DNA of 64,000 nucleotides, taken from assembly GCF_017355955.1 (NCBI RefSeq), contig NZ_JAFFID010000004.1, positions 62,001-126,000 on the forward strand, written 5' to 3'. How positions within the stretch are numbered: the first letter of the stretch is position 1; each line of letters opens with the position of its first letter. Shown here piece by piece: positions 1 through 64,000 of this stretch. The stretch comes from Sabulibacter ruber. Its GTDB lineage: Bacteria > Bacteroidota > Bacteroidia > Cytophagales > Hymenobacteraceae. A program made the position numbers and the translations under genes. The notes under the pieces are model-generated. The model saw nothing but the letters and a program-made list of their open reading frames with translations, searched no databases and was not told the origin of the DNA.

Positions 1-1
1 G

Positions 2-1102
2 CTCGTAGCCACCGTGCTGGAGGATAATTACGAAGGCAGAACTTCCAGTTTCTTCACCATCCATAAAGCCTCGCAGAACATCTCCATCACTAATCCGGGA
101 ACACTGAAATACGGAGCCACGGCGTTCCCATTGCAGGCAACGGGCGGAGGCTCTGGTAACCCGGTGGTGTTCAGCATCAGGTCAGGTAATGCGTTTGCCT
201 CCATCTCCAACGGTAATATCCTGACCATCCGCGGTGCGGGGGAAGTAACGATTAGGGCCACCCAGGGGGCAAGTGCCAACTATGAGGCCGCTTCCCCCAC
301 CGAGGAGACTTTCACCATCACCAAAGCCCCCTTGGCGGTAGGCGTAGAGAACGCCACCCGCATCTACGGAGAAGAGAACCCGCCCTTTGTTCTGACTTTT
401 TCCGGATTTGTGAACGGCGACGATGCTTTGGATTTGGACATGAGACCCACTGTAAAACCGGTGACCTCTACTTCTGCCACTTCTACCAGCAACGTAGGCA
501 CCTATGATATCACCGTGAGCGGAGGCACAGATGCCAGGTATGAGTACGCCACCTACAGCAAAGGAACTTTGACCATCACCAAGGCGCCGCAACTGATCAC
601 GTTGAATCCTATCACTGACAAGAAGTTGAACGATGTCTTTACCCTGCCTGCCACCACAGATGCTGGTCTTACCATTTCCTATACCAGTTCAAACCCGGCG
701 GTGGCCACGGTAGTAGGCAACGTGGTAACGGTGCAGGGATTAGGCCACACAGATATCACCGCAACGCAGGCAGGAGACCTGAACCACGAGGCTGCCGAGA
801 CCAAGACCCAGACCTTGCGGGTAACGGTCACCAGCTCTCCTGAGGAAATAGCGTCTGCCAAAGTGCAGGTGCGTCCTAACCCCACCGCCGATGGATCAAT
901 CACCCTAAGCGGACTCCCGCAAGAAGTTCTATATGAGGTACAGGTACTAGACCTAACAGGCCGTAAAGTACGGCAGCTCACGACAAAGCCTTATGTCACT
1001 GGTGCCGTGCAAATGAACGTAGCCGGCTTACCGGCCGGGCAGTACATCCTACGCATCAAAGCGGGTGATCTCCAATTATCAAAACGCATGGTGAAATCCT
1101 GA
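2..1102 (+). CDS. Secreted MBG/Ig-like repeat protein with T9SS type A sorting domain (5' partial)
   Basis: The frame is open to the window edge, so the true start lies upstream; a GTG at 14 is probably internal. Visible parts in order: the end of one repeat, a strand-rich segment, an MBG/YDG-type repeat (RIYGEENPPFVLTFSGFVNG, near residues 115-135 of the visible part), a bacterial Ig-like segment (SSNPAVATVVGNVVTVQG), and a C-terminal domain of about 85 residues with PNPT near its start and GLPAGQYILRI, ending KRMVKS. That last domain is the type A sorting signal of the type IX secretion system, so the protein should be exported across the outer membrane and cleaved or anchored at the surface. 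Such repeat proteins are usually large adhesins or matrix proteins; the specific role is unknown. Its stop is followed by a strong palindrome shared with the convergent oxyR. Confidence 0.85.
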   Translation, partial: LVATVLEDNYEGRTSSFFTIHKASQNISITNPGTLKYGATAFPLQATGGGSGNPVVFSIRSGNAFASISNGNILTIRGAGEVTIRATQGASANYEAASPTEETFTITKAPLAVGVENATRIYGEENPPFVLTFSGFVNGDDALDLDMRPTVKPVTSTSATSTSNVGTYDITVSGGTDARYEYATYSKGTLTITKAPQLITLNPITDKKLNDVFTLPATTDAGLTISYTSSNPAVATVVGNVVTVQGLGHTDITATQAGDLNHEAAETKTQTLRVTVTSSPEEIASAKVQVRPNPTADGSITLSGLPQEVLYEVQVLDLTGRKVRQLTTKPYVTGAVQMNVAGLPAGQYILRIKAGDLQLSKRMVKS

Positions 1103-1111
1103 GTCCCGTGC

Positions 1112-1161
1112 AAAAGGTGCTTTGGGGCCGATTTTCAAAAATCAGCCCCAAAACACCTTTT
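1112..1161. terminator. Bidirectional terminator-like palindrome between convergent genes
   Basis: Two 24-nt arms (1112-1135 and 1138-1161) pair with two mismatches around a 2-nt loop. The outer parts are AAAAGGTG and CACCTTTT, so RNA from either strand would form a hairpin ending in T/U. It lies between the MBG protein (stop 1102) and oxyR (stop 1160-1162) and overlaps the oxyR stop. The core matches the dispersed palindrome family seen elsewhere in the window. Confidence 0.75.
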
Positions 1162-2095
1162 ATTTAATCTTCACCACCCGTACCGGATTCCGCTCGCGCA
1201 AACCATCGGGTAGGTGGGTGATGATCTCGTCGCGCAGGGATTCAATCAGCTTCTTCTTCAGGAAACTGCGGTGCACCACCAGGCTGACCTCGCGCAGGGG
1301 CTGCGGGTCAGCGAAGGGGCGTACCATGGCTTTCTTCTCATCAGAGAGTTCCTGCACCGAGAGTTCTGGGAGCAACGTCATGCCGCTTTGGGTTTCCACA
1401 ATGCGTTTGAGGGTTTCCAAGGAGCCGCTCTCGTAATCCAGGTGCACGTTGCGGGTGGTCTTGGCGCGGTTGCAGAGCTGCAGTACCTGGCTCCGGAAAC
1501 AGTGGCCGTCGTTCAGGAGCCAGAGTTCGGCGGGGTCAATGGCTTCGGCGGTGATTTCCTCAAGTACCGACAAGGGATGGGCCGGGTGCAGGTAACCTAC
1601 AAAGGCCTCGTAGAACAGCGGCACCTCAAAGATGCTCTTATCGTTCAGGGGCGTCACCAGCAAGCCCACGTCCAGCAGTTCCAGTTTCAGTTTTTCCACA
1701 ATGGTTTCGGTGACCATCTCCTGGATGCTCACGTGTACCTGCGGGTACTTCTGGATAAACGAGGTAATAAACAGCGGCACCAGGTAAGGCGCCAGCGTGG
1801 GAATGACGCCAATGCGCAGCTCTCCGCTGATGCCATCGCGCTGCACTTTCACCAACTCCTCTATTTTCTTGAACTCGGCCACGGCCACCCGGGCCTGGGC
1901 AATGACGTCTTTCCCCATCTCGGTGGGGCGTACAGGCACCCGGCTGCGGTCAAACAACTGCACGCCCAGTTCCTCCTCCAGTTTCTGCAACTGCATGCTC
2001 AGGGTAGGCTGCGTCACAAAGCATTTCTCGGCGGCGGTGGCAAAGTGGCGGTAGGTGTCAACGGCCAGCAGGTATTCCAGTTGGGTGAGCGTCAT
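1160..2095 (-). CDS. oxyR: LysR-family peroxide sensor OxyR
   Basis: 311 aa. The ATG at 2095 gives the usual LysR start (MTLTQLEYLLAVDTYRHF); the open frame extends 31 codons further upstream without family-like sequence. An N-terminal winged helix (about 1-60) with the LysR pattern FVTQPTLSMQLQKLEEELG is followed by a LysR substrate domain. Two cysteines at 199 (GHCFRSQ) and 208 (LCNR) fall at the positions of the E. coli OxyR disulfide pair, which supports a true peroxide sensor rather than a generic LysR regulator. It is divergent from dps and next to ahpC and ahpD, a typical OxyR regulon. The product is a cytoplasmic DNA-binding activator or repressor of peroxide defence. Autoregulation through the shared intergenic sites is likely but inferred. 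Confidence 0.93.
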   Translation of the reverse strand: MTLTQLEYLLAVDTYRHFATAAEKCFVTQPTLSMQLQKLEEELGVQLFDRSRVPVRPTEMGKDVIAQARVAVAEFKKIEELVKVQRDGISGELRIGVIPTLAPYLVPLFITSFIQKYPQVHVSIQEMVTETIVEKLKLELLDVGLLVTPLNDKSIFEVPLFYEAFVGYLHPAHPLSVLEEITAEAIDPAELWLLNDGHCFRSQVLQLCNRAKTTRNVHLDYESGSLETLKRIVETQSGMTLLPELSVQELSDEKKAMVRPFADPQPLREVSLVVHRSFLKKKLIESLRDEIITHLPDGLRERNPVRVVKIK

Positions 2096-2219
2096 AGGTG
2101 AAGGAGTGATGGAGTGAATGGGTGAATAAGGAAGTTTTATGAATATTCCGGTGCGCGTTTTGGACCAGTTTTTCCTAAAAGAGCCCAAAAACGGTGCTCA
2201 GAGGAATGAGGCAAATATA

Positions 2220-2286
2220 ATAGGGATTATCTATAATCGTATAAATACTATCAATTTGATAGATAAAATCGTTTCGGGCACCTTTG
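2220..2286 (+). promoter_or_regulatory. oxyR-dps intergenic control region: OxyR-like sites and dps promoter
   Basis: ATAG-N7-CTAT at 2220-2234 matches one OxyR dimer half of the E. coli consensus. A perfect 7-bp inverted repeat (CTATCAA-T-TTGATAG, 2248-2262) reads CTAT-N7-ATAG, the linker arrangement of that consensus. A Bacteroidota-type promoter follows: TTTG at 2255-2258, a 20-nt spacer, then CACCTTTG at 2279-2286 (one mismatch to TAnnTTTG). The -33 element lies inside the palindrome, so a bound regulator would touch RNA polymerase. The dps ATG is at 2336. OxyR binding is inferred from the motif and the location. Confidence 0.6.
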
Positions 2287-2335
2287 TCGTATGGTTAGGC
2301 ACAGGAAAAAGATTTCTAACCTATATACACAAACT

Positions 2336-2812
2336 ATGGAAACCCAAAATGAATTAGGCTTGGAGCGTCAGGATACCAAAGACGTAGCCCTGAAACTGAA
2401 CGAGCTGCTGGCCAATTATCACCTGTATTACCAAAACCTGCGTGCGTTCCACTGGAACATCAGAGGCGGCAACTTCTTCCAGCTGCACGCCAAGTTTGAG
2501 GAGCTGTACACCGCCGCCATTGAGAAGATAGACGAGATTGCCGAGCGCATCTTAACCCTGGGCCACACCCCGCTGCACAGTTTCTCAGATTACCTGCAGT
2601 ATTCGCATATCAAAGAAGCCAAAGGCCTTACTTCTGACCAGGACACCGTAGGCACCACGGTAGAAAACATTGGGCAGATCATTCATTTAGAGCGCGAATT
2701 GCTGGCCTTAGCCGATGAACGCGACGACGAAGGTACCCAGGGCCTCATCAGCGAAGACCTGAACGCCCTGGAGAAAAACCTCTGGATGCTCAACGCCTTC
2801 TTAGGCAAATAA
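2336..2812 (+). CDS. dps: Dps-family DNA-binding ferritin-like protein
   Basis: 158 aa, normal for Dps. The ATG at 2336 was chosen because the upstream in-frame extension covers the promoter. The four-helix ferritin-like fold carries the Dps iron-site pattern: AFHWNIRG and FFQLHAKFEELY in helices 1-2 supply the His and Asp/Glu ligands, with ERILTLGHTPLHS next. Dps dodecamers oxidise Fe2+ with hydrogen peroxide, store the iron and shield the nucleoid. It is divergent from oxyR and followed 55 nt downstream by ahpC, so the three form one peroxide-response locus. The N-terminal tail is short and acidic, with little sign of a lysine-rich DNA-binding tail, so direct DNA binding is uncertain. Confidence 0.93.
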   Translation: METQNELGLERQDTKDVALKLNELLANYHLYYQNLRAFHWNIRGGNFFQLHAKFEELYTAAIEKIDEIAERILTLGHTPLHSFSDYLQYSHIKEAKGLTSDQDTVGTTVENIGQIIHLERELLALADERDDEGTQGLISEDLNALEKNLWMLNAFLGK

Positions 2813-2867
2813 ACCACCGCACCTAAAACACTACTACAACCCTTTATTACTTTTAACCTCCAAATAC

Positions 2868-3425
2868 ATGTCACTTAACCGAGTACTATCTGTTGGGGCA
2901 GAATTCCCTGCCTTTTCCAAAAAAGCTGTTGTTTCTTTAGAGAGAGACCAAGAGTTTAGAACCATCACTGAGCAAGAGCACCGCGAAAACGACCAGTGGC
3001 TGGTGATGTTCTGGTGGCCGAAGGATTTCACCTTTGTGTGCCCCACTGAGATTGCCGAGTTCAACAAAAACTACGATGAGTTCCGCGACCGCGATGCCCA
3101 GCTGATTGGCGCCTCCACTGACTCTGAGTTTGTGCACGCCGCCTGGCGCCGCGACCACGATGACCTGCGCGGCCTCCGGTTCCCTATGCTGGCCGACACG
3201 TCTAAATCCCTGGCCGAAGACTTGGGCATCCTGAGCGAAGAAGAGAAAGTAGCCTACCGCGTTACCTACATCGTAGACCCACAAGGCATCATCCGTTGGG
3301 TAAGCGTAAACGACCTGAACGTAGGCCGTAACGTAGCCGAGGTGCTGCGCGTGCTGGACGCCCTGCAAACCGATGAGCTTTGCCCTTGCAACTGGAAAAA
3401 AGGCGAAGCCACCCTTACTGTTTAA
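2868..3425 (+). CDS. ahpC: 2-Cys peroxiredoxin AhpC, mycobacterial-type C-terminus
   Basis: 185 aa thioredoxin-fold peroxidase that reduces hydrogen peroxide and alkyl hydroperoxides in the cytoplasm. The peroxidatic Cys58 lies in DFTFVCPTE; the resolving site is a CPC pair (Cys172 and Cys174) in TDELCPCNWKKGE. That tail resembles actinobacterial AhpC, which is recycled by AhpD rather than by the flavoprotein AhpF. An AhpD-like gene lies 507 nt downstream on the same strand, and no ahpF is in the window. No clear TAnnTTTG promoter lies in the 55 nt after dps, so it may be cotranscribed with dps. Confidence 0.93.
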   Translation: MSLNRVLSVGAEFPAFSKKAVVSLERDQEFRTITEQEHRENDQWLVMFWWPKDFTFVCPTEIAEFNKNYDEFRDRDAQLIGASTDSEFVHAAWRRDHDDLRGLRFPMLADTSKSLAEDLGILSEEEKVAYRVTYIVDPQGIIRWVSVNDLNVGRNVAEVLRVLDALQTDELCPCNWKKGEATLTV

Positions 3426-3580
3426 TCCCACACCCGGCCTCTGCTGCGGGCCAGAGGAAATGTCTGTCGCTCACGGCCCCATACGCAGATCACCGGTCAA
3501 AATTTTACCGATTGTTTAGTGGTTAATTTCAGGCGAAAGGAAAGGCCTGCCCCACAAAAGCGGGCACTTCCTTTCTCACC

Positions 3581-3607
3581 TGTTTTCAGGAAAACAGCCT
3601 CAAAACG
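3581..3607. repeat. Intergenic palindrome family copy
   Basis: TGTTTTCAGGAAAACAGCC followed by TCAAAACG: right half of the family consensus with a degenerate left half. Confidence 0.5.
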
Positions 3608-3668
3608 CGCCAAACAAGTATCACCGCAAGGTAATCGCATATTAGAGTCGGTTTACTTGAGCATTCCA

Positions 3669-3692
3669 ACTCAGAACTCAGAACTCAGGACT
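3669..3692. repeat. Heptanucleotide tandem repeat (ACTCAGR)
   Basis: Three and a half 7-bp units in register: ACTCAGA, ACTCAGA, ACTCAGG, ACT. The same unit recurs at 18264-18295. Confidence 0.7.
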
Positions 3693-3718
3693 ACCAATTG
3701 GGCGTGCCCCTGCGGGTC

Positions 3719-3781
3719 GGGCTATCCGCTGCAAGTCCTCGGGCTTCGTGCCTCGCCCCGTGGGCTTTCCGCTGCTATCCC
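3719..3781. repeat. Dispersed element: paired 20-bp direct repeats around a hairpin
   Basis: GGGCTATCCGCTGCAAGTCC (3719-3738) and GGGCTTTCCGCTGCTATCCC (3762-3781) match at 16 of 20 positions. Between them lies a short hairpin (CGGGC ... GCCCCG). The arrangement resembles intergenic elements I associate with other Bacteroidota genomes; that recollection is unverified. Confidence 0.5.
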
Positions 3782-3892
3782 TCACGCGGCATCCTCGCGC
3801 AGCCAAAGCCACTGGAGCAGAATCAAGCGTTTCTGACCTGATTTCGCTAACAATCACCAAAATCGGCTTCGGCAGAAACTTGCCTTACTGCC

Positions 3893-3927
3893 ATCAACAA
3901 TCAGCAATAAACAATTAGCAACTTCTA
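3893..3927. repeat. Degenerate heptamer array in the ahpD leader
   Basis: Five consecutive 7-mers: ATCAACA, ATCAGCA, ATAAACA, ATTAGCA, ACTTCTA. The array ends 5 nt before the ahpD ATG. Confidence 0.6.
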
Positions 3928-3932
3928 TAAGA

Positions 3933-4517
3933 ATGCTTTCCGTTATCCAAGAAACCCAACAAGATTTCCTCAAAGATTTAGGCCTTTCCGGCCAAGCCTT
4001 TGATCGCCTGGACCAACTGGTACAGGGCGACTCTAAATATTTGAAAGACCTGCGCATCAACCTGAAGACCTCTCTGCAGGCCGAGACGCTTTCTTCCAAA
4101 GAAGCTTACCTCATTGCCCTGTCTGCGGCCGTGAACGAAGAAAACAACACCTTAACCGAGGCGTTCCGCTCGCTGGCCGCCGCCCAGGGCGCTACGGATG
4201 CCGAACTGGCCGAAGCCGTGGCGGTGACCTCACTGTTGAGCACCAACAACATTCTGTACCGTTTCAAGCACTTCATGCACACTGATTTCTATGAGTCAGC
4301 GCCCGCCAAAGTGAAGATGAACATCATGATGAACCCCGTGACCGGCAAAGAGTTCTTTGAGCTGGTGAGTCTGGCTATCTCGGCCATCAATGGCTGTGAG
4401 CGTTGCGTGACCTCGCACGAGGACTCGGTACGTAAGCTGGGCGCTTCTGAGCAGCGTATTTTTGATGCCGTGCGCATTGCTGCCGTAGTGGTGGGCGTGA
4501 GCAAGGTCATCCGGTAG
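3933..4517 (+). CDS. ahpD: AhpD-like alkylhydroperoxidase (carboxymuconolactone decarboxylase fold)
   Basis: 194 aa all-helical protein. The C-terminal half carries the AhpD catalytic set: Glu143, then CERC (Cys155 and Cys158) and His162 in CVTSHEDSVRKLG, with the Glu-to-Cys spacing of 12 seen in M. tuberculosis AhpD. In that system AhpD is the disulfide reductase that recycles AhpC using lipoylated partners. The upstream ahpC has the matching CPC tail, so the two probably act together. An N-terminal half of about 100 residues is typical for family members of about 175-195 aa. The ATG at 3933 follows a heptamer repeat that forms the leader. Confidence 0.88.
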   Translation: MLSVIQETQQDFLKDLGLSGQAFDRLDQLVQGDSKYLKDLRINLKTSLQAETLSSKEAYLIALSAAVNEENNTLTEAFRSLAAAQGATDAELAEAVAVTSLLSTNNILYRFKHFMHTDFYESAPAKVKMNIMMNPVTGKEFFELVSLAISAINGCERCVTSHEDSVRKLGASEQRIFDAVRIAAVVVGVSKVIR

Positions 4518-4536
4518 TACTTTAACCCTTTTCGCC

Positions 4537-5343
4537 ATGGCTTTGGCATTGAACCAGGTAACCGTGTCCGTACAGCATATACCGGATGCGGTTGCCTATT
4601 ACTTAGGGCTTGGCCTGCACCTGATTGTGCAGAGCCCCCATTACGCCCGTTTTGTGTGCCCAGATGGGCTTTCCACCTTCTCGGTGCACCTGCACGAGGG
4701 GCCGGTTCCCGCCTCGGGCACCACGGTCTACTTTGAAACCGATCACCTGGACCAACGGGTGGCCTCTCTGAAAGCCCAGGGCTACGTGTTTGAGCAGGAC
4801 CCCAAAGACCAGCCCTGGGAGTGGCGCGAAGCCTATCTGCGCGATCCGTCGGGCAACCGCATCTGCCTGTACCATGCCGGCGAAACCCGCGTGAACCCCG
4901 CTTGGCGCCTGCCAGAGAGCAAACAGCAGTATTTCCTTACGCCAGTGCGCTTCACCGCCTGGTTGGAGGCCATGCAAACCGCCCTCGGCGAGAATGACAC
5001 GGCAGCGTTGCAGCAGCTTTTCTCCGCGGATGTGCGCCTGCTGGAATCTCCGTTTGCTGCGCCGGTGTTCGGGGCTGCCAAAATAAAGCAGCACTGGGAC
5101 AACGTAATGGGATTGTTCGCCAACGTTTCCTACACCTTGGTAGGCGTGCAGGGCGAGATTGGGTATGCCCAACTGGAAGGCACCTGGGGCTCCACCGATA
5201 CCGTGGTCTACAGTGCCATGCTGGCTTTGAAGTTCAACCCGGCTGGTCTCTGCACTGAGATTGTAGTATGGGGAGGACCTACCATTTCCAGAGCCGTGAT
5301 GATGAAGAACGTTTCCGGGGTGTTTCATAAAAACCAGGCCTGA
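4537..5343 (+). CDS. VOC-family (glyoxalase-like) domain fused to SnoaL/NTF2-like domain
   Basis: 268 aa, starting 20 nt after ahpD, so probably cotranscribed. Residues about 1-115 form a VOC module ending in the family pattern YLRDPSGNRICLYHAG. Residues about 135-250 resemble a SnoaL/NTF2-like cone (MQTALGENDTAALQQLFSAD ... VYSAMLALKFNPAGLCTEI). VOC proteins bind metal and act in glyoxalase, dioxygenase or resistance reactions; SnoaL-like domains bind small hydrophobic ligands. The substrate is not evident. Placement after ahpCD suggests detoxification of oxidised small molecules, which is inference. A clear hairpin terminator follows. Confidence 0.75.
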   Translation: MALALNQVTVSVQHIPDAVAYYLGLGLHLIVQSPHYARFVCPDGLSTFSVHLHEGPVPASGTTVYFETDHLDQRVASLKAQGYVFEQDPKDQPWEWREAYLRDPSGNRICLYHAGETRVNPAWRLPESKQQYFLTPVRFTAWLEAMQTALGENDTAALQQLFSADVRLLESPFAAPVFGAAKIKQHWDNVMGLFANVSYTLVGVQGEIGYAQLEGTWGSTDTVVYSAMLALKFNPAGLCTEIVVWGGPTISRAVMMKNVSGVFHKNQA

Positions 5344-5390
5344 AACGTAAACAAAGCTTAGGTGACCTGACCTATTTGTCTGGCCAATTT

Positions 5391-5429
5391 AAAAAGCCAC
5401 TCTCTCTTGTAATGAGGAAGTGGCTTTTT
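5391..5429 (+). terminator. Rho-independent terminator after the VOC/SnoaL gene
   Basis: AAAAAGCCACT (5391-5401) pairs perfectly with AGTGGCTTTTT (5419-5429), ending in a T run. Confidence 0.85.
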
Positions 5430-5598
5430 GCGTTTGGTTTATAAGCGGCTTTTTACCTGGTCAGGGCTTTTTAGGCTCACTTCAAGAAAAAACTTAAAAA
5501 ATGAGGGTTATTTAAGACTTAGCCTGTCCTTCATGCAATAGTAAGTTTCTTGCACAGCCTTAACGCAGCTTAAGCTAGTTTACCAGAAAGCTTTATGT

Positions 5599-5606
5599 TA
5601 ATTTTG
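5599..5606 (+). promoter_or_regulatory. -7 promoter element of the glycosylation operon
   Basis: TAATTTTG is a perfect TAnnTTTG match 31 nt before the ATG at 5638. The predicted start is near 5613. Confidence 0.6.
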
Positions 5607-5637
5607 CTGCCCAATTCAATTTGTGATAGTACCCGAA

Positions 5638-6570
5638 ATGAAGGAAGAAATACTCTTTTCATTGGTAATGGCTACCGTGGGAAGAACAGAGGAAATCAGG
5701 AAGTTCTTGTTATCTGTGGTTAATCTGCCTGGAATAGCCTTTGAAGTGATAGTGGTAGACCAGAATGAAGATGATAGGCTGGGTACAATCATTCAATCCT
5801 TCACCAAGGATGCCAGAGTAAAGCACATCAAAATAAAAGAGAAAAACGCCAGTAAAGCCCGTAACATAGGTGCGAGCCATGCCACAGGCCGGTGGATCGG
5901 TTTTCCGGATGATGACTGTGTCTACACCCCTGATACCTTACGGAAAGTGCAGGAGGTATTTGAGCAGTCGGCCCCTCAGGTGGTAACGGGTACCGTGCTT
6001 GATTTTGAGGGAGTGCCCCTTAACCGGTTTTATCAGAAGCAATGCCAGGTGAACCTGTTCAACCTGATAGGGAAAGTATCTGAGCCGGCATTTTTCATCA
6101 GGCGGGAAGTCTTTCAGGAGCTGAAAGGGTTTAACGAGGACTTTGGCCCTGGCGGCAAAAACTTTTCCTCTGAGTCATATGAATTGGCGGTACGGGCCCT
6201 GAAACAGAAAGTAACTATCCTGTTTGATGCCAACGTGCAAATCTTGCACCCACGGGTGATGCCCCCGTACACCAAGGCTTACCTCACGCGTGAATACGGT
6301 TACTCGTACGGGTTTGGGAAAGTACTGCAAACGCATTTTGGGACCTGGGCCCTTTTTTACCTTGCCAAATACCTGGTAGCTTTTACTTCTAAGCTGTTCA
6401 GATTTTCGGGTACCCGTAAGCAGCACGCCTTCCTCACAGCCCTTGGCTTATGGGACGGTTTGTGGGGGAATAAACCAAAACACGGGTCTTTTTCCAAAAA
6501 ACCACAGTTTCTGGCGCCCGCTACCACCGGTACCTCCTTTGAAGAATCTGCTATCCTAAAGCTTAGATAG
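5638..6570 (+). CDS. Family 2 glycosyltransferase
   Basis: 310 aa GT-A enzyme. Residues 1-110 contain the nucleotide-sugar fold: FEVIVVDQNEDD, then KARNIGASHATG and the metal-binding FPDDD (Asp91-93). The C-terminal part has basic and hydrophobic patches suggesting membrane association. The ATG at 5638 is preferred over the in-frame GTG at 5623. It is the first gene of a six-gene operon, and its TAG stop shares its last base with the GTG of the next gene. The transferred sugar and acceptor cannot be read from sequence. Confidence 0.88.
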   Translation: MKEEILFSLVMATVGRTEEIRKFLLSVVNLPGIAFEVIVVDQNEDDRLGTIIQSFTKDARVKHIKIKEKNASKARNIGASHATGRWIGFPDDDCVYTPDTLRKVQEVFEQSAPQVVTGTVLDFEGVPLNRFYQKQCQVNLFNLIGKVSEPAFFIRREVFQELKGFNEDFGPGGKNFSSESYELAVRALKQKVTILFDANVQILHPRVMPPYTKAYLTREYGYSYGFGKVLQTHFGTWALFYLAKYLVAFTSKLFRFSGTRKQHAFLTALGLWDGLWGNKPKHGSFSKKPQFLAPATTGTSFEESAILKLR

Positions 6571-7811
6571 TGGCAAAAGACATCACAAAGGAGTCTGAAC
6601 AACAGAAAGAATTGCTTCCCAGGATACACTATATCGGTTTCAATGAATCCACTGGGTATGGCGTGGCTGCCAATTCATTGGTGCAAGCTCTGCGGCGCTC
6701 TGGCGCTGACGTGAGCTTTACGGGTATTCTGCCGGGTAAGCCCGAGGAAGGCGGCGTACGGACCAGCGCAGACGTTCCTGAAACTGCAGGCCCTTTTGCG
6801 TTCTCCATCATCCATACCGTTCCAGAATACTATCCTTACTGGATTAGGTCTGAAAAGCAGAAAAACAGGGAAACACAGGTGTGGGGGTATACCACCTGGG
6901 AAACAGACCAACTTCCAGACCACTGGCCAGCCCTGCTAAACCAGCTGGATGGGTTGTTTGTGACGAGCCACTGGAACAAAGAGGTCTTTCAAAAAAGCGG
7001 CGTCACCGCCCGGATTGAAGTATTGCCGCACGTTTCAGAGTTTGAGGGTGCTGCTGAGGGTAAACCGTCCCAAGTTCTGGATCCGGTCTTCCAAACCGTG
7101 AAAGACGATTTCCTATTCTACAGCATCGGGGTCTGGAACGAGCGGAAAGCTCCCTGGTTGCTGATAGAAGCCTTTCAGCAGGAGTTTTCCAAGGACGAGA
7201 AAGTAGCCTTGGTGTTGAAGACCGGCCGGGTGGATTGGACCAGCCCTTATAAAAGAAGATGGAACAAACTGTTCCGGAAAGGTTTTGGCGAGGCTTCTGA
7301 TGCTTTTAAGAAATTGGTTACTTCCCAAAATTCCAAAATCTACCACCTGGGCCAGGAATTAAGCAGTCAGGAGGTGGCACTGCTGCATAAAAGAGGCGAT
7401 TGCTTTATTTCCTTCACCCGCGGCGAAGGCTGGGGAATGGGGGCTTATGAAGCTGCCTGGTTTGGCAAAGCGGTAGCCATTACCGCGTATGGCGGGGCTC
7501 TGGATTACTTGCCGCCTCACCTGGCCTATTTGTTAGACTTTGATCTGGTGCCGGTGCACACCGCTTTTGGGCAGGAGTCTTACAGTTCTAACCAGAAGTG
7601 GGCGGAAGTGAACCTGCCACTGGCCCGTAAAACCATGCGCCACATCTTTGAGAACGCAGTAATTGCCCAGGAAAAGGGGAGTCTGCTTCGGCAGCATGTT
7701 TCCACTAATTTTAGTGCGGAGGCAATCGCCTCCATTTGTTTGCGAGCCTTGGGCATTGCAGCACCAGAAAAAACTGAGATTACCTCTCAAAATCAATTAA
7801 GTGCCTCCTGA
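6570..7811 (+). CDS. GT-B glycosyltransferase (family 1/4-like)
   Basis: 413 aa, GTG start overlapping the previous stop by one base. The N-terminal Rossmann half begins PRIHYIGFNESTGYGVAANS. The C-terminal half shows the donor-site pattern of GT4-like retaining enzymes: FISFTRGEGWGMGAYEAAWF, then GKAVAITAYGGALDYL. Tight coupling implies it acts on the same glycan as its neighbours. The specific linkage is unknown. Confidence 0.85.
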   Translation: MAKDITKESEQQKELLPRIHYIGFNESTGYGVAANSLVQALRRSGADVSFTGILPGKPEEGGVRTSADVPETAGPFAFSIIHTVPEYYPYWIRSEKQKNRETQVWGYTTWETDQLPDHWPALLNQLDGLFVTSHWNKEVFQKSGVTARIEVLPHVSEFEGAAEGKPSQVLDPVFQTVKDDFLFYSIGVWNERKAPWLLIEAFQQEFSKDEKVALVLKTGRVDWTSPYKRRWNKLFRKGFGEASDAFKKLVTSQNSKIYHLGQELSSQEVALLHKRGDCFISFTRGEGWGMGAYEAAWFGKAVAITAYGGALDYLPPHLAYLLDFDLVPVHTAFGQESYSSNQKWAEVNLPLARKTMRHIFENAVIAQEKGSLLRQHVSTNFSAEAIASICLRALGIAAPEKTEITSQNQLSAS

Positions 7812-7826
7812 GGGTTTCTGCCTGTT

Positions 7827-8741
7827 ATGAATAGAGTACCCAATATCTATCACTTTGTATTTGGTTTGCGACCGCAGACAGAGCCTTTTCATCTGGCTTA
7901 TTACTTATGCCTGGCGTCCTGCCTGGAGGTAAACAAACCAGATGCTATTTACTTTCACTACAAACACATGCCTTACGGCGAGTGGTGGGACCGGATTAAA
8001 CCCTTCCTGACCCTGAATCCGGTGGAGGAAAGTGATTTCGTAAAACAATTTGCCTACCAGAACCAACAGATTGAAAGTTTTCGGTATGCGCATTTGGCAG
8101 ACATCATCCGACTGGAAATGCTGCTTAAGTATGGCGGGGTTTACGCCGATATTGATTCTCTCTTTGTGAACAAACTCCCGGAGCACCTGTTTACCAAACC
8201 CTGTGTCATGGGAAAAGAGAAGGTAGATTGGACTCAGGAAGCGGCAGTTAAGGCCGGAGGCTCGCTCTGCAATGCCTGGATCTTGGCCGAAAAGGATTCT
8301 GCCTTTATCCAGCTCTGGTTGGAACAGACCTTTAAAGAGTTTGATGGTACCTGGAGCGCCCATTCCACGTTCCTGCCTTACCGGTTGAGCCAGGAAAATC
8401 CCACCCTGATTCATGTGGAACCTGAACGCTCATTTTTCTTCTTTGACTGGAGCAAACAAGGCATCAGGAATATATTCGTCAATAAGGTAACCGAGTTGCA
8501 GGGTATCTATAGCATGCACCTCTGGAACCACCTGTGGTGGAGCCCAACCCGCACAGATTTCACTTACTTCCACCATCAGCGGCTTACCCCTAATTACGTA
8601 GCCTTTGCAGATACCACGTACGCCCGCATCGCCCGCAAATTCCTGCCCGCCGATGTGAAAGTCTCTCAGGCAGAGTACCGGAAGGAAAGCCTGCAAGGGC
8701 AGGTGGAAAAGGTGGTGCTATACCTGAAAGCGAAGTTCTAG
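7827..8741 (+). CDS. GT32-like glycosyltransferase with DXD motif
   Basis: 304 aa. Residues 80-115 carry the Gly_transf_sug pattern, ADIIRLEMLLKYGGVYADID, whose DxD (Asp108-Asp110) binds metal and nucleotide sugar. The N-terminus, PNIYHFVFGL, is typical of capsule and outer-chain hexosyltransferases of the family. It starts 15 nt after the previous stop. A related GT32-type enzyme lies in the other polysaccharide locus (34836-35723), but the two are not close copies. Confidence 0.82.
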   Translation: MNRVPNIYHFVFGLRPQTEPFHLAYYLCLASCLEVNKPDAIYFHYKHMPYGEWWDRIKPFLTLNPVEESDFVKQFAYQNQQIESFRYAHLADIIRLEMLLKYGGVYADIDSLFVNKLPEHLFTKPCVMGKEKVDWTQEAAVKAGGSLCNAWILAEKDSAFIQLWLEQTFKEFDGTWSAHSTFLPYRLSQENPTLIHVEPERSFFFFDWSKQGIRNIFVNKVTELQGIYSMHLWNHLWWSPTRTDFTYFHHQRLTPNYVAFADTTYARIARKFLPADVKVSQAEYRKESLQGQVEKVVLYLKAKF

Positions 8742-8751
8742 CCCATCACGT

Positions 8752-10425
8752 ATGCTCACCTCGCTGAAGTCTTATTTGAACCTGAAAGATAAACTGGCTG
8801 CCATCATGAGGGGCGTTCCTGAGGCCCTCCATGGTAAGCTGTATCGGGCTATTCTTTTCGTAGTGCTGATGCCCTTGCTGGATCTGGCCTTGGCCTATTG
8901 GCTGTTTGTCATGCTAATGGTTTTGCAGGGCAGCACCCCTTCCGTACTGGGTTTGCAGTTAAGGGAAGGCAGCCTGGGAATAACCATGGTGGTGTTTGTA
9001 GTGCTAACGCTGGCCCGGCAAGGCATAGAATACCTCTCTATCAAAACCACCCGCACCCTTACTCAGGATATCTTTCAATCCTTTTCCCTGCGCCTGATAG
9101 AAAAGTACCTGTCTCTGCCGTGGCTGCACTATACCAAAGAGACCAAAGCCATTCGCATGAAACATTGCACCGTTACGGCGCTGGATGGGGCTTACTCTTT
9201 CCAGGTACTGTTCAACCTGATTGGGGCTTTGGTGACTTTAGTGGTTTTAGGGGCAGCCACAGTATTGAAAGTACCGGCTTTGGCTATTACAGGTGCTGTT
9301 TTAATGGCGTTTTTCACATACGCTTCCAAAAGTTACCTCAAGCGAAAGGTGCAACTGGCAGTGAAAGAGCATGACCATTACCAGAAGAACTTCTATCAAA
9401 GACTGCACGAGAGCTTCAGCCTGTCGCGGGAGATGAAGATTTTTCAGGTCAGTGGTTATTTCCTGGAGGAGATCCAAGCAGAGCTCAACCGGCTAAGCAA
9501 AGCCAAGGTAGATCTATCGGTTTTCCCCCAGATACCCAGAATAGTGCTGGAGTTGATTTTAACCTTGGCCATTGCCCTTGGTTTGCTGGCAATGGTGGTA
9601 GTAGGGGATTATTCTTCAGATGAGTTGATCGCGAACCTGGCAACCGTGGCTATTCTGGCTAGAAGGATAGTACCGGCCATGGCCATGCTGATGTCTACCT
9701 TCACTGAGCTGGATGGCAGCGTAATGAACATCAGTCTTATCAGGCAGGAACTGAATCAGGGAGCCGAAAGAGAGAACTACTACAAGCCGGTTTTGCAACG
9801 GCCTGATCTGCTGATGCAGCTCAATCAGGTAAGCTTTGGGTACCGCCCAGAAGAACCCATTCTGGAATGTGTTTCCCTGGATATTGCACAGGGAGACCGA
9901 GTGGCGGTGCTGGGGCCTACGGGCAGAGGCAAAAGTACGCTCCTGATGATGGCAGCAGGGTTTATCCCACCCACCAAGGGCGAAGTGCTGGTAGTCCCGG
10001 CGCTTGGCGCAAACCAATTGCCCGTGGCGTATGTGCCCCAGGAAGTTACTTTGCTCAGCGGCAGCGTACGGGATAATCTGTTGTTTGGGCAGGTAACGTT
10101 TGAGGAGGAGTTGGCCTGGCAGGTACTGGCTGCTGTGCAGTTAGATCAGTTTGTGAAGGAACTGCCGGAGGGGCTGGATACACCCATTGGAGACAACGGT
10201 GTTTTGTTCTCGGGCGGGCAACGGCAGCGCATCGGGATTGCCAGGGCTCTTTACCGGCGTCCATTACTGTTGTTCCTGGACGAGGCTACCTCTGCTTTGG
10301 ACGAGACCACCGAGCTGGCGGTAATGGCTAATATAGATCAGCTTATTGGTCGTGGAGCGGTCATGTTCATCACGCACCGTCTGTCTACCGCAGAGCAGCA
10401 TGCCACCAAATTCTGTCGGTTATAA
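8752..10425 (+). CDS. ABC exporter, fused membrane and ATPase domains
   Basis: 557 aa half-transporter. Six hydrophobic segments lie between about residues 25 and 325, followed by an ATPase domain: Walker A GPTGRGKST near 389, Q-loop YVPQEV, signature FSGGQRQR near 486, Walker B LLFLDEATSALD near 506 and switch His in ITHRLS near 539. All catalytic motifs are intact. It ends about 20 residues after the switch His, shorter than MsbA. Sitting among five glycosyltransferases, it could flip a lipid-linked glycan (PglK- or MsbA-like) or export a product; both are inference. Confidence 0.88.
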   Translation: MLTSLKSYLNLKDKLAAIMRGVPEALHGKLYRAILFVVLMPLLDLALAYWLFVMLMVLQGSTPSVLGLQLREGSLGITMVVFVVLTLARQGIEYLSIKTTRTLTQDIFQSFSLRLIEKYLSLPWLHYTKETKAIRMKHCTVTALDGAYSFQVLFNLIGALVTLVVLGAATVLKVPALAITGAVLMAFFTYASKSYLKRKVQLAVKEHDHYQKNFYQRLHESFSLSREMKIFQVSGYFLEEIQAELNRLSKAKVDLSVFPQIPRIVLELILTLAIALGLLAMVVVGDYSSDELIANLATVAILARRIVPAMAMLMSTFTELDGSVMNISLIRQELNQGAERENYYKPVLQRPDLLMQLNQVSFGYRPEEPILECVSLDIAQGDRVAVLGPTGRGKSTLLMMAAGFIPPTKGEVLVVPALGANQLPVAYVPQEVTLLSGSVRDNLLFGQVTFEEELAWQVLAAVQLDQFVKELPEGLDTPIGDNGVLFSGGQRQRIGIARALYRRPLLLFLDEATSALDETTELAVMANIDQLIGRGAVMFITHRLSTAEQHATKFCRL

Positions 10426-10446
10426 AGGAAGCACAAGCCTAAAAAG

Positions 10447-11658
10447 ATGAAAAAGGTACTGTTTATAACCCCGGTCTTACCAGACGTGAACGGAGGCGGA
10501 AGGGAGAAAAGGGCCCACCAGTGGATGACCTTGCTGTCAGCGGAAAACACGGTGGAACTGTTCCTGATAGCTACGCAGCCAGAGGCAGGAGGAGAGGTAG
10601 ACAAGTTGGTTCTACGGTACACCAAACCGCAGCGATGGGTGGAGTGGGCTAAGGCACTCGTCTCTTTTGTAGTAAGGCCGGTGAAAGGTGCCTTTGTGCT
10701 GTTCTGGATGCCCTTGCGTCCTGAGCACAAAGCATACCTCCACCAGCGCTTTCAGAACAAAACGTATGACAAGATCCTGGCTTTCCGGTTGTACACCAGT
10801 GATTTTGCTCTCTATGTGCAACAACTCACCCGTACGCCCCTGGTGGAATTGGACCTGGACGATATTGAGTCCACTACTTTCCAGAAGATATCTAAGGTAT
10901 TCTTAGAAGGACGGCGCTACAAAGAGGCTTTCCAGCGCTACATGTCTGCCGTGCAGTTCAACCTGATGGAGCAGGAACGGTTAAGAAAATTCAACCGGAT
11001 CTATATCTGCTCCCGCGAAGACAAGCAACTTATGGGCGCACGTTTCCCGGAGGCAGACATCCAGGTTTTTCCTAATCGCATGTATGGAGCCGTCCAACGA
11101 CTGCCGAAAAGTCCCGCTACTAAACAGGTGCTATTTGTGGGAAGCCTTAATCATTATCCCAATGAGGAGGCAGTCCGGTGGTTTGCACAGGAGGTGCTCA
11201 TTCCTCTGCGAAAACATGATCCTGAGTGGGTGTTCCAGGTGGTGGGCTACGAGGCCTCAAGGGAGTTGCAGAACTTCCTGAACCAACAAGCAGGCGTGAA
11301 GTTTTTAGGTGGTATTCCGTCACTGGACCCAGCCTACGCAAAGGCAGGCATGGTAGTGGCTCCCTTGCACGCGGGCGGCGGTACCAAATTGAAAGTGATT
11401 GAAGCCATGTGGTACGGCAGACCCGTTATTGCAACGTACGAGTCTGTGCATGGGCTAGGGCTAAGCCCGGAAGTACACTATCTCCCAGCCGAGACAGCCG
11501 AAGAATACATCCGGCAATGTGAAAAATTAGCCGCTACTCCTGCGCTCTATGATAGACTGGTACACCAGGCCGCAGAATTGGTGCAGGAGCGATTCAGTTA
11601 CGGTGCCCATGCCGCTCCTGAGATATGGACGGCAGACAAGCAGAAAAAAGCAGTATGA
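10447..11658 (+). CDS. Family 4 glycosyltransferase
   Basis: 403 aa GT-B enzyme. It begins MKKVLFITPVLPDVNGGG with the N-terminal glycine-rich loop of GT4 enzymes, and has FVGSLNHYPNEEAVRWF and the donor-site region HAGGGTKLKVIEAMWYGRPV. It overlaps the next gene by 4 nt (ATGA), indicating translational coupling. Likely a cytoplasmic enzyme adding one sugar of the operon's glycan. Confidence 0.87.
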   Translation: MKKVLFITPVLPDVNGGGREKRAHQWMTLLSAENTVELFLIATQPEAGGEVDKLVLRYTKPQRWVEWAKALVSFVVRPVKGAFVLFWMPLRPEHKAYLHQRFQNKTYDKILAFRLYTSDFALYVQQLTRTPLVELDLDDIESTTFQKISKVFLEGRRYKEAFQRYMSAVQFNLMEQERLRKFNRIYICSREDKQLMGARFPEADIQVFPNRMYGAVQRLPKSPATKQVLFVGSLNHYPNEEAVRWFAQEVLIPLRKHDPEWVFQVVGYEASRELQNFLNQQAGVKFLGGIPSLDPAYAKAGMVVAPLHAGGGTKLKVIEAMWYGRPVIATYESVHGLGLSPEVHYLPAETAEEYIRQCEKLAATPALYDRLVHQAAELVQERFSYGAHAAPEIWTADKQKKAV

Positions 11659-12761
11659 AGATCTTAGTTGACCCCGAAATATTTTTTTACGGAAGATGCG
11701 GCATGGTGCGGTATTATAGTCGGTTGTGCGAGGAACTGGAGAAGAAAGGGCACACCATTGACCTGCCTTTGATTCGCTCCAACAGTGATTTCATCAGCGG
11801 AAACTGGCAGGGGCTTACCGCTTTCTCAGGACTGCCTTTGGGCCGGAAAGTGCTGAACAAAGTAGATGTCCTGTCTAAGCGGTGGTATTTCCGGAAAGTG
11901 CGCGAAGGGCAGTACGATGTAGTGCTTATCACTTCGCCGGTGTTTGAGGATGAGTTCCTGAAGCAATTGCCGTCCGGAAAACCTTACGTGATGGTGGTGC
12001 ATGATACCATGCGCTGTGTGCTTGGCCCCGATGGCTTATTTGACCCGGCGGGCAGCAACGCAGACCGTTTGGCGTACCTGGTCCGCAGAGCTGCCAAAGC
12101 CATCTGTATTTCAGTGGCTACCCAGCAGGATACCCTCCAACTCACGCATGTGCCAGAAAGCCAGACTGCCGTAATCCACACCGGTAATCTGCTGAACGTA
12201 TCCGTAGAAGCTAAACCCAGTTTAAAATTACCCGCCCGCTACCTCACATTTGTGGGAGACCGTACCGGCCGCAAGAACTTCCGCTTCTTTATCCTGTCTA
12301 TCGCTGAGTGGATGCGCGGGCAAAAAGACCTGTTTTTGGTTTGCACCGGCAAAAGCAACGTCTGGGAAGCCGATTTGCTCCAAAGCCTGGGCTTGCAGGA
12401 TCGGGTTTTGTTTGTAGATGCACCAGATGCGGTCCTGGTGCACCTGTATAAAAATGCCTTGGCCTTAGTGTACCCGTCCCTCTACGAAGGGTTTGGCTTG
12501 CCGGCCCTGGAAGCCATGGCCGTGGGTTGCCCGGTAATTACCTCCACCTGCGGCGCGCTGGAGGAGGTAGGAGGCGAGGCTGTGCAATACGTGAACCCTG
12601 CAGACAAAGACTCTATTCTGAATGGGGTGAAAGCCGTGGTTGAAAATGAGCAGGTTCGGGCTCAAATGCGGGAAAGAGGCTTAAAACAGGCATCCCGGTT
12701 CACCGTAGATGGAATGGTGAGCGCCTTTGAGGAAGTGTTCCAGGAAGTAACCAGGAAATAA
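11655..12761 (+). CDS. Family 4 glycosyltransferase (mannosyltransferase-like)
   Basis: 368 aa. The ATG at 11655 overlaps the preceding stop (ATGA); an in-frame ATG 30 nt earlier gives no family-like sequence. It shows FVGDRTGRKNFRFFILSI and the retaining donor-site motif PSLYEGFGLPALEAMAVGCP, with EGFGLPALEA the classic E-x7-E region. Last gene of the operon. A family palindrome and then a rho-independent terminator follow. Confidence 0.88.
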   Translation: MKILVDPEIFFYGRCGMVRYYSRLCEELEKKGHTIDLPLIRSNSDFISGNWQGLTAFSGLPLGRKVLNKVDVLSKRWYFRKVREGQYDVVLITSPVFEDEFLKQLPSGKPYVMVVHDTMRCVLGPDGLFDPAGSNADRLAYLVRRAAKAICISVATQQDTLQLTHVPESQTAVIHTGNLLNVSVEAKPSLKLPARYLTFVGDRTGRKNFRFFILSIAEWMRGQKDLFLVCTGKSNVWEADLLQSLGLQDRVLFVDAPDAVLVHLYKNALALVYPSLYEGFGLPALEAMAVGCPVITSTCGALEEVGGEAVQYVNPADKDSILNGVKAVVENEQVRAQMRERGLKQASRFTVDGMVSAFEEVFQEVTRK

Positions 12762-12781
12762 GCTTTCGTGAGGAAGCAGAA

Positions 12782-12821
12782 ACGTTTTCAAGCTGATTTC
12801 TGAAAATCAGCTTGAAAACGT
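12782..12821. repeat. Intergenic palindrome family copy, perfect 18-bp arms
   Basis: ACGTTTTCAAGCTGATTT (12782-12799) pairs perfectly with 12804-12821 around CTGA. Strong hairpin 21 nt after the last glycosyltransferase, without a T run. Confidence 0.75.
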
Positions 12822-12906
12822 AACCAGATCCTTGGGCTCTCAATCAGTGAGAATTCTACAATATTTTGATTTGTATAGGTAGGTAGCAGGTCTGCTACGA
12901 GCCAAT

Positions 12907-12940
12907 AAAAAACGCCCGCTCAAAGGAGACGGGCGTTTTT
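12907..12940. terminator. Bidirectional rho-independent terminator
   Basis: AAAAACGCCCG pairs with CGGGCGTTTTT around an 11-nt loop. It serves the glycosylation operon (+) and the convergent rny operon (-). Confidence 0.85.
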
Positions 12941-12971
12941 CGTTTATTTCTCAGAAATCAGCTCCAAAACA
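12941..12971. repeat. Intergenic palindrome family copy (partial)
   Basis: CGTTTATTTCTCAGAAATCA then GCTCCAAAACA: recognisable right half of the consensus. Confidence 0.45.
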
Positions 12972-12975
12972 GGAG

Positions 12976-13010
12976 TCTAACATCTAGCACCTAGTATCAG
13001 ACATCTTACT
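12976..13010. repeat. Heptamer array overlapping the rny stop
   Basis: TCTAACA, TCTAGCA, CCTAGTA, TCAGACA, TCTTACT run consecutively. The last unit includes the rny stop codon (13006-13008). Confidence 0.55.
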
Positions 13011-14598
13011 TGGCGTAGGCCACAGAGCGCATCTCACGAATAACGGTGATCTTGATCTGGCCGGGGTACTGCATCTCTTTCTCAATCTTCTGGGAGATAT
13101 CGAAGGAAAGTTGCTGGGCGCGTTCATCGGTCACGTTGTCGGCGTCTACCATTACGCGCAGCTCACGGCCGGCCTGGATGGCGTAGCACTGGTTCACACC
13201 TTCAAACGAGTGGGCAGTTTCTTCCAGTTCTTTCAGACGCTTGATGTAGGACTCCATGATCTCGCGGCGGGCACCCGGGCGTGAACCAGAGATGGCGTCG
13301 CAGGACTGGATGATAGGCGAGATCATCGCGGTCATCTCAATCTCGTCGTGGTGCGCTCCAATGGCGTTGCAAACGTCTGGGTGCTCTTTGTATTTCTGGG
13401 CCAGCTGCATCCCAATGATAGCGTGCGGCAGTTCGGGCTCCTCAGTGGTCACTTTCCCGATGTCGTGCAACAGACCGGCGCGTTTGGCGTGTTTCACGTT
13501 CAGGCCCAGCTCGGCGGCCATGGTGGCGCACAGGTTGGCTACCTCGCGGGAGTGCTGCAGCAGGTTCTGGCCGTAAGAAGACCGGAAACGCATGCGGCCC
13601 ACCATCTTGATCAGCTCTGGGTGCAACCCGTGGATGCCCAGGTCAATGGCGGTACGCTCGCCAATCTCCACAATCTCCTCTTCAATGCTTTTCTTGGTTT
13701 TGGTCACCACTTCCTCAATGCGGGCCGGGTGAATTCGTCCGTCGGCTACCAGGCGGTGCAGGGAAAGGCGGGCAATCTCGCGGCGAACGGGGTCAAAACC
13801 GGAAATGATAATCGCTTCAGGCGTATCGTCTACAATGATTTCAACACCAGTAGCAGCTTCCAGGGCGCGGATGTTACGTCCTTCGCGACCGATGATCTTG
13901 CCTTTGATATCGTCAGACTCAATGTTGAAGATAGACACGCAGTTCTCAATGGCGTGCTCAGCGGCGGTGCGCTGGATGGTCTCAATCACTACCTTTTTGG
14001 CTTCTTTGGTAGCGGTGAGCTTGGCCTCGGCCACAATGTCTTTGATGTAAGAAGAGGCGCGTGTAGAGGCTTCAGACTTCAGGTTCTCCACCAACTGCTC
14101 GCGGGCTTCCTCGGCGCTCAGGTTGGCAATACGCTCCAGACGGCTCAAAATCTCGTGGTGGTCTTGCTCCACTTTGGCCAGCTTGTCGCGGTACTGAGTC
14201 TCCAGGTCTTCTTTGCGCTTGTTAAAGCCGTCCAGTTGCTGGTTCAGCTTGTTTTTGAGGGCATCGGTTTCCTGCTCTTTCTTCTTCAGGTCTTCCTGTT
14301 GCTTGGCTACTAACTGCTCGCGCTGCTTAACCTTGTTCTCATTCTGGATGATGATGTTCTTCTTGCGGTTGGCCTCTTCCTCGTGCTCAGCTTTCAGCTT
14401 CAGGAAATGCTCCTTGGCTTCCAGCATCTTGTCTTTCTTCTGGGTCTCGGCTTTGGCTTCCGCTTCGCGGATAATGAGGCTGGCGCGCTCCTTGGCCTGT
14501 TCTTCCTGCTCTTTGAAGAGCTTCAGGAGCAGCACGCGACCGGCATAGAACCCTATGCCTGCGCCAATCAAGGCTGCTAAGATGATATAAATGGTCAT
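13006..14598 (-). CDS. rny: Ribonuclease Y
   Basis: 530 aa endoribonuclease that starts mRNA decay at the membrane. Domains in order: an N-terminal membrane helix (about 3-20), a long charged coiled coil (about 25-190), a KH RNA-binding domain with [15 protein letters not shown] near residue 233, and an HD phosphohydrolase domain with LLHDIGK near 378. Length matches the family (about 520). It is the last gene of the pheT, coiled-coil, zapA operon and starts 67 nt after zapA. A terminator shared with the convergent operon follows. Confidence 0.96.
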
Positions 14599-14665
14599 GA
14601 CTACAACTTTAAATGGTTATAAAGTATAGCAATGACACTGAGCCAATGGGGGCGGAGCCGACGGT

Positions 14666-14956
14666 TTAGTCTAGCTGCAGAGAAGAGAGCAGTTGGTTCA
14701 GAGAAGAGAGCTTCTCTTCTAACGTGAGTTGGGTTTCTACAGCGGCGTCATCGGCCTTGATCTTGTCTGCGGCGGTTTCCAGCGCAATCATGGCCAGCAG
14801 GTCCTGCTTGTCATGAATCCCGAACTGCTCTCTGAATAATCTCAGACGCTCGTTCAGGTATTTGCCGGCTTGCCGTAGTCTTTCTTCCTCCTCCTCGTTT
14901 ACCCGCATCGGATACTCGCGGTCGGCTATCTTGATTCGTATAGATAACTCACTCAT
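14666..14956 (-). CDS. zapA: Cell division protein ZapA
   Basis: 96 aa. N-terminal strand-rich part (MSELSIRIKIADREYPMRV) followed by a long helix for tetramer coiled-coil formation, as in ZapA, which crosslinks FtsZ filaments at the division ring. The segment DLLAMIALETAADKI is typical of the family. It lies downstream of a small coiled-coil gene and a probable 6S RNA; linkage of zapA and 6S RNA is known in proteobacteria. Confidence 0.88.
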   Translation of the reverse strand: MSELSIRIKIADREYPMRVNEEEEERLRQAGKYLNERLRLFREQFGIHDKQDLLAMIALETAADKIKADDAAVETQLTLEEKLSSLNQLLSSLQLD

Positions 14957-14984
14957 TTCCTGATGCTTTTATTAGCTGCCGTGG

Positions 14985-15130
14985 CGCGTTTGGTTGTTAA
15001 AGGTTGCAGAGCGATGTGTAAAAGAGTAAAAATGCCGCATCTCAAGCCTAAGGTTCTATATTGGTAAATCTGCGTGCGAGCACGCATTTATGAAAGAACA
15101 AACAACAACCGCAACCAGACAACCCGTTCT
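14985..15130 (-). ncRNA. ssrS: Probable 6S RNA (6S-Flavo type)
   Basis: The 175-nt gap between zapA and the coiled-coil gene has no open frame but has RNA structure on the minus strand. GGTTGT-CT-GGTTGC near the RNA 5' end pairs with GCAACC-TTTA-ACAACC near the 3' end (plus-strand 15111-15124 and 14992-15007), closing a long hairpin. Inside is a perfect apical-type hairpin, TGCGTGCTCGCACGCA (about 15071-15086), and unpaired bulge-like stretches. The position beside zapA also fits 6S RNA, which binds sigma-factor RNA polymerase. No clean promoter was seen, so it may be processed from the operon transcript. Ends are approximate. Confidence 0.5.
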
Positions 15131-15131
15131 T

Positions 15132-15428
15132 CTATTCTTTTAAATAAGCAATGCACTTGTCTATCTCGCGCAGGTACTCATTTATTTTCAGCTTCAGCTC
15201 CGTTGAACTGGCAGTGTCTACTGCTATGGTTTGTACAATTTTAGTAATATTATCTTGATTCTGAAAATTTTTTATCTCAGTGTCTTTTTCCTCAATCACT
15301 TGCTGCAGACGCTCAATTTCCTTATGAGACGCCTGCAATTGTTCCTGAGCCGCCTGGTACAGCCGTACCAACTGGTGCACTTTGCCCTCTAGGGTCTGTA
15401 TCTGCTGAAGAGTAGACTGGTCAAACAT
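15132..15428 (-). CDS. Small coiled-coil protein, possibly ZapB-like
   Basis: 98 aa. Residues about 5-60 are a heptad-rich coiled coil (IQTLEGKVHQLVRLYQAAQE ... LQQVIEEKDTEI), followed by a helical C-terminus with KLKINEYLREIDKCIAYLKE. There is no signal peptide or membrane segment. It starts 1 nt after the pheT stop and precedes zapA, which suggests a division-related partner of ZapA, but no sequence feature proves this. Conserved as a hypothetical protein at this position, as far as I recall. Confidence 0.75.
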   Translation of the reverse strand: MFDQSTLQQIQTLEGKVHQLVRLYQAAQEQLQASHKEIERLQQVIEEKDTEIKNFQNQDNITKIVQTIAVDTASSTELKLKINEYLREIDKCIAYLKE

Positions 15429-15429
15429 C

Positions 15430-17844
15430 TTACTTCCGGATTACGGCTCCTAATTGGTGCTCAAATTGTTGCATCAGGCGGTTCATGGTAGAATCAATCA
15501 CCTTGTCAGTGAGCGTCTGATTCTTGTCTTGTAGCGTAAAGCTGATGGCAATGGCTTTTTTGCCGGCCTCAATCTTATCGCCCTCGTACACGTCAAACAC
15601 ATTGATGTCCTGCAGAAGTTTCCGTTCTACGCGCTGGGCTACCTGTTTCATCTGCTCAAAGGTCACGCCTTTGTCTACCACCAGAGACAAATCACGGCGC
15701 ACTTCCGGGAACTTAGACAGTTCCTCAAACACCAGCTTGTCTTTGTAGTTGCGCAGAAGGTAATCCCAGTTGAGCTCGGCGTACCACACCTGCTCTTTTA
15801 CGTCTACCTGCTTGCACACGGTGTCTTTCAGCAAGCCAATGTGGCCCAGGGTCACATCGCCTTTCTGGTAGGTCACGCCCCCGGCCAGGTAGGGGTGCTC
15901 GGTTGGTTTGGTGGTGTAGTTAGGCTGACGGCAAAGCGTAAGCACCTGCTGCACCTGACCGGCCAGGTCATGGAACGTGGCTTTGGCGGTGGCTTGTTGC
16001 CAGCTTTCGGCGGCACGGTTTCCAGTCAGGAACAGGGCCAGATGGTTGTTCTCTTTGTATTTCTCGCCGTCTTTGCGGTACACTTTGCCAATCTCAAACA
16101 CCTTCAGGTCACGTTGACGGCGGTTGATGTTGTGGCGCAGCACTTCCAGGCCTGAGTACACCAGCGTAAGGCGCATGGCATCCAGGTCCTCTGAGTTGTA
16201 GTTCAGGATGGGCACCAATTCAGCGGGAGTGTTGCCCTCCGCGTCTTTGTAGTAGTTGGAGTTGGTGAGCGAGTTGGTGATCAGCTCCAGGTAACCGTTG
16301 CCAGCCAGCACATCAGCGATGCGCTTGGTAATCACTTCCGGGTCCGGATTCGGGAATTTAGCCAGGAAACTCGCCGCCAGGTTCTCGCTCAGGTGAATGT
16401 TGTTGTAGCCGTAGATGCGCAGGATTTCCTCCACCACATCGGCTTCGCGGGTCACGTCCACTTTGTACGGCGGAATGGTCAAGAGCAAGTCCTCGGCGGT
16501 TTCTTCAGCAATCTCAATACCCAAGTCCGACAAGATCTCCTTGATTCTGTCTTCGCCGATGTGCTGCCCGATGAGTTGGTGCACACGGGCGTAGCTCACC
16601 CGGATCTGCGTGGCTTGCACCGGTTGCGGATACACGTCTACAATCTCAGAAGAAATCTCACCACCCGCTACTTCCTGAATGAGCAAGGCGGCCCGCTTCA
16701 AAGCCGTGATGACCATGTTCGGGTCAGTGCCGCGCTCGAAACGGAACGAAGAATCGGTTTTGATGCCGTGCGTCTGCGAGGTTTTGCGGATACCTGCCGG
16801 AGCGAAGTAGGCGCTTTCAATAAAGATGTTCTGCGTTTCGGCGGTTACGCCGGAGTTCAAACCTCCGAACACGCCCGCCAGAACCATCGGCTCTTCGGCG
16901 TTGCTGATGGTCAGGTCTTCGGCGCGTAAGGTGCGCTCCACGCTGTCCAGGGTGGTGAATTTAGCTCCTTGGGTAGCTTTTTTCACGATGATTTTGCCCC
17001 CTTTGATGGTGGCTGCGTCAAACGCGTGCAGCGGCTGGCCCAACTCATGCAGCACGTAGTTGGTCACGTCTACCACGTTGTTGATAGGAGACAAGCCAAT
17101 GGCTCTTAACCGCTGTTGCAACCACTTAGGCGAATCCTGCACTTTTACGCCAGAAATGGTCACGCCCGCGTAACGAGGACACGCCTCCGTATTCTCGATC
17201 TCCACCGAGATAGGCAGATTGGTGTTGGCTACGTTGAACTCGCTCAGGTCTGGCAATTGATAAGGCGTTTTGAGCAGGGCCTGCAAGTCTCGGGCCACAC
17301 CCAGGTGAGAGGCGGCATCGGCACGGTTAGGCGTCAAACCAATCTCAAAAACCTCATCAGAAGCCAACCCGAAGTACTGGGCAGCCGGAGTTCCGTTGGG
17401 CAGATCAGTGTCCAGGACCATGATGCCGGCGTGGTCGGTGCCCAGACCAATCTCGTCCTCGGCACAGATCATGCCCTCAGACACGGCGCCCCTGATTTTT
17501 GATTTCTTGATCTGGAATGGCTCGCCGCCTGCTGGGTACAAGGTGGCGCCCACGGTGGCAATCACCACTTTCTGACCGGCGGCCACGTTTGGCGCTCCGC
17601 AGACAATGTGCTTGGGCTCGCCTTCGCCAATGTCCACGGTGGTCACGCTCAGTTTGTCGGCGTCGGGGTGTTTGGCGCAGGTGAGCACTTCCCCAATGAC
17701 CATGCCCTGCAAACTGCCGGGAACTACGTCAAACGTTTCAATACCTTCTACCTCCAGACCTGCATCGGTGAGGAGTTTGCCCACGTCCTGGGCGGGTTTA
17801 TCTATGGAAATTAAAGTCTTGAGCCAATCCAGTGAGATGCGCAT
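15430..17844 (-). CDS. pheT: Phenylalanine--tRNA ligase beta subunit
   Basis: 804 aa, normal length. Domains in order: EMAP/tRNA-binding domain (about 40-150, VIGEVLTCAKHPDADKLSVT), B3/B4 editing domain (about 215-395), B5 domain (about 400-480), catalytic-like core, and a C-terminal FDX-anticodon-binding domain (FEELSKFPEVRRDLSLVVDK onward). It forms an alpha2beta2 enzyme with PheS, whose gene is not in the window. First gene of the operon leading to rny, with a TAnnTTTG element upstream. Confidence 0.97.
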   Translation of the reverse strand: MRISLDWLKTLISIDKPAQDVGKLLTDAGLEVEGIETFDVVPGSLQGMVIGEVLTCAKHPDADKLSVTTVDIGEGEPKHIVCGAPNVAAGQKVVIATVGATLYPAGGEPFQIKKSKIRGAVSEGMICAEDEIGLGTDHAGIMVLDTDLPNGTPAAQYFGLASDEVFEIGLTPNRADAASHLGVARDLQALLKTPYQLPDLSEFNVANTNLPISVEIENTEACPRYAGVTISGVKVQDSPKWLQQRLRAIGLSPINNVVDVTNYVLHELGQPLHAFDAATIKGGKIIVKKATQGAKFTTLDSVERTLRAEDLTISNAEEPMVLAGVFGGLNSGVTAETQNIFIESAYFAPAGIRKTSQTHGIKTDSSFRFERGTDPNMVITALKRAALLIQEVAGGEISSEIVDVYPQPVQATQIRVSYARVHQLIGQHIGEDRIKEILSDLGIEIAEETAEDLLLTIPPYKVDVTREADVVEEILRIYGYNNIHLSENLAASFLAKFPNPDPEVITKRIADVLAGNGYLELITNSLTNSNYYKDAEGNTPAELVPILNYNSEDLDAMRLTLVYSGLEVLRHNINRRQRDLKVFEIGKVYRKDGEKYKENNHLALFLTGNRAAESWQQATAKATFHDLAGQVQQVLTLCRQPNYTTKPTEHPYLAGGVTYQKGDVTLGHIGLLKDTVCKQVDVKEQVWYAELNWDYLLRNYKDKLVFEELSKFPEVRRDLSLVVDKGVTFEQMKQVAQRVERKLLQDINVFDVYEGDKIEAGKKAIAISFTLQDKNQTLTDKVIDSTMNRLMQQFEHQLGAVIRK

Positions 17845-17912
17845 GGTGTCTTGTTCTCTGTGTTAGGGGCGCAGCCACGCTACGCCGATAGCCGTTTTAG
17901 GGCTGCAATTTT

Positions 17913-17920
17913 CAAAATTA
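17913..17920 (-). promoter_or_regulatory. -7 promoter element of the pheT operon
   Basis: On the minus strand it reads TAATTTTG, a perfect match to TAnnTTTG, 69 nt before the pheT ATG. No TTTG was found at -33. Confidence 0.5.
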
Positions 17921-18021
17921 CCAAAAACTGGTGAAGATGGGTAAGGGGAAGTTGTTTTTTGTGGAAAACCTCCGCCAGTGCCTTGGACAACCTTTGTTCA
18001 AAGGAATGTGGGGGGCTTTTG

Positions 18022-18053
18022 TGCCGTTTTCAGGAAAATAGCTCTAAAACGGT
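18022..18053. repeat. Intergenic palindrome family copy
   Basis: CCGTTTT (18024-18030) and AAAACGG (18046-18052) enclose CAGGAAAATAGCTCT, as in the family core. Confidence 0.6.
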
Positions 18054-18138
18054 TTTGGCATTGACGATCGTAGGTCCTCCGGATACTACGAGGTCTTTTG
18101 AGTGAGCGGTATAGCGTAAGCAGAAATCCTATAATACT

Positions 18139-18205
18139 ATGGCGCGGATTTACTTTCGTGGCTTGCAGTTATTCATTAAGAAGTCACGGAAGTAAATCCC
18201 GCCAT
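18139..18205. repeat. Inverted-repeat element of 67 bp
   Basis: Arms 18139-18164 and 18181-18205 are imperfect inverted copies (ATGGCG, GGATTTACTT, CGTG and CTT conserved). It sits in the 458-bp gap between pheT and the DUF1684 gene and has no open frame. Confidence 0.65.
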
Positions 18206-18237
18206 AAAGGGAATAATTCAGCAATGTGTGGGGACAC

Positions 18238-18295
18238 GAGCGGGACGCTCGCGCCAGCGGATAACTCAGGACTTAAGACTCAAGACTCAGAACTC
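18238..18295. repeat. Short hairpin plus heptamer tandem repeat
   Basis: GAGCG-GGA-CGCTC hairpin (18238-18250), followed by ACTCAGG, ACTTAAG, ACTCAAG, ACTCAGA, ACTC (18264-18295). The unit is the same as at 3669-3692. Confidence 0.65.
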
Positions 18296-18302
18296 GCCAG
18301 GT

Positions 18303-18908
18303 TTACTTGGCGAAAGCCTGCTCGCCGGCCGGGATCTTCACTTTCAGCCGGTTTTCGGCGGGAGGCATAGGACAGGCAAATTCTGGGTTGTAGGCGCAGA
18401 ACGGGTTATAGGCTTTGTTGAAGTCCAGCACGATGGTTTTGCCGTTGGGCACAGCGTCCAGGTAACGGCCGCCGCCGTAGGTCTCAAAGCCGTTGGTCTG
18501 GTCAGTGAACGGGATGAAGAGCGTGTCTGAGGTGGAGCCGGCTTTCTGGAACAAGGTGAGTGTGTGTGTCTGGCCCTCCAGTTCAAAGGAGGCTTTTCCT
18601 TTTACGTAGTAAGGTTCCTGCGTACCGGTGGTCATGGGCATGGCTACGGGCTCAGCGCGCTCAATGGGCGTGAAATCAGCGGCCACCTCGTAGTCACGGG
18701 CGGGGGCGTAGTACTTCAGCTTGTTAAAAGCGCGGCGCACCGAGTCGGGGAGGGGAGAGCTGGTGGCGCTGCGGAAGGACAGGTCTTTGTTTTCGCGGAA
18801 TTTCTGAACGGCCTGGGCGTAGCTTTCATCGTTGTAGAAAAGGTCTTTGATCAGGTAGCCCACAATGAGCAGCACGCCAACAATGATAATGTATTTGAAT
18901 CCTTTCAT
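18303..18908 (-). CDS. DUF1684 family protein
   Basis: 201 aa. An N-terminal hydrophobic helix (about 4-22) suggests a membrane anchor or signal peptide. The body matches the DUF1684 pattern: YGGGRYLDA, then a C-terminal block YNPFCAYNPEFACPMPPAEN with conserved Cys, Asn and Pro. The molecular function of the family is not established. It stands alone, with repeats on both sides. Confidence 0.8.
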   Translation of the reverse strand: MKGFKYIIIVGVLLIVGYLIKDLFYNDESYAQAVQKFRENKDLSFRSATSSPLPDSVRRAFNKLKYYAPARDYEVAADFTPIERAEPVAMPMTTGTQEPYYVKGKASFELEGQTHTLTLFQKAGSTSDTLFIPFTDQTNGFETYGGGRYLDAVPNGKTIVLDFNKAYNPFCAYNPEFACPMPPAENRLKVKIPAGEQAFAK

Positions 18909-18967
18909 GGAATAAGGCAGGTTGAAGGCGCAAAGGTCGGAAAGAAATTGATACGTTGGGAAACCGG

Positions 18968-19009
18968 ACCTTTTTCAGCCTCTTTTTCTAAAAGCAGCCC
19001 AGAAACGCC
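18968..19009. repeat. Intergenic palindrome family copy (degenerate)
   Basis: CCTTTTTCAGCCTC ... TTTTCTAAAAGCAGCCCAG then AAACGCC; adjacent to the 190-bp inverted-repeat element. Confidence 0.4.
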
Positions 19010-19011
19010 CT

Positions 19012-19201
19012 CGTAGCGGCGTTACACCGTAACGCCGAGGTTCTATGAAACAACCAAGTCACTAATGTATGAAGCTCTAAGGCCGTGGATCTCTGAAAAG
19101 GCTTCTTCCAGACGGGGCTTCTCGCGCCACAGGCAGGTTCCTGGAGGTTTGAGGCGGAGCTGCTGCGTAGGGCCACGGCGTTACAGTGTAACGCCGCTAC
19201 G
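19012..19201. mobile_element. MITE-like element bounded by 26-bp inverted repeats
   Basis: CGTAGCGGCGTTACACCGTA plus ACGCCG (19012-19037) and its inverse at 19176-19201 match at 25 of 26 positions. Each terminus is itself palindromic (GGCGTTAC ... GTAACGCC). The 138-bp interior has no convincing gene. The structure suits a small non-autonomous element, but mobility is inference and no target-site duplication is evident. Confidence 0.5.
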
Positions 19202-19207
19202 GTTCAC

Positions 19208-19246
19208 TGTTTTAAGCCTCCTTTTCAGAAAACAGGCCAAAAAAGA
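19208..19246. repeat. Intergenic palindrome family copy
   Basis: CTGTTTTAAGCCTCCTTTTC then AGAAAACAGGCCAAAAAAG. Confidence 0.5.
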
Positions 19247-19305
19247 AGGCAGCTACCGGACCGTAACTGCCTTTCTTCAGACATATAAACAACAAACAAC
19301 AGACT
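19243..19305 (-). terminator. radC terminator hairpin followed by heptamer units
   Basis: AAGAAGGCAG (19243-19252) pairs with CTGCCTTTCTT (19267-19277) with one bulge; on the minus strand it ends in a T-rich arm after radC. Three 7-mers (ATAAACA, ACAAACA, ACAGACT; 19285-19305) lie between it and the radC stop. Confidence 0.6.
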
Positions 19306-19313
19306 TTCTGGTT

Positions 19314-20018
19314 TTAGAGTAGGTCTTCATCGGCGAAGCTGTAGTAGCTGTTGTCGGTGAAGATGAGGTGATCCAGGATGGGCAGATCCAGTACCTTGCC
19401 GGCTTCCTGTAATTTCTTGGTCAGAGCGATATCTGCTGCGCTGGGCTTCAATTGCCCCGAGGGGTGGTTGTGCACCAGAATAATGGCGCTGGCCAGGTTC
19501 TCCAATGCGTGTTTGAAGATGATCTTAGGGTCTGCCACGGTGCCCGCCACACCGCCGGTACTGATCTGGATCTTCTTCATGATGGTGTTGGCACGGTTGA
19601 GCAGAATAACCCAGAACTCCTCATGCGGCAAATCCTGCAGGTGCGGCCGGATGTACTCGTAAATATCAGTGGAGCAGGTGATGCGCGTTTTCACGGCCGG
19701 GGCAGCCTCTTTGCGGCGACGGCCCAGTTCCAGGGCGCTCACAATGGAAATGGCTTTGGCTTCGCCGATGCCCTTGTGCTTCTGCAGTTCTTTGACTGAG
19801 AGGCGGGCCAGTTCGTTCAGGTCATTGTCTACGGCTTTCAGGATGAGCTTGGCCACATCCACGGCGCTGAGGCTGGGCGTGCCGGACCCGATCAGGATGC
19901 CGATTAATTCTGCGTCTGAGAGGGCGGCGCGGCCTTTGAGCAGGAGTTTCTCCCGCGGACGGTCTTCTTCGGCCCAGGACTTGATGGAAAGCGGAGCGGT
20001 GGCGTAAGCGGTAGACAT
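19314..20018 (-). CDS. radC: RadC/JAB-domain protein
   Basis: 234 aa. The N-terminal UPF0758 region contains a helix-hairpin-helix-like segment (LQKHKGIGEAKAISIVSALE). The C-terminal JAB/MPN domain carries the metalloprotease-like motif VHNHPSGQLKPSAAD with an upstream Glu in LPHEEFWVILL. RadC was named for DNA repair, but its biochemical function is unsettled. Length is usual. It is a single gene transcribed away from the metallophosphoesterase. Confidence 0.93.
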   Translation of the reverse strand: MSTAYATAPLSIKSWAEEDRPREKLLLKGRAALSDAELIGILIGSGTPSLSAVDVAKLILKAVDNDLNELARLSVKELQKHKGIGEAKAISIVSALELGRRRKEAAPAVKTRITCSTDIYEYIRPHLQDLPHEEFWVILLNRANTIMKKIQISTGGVAGTVADPKIIFKHALENLASAIILVHNHPSGQLKPSAADIALTKKLQEAGKVLDLPILDHLIFTDNSYYSFADEDLL

Positions 20019-20029
20019 ACGATTCTGGC

Positions 20030-20055
20030 TTGTTTTCAGGAAATCACCTCAAAAT
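20030..20055. repeat. Intergenic palindrome family copy (half)
   Basis: TGTTTTCAGGAAATCACC then TCAAAATTG, 11 nt upstream of the radC start. Confidence 0.45.
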
Positions 20056-20133
20056 TGACTCTACAATCTTAAACCGAAGCAAATAGTTCACCGGCTGCTT
20101 ATAATTTCCCGTAAACCCCTCGTTGCGGCGGCC

Positions 20134-20141
20134 TATATTTG
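20134..20141 (+). promoter_or_regulatory. -7 promoter element of the metallophosphoesterase
   Basis: TATATTTG, a perfect TAnnTTTG match, 29 nt before the ATG at 20171. Confidence 0.55.
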
Positions 20142-20170
20142 CCGCTATGTGTCAGCTGTAAAAAAGAAAA

Positions 20171-21400
20171 ATGGCCAGATTAATCATCACGTTAGTACTC
20201 GTTCTACTTATAGATATCTATGTTTTCCAGGCCATCCGCACGGTAACGGCGGGGCTTGCTCCCTCGGGCAGAAAGGCCGTGTACATCATCTACTGGGCGG
20301 TCAGTCTTTTCACTCTAGGCACGCTTCTGCTGGCTTTGCTAACCCGAGGCTCGGCACCCAACCCGGTGCGCATGCAGGTGGCCAACGTGCTCTTCATTCT
20401 GTTCATCTCCAAACTGGTGGTGGTGCTGTTCCTGTTCATTGATGACCTGGTCAGGCTCACCCAGTGGCTCTCCAACGCCATGCGCGGCCCCGAGAAGCCC
20501 CAGTTCAATGTCTCCCGGCACAAATTCATGAGCCAGTTAGCTTTGATTATGGGGGCTATTCCGTTGGGTACGCTCATTTGGGGCATGGTGAAAGGAGCGT
20601 ATTCTTACCAGGTAAAACGCGTAACGCTGCGGTTCCCCAACCTGCCACCGGCCTTTGACGGATTTAGGTTACTCCAGATCACCGACATGCACTCGGGAAG
20701 TTTTCATTCCAGCAAACCCCTGGAGGAAGCCGTGGCCCTCATCAACAAACAAGCCGCCGATGTGGTGGTGTTCACCGGTGATATTGTGAACAACGTGGCC
20801 TCAGAGGTGGAACCGTACGTGCCCATCCTGTCCAGAATCAAGGCACCCAGTGGGGTGTATTCCATCCTGGGCAACCATGACTACGGAGATTATGTGCAGT
20901 GGGCCAGCCGCGAGGCTAAAACGCGCAACCTGGATACGCTCAAGCAGCACCACCGTAACGCCGGCTGGGATCTGCTCTTGAACGAGCATCGGGTGCTGGA
21001 GCGCAACGGGCAGCGCATAGGGTTGCTGGGCGTGGAGAACTGGAGTACCCGCATGAACTTTCCCCGCTACGGCAGCCTTTCCCGCGCCTATGCCGGTACA
21101 GAGCAATTGCCGTTCAAGATTTTGCTCTCGCATGACCCCTCGCACTGGGACGGCGAAGTGAACACCCGCTTCCAGGATATCGATCTCATGCTTTCCGGGC
21201 ACACCCACGGCATGCAGTTTGGCGTGAACATCCCGGGTTTTAAGTGGAGTCCGGTGCAATATGTGTACAAGCAATGGGCAGGGTTGTACCAAAAAGGGCG
21301 GCAATACTTATACGTGAACGTAGGGCTGGGCTTCCTGGGCTACCACGGTAGGGTGGGTTTCCTGCCTGAGATCACCGTTTTTGAGTTTAAAAGAACTTAG
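20171..21400 (+). CDS. Membrane-anchored metallophosphoesterase
   Basis: 409 aa. Four hydrophobic segments within the first 135 residues are followed by a calcineurin-like phosphoesterase domain: ITDMHSG near 170, FTGDIVN, GNHDYGD near 232, LLSHDPSHWD and SGHTHGMQFG near 342. These supply the two-metal ligands. The topology resembles YkuE/YaeI-type enzymes with an extra N-terminal membrane part; some of that group cleave UDP-diacylglucosamine or other phosphodiesters. The substrate here is unknown. It is a monocistronic unit with its own promoter and a strong palindrome after it. Confidence 0.86.
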   Translation: MARLIITLVLVLLIDIYVFQAIRTVTAGLAPSGRKAVYIIYWAVSLFTLGTLLLALLTRGSAPNPVRMQVANVLFILFISKLVVVLFLFIDDLVRLTQWLSNAMRGPEKPQFNVSRHKFMSQLALIMGAIPLGTLIWGMVKGAYSYQVKRVTLRFPNLPPAFDGFRLLQITDMHSGSFHSSKPLEEAVALINKQAADVVVFTGDIVNNVASEVEPYVPILSRIKAPSGVYSILGNHDYGDYVQWASREAKTRNLDTLKQHHRNAGWDLLLNEHRVLERNGQRIGLLGVENWSTRMNFPRYGSLSRAYAGTEQLPFKILLSHDPSHWDGEVNTRFQDIDLMLSGHTHGMQFGVNIPGFKWSPVQYVYKQWAGLYQKGRQYLYVNVGLGFLGYHGRVGFLPEITVFEFKRT

Positions 21401-21462
21401 GGGAAATTTGACTGTCTGAGAAGATTTAAAGTTTATTTTAGTAATTTTTGAAAGTAAGTACA

Positions 21463-21510
21463 ATTCTTGTTTTGAGGCTAATTTCTGATTATTAGCCTCA
21501 AAACAGGAAT
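21463..21510. repeat. Intergenic palindrome family copy, 20-bp arms
   Basis: The arms 21463-21482 and 21491-21510 match at 19 of 20 positions, with core TGTTTTGAGGCTAAT / ATTAGCCTCAAAACA. The best example of the family consensus. It could end the metallophosphoesterase transcript. Confidence 0.8.
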
Positions 21511-21666
21511 TTTGTTTTGTAACTCTGCTTCTTAAGGTAGTGGTGTGGATGTAGTTTTTGTTGGTTAAGTACAATTATGTGAAAACCTGCGTTGATTGGC
21601 TCCGTAAAATCTCCTGAACAAGCCAAAGACGTTGGCTCCAATTTGTTCCACCAAAGAATTTACACC

Positions 21667-22482
21667 ATGAAAAAGCAATTTTTAATGATATTGGCGGCAG
21701 GAGCCCTGGCTTTTTCCGCATGCCGTGAAGACGCTGGTACTTCTACAGAGACCCAGGAAAACGACAGCGATACCCCAGACAATGCTTCCGGCGAGACAAC
21801 TGATAGTACCTCCGCTTCTAACTATGACTATGAGCAGGAATCCAGAGAACGGGTAGACCGCATGTCAAACCAGATCTCGCAGGATTTAAGCCTGGATGCC
21901 GCAACGCAGGCCCGTATCCGTACGGTCATGTATAACCGCGCCCGGCAGATGAACGAATTGGAGACCCGTTTCAGCAGCACCAACCGCAGCGCCGGTTTGG
22001 CCGCCGACAGCGGCAGCATGATGAGCGAGGACATGATGGTAGACGAAGACATGATGATGGACAGCGGCGTGGCCATGTCTAACACCATGGAAGTGACCGG
22101 CTACCCAGAAGATTATCCCACTCAGTATTATGATGAGTTAGAGTCCATCAACTCCAACGTGGACATGGAGGTGAAAGGCTTTTTGACTCCGGCTCAGTTT
22201 AAGATCTATGAGGCCAACCGGGAGAGATATTATTCCGGCGAGGCCAAATACAAAGCCCAGGACGGTTCCAAGCTGAAAGTAGACGGTGATGAGTCTAAAG
22301 TAAAAGCCGGTGACACCAAAGTGAAAAGAGACGGCGACGAGTCTAAACTGAAAACAGGTGACACCAAGGTGAAAAAAGAGCCCAACGAGTCTAAAGTGAA
22401 AACCGATAACGCCAAGCTGAAACGCGAAAAAGACGAAGTAAAATACAAGTCTGGCGACACTAAAATAAAAGTAGAGAACTAA
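21667..22482 (+). CDS. Lipoprotein with C-terminal 16-residue charged repeats
   Basis: 271 aa. The ATG at 21667 gives a lipoprotein signal with lipobox LAFSAC (Cys about 20); the upstream in-frame extension lacks a signal. Regions: an acidic Ser/Thr-rich linker, a helical part (about 55-100), a Met/Asp-rich stretch (DMMVDEDMMMDSG), a helical segment ending FLTPAQFKIYEANRERYY, and residues about 202-271 made of four 16-residue units alternating KxKxDGDES and KxKxGDT. The protein is not recognised. The surface- or periplasm-exposed lysine/aspartate repeat may bind ions, nucleic acid or polysaccharide; this is open. A hairpin terminator follows. Confidence 0.8.
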   Translation: MKKQFLMILAAGALAFSACREDAGTSTETQENDSDTPDNASGETTDSTSASNYDYEQESRERVDRMSNQISQDLSLDAATQARIRTVMYNRARQMNELETRFSSTNRSAGLAADSGSMMSEDMMVDEDMMMDSGVAMSNTMEVTGYPEDYPTQYYDELESINSNVDMEVKGFLTPAQFKIYEANRERYYSGEAKYKAQDGSKLKVDGDESKVKAGDTKVKRDGDESKLKTGDTKVKKEPNESKVKTDNAKLKREKDEVKYKSGDTKIKVEN

Positions 22483-22502
22483 CCGTTCTCTCATTACCTT
22501 TG

Positions 22503-22535
22503 AAAGGCTTGCCCGTAAGAAAGGCAAGCCTTTTT
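22503..22535 (+). terminator. Rho-independent terminator after the repeat lipoprotein
   Basis: AAAGGCTTGCC pairs perfectly with GGCAAGCCTTT, followed by further T residues. Confidence 0.88.
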
Positions 22536-22562
22536 CATTGCTATTCCGCCCTTCAGAATTGT

Positions 22563-23249
22563 ATGAGTAAGCGTTTCGGCTTTTTGTTTTTTTGTTTGAT
22601 CAGCCTGTTGATGTTGCCAGAGGCTAAGGCCCAAGCCCAGGGGCATAGCATTTGGGTAAGCGGGCAAGTGTTGCGGGAAGACAACAAAAAGCCTATTGCC
22701 GGGGTGTCTGTGTTTCAGAAAAGCACTGGGCAGGGGAGCGCTACCAATGAACAGGGAGCCTTCCGCATCAGAATCTCCTCTTCAGATACGTTGGTGTTCA
22801 GGGCGCTGGGTTTCCGGCAGAAAGAGTACGTGCCCTCTCTCAGGAGCGTCACTGAACTGCGGGTGAACATCCTGCTGCAGGAAGAAAGCGTGCAGCTGAA
22901 AGAGGTGAAGGTTTCGCCTTTGTCGCCGGAGAAAGTAGACCGCGTGCTCAGGAACATGAAACCACGTCCGGCGCCACCCAAGCCCAGAATGAACGTGACC
23001 GTGCCCCGCATCATCATTCCACCCGGGCCACCCACCCCGCCAGATCTTATTACCAGCCCTCTCAGTTTCCTCTGGGAACAGTTCTCCAAAGAAGGCAGGC
23101 AACGTACACGCGTAGCCAAGCTCATGGAAGAGCGCGAGCGGCAGAAAGAAATGGAACGCGAAGCCATGCGGCAAGACTCCATCCGGCAGGCTCGGTTACG
23201 CTACAACCGCTTTTTCAGAGACACCACCACTTTCTACCCCAGGTGGTAA
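22563..23249 (+). CDS. Carboxypeptidase-regulatory-like domain protein, secreted
   Basis: 228 aa, ATG at 22563 (upstream in-frame codons run through the terminator). A signal peptide spans about 1-24 (LFFCLISLLMLPEAKAQAQG). Residues about 28-115 form a CarboxypepD_reg-like beta sandwich (VSGQVLREDNKKPIAGVSVF ... GFRQKEYVPSL), the same fold found at the N-terminus of TonB receptors. A Pro-rich linker follows (PRPAPPKPRMN), then a basic, highly charged helix (RVAKLMEERERQKEMEREAM). No barrel follows, so it is not a transporter. Likely a periplasmic or outer-membrane accessory protein of unknown role. Confidence 0.78.
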   Translation: MSKRFGFLFFCLISLLMLPEAKAQAQGHSIWVSGQVLREDNKKPIAGVSVFQKSTGQGSATNEQGAFRIRISSSDTLVFRALGFRQKEYVPSLRSVTELRVNILLQEESVQLKEVKVSPLSPEKVDRVLRNMKPRPAPPKPRMNVTVPRIIIPPGPPTPPDLITSPLSFLWEQFSKEGRQRTRVAKLMEERERQKEMEREAMRQDSIRQARLRYNRFFRDTTTFYPRW

Positions 23250-23286
23250 AGCAAATTCCAGCGCCGGTAGGTCCGGAAAATTTGGT

Positions 23287-23294
23287 TACCTTTG
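23287..23294 (+). promoter_or_regulatory. -7 promoter element of the PLP synthase gene
   Basis: TACCTTTG, a perfect TAnnTTTG match, 38 nt before the ATG. Confidence 0.5.
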
Positions 23295-23331
23295 TGGCTG
23301 ATTCTCTGAGTCAATAAACAACAGACTACTT

Positions 23332-24309
23332 ATGTACCTGAACAATATTATGGAGGCCATTGGCAACACGCCACTGGTGAAACTGAACAGTGTCACAGAT
23401 GGAGTGAAAGCCACGGTGCTGGCCAAGGTGGAGTACTTCAACCCAGGCAACTCTGTGAAAGACCGCATGGCCCTGCGCATGATTGAAGACGCCGAAAAAG
23501 CGGGTATTCTGAAGCCAGGTGGTACCATCATTGAAGGAACCTCGGGCAATACCGGCATGGGATTGGCCCTTACCGCCATTGCCAAAGGCTACAAGTGCAT
23601 CTTCACCATGTCTGACAAACAGAGCCAGGAGAAGATCAATATCCTGAAAGCCGTGGGTGCCGAAGTAATTGTTTGCCCTACAGATGTTGCCCCGGAACAC
23701 CCAGATTCATATTACTCGGTAGCCAAGCGGCTGAACCAGGAGATTCCTAACTCGTTTTACCCAAACCAGTACGATAACCTCTCCAACACCGCGGCGCACT
23801 ATGACACCACCGGCCCGGAGATCTGGAAACAGACCGAAGGCAAAATCACTTGCTTTGCCTCTGGGGTAGGAACGGGCGGTACCATCTGCGGTATCTCTAA
23901 ATACCTGAAAGAGCAGCAGCCAAACCTCAAAGTGGTGGGGATTGATACTTATGGGTCTGTGTTCAAGAAATACAAGGAGACTGGTGTCTTTGACGAGAAC
24001 GAGATCTACCCGTACAAAACCGAGGGGATTGGCGAAGACATCCTTCCCAAAAACGTGAACTTCGACCTCATTGACACCTTCATCAAAGTAACCGATAAAG
24101 ACGGTGCCATCATGACGCGCCGTTTGGCCAAGGAAGAAGGCTTGTTTGTGGGCTGGTCCTGCGGTTCAGCGGTATACGGGGCGCTGGAGTACGCCAAAGA
24201 ACACCTCACCGAGGAAGACACGCTGGTGGTAGTGCTGCCAGACCATGGTACCCGTTACCTTGCCAAAATCTATAACGATGATTGGATGCGGGAGCAAGGC
24301 TACTTGTAA
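23332..24309 (+). CDS. PLP-dependent cysteine synthase / cystathionine beta-synthase-like enzyme
   Basis: 325 aa fold-type II PLP enzyme. Schiff-base Lys43 in NSVKDRM, substrate loop TSGNTG (70-75) and phosphate-binding SGVGTGGT near 180. The N-terminal wording (EYFNPGNSVKDRMALRMIED, GWSCGSA near the end) is closer to cystathionine beta-synthase catalytic cores than to classic CysK, but no CBS regulatory pair follows. It makes cysteine from O-acetylserine or cystathionine from serine and homocysteine. The riboswitch-controlled metH and metF about 31 kb away are separate. Which reaction dominates cannot be told from sequence. Confidence 0.85.
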   Translation: MYLNNIMEAIGNTPLVKLNSVTDGVKATVLAKVEYFNPGNSVKDRMALRMIEDAEKAGILKPGGTIIEGTSGNTGMGLALTAIAKGYKCIFTMSDKQSQEKINILKAVGAEVIVCPTDVAPEHPDSYYSVAKRLNQEIPNSFYPNQYDNLSNTAAHYDTTGPEIWKQTEGKITCFASGVGTGGTICGISKYLKEQQPNLKVVGIDTYGSVFKKYKETGVFDENEIYPYKTEGIGEDILPKNVNFDLIDTFIKVTDKDGAIMTRRLAKEEGLFVGWSCGSAVYGALEYAKEHLTEEDTLVVVLPDHGTRYLAKIYNDDWMREQGYL

Positions 24310-24319
24310 CAAATCACAT

Positions 24320-24361
24320 TTCCTGTTTCCGGACTGATTTCTGGAAACTGAGCCCAAAACG
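24320..24361. repeat. Intergenic palindrome family copy
   Basis: CTGTTTCCGGACTGATTTCT then GGAAACTGAGCCCAAAACGG; its right end forms the left arm of the next terminator. Confidence 0.5.
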
Positions 24362-24393
24362 GTCGCCTGGCTATTTAACAAGGCGGCCGTTTT
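24356..24393 (+). terminator. Rho-independent terminator after the PLP synthase
   Basis: AAAACGGTCGCCT (24356-24368) pairs with AGGCGGCCGTTTT (24381-24393) with one mismatch. Confidence 0.75.
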
Positions 24394-24429
24394 AGGTTAG
24401 ATAAAGCCGGATGGCGAAACCCCGCGTGG

Positions 24430-24437
24430 TAACTTTG
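24430..24437 (+). promoter_or_regulatory. -7 promoter element of the sensor kinase gene
   Basis: TAACTTTG, a perfect TAnnTTTG match, 52 nt before the GTG start. Confidence 0.5.
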
Positions 24438-24488
24438 TGCTGCGGGTAGCCGTTCAAACCAAATTAAAATCCCTCAAATTAGAAATCG

Positions 24489-25766
24489 GTGTTTCTCTTT
24501 CAGTTGTCCTCACATACAAACACAGCGGGTGGTCCGGCCGGAGGGGCGGGGCCTGATGGGTTGATTTTAGTGGGCGAGTTGCTGGTAGTGACGGCGTATC
24601 TGATTGTTGCCGGCGTTCTTTTCTACCTGGCTCTCAAGCGTGACGACAAGGAGCGCAGACGCGTTATGCTGCTCTTTGGGTTTATTGGCCTGATGGGGGG
24701 CGCGGTGCACCTGCTGAACATCTGGGGAGGCCCTGCCGCCGGCGATGCACAGCTCATCTTAAGGCTAATATTTGGCGTATTGGCCCTTATTGCCGCCATC
24801 AGGCTGTTTAAGGCCATTCCTGGTTTGCTGGCCATCCCTAGTCTCAACCAACTGACCAGAGCTAACTCCAAACTGCAGGAGCAGGTGGAAGAGCGTAAGA
24901 AAGCCGAAGCCGCTCTGCGCGAAACACAGCAAGAACTGGAGCAACGGGTTCGGGAGCGGAGCGCCCAGGCCATCACGGCTAACCGTGAATTGGAGCGGGA
25001 GATAGAAAACCGGAAAAAGACCGAGCGGCGCCTGATCTCCACCAACTATGAGCTGATCAAGAAGAACGCTGACCTTGATGATTTTGTCTACTATGCCTCC
25101 CGTGACCTTAAGGGCCCTGTGCTGAACGTGGCTGGTCTGGTAGAAGCCATCAGGGAAGAACTACCCACTGATAACCCTGAACTGGGTCAACTCTTTGCCC
25201 ACCTGGACGACTCTGTGGCGCGCATAAACCGGAAGCTGAACAACCTGGCCGAGGTGAGCCGCATTCAGAAACCTATCTCTGAAGAGCAACTGGGAATGGT
25301 TTCCTTAACCGAGGTGTTAGACCAGGTGAAAGAGAGCTTGCGGGAACCTCTGCAGGATTCGGGCGCTCTGCTTCGGGCAGATTTCACGGCAATGCCGGAG
25401 ATTTACTTTTCCAGAGACAACCTCATCAGCCTGCTGAACAACCTTATTTCTAATTCAATCAAATACCGTGAACCCCAGCGGCCGTTGCACATTTTTCTTT
25501 CCTCTGAACTGCAGGACCGGTACGCGGTGCTGAAAGTGCAGGACAACGGCATAGGCATGGACCTGAACCGGTACGGGCAGCAACTGTTCTCCCTGTTCCG
25601 TCGGTTCCATGACCACGTAGAAGGCAGCGGTATAGGACTATATATCATTAAACGCATCATGGACAACAACAACGGCAAAATAGAGGTGCAGAGCGTCTTG
25701 GGCGAGGGAACCACTTTTCTGCTGTATTTTGTACACCATGAACAACACACCGGAGCACGGGTATGA
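24489..25766 (+). CDS. Membrane sensor histidine kinase with Arg at the phospho-acceptor position
   Basis: 425 aa, GTG start. Three hydrophobic segments (about 25-48, 58-79, 88-115) faintly recall the ethylene-receptor-type sensor domain (LVGELLVVTAYL ... FGFIGLMGGAVHLLNIW), but its copper-binding Cys is not evident. A coiled coil (about 125-190) follows. The dimerisation domain reads DDFVYYASRDLKGPVLN, where related kinases have ASHDL; codon 205 (25101-25103) is CGT. The ATP-binding domain is intact: N-box LLNNLISNSIKY, DNGIGMDL and GSGIGLYIIK. So the ATPase part is preserved while autophosphorylation at the usual His should be impossible. It overlaps the response regulator by ATGA. Confidence 0.85.
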   Translation: MFLFQLSSHTNTAGGPAGGAGPDGLILVGELLVVTAYLIVAGVLFYLALKRDDKERRRVMLLFGFIGLMGGAVHLLNIWGGPAAGDAQLILRLIFGVLALIAAIRLFKAIPGLLAIPSLNQLTRANSKLQEQVEERKKAEAALRETQQELEQRVRERSAQAITANRELEREIENRKKTERRLISTNYELIKKNADLDDFVYYASRDLKGPVLNVAGLVEAIREELPTDNPELGQLFAHLDDSVARINRKLNNLAEVSRIQKPISEEQLGMVSLTEVLDQVKESLREPLQDSGALLRADFTAMPEIYFSRDNLISLLNNLISNSIKYREPQRPLHIFLSSELQDRYAVLKVQDNGIGMDLNRYGQQLFSLFRRFHDHVEGSGIGLYIIKRIMDNNNGKIEVQSVLGEGTTFLLYFVHHEQHTGARV

Positions 25767-26194
25767 AAAAATTGAAGGGCATTCTGCTCATAGACGACGA
25801 CGACACCAATAATTTCCTGAACCATCGCCTGCTCACCAGAATGCAGGTGGCAGAGAAGATCAGGGAGTTCCGTAACGGAAAACAGGCTTTTGACTATCTC
25901 TACAACATCAGCCAGGGCCATTACGATACCGCCTCTTCTGAATACTTTAAACCTGCCCTTATCCTGCTGGATATCAACATGCCGGTAATGGATGGGTTTG
26001 AATTTCTTTCCCTGTTTGAGAAATTGGACGAGAGCTTCCGGAAAGATGTAGTGCTGGCCCTGCTCACTACCTCTGAGCACAGCCAGGACACCGAGCGCGC
26101 TGCCGCCAGCAGCATCGCCTACCTGACCAAGCCCCTTACCACAGAAAAGGTGCAAGGTTTACTGGAGGAGCATTTCCCTGAGTTCAGGTCGTAA
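25763..26194 (+). CDS. Single-domain response regulator
   Basis: 143 aa receiver domain only. The acidic pocket is LLIDDDDTN (Asp9-12), the phospho-acceptor Asp lies in ILLDINMPVMDGFEF, the switch Thr/Ser in LLTTSEHS and the conserved Lys in LTKPL. All catalytic residues are present and no output domain follows. It is translationally coupled (ATGA overlap) to the kinase whose His is replaced by Arg. It may therefore take phosphate from another kinase or signal by protein contact. Confidence 0.88.
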   Translation: MKKLKGILLIDDDDTNNFLNHRLLTRMQVAEKIREFRNGKQAFDYLYNISQGHYDTASSEYFKPALILLDINMPVMDGFEFLSLFEKLDESFRKDVVLALLTTSEHSQDTERAAASSIAYLTKPLTTEKVQGLLEEHFPEFRS

Positions 26195-26236
26195 GCTTGT
26201 TGGGGCTAATGTAGCCAACCTCAAACTTCATTAATG

Positions 26237-26276
26237 CGATTTTAGCCTCTTTCTAAGAATGAAGCCCTAAAACCGG
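26237..26276. repeat. Intergenic palindrome family copy
   Basis: CGATTTTAGCCTCTTTC ... GAAGCCCTAAAACCGG: both arms recognisable. Confidence 0.5.
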
Positions 26277-26376
26277 AGTTGCTTTGCAGGCTTGGTGTAT
26301 TTTAGCTGCTCTTTTCAGACGGGTATTGTCTGGTAGGAGTGGGGATTGCAAGGCCAACCGTTTATCTTTGTCTGTT

Positions 26377-26494
26377 GAAGATTAAATAGAAGTAAACTGC
26401 TTCTTCTGTTTGAGCAGCATTATTTTCCTTGCAGCAAAGACTTATCCTGTAGATTATAAAAGCCGCTTAGACATTGTTTAAGCGGCTTTCTTTT
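26377..26494 (+). ncRNA. Candidate small RNA (promoter-to-terminator unit)
   Basis: TATCTTTG at 26363-26370 is a perfect -7 element with a predicted start near 26377. About 80 nt later, AAAGCCGCTTA (26459-26469) pairs perfectly with TAAGCGGCTTT (26479-26489), followed by CTTTTG. The interval has no open frame of useful length but has an internal hairpin (CTGCT 26397-26401 / AGCAG 26413-26417). It could also be a leader with an attenuator for the O-antigen ligase gene at 26541. Confidence 0.4.
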
Positions 26495-26540
26495 GTCCTA
26501 GCCGTATCAAACAAGATTCACCCCAAGATTTAATTTAAAA

Positions 26541-27812
26541 ATGACCCTCCTCGCAGATTTAAAAAAAGAAGAGAAAATCTTATTCGGCTTATTGGTTGCC
26601 TTTTTTATTACCCTCTATTTCGCCCATTTGAGTAGTATTAACTCTATCCTTACGGGAATGATCGTTGTCTACAGCTTTTTTATAGGGTCTTTGCAAGACA
26701 AATGGGAAACCCTAAAGCAACGAAAATACATACAGGGAATGCTCCTTTTCTTCCTAGTATTAGTGATCAGTACGCTCATCTCAGACGATGTGGCGAGAGG
26801 ATTTCATCATTTAAAGATAAGGCTACCTCTTTTAGTCTTTCCAGCTAGTATAGGCTTGCTTAGTTTAAGAGATGAGTTCAAGGGCAAGGTTTTGGTAACA
26901 TTTGCGACACTTACTACCATTATTTGCTTCTTGTGTTTAGTCTATGCCATTGATGCTTCTGATTTCTTCAAACGTCCCGAGTTCCTCTACAATGATTCTC
27001 TCTCATATTTCATAAGGCAACAATCTATATATGTTGCATTGGCAGTAAATCTCTCCATTTACATCTTTGCCAACATTATCTTTTTTAAGAGAAGCAGTCA
27101 TAAGTTTAGTATGTTGATTGCGGTACTGTTCTTGTATGGAATTAGTTATCTGCTTGCCAGCCGCATTATGTTTGCTCTGCTAATCTTTGCCACCCTTGCT
27201 TTCAGTTTTTACTATGTCATTCATAAACGGAAGTATTTGGAAGGGATAACACTCTTACTGGGGCTAGGTATAGGAATTATGGTTGTAAATAAAACAATGC
27301 CCAAAACTTTTAATAGGTACAAAGAACTTGGATATACAAGTTTTGACTACAAGAGTATGGGAAAGGAAAGCCACTACAATATGGAGATTACCCCTGATCA
27401 GTGGAATGGTGCAAACTTTAGGCTTGCTGCTTGGTCTTGTGGATGGGAGCTAGTAAAGGTTAACTTCCTGAAGGGAGTGGATCTAGGCGATAAAGAAAAA
27501 GCACTGACTGAAAAGTATCAGGAGAAGAATTTTCAATTCGCTATAAAGACAGAAAAAAATGTTCATAGTAATTACCTGGACATTCTCTACAGTGTAGGTA
27601 TAATTGGGTTCTTCGCCTATCTGTTTAGCTGGCTGATTTTGCCTTTTATCTCTGCTTTAAAGTCTGGTAATGTGTTAGGAATGGTATTCATTCTAACATT
27701 TGCCATTGCCTGGACTACTGAAGTGTATTTTGGTAGAACCTTTGGCGTAATGCTAGTTGGTTTCTTTCTGCCATTTATGCTTATAGATGAAAACAAAAAA
27801 AGTCCTCTGTAA
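26541..27812 (+). CDS. O-antigen ligase / polymerase family membrane protein
   Basis: 423 aa with about 10-12 hydrophobic segments. The Wzy_C/WaaL-type large loop is near residues 270-345, with the conserved HSNYLDILYSVGIIGFFAYL. Such proteins join polysaccharide to lipid A core (WaaL) or polymerise repeat units (Wzy). Because the neighbouring locus has an ABC exporter, ligase is the better guess; this is inference. Codon use is AT-rich like the rest of the locus. The stop codon lies inside the bidirectional terminator shared with the convergent exporter ATPase. Confidence 0.8.
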   Translation: MTLLADLKKEEKILFGLLVAFFITLYFAHLSSINSILTGMIVVYSFFIGSLQDKWETLKQRKYIQGMLLFFLVLVISTLISDDVARGFHHLKIRLPLLVFPASIGLLSLRDEFKGKVLVTFATLTTIICFLCLVYAIDASDFFKRPEFLYNDSLSYFIRQQSIYVALAVNLSIYIFANIIFFKRSSHKFSMLIAVLFLYGISYLLASRIMFALLIFATLAFSFYYVIHKRKYLEGITLLLGLGIGIMVVNKTMPKTFNRYKELGYTSFDYKSMGKESHYNMEITPDQWNGANFRLAAWSCGWELVKVNFLKGVDLGDKEKALTEKYQEKNFQFAIKTEKNVHSNYLDILYSVGIIGFFAYLFSWLILPFISALKSGNVLGMVFILTFAIAWTTEVYFGRTFGVMLVGFFLPFMLIDENKKSPL

Positions 27813-27828
27813 CTAGAGGACTTTTTTT
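27795..27828. terminator. Bidirectional terminator between convergent polysaccharide genes
   Basis: AAAAAAAGTCCTCT pairs perfectly with AGAGGACTTTTTTT. It contains the stop of the ligase gene and lies 18 nt past the ATPase gene end. Confidence 0.9.
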
Positions 27829-27845
27829 AAGGTATGGGAAGATGT

Positions 27846-28580
27846 CTATTGGTTGTCTTCCATGTACATTTCTATAGCTTTCCCTGTATCCCCAATATAC
27901 TTGAGTTCTCCATTCTTCAAGAAAGCCGCTCTGTTGCAGTATTGTCGTATGACATCCATGCTATGGCTAACCAAAATTACAGTTTTCCCTTGAATCCAAG
28001 AGCTTTCAAATACTTTAACTGCTTTTTCCTGAAATTTAGCATCTCCAACGGCAAATACTTCATCCAAAAACATGATATCTGCTCCAGCTTTTACAGCAAT
28101 GGAGAACCCCAAGCGGGCTACCATCCCTGAAGAGAAGAACTTGATTTTAGTGTCTACAAATTGTTCAAGCTCAGCAAAAGAGATAATATCATCGAAGATA
28201 GCATCAATTTCTTTAATCTTTAAGCCTAATACAGAACCAGAGACATAGACGTTTTCACGAGCAGTTAATTCATGACTCATACCTACCCCTAAGTTCATGA
28301 GCATAGTGGAACCTTGAATATTTACATACCCGCTGTCTGTTGGGTACACGCCAGCTAAAAGCTTGACCAATGTTGACTTTCCACAGCCATTACGCCCCAA
28401 TAGGCCTATGCACTCGCCTTTCTTAATTTCTAGAGACATGCTCTTTACCGCAGGCACATACTTGGTTCTAGGCGGGTTGAAGAGATTGAACAATCTATGC
28501 TTAACGGTATTATGACTGTCTTCTGAGATATGAAATGTCTTACTAATATTTCTTGCTTTAATAGCGAAAGTCTCTTCCAT
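27846..28580 (-). CDS. wzt: Polysaccharide ABC exporter, ATPase subunit (Wzt/KpsT/TagH type)
   Basis: 244 aa, ATG at 28580 (the 11 codons before it overlap the permease gene). Walker A GLLGRNGCGKST, degenerate signature FSSGMVARLGF typical of the polysaccharide/teichoic acid exporter branch, Walker B DIMFLDEVFAVGD and switch His in ILVSHSMD. It ends after the ATPase fold, so it lacks the C-terminal glycan-binding domain present in Wzt proteins that read a chain-end cap. It pairs with the upstream permease; only 4 nt separate them. Confidence 0.9.
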   Translation of the reverse strand: MEETFAIKARNISKTFHISEDSHNTVKHRLFNLFNPPRTKYVPAVKSMSLEIKKGECIGLLGRNGCGKSTLVKLLAGVYPTDSGYVNIQGSTMLMNLGVGMSHELTARENVYVSGSVLGLKIKEIDAIFDDIISFAELEQFVDTKIKFFSSGMVARLGFSIAVKAGADIMFLDEVFAVGDAKFQEKAVKVFESSWIQGKTVILVSHSMDVIRQYCNRAAFLKNGELKYIGDTGKAIEMYMEDNQ

Positions 28581-28584
28581 GATA

Positions 28585-29385
28585 TTATAATTTCTCGGCT
28601 GCTTTAGCACCAAGCTTGTTTAATAAAATAAAACCAACAAAAAGTAGAAAAATAGCATATCCAAAATCAAATACCAGAAGTTCAAGATCAGGTAGGTTAT
28701 TTTCCATCATCACTCTGCGTGCATTAATGATTATACCCGCTATTGGATTAGCATACTCAAAGGAAGGAAGGGCTTGTTTGAATAGAGATAGCTTATAGAA
28801 TATAGGTGACAAGAAAAACAAACCAGAAGTAAACACCTGCCAGATTTGGGTAATGTCCTTTGCTACAACATAAATACAAGATAGTATTAATGACATAGCC
28901 AAGGATAATATAAACAGGTTTAAAAAGAGTGGGACTATCCAAAAGTTTAGCAAGCTAAGCCCCATCATATCTGATTCTATAAAATTCAAAAAAATAATAA
29001 ACATGATCAGGTTAAAGAAAAAGCCTATGGTATTACTCATGAGAGTAGATAGGTAAATCTCTAATTTGTTCATGTTGCTATACTCATACAGATACTTTTT
29101 GGTCTGTAAGATTTGTATAGTACCGGAAGTGCTTTCAATAAAAAAGTTCCAGAGTATAAGGCCAATAAATAAGAATGAGGCAAAGGCTGGGATATCAGAT
29201 TTCAAGATAACCTTAAACACCATATAGTAGATAGCTACATCCATCAGCGGTTTTAGAAGCGCCCAAAGCAAACCTAAGTTATTCTCGTAATAACGTAGTT
29301 TGAACTCAATTTTGGCCATAAGCCATAATCTCTCAAGCTTGTTAGTGCCAGAGAAAAAGTTTTTAATAGTGTGGCTGGTAAGCAT
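28585..29385 (-). CDS. wzm: Polysaccharide ABC exporter, permease subunit (Wzm/TagG type)
   Basis: 266 aa ABC-2-type permease with six hydrophobic segments. The N-terminal motif FKLRYYENNLGLLWALLKPL is characteristic of the family. With the downstream ATPase it should move a finished lipid-linked glycan across the inner membrane. It starts 6 nt after the GT4-GT2 enzyme stop, so it is in the same operon. Confidence 0.9.
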   Translation of the reverse strand: MLTSHTIKNFFSGTNKLERLWLMAKIEFKLRYYENNLGLLWALLKPLMDVAIYYMVFKVILKSDIPAFASFLFIGLILWNFFIESTSGTIQILQTKKYLYEYSNMNKLEIYLSTLMSNTIGFFFNLIMFIIFLNFIESDMMGLSLLNFWIVPLFLNLFILSLAMSLILSCIYVVAKDITQIWQVFTSGLFFLSPIFYKLSLFKQALPSFEYANPIAGIIINARRVMMENNLPDLELLVFDFGYAIFLLFVGFILLNKLGAKAAEKL

Positions 29386-29391
29386 AAATAG

Positions 29392-31545
29392 TTAATTGAT
29401 TTTTTTGTAAATGGAGTATGCAAACTTTCTAAGTAGACGGTTATGCTTTACTCGCTCTTTAAGCTTTTCCTTTAAAGGGGTAAGTTTCCCGTCAGGGACT
29501 CTAAATGTAGGATTGTCAAAGGCGAGGGAGCTGCCATTATTTGTTAAAAGGTGTGCTACTTCTACCCCATACTTCCGGTACAGAGATGCATGCTTGTCTG
29601 TTATATACTTGTGGAGATACAATCTCTTTACTTGAGTAAATGACCTTGCCATAGATCCCTTTCTTACTCTATAATGAAACAGCAACTCTGGTAATACTAC
29701 ACCTCTAAACCCTTTACCTATGAGGTTAATTACGCTCTCCCAGTCTTCCATGCCATACACCAGTGCGCTGTCGTTCATGCCTCCATTTTGGAATGCCTCT
29801 TTTTTATATACCAAGGCACTGCTATTTACCATATTATGTAATAGTAAGTAAGGAGGCTCTGGGTTGAAGGTTGGCCAACAACTAGTACTACCTTCAAAGT
29901 ATTGGACCCAGCACCCCACAAAGTGAACATTCTCATATGATCCTAATACCCGAATTGCTTTACTATAGTAGGTGGCATCTACGACATCGTCAGCATCTAG
30001 GAAAGCCAAGTACCTGCCTTTAGCCATGGAAGCACCGTAATTACGGGCACTAGGTAACCCATTATTAGCGGTTGTAAAAACCTGAATAGGATATTTAGCT
30101 GTAAGTTCCTGTAATTTTTTCAAACTATCAGATTCAGTACTCCCATCATTAATAATGATAATTTCCTTATTGGGATAGTTGGAATTTAATACCGACTGTA
30201 CGCACTCTTCAATGTAATTTCCCATGTTGTAGAAAGGGATTACTATTGAAAGTAGATTATCGGTGCTTTGTAAAGTGATTATGCTTGCCACCTCGTGGTT
30301 AGAAGCCTCTATGAAAGGGAATATTTTATGTTGAGCTTTATTGCCTAAATAATCATTAATTAGCTCTATCTTTTGTGAATAAATAACGTCTGGATGGAAG
30401 CGATGTAAGATTGATTTACGTGCATGTTGACCTATCATCTTAATGCTTTCATTAGGTAGATTTAGTATATGAAGCAGTTTCTCCTGGAAATCACCTGATG
30501 TATAGTGATCAAAAAGAAATCCGTTAATTCCATTTTCAATCACTTCACTTTGCCCTCCTTGCCTTGATGCTAGCACAACTTTTCCCCATGACATTGCTTC
30601 CAAAACAGTATATGGAAGATTGTCGAATAAACTAGGTACCAAGACAACTTGAGCATTCATTACATTTTGGCGTGCTACTTCTGGCTCCATCTCCTCAAGC
30701 AACACTAGCAAACCTTTATTTATATATTCCTGGTACTGCTTTCTAATTAGATCACCCATGGTGCGACCTTCAGGATGGAAGATCTGTTGAGTGCCGCCAA
30801 TTATTTGTAGTTGAAGTAAATGCCCATCATCCCAAATGCTTTTAAAGTACTTTAAAAGCTCAAAGGAACCTTTCAGAGGCGCCATCTTCCCAAAGCAAAC
30901 TATTTTTTTAGGTTCGAAACTTGGTATTTCATCAGATGTATAAGCATTGATTCCAATAGGGTTAGATATATAGGCCTCCTCGATCGTATTCCAATTCATC
31001 CGCTTTTTTGCTTCTGAAACAAAGTATTTACTCGGAGATATTAATATGTCTGCAGATTTGATAGTGGCCTTCTCCATTTGACCAGTCCAATACTCTGGGA
31101 ATTGATAAATAGGTACCTGGTTGTACTCAAGGCAAAGAAAGGAAGGAGCGTGGCAAGTAATTACAATATTAAGTTTTTCAAATAAAGGATATTTAAGCAG
31201 TTTAAATTGCTGTAGATAATACGCAATGCCCGAATATTCCTGAGACTCAAGGATATCAGGGGAGCCTTCTCTTTCGATGTATTGGCGTACTACCTCTGCA
31301 AACTCATAACTCAATGCTGCGTTATAACCAAGGAAGTTAATGGTTTTAGTCATCCAGAATGGAAATCGGATAACTCTTACTCCGTTGATGGCCTCTTCAT
31401 TGATACTGGATATGTGAAAGTCCTGAACAAATACTGTTACCTGATGCCCGTAACTATGCAACATTTCAGACGTGTATTTGCAGTAAGTGCTAATTCCACC
31501 TCCGTAAAACGGAGGATACTCAGTTGTAAGAAGCCAATAAATCAC
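29392..31545 (-). CDS. Bifunctional GT4-GT2 glycosyltransferase (copy 1)
   Basis: 717 aa. The GTG at 31545 aligns with the ATG of the paralogue (VIYWLLTTEYPPFYGGGIST against MNYWILTMEYPPFHGGGIST) and lies 5 nt after the methyltransferase stop. Residues about 1-400 form a GT-B/GT4 enzyme (CFGKMAPLKGSFELLKYF; SLFDNLPYTVLEAMSWGKVV). Residues about 430-717 form a GT-A/GT2 enzyme (LSIVIPFYNMGNYIEECVQS; YLAFLDADD near 516). Two complete enzymes with different folds in one chain suggest processive addition of two sugars. It is related throughout its length to 32318-34642. Confidence 0.85.
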   Translation of the reverse strand: MIYWLLTTEYPPFYGGGISTYCKYTSEMLHSYGHQVTVFVQDFHISSINEEAINGVRVIRFPFWMTKTINFLGYNAALSYEFAEVVRQYIEREGSPDILESQEYSGIAYYLQQFKLLKYPLFEKLNIVITCHAPSFLCLEYNQVPIYQFPEYWTGQMEKATIKSADILISPSKYFVSEAKKRMNWNTIEEAYISNPIGINAYTSDEIPSFEPKKIVCFGKMAPLKGSFELLKYFKSIWDDGHLLQLQIIGGTQQIFHPEGRTMGDLIRKQYQEYINKGLLVLLEEMEPEVARQNVMNAQVVLVPSLFDNLPYTVLEAMSWGKVVLASRQGGQSEVIENGINGFLFDHYTSGDFQEKLLHILNLPNESIKMIGQHARKSILHRFHPDVIYSQKIELINDYLGNKAQHKIFPFIEASNHEVASIITLQSTDNLLSIVIPFYNMGNYIEECVQSVLNSNYPNKEIIIINDGSTESDSLKKLQELTAKYPIQVFTTANNGLPSARNYGASMAKGRYLAFLDADDVVDATYYSKAIRVLGSYENVHFVGCWVQYFEGSTSCWPTFNPEPPYLLLHNMVNSSALVYKKEAFQNGGMNDSALVYGMEDWESVINLIGKGFRGVVLPELLFHYRVRKGSMARSFTQVKRLYLHKYITDKHASLYRKYGVEVAHLLTNNGSSLAFDNPTFRVPDGKLTPLKEKLKERVKHNRLLRKFAYSIYKKIN

Positions 31546-31550
31546 TTGGT

Positions 31551-32234
31551 TTATTTTTGTAATAGAGTTAAACAATCTGTGTTCTCTTCTGCCCAATCAA
31601 AGACAACAGACTCAATTATTTTGAACCCATTGCGTTTCGCAATATGAATAAATAGCTTCTGGCTCATGAAGTTTCTCCACGCTGGATTTTGCTCAACCGA
31701 GCCACCTGGATTTTTGTCATAATTAGAATGATGGAATAACGCCATACCACCTGGAGTTAGGACTCTGTAGCTATCTTTTATGTATGATATAACTGAGTCA
31801 TATTCGAAGTGGACCATAGAATCATATGAAAAAATAGATGTAAGAGTATCTTTTTTTATTTGATGAGGTATGCCATTCCCGGTAGAACTAAGAATGGTAG
31901 TGAAGTTGCCTTTGTTAAGCAATCTATTTTCAGCAATTTTAAGTGCAGCTTTAGATGTGTCTAACAACCATAAATGCTCGCAGTTATTAATTACCTTCTC
32001 TGCATGCCTACCTGCTCCACAGCCAATTTCTAGAATATACTTATGATCCATCAATTGAAAAAGCTCAAAAAACTTACTTCCATCAGACCAAAACCCTTCA
32101 AGCCAAGTTGGGTTCTCTGCTTTTTCAAAATAGCCAAAGTCATTACCTCCTTCCTTCCAAAGACTTATTATTCTTTCTGTTTCTTCATTGTCTGTCTCAT
32201 AATTTGAAGGGGCTAAAATACCTTTTAATCTCAT
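31551..32234 (-). CDS. Class I SAM-dependent methyltransferase
   Basis: 227 aa. Motif I YILEIGCGAGRHAEKV binds SAM, followed by WLLDTSKAAL and a motif-IV region IFSYDSMVHFEYDS and YRVLTPGGMALFHH. There is no membrane segment. It lies between the two GT4-GT2 fusion genes and upstream of the ABC exporter, so it probably methylates a sugar of the glycan, possibly as a chain-end cap; the target is inferred from context. Confidence 0.82.
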   Translation of the reverse strand: MRLKGILAPSNYETDNEETERIISLWKEGGNDFGYFEKAENPTWLEGFWSDGSKFFELFQLMDHKYILEIGCGAGRHAEKVINNCEHLWLLDTSKAALKIAENRLLNKGNFTTILSSTGNGIPHQIKKDTLTSIFSYDSMVHFEYDSVISYIKDSYRVLTPGGMALFHHSNYDKNPGGSVEQNPAWRNFMSQKLFIHIAKRNGFKIIESVVFDWAEENTDCLTLLQK

Positions 32235-32317
32235 CTTGCTGTAAATTTATTCTTTATCTGTTCTAAACTAATACTGCCTAAAAGCATATATTTAATATAT
32301 ATACAACTTTACTTTGT

Positions 32318-34642
32318 TTACTTCTTTAAAATAGAGTTGATACTTCTTCTTCCCTGAAGAACTTTAATAACATGCCCAAATCTTTTATACCATAGAGGAA
32401 GTACTTCGTACTCTTTGTGGTACCATTTTCTTATTGCTTCAGCTTTATCCTCATTGTTTAAATTTTCAATTTTCCATTCTTTTCTATTTGACTTGGTTTT
32501 TGTTTTGTCCTTTTGTTCGTTATTCAGAGTGCTCGCTGTGCTTTCTTCAAGTAAGTTGCTTAGTTCTTGTATCTTGTTCCAGAGTTTAGGGACGTCTGTA
32601 TATGGCTCCCAAGTTGGATTGTCATATAAGTAAGAGGGTCCATTTGCATTTAAAAAGTTGCAAATTTCTTCGCCATATTGGTTGAATAATGATTTATGCT
32701 TCTTAGATATTAGTCTAAAAAGATACAGTTGATTTATTTGGTTGAATGCCCTAGACATAGAATCTTCCCTGATCCTGTAAATAAATAACAGTTCTGGAAT
32801 TGAGACCCCTCTAAAACCTGCCTCTAACATGCTTAGCATTGAGTCATAATCTTCCATTCCATAAACCATTGCACTATCATTCAGACCAGAGGTTAAGAAA
32901 TGATTTCTCTTGTAAACTAATGCAGATGTGTTAAGAGTATTATGCATTAGAATATAAGGCGGTTCAGGTGTAAAAGTAACCCAAACGGCTTCGCTTCCTT
33001 CAAAGTATTGTGTCCATGCACCTACAAAACTTACATTGTCGTAATTTTTCAGAACATGGATTGCCTTTACATAATATTCTGGGTGTACTAAATCATCTGC
33101 ATCTAAAAAAGCCATGAACTCTCCTCGTGCAAAAAAAGCGCCAGCATTTCTTGCTTCAGCAAGCCCCTTATTAGGTTGTGATATCAATTTGAAGTCAAAC
33201 TTCTTTTGTAAATCGGCTAGCACCTCTATACTTTCTAGTTCATCTGACCCATCGTTTACAACAATGATTTCACAATTACTATAAGTTATCTTATTTAAAC
33301 TATTTAGGGTGTCTGGTAAGTATTTTCCTGAATTGTAGTACGGTATAACTATGGATAATAAGTCTTTTTCGTAGGGTTTGTCAATAAGGGTTGTAGTTGT
33401 GCTTATCTCTCTTATGAATGGGTAAGTCTTGTGATCTCCTGCAGTGTATGATTTAAGGATCTTAGTTTTATGTTGATAAATTTTGTTAGGGTTTAAGCTT
33501 TCTTCTACAAATTTAAGGGCGGCATGAGTGATCTTGCTTGAAGTTTGGTCATCTAATGAAATAGCCTCAAATAACGAGCTTTTGAAAGAGTCGAAGTTGT
33601 ATTGTTCATATACAAATCCAGATATTTTGTTTGAAACTAGTTCAGAATGGCCGCCTGAGTTTGAAATTAGTACAACTTTCCCTAAAGCCATGGCTTCTGC
33701 AGTAGCATAAGAGAAAGTTTCAAACAAACTTGAAACAATTACGATATCTGACTCTTTGATTTTTTGTTTAACTTCTAAAGGTGGTAACTTTCCTTCAAAA
33801 TTTAATTTTCCAGAATCGACGTGTCTCTTATACTTCTTTGAAAGATAATCCTTCATAGAGGAATTTCTAGGTGAGTAGAAATGATCATCTCCAATCATGG
33901 ATAAAGGATAGTCAAAGCCCTGATCCCATAAATTTGAAAAGAAACTAATTAGTTGAATTATTCCCTTTGTATAGGTTAATTTTCCTAAATAGACAAGTTT
34001 CTTTTTTGAATTATTTGTAGCGACTATATTGCTATTTTCTAAGTAAAATGGATGCAATACCACATGTGAATTCGCATCTTTTCTGTTTAGTGTTGGTAAG
34101 ATTAAGTTTTTAGTGTACTCTGTAGGGAATATTAAAATGTCTGCTGCAGTCATGCTCCATTTCTCCATTTCACCAGACCAAAAGTCTGGTAATTTGAATG
34201 TTGGAGCTTGATCGTAATCAAGTACTACATATGATGGGGCATGAGCAACTATGATAATAGGAATGTTTTGGAAGTAACTATTCCTATTTAACTTTTTATC
34301 GTTTAATATGTAGTAAGCTATGCCTTTATAATCTTGTGCCTCAATAAAATCAGGTCTACCTGAGCGTTCTATTTCTTCATTGACAACTTCCAAGAACTCA
34401 TAACTTAAGGCTGCACCGTAACCTAAGTAGTTGTTGTAAGGTTTGTTGCCTGGATTAAAACGTATTAATGTTGTAGCCCCGTTCTTTGAGCGTTCAATTT
34501 TCGACTCCAGAGAATGATCTGAAACTATAACAGTAACGTTATCGCCATTATTCTCCAACATCTTAACTGTATGATGGCAATATGTGCTTATTCCTCCACC
34601 ATGGAATGGAGGATATTCCATGGTTAATATCCAGTAGTTCAT
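32318..34642 (-). CDS. Bifunctional GT4-GT2 glycosyltransferase (copy 2)
   Basis: 774 aa, ATG start. Residues about 1-395 form the GT4 half (YLGKLTYTKGIIQLISFF; SSLFETFSYATAEAMALGKV). Residues about 427-670 form the GT2 half (LLSIVIPYYNSGKYLPDTLN; FMAFLDADD near 510). The C-terminal tail is Lys/Glu-rich and then reads WYHKEYEVLPLWYKRFGHVI, which copy 1 lacks. The two copies match region by region, including shared endings of the GT2 half (YGMEDWESV / YGMEDYDSM), so they arose by duplication and diverged. No -7 element is evident in the 193-bp upstream gap. Confidence 0.86.
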   Translation of the reverse strand: MNYWILTMEYPPFHGGGISTYCHHTVKMLENNGDNVTVIVSDHSLESKIERSKNGATTLIRFNPGNKPYNNYLGYGAALSYEFLEVVNEEIERSGRPDFIEAQDYKGIAYYILNDKKLNRNSYFQNIPIIIVAHAPSYVVLDYDQAPTFKLPDFWSGEMEKWSMTAADILIFPTEYTKNLILPTLNRKDANSHVVLHPFYLENSNIVATNNSKKKLVYLGKLTYTKGIIQLISFFSNLWDQGFDYPLSMIGDDHFYSPRNSSMKDYLSKKYKRHVDSGKLNFEGKLPPLEVKQKIKESDIVIVSSLFETFSYATAEAMALGKVVLISNSGGHSELVSNKISGFVYEQYNFDSFKSSLFEAISLDDQTSSKITHAALKFVEESLNPNKIYQHKTKILKSYTAGDHKTYPFIREISTTTTLIDKPYEKDLLSIVIPYYNSGKYLPDTLNSLNKITYSNCEIIVVNDGSDELESIEVLADLQKKFDFKLISQPNKGLAEARNAGAFFARGEFMAFLDADDLVHPEYYVKAIHVLKNYDNVSFVGAWTQYFEGSEAVWVTFTPEPPYILMHNTLNTSALVYKRNHFLTSGLNDSAMVYGMEDYDSMLSMLEAGFRGVSIPELLFIYRIREDSMSRAFNQINQLYLFRLISKKHKSLFNQYGEEICNFLNANGPSYLYDNPTWEPYTDVPKLWNKIQELSNLLEESTASTLNNEQKDKTKTKSNRKEWKIENLNNEDKAEAIRKWYHKEYEVLPLWYKRFGHVIKVLQGRRSINSILKK

Positions 34643-34835
34643 TTTATGGGAATGCTGTGGGTTAGAAGCTATTTGAATGTTTAATGTTAACTATATATAC
34701 TATATGGATGCCTGTATTACAGCTTCTTCAAATAGCAAAAAGAGTAGGTGAAATTTATTTGGTAGTTTACTAATTAGTTGCAGTACTGTTAAAGTAGCTT
34801 AATATGTGCTTAATTACTAGTGACAAGTGTCTATT

Positions 34836-35723
34836 TTATGTGTTTGAGTTAAATTTACCATATTTGGCTTCATAGTTTTTGATCTCTATTTTGTGACTCT
34901 CCAGTTCTGTTGTCAGCGATTGGACTAGTAGAGTTAATTCATGATTTAAGTCTCTTTGTCTTTGCGAAAAATCTTTTTCGTAATTAAGCCCATTTTTGAG
35001 TTGGTTGATGTATTTCTCTTGTTCAATTGTCCATGCTTGTAATTCATCAATCATTGTTAACATCATTTTTCTTGTGAACCATGATCTACCCCACATATGC
35101 ACAGCATAGGTTACAGGTGAAATATACTTACTATAATCAGCCGTTTTTTTAGCTTGATTCCAAGGAATCGGGTAAAAAGCTTCTTTTTCAAATAGTATAA
35201 TACCATCTGCTAATTGCTGATGACCATACTGGGATAAACCATACTCCTCAATTAGAATCTCCGTGGTTAATTTGGGCGAAGACTCGTTTGCATTCTCTAG
35301 TCCATCAAAATTAGAAAGTATTTTGTTTAAACATTTTTCAGTGAATGGATGGCTTGGAACTGCACCAATCACAGCATTATTAATACTGAAAGTTCTATCT
35401 TCGTTGCTTTCCTCTTCAAAGCCGAGGAAGCATTCGTGTTCTTGTAGGCTATGTAATGGCTTTACTAGTTTTATATCTGTATCTAGGTATATTCCTCCAA
35501 ATTCATATAGAACTTTCAGCCTTGCGTAATTACTTGCATTGGCCCATTTCTTATTTCTTAATGTATTTGTAAAATAAGTTGTGTTGTCTGAAAATGTTTT
35601 ATTATCCCATCTCATGATTTTCCAATCTGGATGTAATGTTTTCCATTCCTCAATATAACTGAAATAAGGATCTGGAACCTCTAAGTCTCCAAACCAACAA
35701 TAATGTATTATTTTTGGTAGCAT
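34836..35723 (-). CDS. GT32-type capsular glycosyltransferase
   Basis: 295 aa. It begins MLPKIIHYCWFGDLEVPDPY and carries NASNYARLKVLYEFGGIYLD followed by TDI (DxD at 81-83), the classic Gly_transf_sug pattern for galactosyl- or mannosyltransferases of capsules and outer chains. A C-terminal helical tail (about 240-295) is coiled-coil-like. The ATG overlaps the stop of the preceding coiled-coil gene (TAATG). Confidence 0.87.
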   Translation of the reverse strand: MLPKIIHYCWFGDLEVPDPYFSYIEEWKTLHPDWKIMRWDNKTFSDNTTYFTNTLRNKKWANASNYARLKVLYEFGGIYLDTDIKLVKPLHSLQEHECFLGFEEESNEDRTFSINNAVIGAVPSHPFTEKCLNKILSNFDGLENANESSPKLTTEILIEEYGLSQYGHQQLADGIILFEKEAFYPIPWNQAKKTADYSKYISPVTYAVHMWGRSWFTRKMMLTMIDELQAWTIEQEKYINQLKNGLNYEKDFSQRQRDLNHELTLLVQSLTTELESHKIEIKNYEAKYGKFNSNT

Positions 35724-36094
35724 TAGAATATCTTTCTAAAAATTTTTTCCTTTAGAGTTCCGAGTAAACTTCTGCTTTCGTATGTCCTCTTATACCATTC
35801 TATATCCTGTTGTTTTCTAACTATTTCATTTATTAGTTTTTTATTAAGTTGTTTATTGCCTTCATTGTTTCTTTCTACTTCTATTATCTTCTGGTTAAGA
35901 TTTTCGATATGTTTTATCCTATCCTCTAGTTTAGATTTTAGGTCAGTTATTTCCTTCTCTTTTGTTTCTATAAGTTGCTGTTTGCTGTATAATTCTTTAA
36001 GCAGTTGTTCTTGGATATTAGTAAGTGTCTTGCTTATATTTTCTATTGGGTCTTGCTTAGGAATAAATTCTTGAAGTGGTATACTATTTTCCAT
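35723..36094 (-). CDS. Coiled-coil protein of the polysaccharide locus
   Basis: 123 aa with no enzymatic fold. Residues about 15-100 are a continuous heptad-rich coiled coil (LLKELYSKQQLIETKEKEIT, KSKLEDRIKHIENLNQKI). The C-terminus, DIEWYKRTYESRSLLGTLKE followed by KIFRKIF, resembles the basic amphipathic tails of some Bacteroidota glycosyltransferases, which suggests membrane-surface contact. It is coupled to the GT32 gene (TAATG). It could scaffold the enzymes or act as a length ruler; neither is shown. Confidence 0.7.
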   Translation of the reverse strand: MENSIPLQEFIPKQDPIENISKTLTNIQEQLLKELYSKQQLIETKEKEITDLKSKLEDRIKHIENLNQKIIEVERNNEGNKQLNKKLINEIVRKQQDIEWYKRTYESRSLLGTLKEKIFRKIF

Positions 36095-36125
36095 ATAATT
36101 TTATTGTTAGAAAGTAATGGAGCCT

Positions 36126-37250
36126 TCAGTCAACATAAGCTATTCTACTATTATATCTGCTGACAGTGTAATCTTGATAAATATTTTTATAGTTTTTGAA
36201 ATTATTATCTACATTAAACTCGCTTCTACATATCTCTTGCGAATATTCCCCCATAACTGATAACATTTCACGATTATTGAAGTAATGCATGATTTTCGCA
36301 ATAGCTTCAATTTCATTTTTGTATAGATCCCCATTGAGATTACTCTGAATGACCCCTTTGTTGCCTACGCAATCGCTTAGTAGTACGGGCTTCTTGAGGG
36401 CTAATGCTTCTAGTACACTAAAAGAAAGGCCTTCAAATACAGAGGTGGAGATAAATAGGTCTGAATCGAAAACAAGCTCTTTAACTTGGGAGGAATCCAG
36501 CCAACCCGTGATTTTTATGTTTTTGGAGGTTAAGTCTGCTCTGGAGCTTCCATCACCTGCCCAGATGAATTCTATTTGGTCAAAGTCCTCGAAAAAGGTG
36601 GCGATGCTGTTGAATTGCTTAGGGTTCTTTTGTTCCTCAATTCTACCGGTAGTAACAATTCTGAATTTTCCTTCCGCTTTCTTTGGTAGAATTGAGGAAA
36701 TGGTGTCTTCTAGATGAACACCATTATTAATGTAGGTAGACTCTATTCCTAATTTCTGATATTCTTCCGATTCTGATTCGGAACAGCAAACCACCTGGCC
36801 TCCCAATCCGGCACCGAGTTTCTCTATTTGCTTGTATATGAAATTCAGCAAAGGATTTGTGCCTGACAGGAAGGGAGCCCCGTTAGGGGTATACACTACA
36901 TTCTTAATGCCTGCCAGTCTGCACGCTAGTCTTCCTAAAAGGCCACTTTTTGAGGAGTGCAGGTGAACGGCGTCTACCAGGCCTCTTTTTTTTAACCTTC
37001 TAAGAGTATAGTGAAGCTCTTGAAGGGCTAGGAAGTCTTTGAAGGGATGTATAGCCCGTTGAGCGGATTTCCAGCGTAAAAAACGGACATTCTCTTTGGG
37101 GAAGGTTCTCTTTACTTCCCGGGCAGACATTACTTGTTTTCTCTCGCCGTGAATAACTATGTGCAGGTCTTCGGGGAGGGTTTCAGTAAGGGACTTTACA
37201 AAGACAGCAATCCCTGAGGCAAAGGGCTCTACTACGTGAACTATTTTCAT
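36126..37250 (-). CDS. Family 4 glycosyltransferase
   Basis: 374 aa GT-B enzyme. MKIVHVVEPFASGIAVFVKS begins the N-terminal domain, HLHSSKSGLLGRLACRLAGI follows, and the donor site reads STSVFEGLSFSVLEALALKK. This branch resembles WcaL/EpsD-type glycosyltransferases of exopolysaccharide clusters. First gene of the minus-strand operon that runs to the exporter, with a perfect -7 element upstream. Confidence 0.87.
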   Translation of the reverse strand: MKIVHVVEPFASGIAVFVKSLTETLPEDLHIVIHGERKQVMSAREVKRTFPKENVRFLRWKSAQRAIHPFKDFLALQELHYTLRRLKKRGLVDAVHLHSSKSGLLGRLACRLAGIKNVVYTPNGAPFLSGTNPLLNFIYKQIEKLGAGLGGQVVCCSESESEEYQKLGIESTYINNGVHLEDTISSILPKKAEGKFRIVTTGRIEEQKNPKQFNSIATFFEDFDQIEFIWAGDGSSRADLTSKNIKITGWLDSSQVKELVFDSDLFISTSVFEGLSFSVLEALALKKPVLLSDCVGNKGVIQSNLNGDLYKNEIEAIAKIMHYFNNREMLSVMGEYSQEICRSEFNVDNNFKNYKNIYQDYTVSRYNSRIAYVD

Positions 37251-37557
37251 TTCGGGGGAGGTACTTCTTTATCCTTTCTGCTGTCTAACCACCTTAACTG
37301 AGTAGAAATCAGTATTTACACCCAAAGTTAGGCAACTTGTAGCAGTTTCAGGTTTAGTTTTTAAAAAAAATTAAGAAAATATAAGTTGAAAATCTGTATG
37401 GTTTTATGCGAAAATTTATAAGAAACGCGTGTTTTATTCGTTCTATATCGTTTGTGTGTAGGCCTACTTTTCAAATAGTCCAACTTCTGGTGGGCGCTCC
37501 TGAGTTAAACTGATTAAAGCTAGGTATGCTGTGGGAGTAACCTTAACTGCTTCAAAG
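37251..37557. other. AT-rich gap with the operon promoter
   Basis: 307 bp without a gene between two minus-strand glycosyltransferases. Apart from the promoter element at 37323-37330, I see only A/T runs. Confidence 0.5.
37323..37330 (-). promoter_or_regulatory. -7 promoter element of the main polysaccharide operon
   Basis: On the minus strand it reads TAACTTTG, a perfect TAnnTTTG match, 72 nt before the ATG at 37250. Confidence 0.5.
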
Positions 37558-38376
37558 CTAATTGGCATTCTTTATTTTTAAGATTGTAGAATAAGGGGTA
37601 AGCATCAGCAGTTTTAGCTTCAGTTTTCCCAACAACTTCCAAAGACTATTCCTGCCATATTCCTGAACCACCATGTACCTCCCTTTCAGTTGATCCATGC
37701 GATTTTTAATGGATATGCCTTTAGGGTTTATTTCGCAGGTTACCAGAAATTGATTCAGAATAGCGGTTCTTGTTTTCTGCATCATTCTGAAAAAGAGGGC
37801 ATAATCTTCCACATGCTCAAAAGAGGTGGGGTAACTGCCTATCTCCTCCACCAGCTCTTTCTTGAAGACGACTGTGGGGTGAATGAAGGCATTTCTGAGG
37901 TGCATTTCTTTGATCAGGTCTTCGTGTTGGGTGGGAGTGGTATACTCGTATCTCAGTTCAGCGTCAGGTGATTGAAAAATGCACCAGCTTCCAAGTAGTC
38001 CTACTTTTGGGTGTTGCTGCAGGTAATAGATTTGTTGGTAAAACCGGTCTTCATGACATATATCTCCGCAGTCTAACCTAGCAATATAGGTTACCGCTAG
38101 GTGGGCCTCAATCCATTGTAAGCCAGTGTTCAGGGCGGTAGTTATTCCTTGGTTTATATCCAGTGTGATTACTTTCATGGCATAGGCTTTGGGCAAATAT
38201 CCCAATAGTTCATCTTCTGAAACCGGAGTCTGACTGCCATCGTCCACTATGACCAAGTACAACTTATTTGCGCGATAATTGATGCTCTGTAGAGACTTCC
38301 GTAATCCTGCCAGATTGTTGTAGCAGGGGATAAGGACACATACATCGTATAAGTTGGGGGTAAAAGTACTTTCCAA
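37558..38376 (-). CDS. Family 2 glycosyltransferase
   Basis: 272 aa, apparent TTG start at 38376: an in-frame stop lies 8 codons upstream and no ATG or GTG precedes the fold. GT-A core: YDVCVLIPCYNNLAGLRKSL, LVIVDDGSQTP, NQGITTALNTGL, and the metal site in YIARLDCGD, where the usual DADD is DCGD. The acceptor region reads HVEDYALFFRMMQKT. It probably extends the same glycan but is separated from the operon by its own 307-bp gap. Confidence 0.82.
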   Translation of the reverse strand: MESTFTPNLYDVCVLIPCYNNLAGLRKSLQSINYRANKLYLVIVDDGSQTPVSEDELLGYLPKAYAMKVITLDINQGITTALNTGLQWIEAHLAVTYIARLDCGDICHEDRFYQQIYYLQQHPKVGLLGSWCIFQSPDAELRYEYTTPTQHEDLIKEMHLRNAFIHPTVVFKKELVEEIGSYPTSFEHVEDYALFFRMMQKTRTAILNQFLVTCEINPKGISIKNRMDQLKGRYMVVQEYGRNSLWKLLGKLKLKLLMLTPYSTILKIKNAN

Positions 38377-38563
38377 ATAATAAAACGTAAAAAGCCGCTA
38401 CTAACCAGTCTTGGCAAGTGGTTGTTAAGTTGTCTCTTATTAGTAAGACAATTCAAAATAAAATTACCCTATTGGTAAGAAAAATTTTTTACTAAGATAC
38501 AGCAGAGAGTAGATAATCTTAAAAAGTGGGCAGTGATAGTACTTTAAAGAGGATCCGCTTCCT

Positions 38564-39499
38564 CTAAAACTCATACTTCAAGGTGATGTGTACCATTACA
38601 CTCACACCAGCCAAAATCAGTCCCAGGCCAATCAACTTCTCAGAGGCTTGCTGGCTTGCTGAGTTCCTTTCTTTCAAGCCTTTCCCTAGTAATGCTCCTA
38701 AGGCGAACGCTAACATCAGGGGCATGCTTTTGGTCCAGTCTATGTTGCCTAACCAATAATGGGACATGATACCTGAAAAACTGGTGACCACCAAAATGAA
38801 CAGCGAGGTGGAGATTGCTATCTGCGATGGAATCTTGAAGATCCTGATCATGATGGGGGTCTGCAAAAAGCCTCCGCCAATCCCGAAAAGTCCCGCAATG
38901 GTGCCGGTACAAAGCCCGAAGAACGCCATCAGGCTACCATTCAATCTATAGGCCAGGTGTTTCGGATGGTTCTTCCGGATGAAAGACGTGGGCATGCGGT
39001 TGATGCGGTACATCATGCCTTTTTTGCGCTTCTGCTTCTGTTTGTAAGTGGCCAACATGTAGAGGCCAACAGTCAAGACGAACAGCGCAAAAAGAATCTG
39101 CATCTGCAGCACCGGCATGTAAGCAACCAGGAAAGCTCCAATAACAGTACCAACCATGGCCGGAAACTGGAACAGGGAAGCTACTATGTAGTCAACGCTT
39201 TTCTCCCGGATATTGAAAATGGTAGAAATGAGCGCCGCTGGGAGCAAAGCCGACATAGCCGTGCCGATAGCTAACTCAATAGGAAACTGGAAGAAGATGA
39301 TGAGGATAGGTACCATGAACACGCCTCCGCCAAAGCCAACGAGCGTCCCGAAAGTGCTTACCGCAATCCCTGTTATAAATAGTAGTACCTCTGTTATCAA
39401 GCTGTTGGGTTCCTGGTTGTCAAGCGGGAGCAGTGAGTGTCCCCGTGTAAGTTGCGTGGTTTGTTGGATTGAAGGTAGAAGCAACAAACCATCATTCAA
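38564..39499 (-). CDS. TauE/SafE family sulfite/organosulfonate permease
   Basis: 311 aa, probable TTG start (no ATG in frame; a stop lies five codons upstream). About eight hydrophobic segments in two repeats, each with the family glycine motif: GTLVGFGGGVFMVPILI and GTIAGLFGIGGGFLQTPIMI. A basic loop (KQKQKRKKG) lies in the middle. Family members export sulfite, sulfoacetate or other anions; the substrate is unknown. It marks the end of the AT-rich region. Confidence 0.87.
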   Translation of the reverse strand: MNDGLLLLPSIQQTTQLTRGHSLLPLDNQEPNSLITEVLLFITGIAVSTFGTLVGFGGGVFMVPILIIFFQFPIELAIGTAMSALLPAALISTIFNIREKSVDYIVASLFQFPAMVGTVIGAFLVAYMPVLQMQILFALFVLTVGLYMLATYKQKQKRKKGMMYRINRMPTSFIRKNHPKHLAYRLNGSLMAFFGLCTGTIAGLFGIGGGFLQTPIMIRIFKIPSQIAISTSLFILVVTSFSGIMSHYWLGNIDWTKSMPLMLAFALGALLGKGLKERNSASQQASEKLIGLGLILAGVSVMVHITLKYEF

Positions 39500-39587
39500 A
39501 ACAATATCTGTTTAAGTCTGCTTATTGCTTACTAACTACCAGGCGAATGGTTGTTCTCATGTTCCCAATATCATGGGCGGAGTGTCT

Positions 39588-39630
39588 TGGTTTCTGGTGC
39601 GTTTTGCCTAAAACACGTCAAAAACAGAAT
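39588..39630. repeat. Intergenic palindrome family copy (weak)
   Basis: GTGCGTTTTGCC ... AAAACACGTCAAAAACAG; lowest-confidence member. Confidence 0.3.
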
Positions 39631-39707
39631 AGGAGTAAGAGCGCCTGTTTTCTTGATAATGGCAAGTACCATCAGCTGCAACAGAACTGCCGCATAAGAG
39701 AACCAGG

Positions 39708-41360
39708 CTACTCTCTGGCAGACTCAGTAACGTTCACAAATTGGAAGTGCTGCCCATCAAACAAACCCTTGTCGCTGAGTTTTAGGGCCGGAATCACCAA
39801 AAGAGCCATAAACGAGAGCGTCATGAAAGGGGAGGTGAGGGTGCTGCCCAGTTCTTTGGCGGTGCGGTCCAGTTTGGCGTACTGCTCGGCTACCCAATAG
39901 CCGTCCTCCGCCGACATGATACCCGCCACCGGAAGCGGGAGTATTTCCTCTCTTTCCCCGTCTACCGTGCAAATGCCGCCTTTGGCTTCTATCAGCAAGT
40001 TCACGGCGCGGCACAGGCTTTCATCATCACAGCCTACGGCAATAATGTTATGGGAATCATGGCCTACGGATGAGGCGATGGCCCCGCGCTGCAGCCCGAA
40101 GTTCTTGATAAAAGCAAGGGCTGGCTCGGCATTTTGATAGCGGTTCACCACGGTCATTTTCAGGACATCCTGGGGCACATCGCTCACCAGAAAGCCGTTT
40201 TCCTTTTTAGGGTCCAGCAGCAGCATACCCGTGATCAGTTGCCCGTCATAAGGCTCAATTACTCTTAGTTTAACCGTATCTCCGGCGGGTATCTGGAACT
40301 GCTCTACGGTTTTAGACTCCGTCTGGAAATTGTTGATAATATCGCTGGGCGTGAATTCAATCTTGCTCTGGCCGTTCTCCGCAACCAGTTTGCCGTTGAT
40401 GTAGGTTTTGAGCACGTTAAAGTCCTCCAGGTTATCCACCAGAATGAAATCTGCGGGGTCTTTCTCCTGTAGCAGGCCTACTTCCAATCTGTAATGTTGC
40501 ACCGGGTTCACGCAGGCGGCTCGCAGGACATGGAACAGGTCATGGCCTTTGGCGAGAGCGCGTTTCACCAGTTCGTTGATGTGGCCTTCCACCAGGTTAT
40601 CGGGGTGCTTGTCATCAGAGCAGAACATGATTTCATGGGGGTGCTCGGCCAGCAGTTCAATAAGGGCCTCAAAGTTCTTGGCGGCGCTGCCTTCCCGAAT
40701 CAGGATTTTCATGCCGGCGGCCAGTTTGTCGCGGGCCTCATCGGCAGTGAAGCATTCGTGGTCGGTGGTCATGCCGGCGGCGGCGTAGGCTTTGGCTTCC
40801 TCGCCCCGCAAACCAGGCGCGTGGCCGTCTACCTGCTTGTCAAACTTCTGCGCCAGCGTGATTTTCTGCATGACCAGGTCATCGCCGTTCAGCACGCCGG
40901 GCCAGTTCATCATCTCGGCCAGGTATTTCACCTCGGGGCGCTGGAAAAGTTCTTCAATGTCGTCGGGCGTGATTTCGGCCCCGGCGGTCTCAAACGGGGT
41001 GGCTGGTACGCAGGAGGGAGCCCCAAAGTAGAACTTAAACGGCACTTTCTTCCCGTTCTCCAGCATGTATTCCACGCCTTTCAGGCCCAATACGTTCCCA
41101 ATCTCGTGCGGGTCTGAGACGGTGGCCACGGTGCCGTGCGGCACGGCCAGGCGGGCAAACTCAGAAGGTACCAGCATGGAACTCTCCACGTGTACGTGCG
41201 CGTCCACAAAGCCGGGCAGGAGGTAGTGCGTCTCCGTCACAGGCTCCCGTATGATGCGGGCAATCTGGCCATCGGTGATTTCCAAGGTGCCCTGGTAAAT
41301 CTCCTGGTTCAGGACGTCAACAATGTTACCGCTCACTTTGAAGAATCTTGGGTTAGCCAT
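39708..41360 (-). CDS. ade: Adenine deaminase
   Basis: 550 aa. The ATG at 41360 ([16 protein letters not shown]) was chosen; 92 further in-frame codons upstream cross the divergent promoter and lipoprotein gene. Amidohydrolase fold with metal motif [14 protein letters not shown], the adenine-deaminase block [18 protein letters not shown], and [19 protein letters not shown]. The C-terminal domain (about 400-550) contains [11 protein letters not shown] typical of Ade. It deaminates adenine to hypoxanthine for purine salvage. Length is close to B. subtilis and E. coli Ade. Confidence 0.94.
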
Positions 41361-41444
41361 AGTACCTTTTTGAGAAGTTTGGGGAAAAATAGACCGGAAA
41401 CAGACGGGTGCGTAAAAACCCGTAGCGTCCTGACAGATTACGCG

Positions 41445-41452
41445 TATCTTTG
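41445..41452 (+). promoter_or_regulatory. -7 promoter element of the small lipoprotein-cmk unit
   Basis: TATCTTTG, a perfect match, ends 12 nt before the ATG at 41465. Predicted transcription start is near 41459, leaving an almost leaderless mRNA. Confidence 0.6.
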
Positions 41453-41464
41453 CGGTCAAAGTTA

Positions 41465-41632
41465 ATGGTTTTGAAAAAGATTTTTTCCCTTGGATTGATC
41501 TGGTGCTTGCTGCTGGGGGTGGTGAGTCCGGCCTGTACGCGCAAATCATCGTCGCTGAGCAAGAAAACCAAAAGCTATCAGCGTCATCAGCGCTCGGGCA
41601 AGGGAATTCCCTGCCCCACCAAAGATTGCTAA
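41465..41632 (+). CDS. Small lipoprotein
   Basis: 55 aa. ATG at 41465. Signal peptide [20 protein letters not shown] with lipobox VSPAC (Cys about 24), then a basic Ser/Lys-rich mature part of about 30 residues ending [11 protein letters not shown] with two cysteines. It lies 24 nt before cmk and has its own promoter. Function unknown. Alternatively a short secreted peptide with a disulfide. Confidence 0.65.
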
Positions 41633-41656
41633 TCACAAATTACCGAAGGCACTGGT

Positions 41657-42352
41657 ATGAAGAAGATTGTAGTGGCCCTGGACGGGCACTCATCGTGCGG
41701 CAAAAGCACCACCGCCAAGAAAGTGGCACAAGAACTAGGCTACGCGTACATTGACACCGGAGCCATGTACCGGGCCGTTACCCTTTATTTTCTGGAGCAT
41801 TACGTAGACCTCACCAACCCCAAAAAGGTGCAGGAAGCGTTGAACAACATTGAGGTTACCTTCCACCGGAACCCTAAAACCGGCCGTAACGAGGTTTTCC
41901 TGAACGGCCTGAACGTGGAGGACGAGATCAGGAAGATGTACATCTCTGACAAAGTGAGCGAGGTGAGCGTGCTGCCGGCCGTGCGCCATGCCATGGTGGC
42001 CGAGCAGAAGAAGATGGGCAAGCGCCGCGGCGTGGTGATGGATGGCCGTGACATTGGAACCGCCGTTTTCCCAGACGCCGAAGTAAAGGTGTTCATGACC
42101 GCCGATGTGGAAACCCGCGCCAAGCGCCGGCAGGAAGAACTGTTTGAGAAAAAGCAGATGGTGCCCTTTGATGAAATTGTGGAAAACCTCAAAAAACGCG
42201 ATTTCATTGACTCTACCCGCGCCGAAAGCCCCCTGCGCCGCGCCGAAGACGCCCATTTACTGGATACCACCCACCTCACCATTGATGAGCAGGTAGATTT
42301 TGTGCTGGATTTGGTAGCCTCTGCGCTGCTGCAAAAAGAACTTGCCGGGTAA
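41657..42352 (+). CDS. cmk: Cytidylate kinase
   Basis: 231 aa P-loop NMP kinase. GHSSCGKST (10-18) binds ATP phosphate, IDTGAMYRAVTLYF is the CMP site, and GVVMDGRDIGTAVFPDAEVK is the conserved Cmk motif, followed by the R-rich lid. It converts CMP/dCMP to the diphosphates in pyrimidine nucleotide synthesis. It lies 84 nt before ispH. Confidence 0.96.
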   Translation: MKKIVVALDGHSSCGKSTTAKKVAQELGYAYIDTGAMYRAVTLYFLEHYVDLTNPKKVQEALNNIEVTFHRNPKTGRNEVFLNGLNVEDEIRKMYISDKVSEVSVLPAVRHAMVAEQKKMGKRRGVVMDGRDIGTAVFPDAEVKVFMTADVETRAKRRQEELFEKKQMVPFDEIVENLKKRDFIDSTRAESPLRRAEDAHLLDTTHLTIDEQVDFVLDLVASALLQKELAG

Positions 42353-42436
42353 ATAGATTGTTGCGGAGTAGTGACCAACAGGAACGGTTTTTGCGTTAAC
42401 TTGCCGTTGGCAACTTGATCCTAGTGTCTTTTATAT

Positions 42437-43330
42437 ATGAACGTAACCATAGATAAGAATTCAGGCTACTGTTTTGGGGTAGAATTCGCCATCCAGATGG
42501 CCGAGGATGAATTAGAGGAAGTATCTGAATTGTATTGCCTGGGTGACATTGTGCACAACAGCATGGAAGTTCAGCGTTTGTATAACAAAGGCCTGCGCAT
42601 CATTGACCGCGAGCAACTGCAGGAACTGCGCGATTGCAAAGTCCTTATCAGGGCCCACGGCGAGCCGCCCGAAACCTATGAAACCGCCCTGCGCAACAAC
42701 CTGGAACTGATTGACGCCTCCTGCCCGGTGGTGCTCAAACTCCAGAACCGCGTAAAACACGCCTACGATTCCACCAAAGCCAATAATGGCCAGATTGTAT
42801 TGTACGGACAGCAGGGCCACGCCGAGGTCATCGGGTTGGCCGGCCAGACCGGCAACGAGGCCCTCGTGATCACCACCGAGGAAGACCTGGACAAACTGGA
42901 CTATACCCGGCCCATCACGCTTTTCAGCCAGACTACCAAGAGTACCAAAGGCTTCTACCGCATGAAAGAGCTTATTGAGGAACGTGTAGCCGCCGTGAAA
43001 GCGGGTGGGGTAGAGGTGCTGGATCTGGACGCGAACGACAGCATCTGCCGCCAGGTATCTAACCGGGAGCCGCAATTGGACAAATTCGCGCAGCAGCATG
43101 ACGTGGTTATCTTCGTGAGCGGCAAAAAAAGCTCTAACGGCAAGGCGCTGTACGCGGTGTGCCAACGGGTGAATCCAAGAAGTTACTTTGTAGAGAACGC
43201 CGATGAACTGGACATGGAATGGTTCAAAGGCGCTGCCTCGGTAGGAATCTGCGGTGCCACCTCCACGCCTATGTGGCTTATGCAGCAGGTAGCCGATGCC
43301 ATTCAGGCCCAGCACCCGGTTGCCGTATAA
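42437..43330 (+). CDS. ispH: 4-hydroxy-3-methylbut-2-enyl diphosphate reductase
   Basis: 297 aa. Three cysteines that bind the iron-sulfur cluster are at 12 (GYCFGV), 96 (DASCPVVLK) and 204 (DSICRQVSNR), as in E. coli IspH. HGEPPET and the C-terminal GICGATSTPMWLMQQV agree. Last step of the MEP isoprenoid pathway, giving IPP and DMAPP. A terminator follows. Confidence 0.96.
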   Translation: MNVTIDKNSGYCFGVEFAIQMAEDELEEVSELYCLGDIVHNSMEVQRLYNKGLRIIDREQLQELRDCKVLIRAHGEPPETYETALRNNLELIDASCPVVLKLQNRVKHAYDSTKANNGQIVLYGQQGHAEVIGLAGQTGNEALVITTEEDLDKLDYTRPITLFSQTTKSTKGFYRMKELIEERVAAVKAGGVEVLDLDANDSICRQVSNREPQLDKFAQQHDVVIFVSGKKSSNGKALYAVCQRVNPRSYFVENADELDMEWFKGAASVGICGATSTPMWLMQQVADAIQAQHPVAV

Positions 43331-43358
43331 TTCTTAAACCAAAACATTAGAGAAGTAG

Positions 43359-43391
43359 TATATTTGAAAGCCCCGGAGACGGGGCTTTTTT
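43359..43391 (+). terminator. Terminator after ispH, preceded by a -7-like element
   Basis: AAAGCCCC (43367-43374) pairs with GGGGCTTT (43381-43388) and a T run follows. TATATTTG at 43359-43366 directly abuts it and matches TAnnTTTG, so a promoter for the DUF502 gene might overlap the hairpin. Confidence 0.75.
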
Positions 43392-43406
43392 CCTATTTCC
43401 TGGTTT

Positions 43407-43949
43407 ATGAAACAACTCTTACGCTATTTTTTGAACGGTTTCCTGATTGTAGCACCTATCAGTTTAACGGTGTACATCATTTTGGCCGTTATCAACTGGT
43501 TAGATGACCTTTTCTGGCTTAACTATCCGGGACTGGGACTGGTGCTTATTATCATTCTGGTAACGCTGGTGGGGTTCATTGGCTCCTCTTTTCTGGTAAA
43601 GCCTTTCCTGGTACTCACAGAGCGCATCATGAGCCGTTTGCCGCTGGTGAACATGATTTACTCCTCGCTCAAAGACCTGTTTGATGCGTTTGTGGGCGAA
43701 AACCAGAAATTCAACCAACCGGTGCTGGTGAAGATGACGCAGTACAATGATACCTACAAGCTGGGCTTTGTAACGCAACTCTCCATGGAAGCTGTGCACC
43801 TGCCAGACAAGGTGGCCGTGTACTTTCCTCACTCTTACAATTTCTCCGGAGAACTCTTCTTAGTGGCCCGCGAGAACGTGACCTACCTGGAAATCCCGAG
43901 CAGTGAGGTCATGAAGTTTGTGGTGTCTGGCGGGGTATCCAAGCTGTAG
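43407..43949 (+). CDS. DUF502 family membrane protein
   Basis: 180 aa. Two hydrophobic segments (about 8-30 and 42-64) are followed by a soluble domain with MSRLPLVNMIYSSLKDLFDA and HLPDKVAVYFPHSYNFSGEL, both typical of DUF502. The function of the family is not established; plant homologues are membrane proteins. It stands alone between two terminators. Confidence 0.85.
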   Translation: MKQLLRYFLNGFLIVAPISLTVYIILAVINWLDDLFWLNYPGLGLVLIIILVTLVGFIGSSFLVKPFLVLTERIMSRLPLVNMIYSSLKDLFDAFVGENQKFNQPVLVKMTQYNDTYKLGFVTQLSMEAVHLPDKVAVYFPHSYNFSGELFLVARENVTYLEIPSSEVMKFVVSGGVSKL

Positions 43950-43982
43950 GAATCCAAAGCTAGAGTACTGTTCCCAAACCTG

Positions 43983-44020
43983 CGTTTTTTAGCAGTTTTC
44001 AGGAAATCAGCTCAAAATCA
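43983..44020. repeat. Intergenic palindrome family copy
   Basis: GCGTTTTTTAGCAGTTTTCA then GGAAATCAGCTCAAAATCAG; near-consensus core. Confidence 0.6.
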
Positions 44021-44046
44021 GAAGTAAGTATTTGCTGAGTCTTTTC

Positions 44047-44095
44047 AGTCGTTTTCAGATTCTTTTCATCAAAGGAGGCTGAAAACGGCTTTTTT
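44047..44095 (+). terminator. Terminator hairpin after DUF502
   Basis: AGTCGTTTTCAG (44047-44058) pairs with CTGAAAACGGCT (44079-44090) with one mismatch, followed by TTTTT. It also fits the palindrome family, so here the family acts as a plausible terminator. The rest of the 334-bp gap holds nothing else I recognise. Confidence 0.7.
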
Positions 44096-44283
44096 GTTTC
44101 CCCTTTTCTGTTATTCTGCCCATTTTTCAACGAAAATCCTGTGAAAAGAGAATTAGCGCTTGCAAAATCAGGATTGTCACCGGCTTGTGATATATTTAGC
44201 GTTTCAAAGCAGGCCAAGCTTATGCCCTTGAGTGGGCCCTGCCAGAAAACAGTTTTTGCATCCATCCATACAGATACCCCCAG

Positions 44284-46857
44284 ATGAAACACCTTCTCGT
44301 TCTATCCATGAGCCTGCTGTCTATTTGTTCCTCGGGACAGAATCAGCCGAATGCTTCGCAACCTAATCCTACGCAGGCAACTGCCAGTAAAGCGGTCACA
44401 GACCAAATAAGCCTTACCTGGTCAGTGATAGAGGAGAAGCATTTGGGCAAAAACCAGTCGCTGTCGGTGCTCACGTTCAAGAACACCGGGAAAGAAGCAT
44501 TGCCTGCTTCGGGCTGGAGTCTGTATTTCCACTGCTCGCCTTCCTTTAAGCCCAAGGCAACCGATGCCCCCGTAAAAGTAGAGCCCATCAACGGGGATTT
44601 GCTGCGGATGGAACCTACAACCAACTTCAAAGGACTGGCGCCCGGTGGTACTGTGCGCGTGGAGTTTGTGGCGGCCGGGCAAATTGTGAATGAATCAAGG
44701 GCGCCCAAAGGGTTTTACCTGGTATGGGACAAAGACAAAACCAAGGGCTTCACGGTAGAGAACTACACCATTATCAAGCCCGCGCACAACGCCATTGGCT
44801 GGGTGGAGCCCAAAGATATTTACCAGCAGAACAGCAGCATCAGAGACATTCCGGCCGAGAAACTGACCAAGGTTTTTCCCACGCCGGCACAGTACAAAGA
44901 AACCGGTAACGGCTTTACGCTCACTGGTGCTGTTCCGGTAATTGCCCCGGCTGCTTTCCAGAACGAGGCTTCTCTGCTGGCGGCGCATCTGGGCACTGTC
45001 TTCGGGCAGAAGCCTGAGGTGAAAACTTCCGGTACCGGCAAAGCCATCCGCCTGCAGAAAAAAGAGGGACTGGGGGCCGAGGCGTATGAACTGACGGTAA
45101 CACCGCAGGAGATTGTGGTTTCTGCCACTACGCCGGCGGGTGCTTTCTACGGCACGCAGTCATTAAAAACCATGCTGCCGCCTTCAGCCTTGGCGAAGAA
45201 ACAAACTTCGGTGGAGCTAGCGGGTGTGCAGGTGAAAGATGAGCCCCGGTTTGGGCACCGCGCGTTCATGCTGGATGTGGCCCGTAACTTCCACCAGAAA
45301 GCAGAGGTGCTGAAACTCTTGGACATGATGGCGCTGTACAAGCTGAACGTGTTCCATTTCCACCTGAACGATGACGAGGGCTGGCGCATTGAGATTCCCG
45401 GCTTGCCGGAACTCACGCAGGTGGGCGGTCGCCGCGGACATACCCTGGACGAGAAGAACTTCCTGCAGCCGTCTTACGCCTCGGGTCCTGATGTGAACAA
45501 TACCACTGGTAGTGGCTATTACACCCGGGCAGATTTCGTGGAGATTCTTAAGTACGCCCGCGACCGCCACATCAAAGTGATTCCGGAGGTGGAGACGCCC
45601 GGCCACGCCCGCGCCGCCATCAAATCCATGGATGCCCGTTACGAACGCCTCATGAAAGAAGGCAAGAAAGCCGAGGCCGAACAGTACCTGCTCCGCGATC
45701 TGAACGATAAATCGGTGTACCGCTCAGTGCAGTATTTCAATGACAACGTCATTAACGTGGCGCTGCCGTCTACCTACAATTTCCTGGAGAAAGTGACCGA
45801 TGAGTTGCTGGCCATGTACAAAGAAGCGGGTGCGCCTATCCAGACCATCCACTTCGGGGGAGACGAGGTACCCAATGGCGTGTGGGAAAAATCGCCGGTG
45901 GTGCAGAACCTGATGACTTCCAACGCCAACGTGAAAACCATTGATGACCTGTGGTACTACTTCTTCGGGAAACTGAACGATATGCTGAAAGCCCGCAGCC
46001 TGTACCTGTCTGGTTGGGAAGAAGTGGGTTTGCGCAAGATCAGAACCAACGGCCGCTTGACCTACGCCGCTAACCCGGAGTACGTGAAGGAGAACGTGCA
46101 CGTGGATGTCTGGAACAACCAAGGCGCCAACCTGGATCTGCCGTACCGCATGGCCAACGCCGGCTACAAAGTGGTGCTCACCAACGTATCGCACTTTTAC
46201 ATGGACCTGGCCTATCAGAAAGCCTACGAAGAAAACGGTTTGTACTGGGGCGGCTACACCGATGTGGACAAAGCCTTCTACTTCATCCCATTTGATTACA
46301 TGAAGAGCATCAAGGTGAACGATGACAACAAACCGCTTACCTCCAACGCTATCTTCGCCGGGAAAGAACAACTGAACCCCGAGGCCCGGGCCAACATTGT
46401 AGGCTTACAAGCCCCGCTCTGGAGCGAAACCATCTTGTCGCCGCAGCGCCTGGAATACATGATTATGCCCAAGATCCTGGGCTTAGCCGAAAGAGCCTGG
46501 GCGCAGGACCCATCCTGGGCGACTAACCCAGAATCTGCGCAGAGCCAGGCGGCTTACCAGCAGGATTGGTCAGAGTTTGTGAACATCCTGGGCAAACGCG
46601 AGCTTCCGCGCCTGAACTACTATGCCGGCGGTTTCCACTACCGGATTCCCACGGTAGGGGCCGTAGCCGAGAACGGCAAAGTGAAAGCCAACGTGCAATT
46701 GCCGGGCATGACCATCCGGTACACCACCAACGGCTCAGACCCAACCGTGAAAAGTAAAGTGTACACCGGGCCTGTCTCAGAGAAGGGCACCCTCAAATTT
46801 GCCGCCTTTGATGCCGCCGGCCGGTCCAGCCGCGTGACTACGGTAGAGAACAAGTAA
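44284..46857 (+). CDS. Beta-N-acetylhexosaminidase, GH20
   Basis: 857 aa exported enzyme with a signal peptide of about 18 residues (LLSICSS near the cleavage site is a poor lipobox). Domains in order: CHB_HEX carbohydrate-binding (about 40-180), GH20b (about 195-310), GH20 catalytic barrel (about 315-770) and a chitobiase C-terminal Ig-like domain. The catalytic pair Asp527-Glu528 is in HFGGDEVPNGVW; HRAFMLDVARNFH and VIPEVETPGHARAAIKSM are conserved. It releases terminal GlcNAc from chitooligosaccharides or glycans, probably in the periplasm. No chitin-utilisation neighbours are visible. Confidence 0.93.
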   Translation: MKHLLVLSMSLLSICSSGQNQPNASQPNPTQATASKAVTDQISLTWSVIEEKHLGKNQSLSVLTFKNTGKEALPASGWSLYFHCSPSFKPKATDAPVKVEPINGDLLRMEPTTNFKGLAPGGTVRVEFVAAGQIVNESRAPKGFYLVWDKDKTKGFTVENYTIIKPAHNAIGWVEPKDIYQQNSSIRDIPAEKLTKVFPTPAQYKETGNGFTLTGAVPVIAPAAFQNEASLLAAHLGTVFGQKPEVKTSGTGKAIRLQKKEGLGAEAYELTVTPQEIVVSATTPAGAFYGTQSLKTMLPPSALAKKQTSVELAGVQVKDEPRFGHRAFMLDVARNFHQKAEVLKLLDMMALYKLNVFHFHLNDDEGWRIEIPGLPELTQVGGRRGHTLDEKNFLQPSYASGPDVNNTTGSGYYTRADFVEILKYARDRHIKVIPEVETPGHARAAIKSMDARYERLMKEGKKAEAEQYLLRDLNDKSVYRSVQYFNDNVINVALPSTYNFLEKVTDELLAMYKEAGAPIQTIHFGGDEVPNGVWEKSPVVQNLMTSNANVKTIDDLWYYFFGKLNDMLKARSLYLSGWEEVGLRKIRTNGRLTYAANPEYVKENVHVDVWNNQGANLDLPYRMANAGYKVVLTNVSHFYMDLAYQKAYEENGLYWGGYTDVDKAFYFIPFDYMKSIKVNDDNKPLTSNAIFAGKEQLNPEARANIVGLQAPLWSETILSPQRLEYMIMPKILGLAERAWAQDPSWATNPESAQSQAAYQQDWSEFVNILGKRELPRLNYYAGGFHYRIPTVGAVAENGKVKANVQLPGMTIRYTTNGSDPTVKSKVYTGPVSEKGTLKFAAFDAAGRSSRVTTVENK

Positions 46858-46877
46858 GACTTCTACCAGTTATTGAA

Positions 46878-47315
46878 ATGGGCAAAACCGTTCAACTGGA
46901 GGTGCTTTCCTTCGTACAAAAAATGCTGCTTGGAGTTAGTATAATCTTGTATGCTGTCTCGCTTACCCAAGAAGCCTTTTCATATATCTATCAGGAGCAG
47001 GTAGAAACATATAAAGGTTGGGTTTTGGCTCTGATGGGATCAACGTCTGTTTTAGGCGGAGGACTGTTGGAGTGGTTTATTTGGCTTGCCAATCCGTTAT
47101 ACTTGTTCTCAATCATGTATGCCTTGAAAAGAGAGGTAAGCGCTCTTTTAACAAGTAGTATTGCTTTTGGGTTAGCATTAAGTTTCCTTTTCTGGAAAGA
47201 GGTTTTAGCTGCTGAAAGCGGTATTATGGGGCCTATTGTATCAAGAGGGGCAGGGTATTTTCTGTGGGTGCTCAGTATCTTTATTTGGTCAGTTGCAATC
47301 TATTGGAAGAACTAG
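46878..47315 (+). CDS. Hypothetical membrane protein, four segments
   Basis: 145 aa, starting 20 nt after the hexosaminidase. Hydrophobic segments at about 14-34, 45-62, 65-80 plus 88-105, and 118-142. Not recognised as a known family. A/T content is higher than in its neighbours, which may indicate recent acquisition. Confidence 0.6.
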   Translation: MGKTVQLEVLSFVQKMLLGVSIILYAVSLTQEAFSYIYQEQVETYKGWVLALMGSTSVLGGGLLEWFIWLANPLYLFSIMYALKREVSALLTSSIAFGLALSFLFWKEVLAAESGIMGPIVSRGAGYFLWVLSIFIWSVAIYWKN

Positions 47316-47339
47316 AAGGTTGCTAAACTAAACTAGTGT

Positions 47340-47380
47340 TAGCTGTTTTTGAAGCACTTTTCAGAAAAACACCTCAAAAC
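47340..47380. repeat. Intergenic palindrome family copy
   Basis: AGCTGTTTTTGAAGCACTTT then TCAGAAAAACACCTCAAAACC; both arms present. Confidence 0.6.
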
Positions 47381-47412
47381 CAACTTTCCTTCATTTCAGA
47401 TTCGTAGAAGAA

Positions 47413-47440
47413 GCAATCAGCATCTAGCCATCATCAATCG
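47413..47440. repeat. Degenerate heptamer array before a start codon
   Basis: GCAATCA, GCATCTA, GCCATCA, TCAATCG in register, ending 7 nt before the GTG at 47448. Confidence 0.5.
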
Positions 47441-47447
47441 CCAGACC

Positions 47448-48260
47448 GTGCCATTCATCCAGCTTAAATCTTCTAAACTACACTACCGCGTCATGGGCAA
47501 CGGGCCTAAGGCGCTGCTGGCGTTTCATGGGTACGGGCAGGAGAGCCACTATTATGACACCATGGCCCGGGTGCTGCATCCAGACTACACGGTGTTTGCG
47601 GTGGATCTTTTTTTTCACGGAAAAAGTACCTTGAGCAAAGCCGATCAGCCGCTGTCTAAAAGGAAACTGCAGGAGTTTATCCAGGCTCTGCTGGAAAAAG
47701 AGCAGCTTCAGAAATTCTCGGTGATGGCGTTCAGCATGGGCGGCAAGTTCGCGCTTACAGTGCTGGAGAAATTCCACCCGCAGATGGAGGAATTGTACCT
47801 TATTGCGCCAGACGGCATCAAAACGCATTTGCTCTACAGCCTGGCCACGTACCCCGGTTGGTTGCAGGGGCTGTTCAAGCGCATTGTGCTGCGGCCCACC
47901 CGTTTTTTCCGGACGTTGAGTTGGCTGGAGCAGAAACGCTGGATTGACTCGGGGCTGGTGAAGTTCGCCAACTGGCAGATGGATTCGCCGCAGAAACGCC
48001 TGCGCGTGTACCGCAGCTGGACCGGGTTCAGTAATCTCACCTTTGACACCCGCAAGATTGTGCGGCTCCTGAACCAAAGCAACATTGAGGTGAATGTGTT
48101 TCTGGGCAAGTATGACCAGATCATCTCCCAGAAGCGGCTGCAGGTGTTTCTGAATGCTCTCAAGCGGCACAACCTGGTGGTGTTGCAGACCGGGCACACC
48201 AATTTGCTGTACACGGTGGCCATGTGGTTAAGGAAACATCGTGCCGAGACAGCCAAGTAA
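47448..48260 (+). CDS. Alpha/beta hydrolase
   Basis: 270 aa, GTG start (MPFIQLKSSKLHYRVMG); an earlier TTG in frame would begin inside a repeat. Fold markers: oxyanion LLAFHGYGQ, nucleophile Ser96 in AFSMGGKFAL, acid Asp223 in LGKYDQI and His250 in QTGHTNLL. The catalytic triad is complete. Substrate unknown; no signal peptide, so cytoplasmic. Confidence 0.85.
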   Translation: MPFIQLKSSKLHYRVMGNGPKALLAFHGYGQESHYYDTMARVLHPDYTVFAVDLFFHGKSTLSKADQPLSKRKLQEFIQALLEKEQLQKFSVMAFSMGGKFALTVLEKFHPQMEELYLIAPDGIKTHLLYSLATYPGWLQGLFKRIVLRPTRFFRTLSWLEQKRWIDSGLVKFANWQMDSPQKRLRVYRSWTGFSNLTFDTRKIVRLLNQSNIEVNVFLGKYDQIISQKRLQVFLNALKRHNLVVLQTGHTNLLYTVAMWLRKHRAETAK

Positions 48261-48305
48261 GTTTCTTTGCGTATACCCCTCAGGAAGAGAATTCCGATTT
48301 TAGCT

Positions 48306-48313
48306 TACTTTTG
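48306..48313 (+). promoter_or_regulatory. -7 promoter element of the sorbosone-dehydrogenase-like gene
   Basis: TACTTTTG, a perfect TAnnTTTG match, 83 nt before the ATG at 48396. Confidence 0.5.
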
Positions 48314-48395
48314 CCATATTACCTATAAACGGGAGTACGGCCGAGGAGCAGCTTCTGCCGGATTCCTATTCTGCCATACAGTACAATCTAAAACT

Positions 48396-49607
48396 ATGAA
48401 ACTTCCTGCACCCCTGAAATGGAGCGCCTGCATGTTGGTGCTTCTGAGCCAATTGGCTTGTTCTTCTAATTCTGGCAAGCCCGATGCCAACGAAGAAGGC
48501 GAAAGAACCTCCACGGCTGCCCAGGACACCGCCTCTGAAGAGGTAACCGAGCAACCCGCCACTGAGGCAGACCTGGCCCAGATCACGCTGCCAGACGGCT
48601 TCAAGATCAGCTACTATGCCCGTAACGTAGTCAATGCCCGCTCCATGGCCTTGGGACCAGACGGAACGCTCTACGTGGGCTCCCGCGACAAAGGCAGCGT
48701 TTACGCCCTGCCAGACAAAAACAAAGACGGCAAAGTGGATGAGGTCATCACCATTGCCTCCGGACTGAAAATGCCTAACGGGGTGGCCCTGCGCAACGGT
48801 GCCTTGTACGTAGCCGAGATCAGCCGCATCACCCGCTATGACAACATCGCCGATAACCTCAAGAACCCGCCCGCGCCCAAAGTTATCTATGACAAATTCC
48901 CCACTGAGGAACACCACGGCTGGAAATACATCGCCTTTGGCCCAGATGATAAGTTGTACGTTCCGGTAGGCGCGCCTTGTAACATCTGCCTCAGAAAAGA
49001 ACCAGTGTACGCGGCCATCAACCGCATGAACCCAGACGGCTCCGGCCTGGAGGTATTTGCCCACGGCGTACGTAACACCGTGGGGTTTGACTGGCACCCG
49101 CAAACGAAAGAACTCTGGTTCACCGATAACGGCCGCGACCTCATGGGCGACAATATGCCACCCGATGAACTGAACCGCGCTCCTAAAAAAGGCATGCACT
49201 TCGGGTACCCGTTCTGCCACGCCGGCGAGACCCTGGACCCTGAGTTTGGCCAAGGAAAAGACTGCGCCAGCTACACGCCTCCGGTGCAGAAGCTAAATCC
49301 GCACGGCGGTACCCTGGGCATGGAGTTCTACACCGGTACCATGTTCCCAGACACCTATAAAAACCAGATCTTCATTGCCGAGCACGGCTCCTGGAACCGC
49401 ACCGAAAAGATAGGCTACCGCGTGAGCCTGTTCCGTACCGATGCCCAGGGCAAAGGCAGTTTTGTGCCGTTTGCCGCCGGATGGCTCCAGAACGGCAAAG
49501 AGTGGGGCCGCCCCGTAGACGTGGAAGTGATGCCAGACGGCTCGCTGCTGGTGTCTGATGACATGAACGATTGCATTTACCGCATCACGTATACTGGGGA
49601 AATTTAA
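48396..49607 (+). CDS. PQQ/sorbosone dehydrogenase-like beta-propeller lipoprotein
   Basis: 403 aa. The ATG at 48396 gives a lipoprotein signal with lipobox LSQLAC (Cys about 23); the open frame upstream lacks a signal. A Glu/Thr-rich linker is followed by a beta propeller of the L-sorbosone dehydrogenase family: LPDGFKISYYARNVVNARSM, GPDGTLYVGSR, HHGWKYIAFGPDDKLYVPVG, and EHGSWNRTEKIGYRV. Two conserved cysteines in APCNIC are visible. Family members oxidise sugars with PQQ, but many have unknown substrates. It should sit on the periplasmic or outer face. Confidence 0.87.
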   Translation: MKLPAPLKWSACMLVLLSQLACSSNSGKPDANEEGERTSTAAQDTASEEVTEQPATEADLAQITLPDGFKISYYARNVVNARSMALGPDGTLYVGSRDKGSVYALPDKNKDGKVDEVITIASGLKMPNGVALRNGALYVAEISRITRYDNIADNLKNPPAPKVIYDKFPTEEHHGWKYIAFGPDDKLYVPVGAPCNICLRKEPVYAAINRMNPDGSGLEVFAHGVRNTVGFDWHPQTKELWFTDNGRDLMGDNMPPDELNRAPKKGMHFGYPFCHAGETLDPEFGQGKDCASYTPPVQKLNPHGGTLGMEFYTGTMFPDTYKNQIFIAEHGSWNRTEKIGYRVSLFRTDAQGKGSFVPFAAGWLQNGKEWGRPVDVEVMPDGSLLVSDDMNDCIYRITYTGEI

Positions 49608-49608
49608 A

Positions 49609-49649
49609 CCTGTTTCTGGCCTCTTTTTGCAGAATCGGTTCAGAAACGC
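49609..49649. repeat. Intergenic palindrome family copy
   Basis: GTTTCTG (49612-49618) and CAGAAAC (49641-49647) enclose GCCTCTTTTTGCAGAATCGG. Confidence 0.5.
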
Positions 49650-49662
49650 CTACGCATTGGGT

Positions 49663-50133
49663 ATGAAGAAAGAGCATCCTGAGAAAAGCATTATAGGAAG
49701 GCGGGAGATGGTAGATTTTCCGGACCTGGATTTATATGAGGTAGAAGCCAAGATTGATACCGGGGCCTACACCTCGGCCATTCACTGCAACAACATCCGG
49801 GAGGTAGAGCTACCCAACGGGCAAAAGGCCATCCACTTTGAGCTGTTGGATGAGGGCCATCCGGCGTACAACCACAAGGCGTTTCAGTTCACAGATTTTG
49901 ATCTGCGCAACGTGAAAAGTTCGTTTGGTGATGTGCAGGAACGCTACGTTATCCGTACAAAGGTGCTTATTCACGGGCAGGAGATTGAGACCGATCTCAC
50001 CCTCACCGACCGTAGTGATATGAAGTACCCCGTGCTCCTGGGCCGCACCTTGCTAAGGAAACGTTTCATTGTAGACGTCTCTAAGAAGAATCTGTCGCTC
50101 AAAGCCAAAAACAAAGTCAAAAAGAAAAAATAA
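49663..50133 (+). CDS. RimB-like retropepsin-fold protease (ATP-dependent zinc protease family)
   Basis: 156 aa, ATG at 49663. The signature KIDTGAYTSAIH (Asp32-Thr-Gly) is the aspartic-protease-like active site of the family once called ATP-dependent zinc protease; YPVLLGRTLLRKRFIVDVSK near the end is also typical. The tail is very basic. It lies 18 nt before rimK. In Pseudomonas, rimB is a family member that trims glutamates added to ribosomal protein S6 by RimK, so antagonism of RimK is likely here. Confidence 0.85.
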   Translation: MKKEHPEKSIIGRREMVDFPDLDLYEVEAKIDTGAYTSAIHCNNIREVELPNGQKAIHFELLDEGHPAYNHKAFQFTDFDLRNVKSSFGDVQERYVIRTKVLIHGQEIETDLTLTDRSDMKYPVLLGRTLLRKRFIVDVSKKNLSLKAKNKVKKKK

Positions 50134-50151
50134 CCCTCTAGAGCTTTCTGT

Positions 50152-51087
50152 ATGAAAATTGCGATTCTCTCTCGCGATCCTAAATTATATTCTACCCGCC
50201 GTTTAGTAGAGGCAGCCCAGCAACGCGGCCACGAGGCAGTGGTTTTGGACCATTTGCGCTGTGACCTGATCATGGAGAAAGGCGATCCGCACATTCTCTA
50301 CAAAGGCGAGTTGCTCACCGGTTTTGATGCCGTAATCCCTAGAATCGGGGCCTCGGTGACGTTTTACGGAACGGCCGTGGTGCGCCAGTTTGAGATGATG
50401 AAAGTGAAAAGCGTGGTGGCTTCTCAGTCTATTCTGCGGTCCAGAGACAAGCTGCGCAGCCTCCAGATCATGGCCCGGGCAGGCTTGGGCATGCCTAAAA
50501 CCGCGTTCACCAACTACTCCAAACAAGTAAAAGAGTTGATCAAGCAGGTGGGCGGCGCGCCGTTGGTCATTAAGTTGCTGGAAGGAACGCAAGGTTTGGG
50601 CGTAGTGCTGGCCGAGACCCAGAAAGCCGCTGAGTCGGTGATTGAAGCATTCCACAACCTCAAGGCCCGTATCATTGTGCAGGAATTTATTGCCGAAAGC
50701 AAGGGCGCTGATATCCGTGTTTTCGTGGTGAACGGCGAGGTAGTAGGAGCCATGAAACGGCAGGGCAAGGAAGGCGAGTTCCGGTCCAACCTGCACCGGG
50801 GCGGGAGCGCCAGCCTCATTAAACTTTCCCGCGCCGAGAAAGCCGCTGCGTTACTGGCTGCTACCTCTCTGGGGCTGGATGTGGCCGGCGTGGACATGCT
50901 GCAGTCCAGCCGCGGACCGCTTATCCTGGAAGTAAACTCTTCGCCGGGCCTGGAGGGCATTGAGAAGGCCACCCAGCAAGACATTGCCGGCAAAATCATT
51001 GAGTACACCGAGCTGCTGGTGAGCAAAGGCCGCAAGAAGAAAACCAAAAAACCGAGTACCCCCGATGGCGGAGATGATCATCAATAA
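50152..51087 (+). CDS. rimK: RimK-type alpha-L-glutamate ligase (ATP-grasp)
   Basis: 311 aa. An N-terminal preATP-grasp domain ([20 protein letters not shown]) is followed by the ATP-grasp core: [37 protein letters not shown], and the metal site [15 protein letters not shown]. coli RimK adds glutamates to the C-terminus of ribosomal protein S6; the true target here is not shown. The C-terminal tail is Lys-rich. The last 23 nt overlap the next gene, so translation is coupled. Confidence 0.92.
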
Positions 51088-52006
51088 CATAGAGATCCAT
51101 CCCGGCGACTCGCTCCTCATCAGGCTGAACATCTCCCGGTTGCCCAGCGGTACCCAGATAGATATTCCTATCCATGTATTTCGGGCCGAGGAGCCGGGAC
51201 CGGTCTTGTTGTTGATGGCCGGGATGCACGGCGATGAGGTGAACGGCATTGAGACTATCCGGCGTATGATCAGGCGGCGCATGTTGCAGCCTAAGTGCGG
51301 CACGGTGCTGGCAATTCCTATCCTGAACATCTACGGTTTCCTCAATTTCTCCCGGGAAGTGCCAGACGGCAAAGACGTGAACCGCAGTTTTCCCGGCAGT
51401 GCCACGGGCTCTCTGGCCAGCCGCGTAGCCGACAGGTTTACCCGCGAGATTCTGCCGCTGGTAGACTACGGCATTGACTTTCATACCGGGGGAGCCAGCC
51501 GGTCAAATTTCCCGCAGATCAGGTGTGAGTTAGAAGCCGAAGGAAATGATGCTTTGGCCCATGCGTTTGGAGCCCCTTTCATTCTTGATTCAAAACTGCG
51601 GCAAGGCTCCTTGCGCAAAGAGGCTTCCAGGTTGGGCAAATCCATCATTGTCTACGAGGGCGGGGAATCTTTGCGCCTGGATGAAAACAGCATTAACCTT
51701 GCCCTGGAAGGCACCATGCGCGTGATGCACCATTTAGGCATGGCCGATTCTTCTGTGCCGGCCTCTCAACCATCTGTAGTCTGTAGAAAAACCACCTGGG
51801 TCAGGGCTCGCCGAGCAGGCTTGTTCAGAAGTTTTGTGAAAAACGGAGAGCGGGTCAGCAGAGGGCAGCAGATTGGCATTGTAGGTGATCCGTATGGCTA
51901 CGCCAGCCATCCCATTACTTCCCCGGTGAGTGGGCACGTGATCGGGCTTAACCACATGCCGGTGGTGAACCAGGGAGACGCAATTCTGCATATAGGAATT
52001 GAATAA
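51065..52006 (+). CDS. Succinylglutamate desuccinylase/aspartoacylase-family peptidase
   Basis: 313 aa M14-like metallohydrolase. Zinc ligands His55 and Glu58 in [10 protein letters not shown] and His140 in DFHTGG; Arg107 in DVNRSFPG binds the substrate carboxylate. A C-terminal strand-rich domain with [20 protein letters not shown] resembles biotinyl-lipoyl folds, as in the AstE/AspA group. It overlaps rimK by 23 nt, so the reaction probably concerns glutamate tails or acylated amino acids; no direct proof. Confidence 0.87.
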
Positions 52007-52051
52007 TTTTTTTTCAGGAAGGAGTAGGGTAAAAAGTTTTTTTCACTGTCT

Positions 52052-52072
52052 TTTACCTACGCTGTAGGTAAA
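52052..52072. promoter_or_regulatory. Perfect 21-bp palindrome, candidate operator
   Basis: TTTACCTAC-GCT-GTAGGTAAA lies between the aspartoacylase-like gene and the TonB receptor, 42 nt before the receptor ATG. Arms of 9 bp with a 3-nt centre and no T tract suit a dimeric regulator better than a terminator. The pattern recalls DtxR/MntR-type metal-regulator sites, which is only a resemblance. Confidence 0.5.
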
Positions 52073-52113
52073 TTCCCCACTGGCAGCGGCCTTTTATCTC
52101 AAAACCTTCCTGA

Positions 52114-54489
52114 ATGTCTCTTTCTTTATGGTTACAAGATCCGGCGGGCAAGCGAAATGTCCGGTTCTTGTTTGGCTTGTTTTTTCTTTTGCTGCCCTTT
52201 ACCTCAACGGGGCAGAAATTCACCGTCAGCGGGTACGTGCGCGATGCCAAAACCGGCGAAAACCTCATTGGCGTAGCCATTCTCAACTCGGTTACCGGGC
52301 AAGGCACCGCCACCAACGCCTACGGGTTCTACAGTTTAACCCTGCCCAAAGACTCAGTCAAATTAGTGGCCTCGTATGTGGGTTATGAGCGTGGCTTCTT
52401 CTCCACTTACTTAGACAAAGACCTGCAGCAGAATCTGATGCTATCGCCGGTAACCACCGCTTTGCGCGAAGTGGAGATTGTGAACACCCGCCAGGAAGAC
52501 GTGCGCGAGAGCACCCGCATGAGCACCATCAACATGAGTGTGGCCCAGATCAAAGCAGTACCCGCGCTGTTTGGCGAAGTAGACGTGCTCAAGACTCTGC
52601 AATTGTTACCGGGGGTGCAGTCGGGCGGCGAGGGAACCAGCGGCTTGTACGTGCGCGGCGGTGGCCCAGACCAGAACCTGATTCTGCTGGACGGGGTGCC
52701 GGTGTACAACGCCTCGCACTTGTTCGGGTTTTTCTCGGTGTTCAATGCCGAGGCACTGAACAATGTGGAGTTGGTGAAAGGCGGTTTCCCGGCCCGTTAT
52801 GGCGGAAGGTTGTCCTCGGTGCTGGACATCTCCATGAAGGAAGGCAACATGAACGAGGTAGATGGTGAAGGCTCCATCGGGCTGATTGCCTCCCGGCTCA
52901 CGGTGGGTGCGCCCATCAAGAAAGACGTGGCTTCCTTCATTGTATCGGCGCGCCGCACCTACATTGATTTGCTGGCCCGGCCGTTCATGAACAAAGAAGA
53001 AGGCGTGGGTGGTTATTATTTCTATGACCTGAACGGTAAGCTGAACTGGAAAGTAAGCGACAAAGACCGCCTGTACCTGAGTGCTTACACCGGCTACGAT
53101 AAGTTCTACGCCACCACTGAGCGCAGCGGCACCGACGATGAAAAAAGCCAAGCTGGTTTAGGTTGGGGGAACCTTACCTCGGCGTTCCGCTGGAACCGCA
53201 TCCTCAACCAGCGCCTGTTCCTGAATACTCACCTCACCTACACCAAATACCAGTTTGACATCAGCAGCGAGGAAGAGTCGCGGTACCAGGGCGAGACGTA
53301 TGACTATAAACTGAAATACCTTTCCAACATCCGCGACCTGAGCGCCAAGTTGGACTTTGACTACATTCCCAACCCCAGCCATTATATCCGGTTCGGGACG
53401 CAGTACGTGCACCACCAGTTTCAGCCGGGCGCGCTGCAGGTGCGGGACACCAACGGCGGCGATGCCGAAGACCTCAACGTGAACACCCAGAAAACCAATG
53501 CCCAGGAAGTTGGCTTGTACGTGGAAGATGATCTGCGCCTTTCTGAACGCGTGAAGGTGAACGTGGGCGTGCGGGCAAACGGTTTTTACGTGAATAAGGA
53601 GTTCTATTCCTCGATGGAGCCCCGGGCCTCGGTGCGGTTCATCGCTAATGAGAAACTGAGCCTGAAAGCCTCGTACGCCAACATGACCCAGTTCATCCAC
53701 CTGCTCACCAACAGCGGCATCGGGCTGCCCACCGATCTTTGGGTACCGTCCACGGATAAGATCAAGCCCCAGCGCTCGCACCAGGTGGCCTTGGGCGCTA
53801 CCCGCACCATCGCCAATGACAAGCTGGAGGTAAGCCTGGAAGGGTATTACAAAACCATGCACAACCTCATTGAATACAAAGAGGGCGCCTCGTTTATTGG
53901 CATTTCCAACAGCTGGGACACCAAAGTGACCACCGGCAAAGGCTGGGCGTACGGCATGGAGCTGTTCCTGCACAAGAAAGTGGGCCGCACCAACGGCTGG
54001 ATTGGCTACACCCTGGCCTGGTCTAACCGGCAGTTTACAGAGCTGAACCGCGGCGAGAAATTCCCTTACCGCTATGACCGGCGGCACGATTTTGAAGTGG
54101 TGGTGATCCATCAACTGAAGCCGAATCTTACCTTATCGGGCACCTGGGTCTATGGCACGGGCAACGCCATCACCTTGCCCGAAGCCCGCTACGTGGTAGG
54201 TGATGCCTACTCTGGCGGCTACGGCGGCACCCAGACGTACAATGATTACGGGGCCCGCAACGGCTACCGCATGGCCTCTTACCACCGCGCCGACATCAGC
54301 CTGAGCCACACCAAGAAGAAACGCTGGGGCGAGGTAGTCAATAATATCAGTTTCTACAACGCCTATAACCGCAAGAACCCTTATTACATCTATGTGGAGG
54401 CAGGCGCGAAAGAAGGAGATCCGGCGGTGTTCAAGCAGATCAGCCTGTTTCCTGTGTTACCGTCCATCAGCAAGACTTTTAAGTTTTAG
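52114..54489 (+). CDS. TonB-dependent outer-membrane receptor with carboxypeptidase-like domain
   Basis: 791 aa. Signal peptide about 15-34 (RFLFGLFFLLLPFTSTGQ), CarboxypepD_reg-like domain (about 36-120, VSGYVRDAKTGENLIGVAIL), plug domain (about 130-235, TLQLLPGVQSGGEGTSGLYV and NLILLDGVPVYNASHLFGFF), then a 22-strand barrel to the C-terminal Phe. Length and lack of a FecR-type signalling extension fit SusC-like relatives that import siderophores or glycans. It is followed 6 nt later by the DUF4249 gene, a pairing common in Bacteroidota. The substrate is unknown. Confidence 0.92.
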   Translation: MSLSLWLQDPAGKRNVRFLFGLFFLLLPFTSTGQKFTVSGYVRDAKTGENLIGVAILNSVTGQGTATNAYGFYSLTLPKDSVKLVASYVGYERGFFSTYLDKDLQQNLMLSPVTTALREVEIVNTRQEDVRESTRMSTINMSVAQIKAVPALFGEVDVLKTLQLLPGVQSGGEGTSGLYVRGGGPDQNLILLDGVPVYNASHLFGFFSVFNAEALNNVELVKGGFPARYGGRLSSVLDISMKEGNMNEVDGEGSIGLIASRLTVGAPIKKDVASFIVSARRTYIDLLARPFMNKEEGVGGYYFYDLNGKLNWKVSDKDRLYLSAYTGYDKFYATTERSGTDDEKSQAGLGWGNLTSAFRWNRILNQRLFLNTHLTYTKYQFDISSEEESRYQGETYDYKLKYLSNIRDLSAKLDFDYIPNPSHYIRFGTQYVHHQFQPGALQVRDTNGGDAEDLNVNTQKTNAQEVGLYVEDDLRLSERVKVNVGVRANGFYVNKEFYSSMEPRASVRFIANEKLSLKASYANMTQFIHLLTNSGIGLPTDLWVPSTDKIKPQRSHQVALGATRTIANDKLEVSLEGYYKTMHNLIEYKEGASFIGISNSWDTKVTTGKGWAYGMELFLHKKVGRTNGWIGYTLAWSNRQFTELNRGEKFPYRYDRRHDFEVVVIHQLKPNLTLSGTWVYGTGNAITLPEARYVVGDAYSGGYGGTQTYNDYGARNGYRMASYHRADISLSHTKKKRWGEVVNNISFYNAYNRKNPYYIYVEAGAKEGDPAVFKQISLFPVLPSISKTFKF

Positions 54490-54495
54490 AAAATA

Positions 54496-55431
54496 ATGTT
54501 ACAGTACGTTTATGCCCTGTTTTTGGGGAAACAAGTGAAAAACAGCCTTGTGGGAATATGGGTGCTTTTTTTAGCCGGAGCGTTGGCGGGCTGCGAGACC
54601 GTGGTAGAGGTGGAGGTGCCAGAGCATACCCCCAAACTGGCGGTACAGTACACCCTCAACACCGATGACCCGAACAAAAACATGTTTGTAGGCCGGAGCC
54701 AGCCTGTGTTGTCCAATGATGAGCTTTGGCGTACCGGGTTGGTACGAGATGCCTCCATTACCATCAAAGACATCGCAGGAGCGGTAAAGCAGCAGTTTGT
54801 TTTCACGCCCAATGAGTACAATGCTGAGTTCGGGAATTATACCCCAACAGGTTGGTTTGTGCCGGAGCCGGGCCAGCAATATACGCTCACCATCAGTGCC
54901 CCCAACTTTGAGACCGTGCAAAGCACCTTAACCATGCCCGCGCCGGTGCCCGTGGTGTCTACCACTTTCCAGCCCGATTCCAAGAACGGACGGTTCAACC
55001 TATCGGGCATGCTGCGTATCCAGTTCAACGACCTGCCGAACCAGCAAGACAATTACCGCCTGATGGTGCAACTGCTGGATAACACCGGCAAGCCCCTGGG
55101 CTATGCCTTCTCCACCGAGGAAAACGATGATATCTTTGGCGAAGAAATTGAGCAGATTGAACTGTACAAAGTCTTTGACGATGGCTGGGCCAACCAGGGC
55201 GTAATCACGTTTTCGGGTAAGATCGGGTTTTACACCGGCGATAATCCGCCAACCCAGTTAGAGGTGGTTCTGCAGCACGTCACCCGTGACCTTTTCCTGT
55301 ATGAGCGCTCCAAGGACAATTATACCGAAGACAACCCCTTCGCTGAGCCGCTGAACCTGTACAGCAACATCCAGAACGGCTACGGCAATTTTGGAGGAAT
55401 TACCGTTACAAAGTTCAGGATCAGGCTTTAA
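54496..55431 (+). CDS. DUF4249 lipoprotein-like partner of the TonB receptor
   Basis: 311 aa. The hydrophobic N-terminus (NSLVGIWVLFLAGALAGCE) has a lipobox LAGC, giving an acylated Cys about 33; a somewhat long n-region leaves the exact start open (ATG at 54496 chosen). The beta-rich body carries TPKLAVQYTLNTDDPNKNMF and PGQQYTLTISAPNF, as in DUF4249. Such genes sit next to TonB receptors and may encode surface substrate-binding lipoproteins. A very strong terminator follows. Confidence 0.87.
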   Translation: MLQYVYALFLGKQVKNSLVGIWVLFLAGALAGCETVVEVEVPEHTPKLAVQYTLNTDDPNKNMFVGRSQPVLSNDELWRTGLVRDASITIKDIAGAVKQQFVFTPNEYNAEFGNYTPTGWFVPEPGQQYTLTISAPNFETVQSTLTMPAPVPVVSTTFQPDSKNGRFNLSGMLRIQFNDLPNQQDNYRLMVQLLDNTGKPLGYAFSTEENDDIFGEEIEQIELYKVFDDGWANQGVITFSGKIGFYTGDNPPTQLEVVLQHVTRDLFLYERSKDNYTEDNPFAEPLNLYSNIQNGYGNFGGITVTKFRIRL

Positions 55432-55460
55432 GAAGCTGCCGCAGATGTGCCTTCTTCCAT

Positions 55461-55505
55461 AAAACAGAAAGGCCGCTTACTCCAGGTAAGTGGCCTTTCT
55501 GTTTT
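55461..55505 (+). terminator. Strong terminator after DUF4249, also facing metF
   Basis: 20-bp arms (55461-55480, 55486-55505) match at 19 positions: AAAACAGAAAGGCCGCTTAC against GTAAGTGGCCTTTCTGTTTT, with a 5-nt loop. Usable on both strands between convergent operons. Confidence 0.92.
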
Positions 55506-55506
55506 A

Positions 55507-55540
55507 TGCCTGTTTTCTGAAAAGTAGCTTCAGAACGGTT
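55507..55540. repeat. Intergenic palindrome family copy
   Basis: GCCTGTTTTCTGAAAAGTAG then CTTCAGAACGG, abutting the metF stop. Confidence 0.5.
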
Positions 55541-56492
55541 AGAAGATAGCCCGGGCTACGGCGGCGGTGGCTTCAGACTTACTCATGGTGTAGAAGTGCA
55601 GGCTGGGCACGCCGAATTCCATCAGTTCTTTACACTGCTGAATGGCCCACTCAATTCCTACTTGTTTCACCGCTTGCGGGGTCTGGCAGGCCTCTACCGC
55701 ATTGACCAGATCCTCAGGGAAATCAATTTTGAAGAAGCGCGGCAAGGCGTTCAGTTGCCCTTTGGTGGTGAGCGGCTTCAGGCCCGGAATGATGGGCACG
55801 TTAATACCAATGGCTCGGCAGGCTTTCACAAAATCAAAGAACTTCTGGTTGTCAAAGAACATCTGCGTGATGATGTACTCCGCCCCTAGGTCTACTTTCT
55901 GTTTCAGGTACCTGAGATCGGTGGCCAGGTTGGGGGCATCTGAGTGCTTTTCGGGGTAACCGGCCACGCCAATGCAAAAATCGGTAGGCACAGGGTTTTC
56001 CATTTCCTCGTCCAGATAGACGCCGTGGTTCAGCTGTACTACCTGTTGGATAAGCTCAGACGCGTGGGCATGCCCGTCTTTGTGCGGCCGGAAGCCGGGT
56101 TCGGTTTTCACGGGGTCGCCGCGGAGCAGCAGCACGTTATCGATGCCCAGGAAGTTGAGGTCCATGAGGGCATTCTCGGTCTCTTCCCGGCTGAAGCCCC
56201 CGCAGATGATGTGCGGCACGGCATCCACGTGGTACTTATTCATAATGGCCGAACAGATACCCACCGTGCCCGGCCGTTTCCGGATAGTGATTTTCTCCAG
56301 CAGCCCGTTCTCCCGCTCTTTGAACACGTACTCCTCACGGTGGTACGTCACATTGATGAACGGCGGCTTGAACTCCATCAACGGGTCAATGCCTTCATAA
56401 ATGGACTGAATGCTGGTGCCTTTTACGGGCGGCAGAATCTCAAACGAGAAAAGGGTTTTGTTGGCGTTTTTTAAGTGCTCGGTAACTTTCAT
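55539..56492 (-). CDS. metF: Methylenetetrahydrofolate reductase
   Basis: 317 aa TIM-barrel flavoprotein. FSFEILPPVKG near the start supplies the catalytic Glu, PHIICGGFSREE and NVLLLRGDP are conserved, and ITQMFFDNQKFFDFVKACRA follows. It reduces methylene-THF to methyl-THF, the methyl donor used by MetH. It lies 234 nt after metH on the same strand, so both may respond to the SAM riboswitch in front of metH, unless the intervening palindromes stop transcription. Confidence 0.95.
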   Translation of the reverse strand: MKVTEHLKNANKTLFSFEILPPVKGTSIQSIYEGIDPLMEFKPPFINVTYHREEYVFKERENGLLEKITIRKRPGTVGICSAIMNKYHVDAVPHIICGGFSREETENALMDLNFLGIDNVLLLRGDPVKTEPGFRPHKDGHAHASELIQQVVQLNHGVYLDEEMENPVPTDFCIGVAGYPEKHSDAPNLATDLRYLKQKVDLGAEYIITQMFFDNQKFFDFVKACRAIGINVPIIPGLKPLTTKGQLNALPRFFKIDFPEDLVNAVEACQTPQAVKQVGIEWAIQQCKELMEFGVPSLHFYTMSKSEATAAVARAIF

Positions 56493-56558
56493 TGAAGTTA
56501 TTGTCTTAGGCCAAGGCCTTTCTTATTGCTTTTGTTTTGACTCTTTCTCCCTTCTTTT

Positions 56559-56647
56559 TGTCATCCTGAAAGGATCTTGTGAGCGAACGGTAGCAGCGCT
56601 TCTTTAACGCTTTTCTAGTTTGCCCACAAGATCTTTCCAATATGACA
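56559..56647. repeat. Inverted-repeat element of 89 bp in the metH-metF gap
   Basis: TGTCATCCTGAAAGGATCTT and GTG (56559-56581) pair with CACAAGATCTTTCCAATATG and ACA (56625-56647) at 19 of 23 positions. The 43-bp centre has no gene. I recall similar TGTCATCCTGA...GATCTT sequences as dispersed repeats in Bacteroidota; unverified. Confidence 0.6.
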
Positions 56648-56683
56648 GAAAGGGGAGTAGAGTCATTCTAAAGGTAGTCTTCC

Positions 56684-56719
56684 GTTTCGGGGCTGTTTTC
56701 CTCAAAACAACCCCGAAAC
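56684..56719. repeat. Intergenic palindrome family copy, 16-bp arms
   Basis: GTTTCGGGGCTGTTTT (56684-56699) and AAAACAACCCCGAAAC (56704-56719) match at 15 of 16 positions; it lies 7 nt after the metH stop and might end the metH transcript. Confidence 0.75.
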
Positions 56720-56726
56720 CGAAAGC

Positions 56727-59700
56727 TTAGTAATTCAGATTTGGCGACAGCCAGCGTTCCACTTCCTCCACAGTCATGCCTTTGCGCTGGGCGTAATCCT
56801 GCACCTGGTCTTTCTCGATCTTGCCCAACCCAAAGTACCTTGACTGCTTGTGCGCGAAGTACAACCCAGACACCGCCGCGGTAGGCAACATGGCCAAGCT
56901 CTCGGTCAAGGTGATGCCGGTGTTCTGCTCCACGTTCAGGAGTTGGAACAAGGTGGTTTTCTCGGTATGGTCCGGGCAGGCGGGATAACCGGGTGCCGGG
57001 CGGATGCCTTGATACTTTTCTTTAATCAGGTCCTCGTTGGTGAGGTTTTCCTCCGGCTCGTAGGCCCACAGTTCCTTCCGCACAATCTCATGCAGTTTCT
57101 CCGCGAAGGCTTCGGCCAGTCGGTCGGCCAGGGCTTTGGCCATGATGCTGTGGTAATCGTCGTGGTCGGCTTCAAACTGTTTCACCAGGTCATCCAACCC
57201 GATTCCGGCAGTTACCGCAAAACCACCCACGTAATCCTGCAGACCGGTTTCTTTGGGTGCCACAAAATCAGCCAGAGCCAGGTTTGGTACGTTCGGTCCT
57301 TTCTGGCCTTGCTGGCGCAGGGTGCGGAACGTGGTCAAAACCTGAGAGCGGTTCGCATCAGCGTAGACTTCCACGTCATCGTCACCAATGCTGTTAGCCG
57401 GGAACAAGCCAGCCACGCCGTTGGCGGTGAGCAGCTTTTCGTTTACAATGCGTTTCAGCAGGGCTTGGGCATCGGCGTACAGTTTGGTGGCCTCGGCGCC
57501 AATTACTTCGTCCTCCAGCAGTCTTGGGAATTTGCCGTGCAGCTCCCAGGCCTGGAAGAAAGGCGTCCAGTCAATGTACGGCACCAGTTCCTCCAGCGGG
57601 AAGTTCTGGAACACCTGCACGCCTTGTTTGGCTGGGGTATACACGTCCTCGGCTTTCCATTCAATGGGCAGCTTATTGGCGCGGGCCTCGGCCAATGGCA
57701 AATATTTCTTCTCTTTCTGACGGCTCAGGTAACCTTCGCGCATCTGGTCGTACTCCGTCCTGATGTCCTGCGTGAATTTCTCTTTCTGGTCATTGCTCAA
57801 AAGAGAACCCACCACCGGCACACTGCGCGAAGCATCCAATACGTGCACCACCGGACCGTTATACGCCGGCGCAATTTTTACGGCCGTATGGGCGCGGGAC
57901 GTGGTGGCACCGCCAATCAAAAGCGGCACGTTGAAGTTCTGGCGCTCCATCTCCTTGGCCACGTGCACCATCTCGTCCAGTGACGGGGTAATCAAGCCGC
58001 TGAGGCCAATCACGTCTACGTTCTGCTCGCGGGCCACGTCCAGGATTTTATCGGCGGGGGTCATCACGCCCAGGTCAATCACCTCGTAGTTGTTGCAACC
58101 CAGCACCACGCCCACAATGTTTTTCCCGATGTCGTGCACGTCGCCTTTCACGGTGGCCAGCAGCACTTTGCCAGCGGTACGCGGTCCCGTTTCCTCGCCG
58201 TTTTCGGCAGATCTGGCTTTTTCCTCTTCAATGAACGGCAGCAGGTAGGCAACGGCTTTCTTCATAACGCGGGCGCTTTTCACTACCTGCGGCAGGAACA
58301 TTTTGCCTTCACCGAAGAGGTCACCCACCACGTTCATGCCGTCCATGAGCGGACCTTCAATCACTTCCAGCGGTTTGCTGTACAGGTGGCGGGCTTCTTC
58401 CACGTCCTGGTCAATGTATTCTACCAGCCCTTTCACCAACGCGTGCGTTAAACGCTGCTGCACCGGTTCCTGGCGCCACGCCTCGTCACGCACTACTTCC
58501 TTGCCTTTGTTTTTCACCGTCTCGGCGAATTCCACCAGGCGCTCGGTAGCATCGGGGCGGCGGTTCAGGAGCACGTCTTCCACGCGCTCCAGCAGGTCTT
58601 TCGGGATTTCCTCGTAGACCTCCAGCATACCCGCGTTCACGATGCCCATGTCCAGCCCGGCTTTGATGGCGTGATACAGGAACACAGAGTGCATGGCCTC
58701 CCGCACGGGATCATTGCCGCGGAACGAGAAGGAAATGTTACTCACCCCACCGCTTACTTTGGCGCCCGGCAGGTTCTGCTTGATCCAGCGGGTGGCGTTG
58801 ATGAAGTCAACGGCGTAGTTGTTGTGCTCCTCAATACCGGTAGCCACGGTGAGGATGTTGGGGTCAAAGATGATGTCCTCGGCGGGGAAGCCTACTTCTT
58901 TGGTTAAAATATTATAGGCACGCTGGCAGATCTGGATGCGGCGCTCGTAGTTGTCGGCTTGGCCTTCTTCGTCAAACGCCATCACCACCACGGCGGCGCC
59001 GTAGCTGCGTACTTTGCGGGCGATTTCCCTGAATTTCTCTTCGCCTTCTTTGAGCGAGATGGAGTTCACAATCGCTTTCCCCTGCACGCACTTGAGACCA
59101 GCTTCAATCACGCTCCACTTAGAGGAATCGATCATGATAGGCACGCGGGCGATGTCTGGTTCAGAGGCGATCAGGTTCAGGAACGTGGTCATGGCAGCTT
59201 CTGAGTCCAGCATGCCTTCGTCCATGTTCACGTCAATGATCTGTGCGCCGTTCTCCACCTGCTGACGGGCTACCGCCAAAGCTTCCTCGTACTGCTCGTT
59301 CAAGATCAAACGCGCGAATTTCTTGGAACCGGTCACGTTGGTGCGTTCTCCGATGTTCACGAAGTTAGAACCCTCAAAAATGGTAAGCGGCTCCAGACCC
59401 GAGTAAGTTGGTACGGCCGGTAATTGCGGCAACGGGCGCGGTGGGTATTCTTTGGCAATCTCGGCGATGACCTTGATGTGCGGAGGCGTGGTACCGCAAC
59501 AACCACCCACAATGTTCACGAAGTTGTTCTCCAAGAAATCGCGGATGTGCTGGCCCATCTGCTCGGGTGTCTCGTCATACGCCCCAAAGGCGTTAGGAAG
59601 ACCGGCATTAGGGTACGCGCTGATTCTGAACTTAGAAGCCTTGCTCAAAGACTGCAAGTGCGGACGCAACTGCTTGGCACCCAGGGCGCAGTTAAAGCCC

Positions 59701-60416
59701 ACGCTCAAGAGTGGCATGTGCGATACCGAGTACAAAAACGCTTCCACGGTCTGGCCGGAAAGGGTACGTCCGCTGGCATCGGTAATGGTACCAGACACCA
59801 TCAAAGGCAGGCGCTTGCCCGTTTGCTGGCTATATTGGTCAATGGCGAACAAAGCCGCCTTGGCGTTGAGGGTATCAAAAATGGTTTCCACCAGGAGCAA
59901 ATCCACGCCGCCGTCTACCAAACCTCTTACCTGCTCGGTGTAGGCGTCTACCAGCTCATCGTAGGTGATGGCGCGGTAACCGGGGTTGTTCACGTCTGGT
60001 GAGAGGGAAGCGGTACGATTGGTGGGCCCGATGGCTCCGGCCACAAAACGTGGTTTGTCTGGCGTTCTGGCGGTCCACTCATCGGCGGCCTCCCGGGCAA
60101 TACGCGCCGACTCGTAGTTCAGTTCGTACACCAGGTCCTGCATGTCGTAGTCGGCCATGGCGATGAAGGTGCCGCTGAAGGTATTGGTTTCGGCAATATC
60201 GGCGCCAGCCTCAAAGTAGAGGCTGTGGATTTCCTTGATGATGTGCGGCTGGGTGATGGAGAGCAAATCGTTGTTGCCCTTCACATCTTTATGGTAGTCT
60301 TTGAAGCGTTCGCCGCGGTAATCTTCCTCTTGGAGGTTGTACCGCTGGATCATGGTGCCCATGGCACCGTCTAAGACTAAAACTCGTTTCTGTACTTCTT
60401 CCTCAATGCGGGTCAT
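56727..60416 (-). CDS. metH: Cobalamin-dependent methionine synthase
   Basis: 1229 aa, ATG at 60416 (three more codons upstream start only with TTG). All four modules are present: homocysteine-binding barrel ([20 protein letters not shown]; zinc cysteines in [11 protein letters not shown] and [10 protein letters not shown]), pterin-binding barrel ([20 protein letters not shown]), cap and B12 domain ([20 protein letters not shown], base-off His in DVHDIGK), and activation domain ([20 protein letters not shown]). It transfers the methyl of methyl-THF to homocysteine. The activation domain implies reductive reactivation using SAM. Expression should be turned down by SAM through the upstream riboswitch. 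Confidence 0.97.
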
Positions 60417-60494
60417 CTTGTGCAAACCTAAAGGGTTAGTTGCGGCTCAAGAAAGGGCAGAGGAAAGTGGCGGGCGCAGGTAGGTAGGGACTCC

Positions 60495-60605
60495 GTCACT
60501 TATCTCCCCCGGCGCATAGGTGCAGCGGGTAGGACGTAGCACCCAACTGAATTGGGTTGCTAAGACATCACAGGGCCTAGTCCCTCCGTCTTTCTTGATA
60601 AGCAT
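60495..60605 (-). promoter_or_regulatory. SAM-I (S-box) riboswitch ahead of metH
   Basis: On the minus strand, CTTATCAAGAAAGACGGAGG is followed by GACTAGGCCC, TGATGTCTTAGCAACCC, a hairpin and finally GATAAG, which closes P1 with CTTATC (60597-60602 with 60499-60504). The GAGGGAcT-GGCCC and GCAACC blocks match the SAM-I consensus. AGTCCCT just past the aptamer complements AGGGACT inside it, a likely anti-aptamer switch. Confidence 0.85.
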
Positions 60606-60608
60606 CTG

Positions 60609-60640
60609 CAAAGATACAGCCTGATGTTGGATTCTGCAAA
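60609..60640 (-). promoter_or_regulatory. Canonical Bacteroidota promoter for the metH leader
   Basis: On the minus strand: TTTG (60637-60640), a 20-nt spacer, TATCTTTG (60609-60616). Both elements match the consensus. The predicted start is about 60602, at the base of the riboswitch P1 stem. Confidence 0.85.
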
Positions 60641-60674
60641 TGAGTAGGTTGGGGATTGAAAGGATGAAGTCAGG

Positions 60675-60715
60675 CGTTTTGAGGCTGTTTTCAGAAAGAA
60701 TGGCCTAAAACAGAA
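60675..60715. repeat. Intergenic palindrome family copy
   Basis: CGTTTTGAGGCTGTTTTCAG then AAAGAATGGCCTAAAACAG; left half is exact consensus. Confidence 0.65.
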
Positions 60716-60823
60716 ATGGCCTGAACCGGGCTGGAAGCAGATGCATCCAATGTAGCTGTGCAGAGTGATCTGGCCCGGTTATTCTATCTCAGAGAAGGTG
60801 GTTGATGAATTGGGTGGATGTAT

Positions 60824-60946
60824 CTAATACCAGCTGAAAATAATGGCGCCCAGCATGATGAGGATGCCCACTGTCTGCAGAAAAGTGCTGGTGGTAATAG
60901 CCTGGAGGTTGATCAGTAAAATCATCAACGCCGAACCATTCGTCAT
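60824..60946 (-). CDS. Possible 40-residue membrane peptide
   Basis: Predicted from an ATG at 60946: a single hydrophobic chain (MTNGSALMILLINLQAITTS and then TFLQTVGILIMLGAIIFSWY). Composition suits one or two membrane helices. No homologue recognised, no promoter seen. Confidence 0.3.
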   Translation of the reverse strand: MTNGSALMILLINLQAITTSTFLQTVGILIMLGAIIFSWY

Positions 60947-61096
60947 CAAGGCACTCTATTCAAACATAGGGGTTTTGGTTCCCAATCTGCTGGTGAACAG
61001 TACGTACAGCTTATAAACAAGGGCTGATAGAAATACCAGTAAAATTCCCGTCAGGGAGAGGTGTAAATCATCGGTAGTAACCCTATGGATAGGTGC

Positions 61097-61300
61097 CTAT
61101 TTCAGCCATTCGGCAATAAGATCCACAATAAGAGCATGTACGCGGTTTAGTACCGCTATGCCAATCAGGAAGGCCGGCAGGAAAAGGATAAGATGAAAGG
61201 CTTGTTTTACGCCTCGCTTGTTCTTTTTCCATTCCCACCGATAGGCAAACAAGTAGATGATGGCGAACAAGGCGAAGTACCCAATGACATAAGGCATCAT
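61097..61300 (-). CDS. Small membrane protein, 67 residues
   Basis: 67 aa. Hydrophobic helices at about 4-20 and 38-62 flank a basic loop (RWEWKKNKRGVK), as in small membrane proteins. It begins with two Met codons; the second could be the true start. After its TAG the same frame stays open for 46 codons with another hydrophobic segment (LTGILLVFLSALVYKLYVLF, ending at 60956), suggesting it was once longer or that stop readthrough occurs. Function unknown. Confidence 0.55.
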   Translation of the reverse strand: MMPYVIGYFALFAIIYLFAYRWEWKKNKRGVKQAFHLILFLPAFLIGIAVLNRVHALIVDLIAEWLK

Positions 61301-61393
61301 GGTGGATTGTCTTTAGAAAGCAATTAAGCTGTTCTAAGATAGCAAAATCAAAGTGGAATAAAACAGGCCCGGGGTGTAGGGTGGGTAAAAAGA

Positions 61394-61418
61394 AAAAGCC
61401 TGCACAAGGCAGGCTTTT
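61394..61418 (-). terminator. Rho-independent terminator after the outer-membrane protein
   Basis: AAAAGCCTGC pairs perfectly with GCAGGCTTTT around ACAAG, 21 nt past the gene end on the minus strand. Confidence 0.85.
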
Positions 61419-61438
61419 CAAGTAGGTTCGGGGAAGCA

Positions 61439-61948
61439 TTAGAGTGTGTAGCGGACGGTCAGAGCTCCGTCGCCATACAAGAAGAGGCCGTCTCGGTTGG
61501 TTTCGAAAAATGGCTTAAAATCGATACCTACTGAAATCGGAATCTCCGTAATCTGATATTCCAAACCTACAATACCGTCTATCCCCACCGTTGTGAGGTT
61601 TCTGTCATATGAATCTGCGTAATGCCTGCTGGAAGGGCTGTGGTAGTACCGGCCGCGGAAAAAACCAACGTGGGCCCCGCCTCCGTAAAACCATTGTAAC
61701 CCTTGTACGCCAAAAGCCGGGGCATGTATTTCTGCCAGGCCCGTCAGCTGAAAGCCTCTGCGGCCAAACCCGGTTCCCAGAATTCCTTCAAAGGCCAAAT
61801 CATCTCTAAAGAAGTATTTGCCAGTGATGCCGGCGGCGTAGCCTCCCACCCGGAGACCGATGCCCGCCGTTTGGGCCTGGGCTGTTTTCAGGTTAGCAAG
61901 GCTCAACAGCACTAACGCTAACCCAAAAATAAGATGTTTGTTTCTCAT
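61439..61948 (-). CDS. Small beta-barrel outer-membrane protein
   Basis: 169 aa with a signal peptide (about 1-25, LALVLLSLANLKTAQAQ). The mature part alternates hydrophobic and polar residues (IGLRVGGYAAGITGKYFFRD, VGIDGIVGLEYQITEIPISV) and ends with a barrel-like strand ALTVRYTL, consistent with an eight-stranded OmpA/OmpW-like barrel. No ligand or function visible. It stands alone with its own terminator. Confidence 0.75.
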   Translation of the reverse strand: MRNKHLIFGLALVLLSLANLKTAQAQTAGIGLRVGGYAAGITGKYFFRDDLAFEGILGTGFGRRGFQLTGLAEIHAPAFGVQGLQWFYGGGAHVGFFRGRYYHSPSSRHYADSYDRNLTTVGIDGIVGLEYQITEIPISVGIDFKPFFETNRDGLFLYGDGALTVRYTL

Positions 61949-62045
61949 AGTAAAAAGATTCTTTGCAAAAGATAAGAGACAAGTTTGCTCCTATACAACT
62001 ACTCAGAACCGGCTATTATTTTACCTGTGGAGAAAAACAACCCGA

Positions 62046-62077
62046 ACCGGCTTCTGAGGTATCTTACTGAAGCCGGT
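62046..62077 (-). terminator. Terminator-like hairpin after the methyltransferase
   Basis: ACCGGCTTC (62046-62054) pairs with GAAGCCGGT (62069-62077); a weak T tract follows on the minus strand only at some distance. Confidence 0.5.
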
Positions 62078-62086
62078 GCTGCAAAG

Positions 62087-62872
62087 TTAACTTTTTTTGT
62101 AGGATTGCAGGTATGCCTCGCGGGAAGTGCGTTGCCCCACTAACCGGAAGAAGCTGATTTTGTGTTCGGTATCTTTTTTCAAAGCTCGGGCAAACGGGTC
62201 TTTTTTCTGACCGTGTTCCTCAAAATCTCGCACGTATTGGTCCCTGATCAGCTCAGCGGCGGGTAACAGTTCGGCGGTTTTGATCTGCACCAGGCCCGTC
62301 TTTTCCCATAGTTTGCGCCACCAGGCCACCGAGTGGATGTAGTACCAGTAAGCCTGAAAATCCTGCTGCAGAAAGTCTGGTACCTGGTCAATGGTCTCAA
62401 TCTCTTCTTTGAAGCACACGTCCACAATGCCAATGTAGCCCTCGGGTTTCAGGAACCGGCAGATGTAGGGCAGGTACTTGTCATCGGTGCCAAAGTAGGT
62501 GTAAGAGTCAATGACCAGCACCACGTCAAAGAATTCCTCGGGGAAGGGCAGGGAACGGGCATCGGCTTGCAGCGGAAACACCTGGTTCTCCAGATTCTCT
62601 TCCAGCACCCGTTTGTAATTGGCCGTGGCTGAGATGGCTTCGTCTACCGCCCAAACCTGCACCCCAAATTCTTTGGCCAGAAAGATGGAACTGGCCGCCT
62701 TGCCGCAGCCCAGGTCCAGCACGCGCATGCCTTTTTTAAGCGGAATAAGCGAGGTAATGCTTTCTAGGTTGAACAGCACATTTTCACCCATAGAGTGTTC
62801 CCGTACCCACTTAGGGTCATACTGGGTACTGCGGGGAAAATGGTGTTTGATCTGGTGTTGGGCGGAGTCCAT
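62087..62872 (-). CDS. Class I SAM-dependent methyltransferase
   Basis: 261 aa. Motif I VLDLGCGKAASSIFLA (51-66), an acidic end of strand 2 (VWAVDEA), VFPLQADARSLPFPEEFFDV as motif II/III, and RFLKPEGYIGIVDV. The long C-terminal part (about 155-261) is rich in aromatic residues and resembles small-molecule methyltransferases of the UbiE/cyclopropane type rather than rRNA enzymes. Substrate unknown. Confidence 0.85.
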   Translation of the reverse strand: MDSAQHQIKHHFPRSTQYDPKWVREHSMGENVLFNLESITSLIPLKKGMRVLDLGCGKAASSIFLAKEFGVQVWAVDEAISATANYKRVLEENLENQVFPLQADARSLPFPEEFFDVVLVIDSYTYFGTDDKYLPYICRFLKPEGYIGIVDVCFKEEIETIDQVPDFLQQDFQAYWYYIHSVAWWRKLWEKTGLVQIKTAELLPAAELIRDQYVRDFEEHGQKKDPFARALKKDTEHKISFFRLVGQRTSREAYLQSYKKS

Positions 62873-63044
62873 GAAGAGTTCGTATTTCTACTGACTCTAC
62901 GCAAGGTAGGGGAGAGTGGTTAGTCAGTTGTCTTGTTTCAGGTAAATCCTGTGCAACCTACCGGCTGATAGAAGGGTCGGGTAGTAAACCAGGAGAAATT
63001 AACTTTTAAAAGCGATGAGCTATCCCCCCAATCCCACTAAACCC

Positions 63045-63896
63045 ATGAAAAGCATCTTCCCCCTTTGCGGTTTCCTTTTGTTATTGCTGCTCTTTGCCGC
63101 TGGCTGCGAGCAGGAAGACGTAGAACCAGACCAAAACCAGGACACGGTGGCGGGCAAAGGCATCCGGAAACAACAGAAATACCTGCTGCGCACCGTAGAA
63201 TGGAAAAGCTTCGGTCAGACTGCCGCTTACACCTACAACGCAGATAGTACCATTAAGCAGGTAGGCCAGGTAGACGGAAACAACGCTATCTACTTCACTT
63301 ACCAGAACGGCGCTCTGGTTGAGATGGCTTTAGAAGGTTCTGATTACAAAAACAACTACGCGTACAATGCCGCCGGCCAAATGCTTACCTGGACCCGCGC
63401 GAAGAAGCAGCCGACAAGTTATGGCTCTACCTATCTGTTTGAATACAAATATAACGGCAACGGTACGGTCTCTGAAATGGATTACTTTAAGATAAACGAG
63501 GCCGGAAAACAACTGGTGTACCACAACCAGTATGAGTACAATGCCCAGAAGTTATTGTCAAAAGTAACCGCCACCGCCCGCAACGGCCAGAAAATTGTCT
63601 GGACCATAGAGAGCTATTCTGAACCTTTCGACTTTGACCCCTGGGTATTCATTAGCCATGACCTAAGCGAGAAGTATGAGCTCTACAACTACCCGGTACT
63701 GAGCAAGCTTACCAGGCTGCCCAGGAAAATGACCAAAACCGTGATCACGCAGGGGCAGCCCGCCCGGGTAGAGCAGGTGCTCACCACAGACTTCACTATC
63801 TCCCAGGAGAAACTGGAAAAGATGGTGAATTCAATAGAGTACCCTGCCCATCCTGAGTTAAACGCCAGCTCAGAGGTGGTGTATTCCTATTACTAA
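63045..63896 (+). CDS. Lipoprotein with YD-like repeats
   Basis: 283 aa from the ATG at 63045 (an in-frame ATG 30 nt earlier would add a Pro-rich stretch). Lipobox LFAAGC (Cys about 20). The mature part repeats pattern Y-x-Y-N-A/G: AAYTYNADSTIKQVGQVDG, NYAYNAAGQMLTWTRAK, FEYKYNGNGTVSEMDYF, YEYNAQKLLSKVTATA, like RHS/YD-type strands in Bacteroidota lipoproteins. Likely surface or periplasmic; function unknown. Confidence 0.78.
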   Translation: MKSIFPLCGFLLLLLLFAAGCEQEDVEPDQNQDTVAGKGIRKQQKYLLRTVEWKSFGQTAAYTYNADSTIKQVGQVDGNNAIYFTYQNGALVEMALEGSDYKNNYAYNAAGQMLTWTRAKKQPTSYGSTYLFEYKYNGNGTVSEMDYFKINEAGKQLVYHNQYEYNAQKLLSKVTATARNGQKIVWTIESYSEPFDFDPWVFISHDLSEKYELYNYPVLSKLTRLPRKMTKTVITQGQPARVEQVLTTDFTISQEKLEKMVNSIEYPAHPELNASSEVVYSYY

Positions 63897-63935
63897 TCTA
63901 TCAACTATAATCCCATAAAATTGAAAGAGTCTTTG

Positions 63936-64000
63936 ATGATTCTGGTGGCAGGGCCTTACCGCTCTGGTACCCAGGATAAGCCCGAACTGATCCAGAAGAA
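63936..64000 (+). CDS. DUF4406-like/nucleoside 2-deoxyribosyltransferase-like protein (3' partial)
   Basis: The frame is open to the window edge. ATG at 63936 gives MILVAGPYRSGTQDKPELIQ, matching the start of DUF4406-type proteins (AGPYRSG); an in-frame TTG at 63921 is an alternative. Only 21 codons are visible, so assignment rests on this motif. Confidence 0.5.
   Translation, partial: MILVAGPYRSGTQDKPELIQK

Follow-up and report, generated by a model that had tools for sequence, protein, structure and literature searches.

Positions 24,489 to 26,194 of the window, the stretch of 64,000 nucleotides of Sabulibacter ruber DNA that was analysed (contig NZ_JAFFID010000004.1), harbour a gene for a histidine-kinase-like protein and, overlapping its end, a gene for a single-domain response regulator. 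The features of the locus are the following.

23332..24309, + strand: cysK-like gene, the conserved upstream neighbour by synteny; a marker of the locus, outside the proposed mechanism
24489..25766, + strand: histidine-kinase-like protein of 425 aa with a GTG start and Arg at the phospho-acceptor position (open reading frame, translation, orthologues and Pfam)
24567..24836, + strand: degenerate ethylene-receptor N-terminal domain, residues 27-116 (Pfam ETR1_N; three predicted helices)
24696..24698, + strand: Gly70, which aligns with the copper-ligand Cys (Cys65 in plant ETR1; alignment)
25065..25268, + strand: DHp (HisKA-type) domain, residues 193-260 (Pfam HisKA at 196-260, slightly below cut-off)
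25101..25103, + strand: Arg205 codon CGT at the phospho-acceptor position (translation and orthologue alignment)
25416..25730, + strand: HATPase_c ATP-binding domain, residues 310-414, with N, G1, F and G2 motifs (Pfam and motif table)
25763..26194, + strand: single-domain response regulator of 143 aa, overlapping the kinase gene by 4 nt (Pfam Response_reg)
25970..25972, + strand: receiver Asp70, the expected phosphorylation site (sequence and receiver residue table)
26459..26489, + strand: terminator-like stem-loop 3' of the pair, 14 pairs with a T-rich tail (consensus match only; such sites were no more frequent than in shuffled sequences)

The CGT codon at 25101-25103 lies within NADLDDFVYYASRDLKGP and encodes residue 205 (Arg) in the box FVYYASRDL. 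The initial annotation of this DNA, made from the letters alone, held that this Arg replaces the His of relatives, and translation and alignment confirmed it. The HATPase_c match of the kinase scored 62.7 bits (cut-off 26.4) and its HisKA match 26.4 bits (cut-off 26.9). HisKA scores of two further Rufibacter orthologues were 26.2 and 25.0 bits, against 34.3 and 31.5 bits for two His-bearing orthologues. The N-terminus had been said to resemble ethylene-receptor sensors only faintly. This understated the likeness, as ETR1_N passed its cut-off (42.4 bits vs 27), although the 15 Rufibacter orthologues, at 34-51 bits, scored far lower than those in the family's other genera (100-130 bits). The genome contains 56 places resembling the kinase at E 1e-5; a second ethylene-receptor kinase was not found in it, ETR1_N giving a single match at E 0.01. 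An AlphaFold2 model of the monomer, built with 20 sequences, was of moderate quality (mean pLDDT 77.6, pTM 0.47) and consisted of helices at residues 22-50, 54-79 and 82-114, a long helix through residue 205, and the ATP domain.

The downstream receiver, described initially as having all its phosphorylation residues, indeed has them, as do its counterparts: the acidic pair (D, D), the phospho-Asp, T/S and K are intact in 15 of 15 Rufibacter receivers. They are also complete in the eight receivers that adjoin the 11 non-Rufibacter orthologues of the kinase, the other three (L028-L030) having no matching receiver in the stretch. The order cysK, kinase, receiver was found in all 15 Rufibacter genomes with the kinase, in each of three genomes inspected from genus g4, to which Adhaeribacter aquaticus belongs, and in genome G007 of another genus. 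For genus g3 a single locus (G013) was inspected, and it gave no match to cysK or to the receiver. The 4-nt overlap of kinase and receiver at 25763-25766 recurs in 13 of the 15 Rufibacter genomes, the other two having a gap of 14 nt, while the eight non-Rufibacter pairs have gaps of 6 to 51 nt, which suggests a tighter coupling in the pseudokinase clade. Beyond the pair starts an O-antigen ligase gene (26541-27812; Wzy_C, Pfam). None of the other 19 genomes inspected showed, in its 12-kb stretch, a match to this gene or to the next two open reading frames.

Arginine at the acceptor position

Counts for Rufibacter refer to the 16 genomes of the genus, that of the window included. A full-length kinase orthologue was present in 15 of them, the other 14 proteins being 59-79 % identical to that of the window. 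All 15 carry Arg at position 205, and the assemblies concerned include R. psychrotolerans, R. hautae, R. immobilis, R. latericius, R. ruber, R. sediminis and R. glacialis. The residue is encoded by CGT in eight genomes, CGC in four, AGA in two and CGG in one; with four codons in use, the Arg has survived synonymous change. The whole block N193-D206, Arg205 included, is invariant in the 15-row alignment. A motif scan of 79 loci returned nine with Arg, all of them Rufibacter orthologues, 67 with His and three without the motif. Thus, the proposed comparison with close relatives showed the Arg to be fixed, and the opposite outcome, with His in every orthologue and Arg in this assembly only, did not arise. 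A sequencing or assembly error at 25101-25103 was rejected as almost inconceivable, the same residue being present in 15 genomes, nine of which were matched to separate named assemblies.

In a search covering 150 genomes, 11 full-length orthologues were found in the family's other genera, ten with His and one (G007) with Asn. His stands at the cysK-linked locus in all three g4 genomes looked at. In a tree of 50 rows the 15 Rufibacter sequences grouped as a single clade (100/100), whose long stem measured 0.87 changes per column. The presence of His at the same locus in genomes of the Adhaeribacter group indicates that it was lost on the Rufibacter stem, and the simplest history is one His-to-Arg change there (CAY to CGY, a single base). 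With the His gone, neither autophosphorylation on it nor the usual His relay is possible for this protein.

The Asn of G007 (L026, L077) is encoded by AAC, in a cysK-linked orthologue in which the ATP motifs and the seven residues of the ethylene site are all intact. It may represent a second loss of the His, resembling plant subfamily 2 receptors, or, being found in one genome, an error.

The copper and ethylene site

The residues of the copper/ethylene site are taken here to be, by plant position, D25, Y32, I35, P36, I62, C65 and H69. D25, C65 and H69 are given as ethylene-site residues in the available text of PMC11819568. In the alignment the position of Cys65 is occupied by Gly in 14 and Ala in one of the 15 Rufibacter proteins, and by Cys in all 11 orthologues from other genera; that of Pro36 by Ala in 14 and Ser in one, and by Pro in all 11 others. 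Furthermore, Gly/Ala is found at the I62 position and Val/Gly at the I35 position in 15/15 Rufibacter proteins, and Glu at the D25 position in 13/15, while Y32 is kept in 14 and H69 in all 15. As read from the alignment, the copper-ligand Cys and the Pro were lost on the same Rufibacter branch as the phospho-acceptor His, a degradation that the initial annotation had overlooked. Judged by its residues, in which Cys and Pro are absent, the kinase would not be a functional ethylene receptor.

This combination was compared with ETR1_N kinases across the order and family. From 104 ethylene-domain stretches, removal of 12 duplicates, 17 without an ATP domain and three unreadable at the His left 72 (the Cys of L137 and L149 was read by eye). 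Ten further stretches with weak matches added seven kinases whose Cys and His were read by eye, the other three (L269, L273 and L274) having no kinase. Of these 79 kinases, 78 have His and one (L098) has Asn at the acceptor position; the Cys is present in 74 and lost in five. Together with the 11 orthologues this gives 90 non-Rufibacter ETR1_N kinases, with His in 88, Asn in two and the Cys kept in 85. Among the kinases read, only those of Rufibacter have lost both Cys and His, either loss occurring alone elsewhere. A rule by which the copper site and the acceptor are lost together was rejected on account of the five kinases that keep His without the Cys (L266, L267, L268, L271 and L272). These five and the G007 protein, with Asn and an intact copper site, indicate that the two losses are not bound together.

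Read by eye, the Cys is replaced by Phe, Thr, Thr, Ile and Val in these five proteins, respectively, and in L272 the second ligand, His, is also replaced, by Tyr. Such domains may sense something besides ethylene. L098 (genome G450), seen in a single genome, belongs to another subfamily of ethylene-domain kinases within the order and has an ATP domain. The 17 stretches with an ethylene domain and no ATP domain (L049, L051, L052, L055, L059, L062-L064 and others) are mostly short open reading frames of 155-240 aa.

Constraint and possible function of the pair

The ATP-binding boxes had been said to look complete, and the main ATP-site residues proved to be conserved: all 26 orthologues share the second Asn and the Lys of the N box and have the same residues at G1, F and G2. 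The rest of the N box varies within the 15 Rufibacter proteins, its first Asn being His in four and its Tyr being Phe in two. ATP would presumably be bound by the pseudokinase.

Values of pN/pS were calculated from 105 Rufibacter pairs and from pairs within His-bearing subclades, which number only 12 (nine for the receiver). For Rufibacter vs the His-bearing subclades they were 0.455 vs 0.244 in the ethylene domain, 0.166 vs 0.249 in DHp, 0.241 vs 0.216 in the ATP domain and 0.218 vs 0.293 in the receiver, and these ratios are rough because pS is near saturation. When rates were scaled to the ATP domain and compared with the His clade, the ethylene domain came out 1.84-fold faster (95 % interval 1.41-2.49, column bootstrap) and DHp at 0.66-fold the rate (0.44-0.95). 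DHp is the most conserved domain in Rufibacter, with dN/dS of 0.03-0.05 in four closer pairs. Twelve residues are shared by all the Rufibacter proteins and found in none of the 11 other orthologues, and seven of the twelve lie in DHp, a clustering with p 0.0016 when all ungapped columns are considered and p 0.054 when only Rufibacter-invariant columns are. They include Arg205, Tyr202, where the 11 others have Cys, Leu or Ser, and also Lys249 and Asn252, which correspond to Thr and Asp, respectively, in the other orthologues.

R. roseus is the one Rufibacter genome without the kinase orthologue. An orthologous receiver was not found either, the best match being 48 % identical and adjoining a paralogous kinase. 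The cysK locus of this species is conserved upstream. A tblastn search of the 1.5 kb past cysK found no receiver, and of the kinase only two chance pieces of 12 residues on the opposite strand (E 1.9 and 6.9). With both genes gone in R. roseus, the pair is present or absent as a unit across the 16 genomes. The absence from this species and the faster evolution of the ethylene domain could point to a decaying gene without function. However, the kinase frame is open in 15 of 15 genomes, pN/pS is below 1 in all domains, DHp shows stronger conservation than its counterpart in active relatives and the Arg was kept despite codon change. Decay into a pseudogene, which is highly improbable, was rejected largely on the pN/pS and codon evidence. 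Conservation of the rest of the protein and of its partner suggests a new job rather than decay, and the conserved pseudokinase coupled to a phosphorylatable receiver, as it appears from these comparisons, is considered real.

The explanation ranked first, with a probability of roughly one half, is that the protein is a DivL-like pseudokinase that has stopped feeding the co-encoded receiver and instead docks it after phosphorylation by another kinase, with Arg205 as a possible clamp. DivL of Caulobacter crescentus binds DivK~P and is described in the available part of PMC4211667 as having no kinase or phosphatase activity and as binding nucleotide weakly. In the Rufibacter ancestor a membrane kinase of the ethylene-receptor type and a single-domain response regulator would have been paired at the cysK locus. 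On the Rufibacter stem the His was replaced by Arg, and the Cys and Pro of the copper/ethylene site were lost. Another kinase would now phosphorylate the co-encoded receiver, to which the DHp helix pair would still offer a docking site. The DHp and ATP domains would sense the state of the receiver and relay it to a partner, information presumably flowing in that direction. Arg205, which by homology would face the phospho-Asp of the receiver, could clamp its phosphoryl group. The strong constraint on DHp, the adjoining and intact receiver and the joint absence of the pair from R. roseus all fit docking of the receiver, and retention of the Arg suggests a specific role for it, possibly that of holding the phosphoryl group. 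The initial proposal of a scaffold, or of a receiver fed by another kinase, stays the best reading, with the Arg fixed and the main ATP-site and receiver residues conserved. Against a DivL-like role it can be argued that the conserved main ATP motifs would fit a catalytic role as well, nucleotide binding by DivL being weak.

Such a catalytic role is conceivable, though with a clearly smaller chance, if the protein is one half of a heterodimer in which its ATP domain phosphorylates the His of another, active kinase and so lends or tunes activity. The invariant N-box Asn and Lys and the invariant G1, F and G2 residues favour this, as does a constraint on the ATP domain about equal to that in His-bearing relatives. 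Heterodimers of the pseudokinase ChrS with HrrS have been reported (PMC9491836, available text), and the same genome encodes a His-intact sibling kinase with its own single-domain receiver. On the other hand, conservation is stronger in DHp than in the ATP domain, the same receiver adjoins in 15 of 15 genomes and no partner was found. A donor or partner kinase for the pair was searched for and not found, the nearest sibling pair being L260 (G000:C145), a kinase of 1161 aa with an intact His and a receiver of 134 aa encoded 28 nt downstream. Matches to the L260 kinase and receiver adjoin in R. roseus too. The L260 pair is a candidate donor or partner.

His-less kinases can retain phosphatase activity. 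The pseudokinase might therefore strip phosphate from the co-encoded receiver after loading by other kinases, acting as a phosphatase or phosphate sink, and the conservation and joint absence of the pair agree with such a role. HisKA phosphatases, however, need Thr or Asn at the fourth position after the His (PMC3510030, available text). This position is Gly in 12 and Ala in three of the 15 Rufibacter proteins, and Ser in six, Ala in four and Val in one of the 11 other orthologues, so that the required residue is absent from both groups. The phosphatase role suggested initially is less supported in view of the Gly and Ala residues, and is considered unlikely.

It is likewise improbable that the protein is still a kinase with another acceptor, which would be Tyr201 or Tyr202, Asp206 or Arg205 itself. 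N193-D206 is invariant in the 15 proteins, Tyr202 is specific to and fixed in Rufibacter, and Asp206, at the general-base position, is kept together with the main ATP-site residues. Against this, the geometry of the helix is presumably tuned to His. Phospho-arginine has a high-energy P-N bond, as has phospho-histidine. In the most specific form of this idea, which is very doubtful, the ATP domain would phosphorylate Arg205 and the phosphate would pass to the receiver Asp; the specific retention of Arg through four codons, and of Asp206, the ATP site and the receiver, would be consistent with it. We know of no example of a phospho-Arg relay to a receiver, and none of the literature matches listed for phosphoarginine in two-component systems names it in the title. 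If true, Arg205 phosphorylation would mean a two-component system running on arginine.

Comparison with known pseudokinases and ethylene receptors

Well-studied histidine pseudokinases were few among the literature matches listed, with DivL foremost. Within the literature covered, which leaves out most subscription papers, no paper on histidine kinases of Rufibacter was found, and among the matches listed for pseudo-histidine kinases or for Arg at the acceptor position DivL and ChrS were the cases considered relevant. After rescoring of Foldseek matches, the model resembled HK853 (2c2a, Z 20.0) and DivL (4q20, Z 19.5) equally well, differences below 1 counting as ties. By sequence (phmmer) DivL is a distant match (E 1.2e-4, among 35), behind many other kinases. 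Where the two proteins differ, the acceptor position is Arg here and Tyr in DivL, an ethylene-receptor membrane domain stands in the place of the PAS sensors of DivL, and the receiver gene overlaps the kinase gene. DivK is encoded elsewhere than DivL. DivL and the Rufibacter protein share the histidine kinase fold with N, G1, F and G2 boxes kept and the acceptor His replaced, a conserved patch around the replaced residue and a receiver partner, DivK for DivL and a putative one here (PMC4211667, available text). If the DivL-like reading holds, the pair would allow the reversal of information flow in two-component systems to be tested independently in bacteria other than alphaproteobacteria.

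ChrS of a laboratory-evolved Corynebacterium glutamicum is likewise an inactive kinase, linked to heterodimers and cross-phosphorylation (PMC9491836, available text), but there a frameshift destroyed the ATP domain, whereas here the ATP domain is kept, the acceptor is lost and the change is fixed in nature. The bacterial ethylene receptors SynEtr1 and AzoEtr1 also combine a three-helix ethylene-binding domain with a histidine kinase; they differ in that the binding residues are kept, and SynEtr1 signals via kinase activity and a phosphorelay (PMC11819568, available text). In the plant subfamily 2 receptors ETR2, ERS2 and EIN4, too, an ethylene-receptor membrane domain precedes a kinase region that has diverged; of the three, EIN4 alone keeps the acceptor His, according to the available text of PMC3611092. 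Plant receptors differ in having a copper-bearing ethylene site and GAF domains, and those of subfamily 2 have an additional helix (PMC3611092, available text). Unlike in plant subfamily 2, the main ATP motifs are kept here and the copper site is gone. By these comparisons the protein would be a pseudokinase with a histidine kinase fold that is distinct from an active histidine kinase, a functional ethylene receptor and DivL, and it would parallel, in a bacterium, the degenerate ethylene receptors of plants. Since it is fixed across a genus with the ancestral His at the same locus elsewhere, the switch could be replayed residue by residue. Relatives supply natural single-loss controls, the His being lost with the copper site kept in one case and the Cys being lost with the His kept in others.
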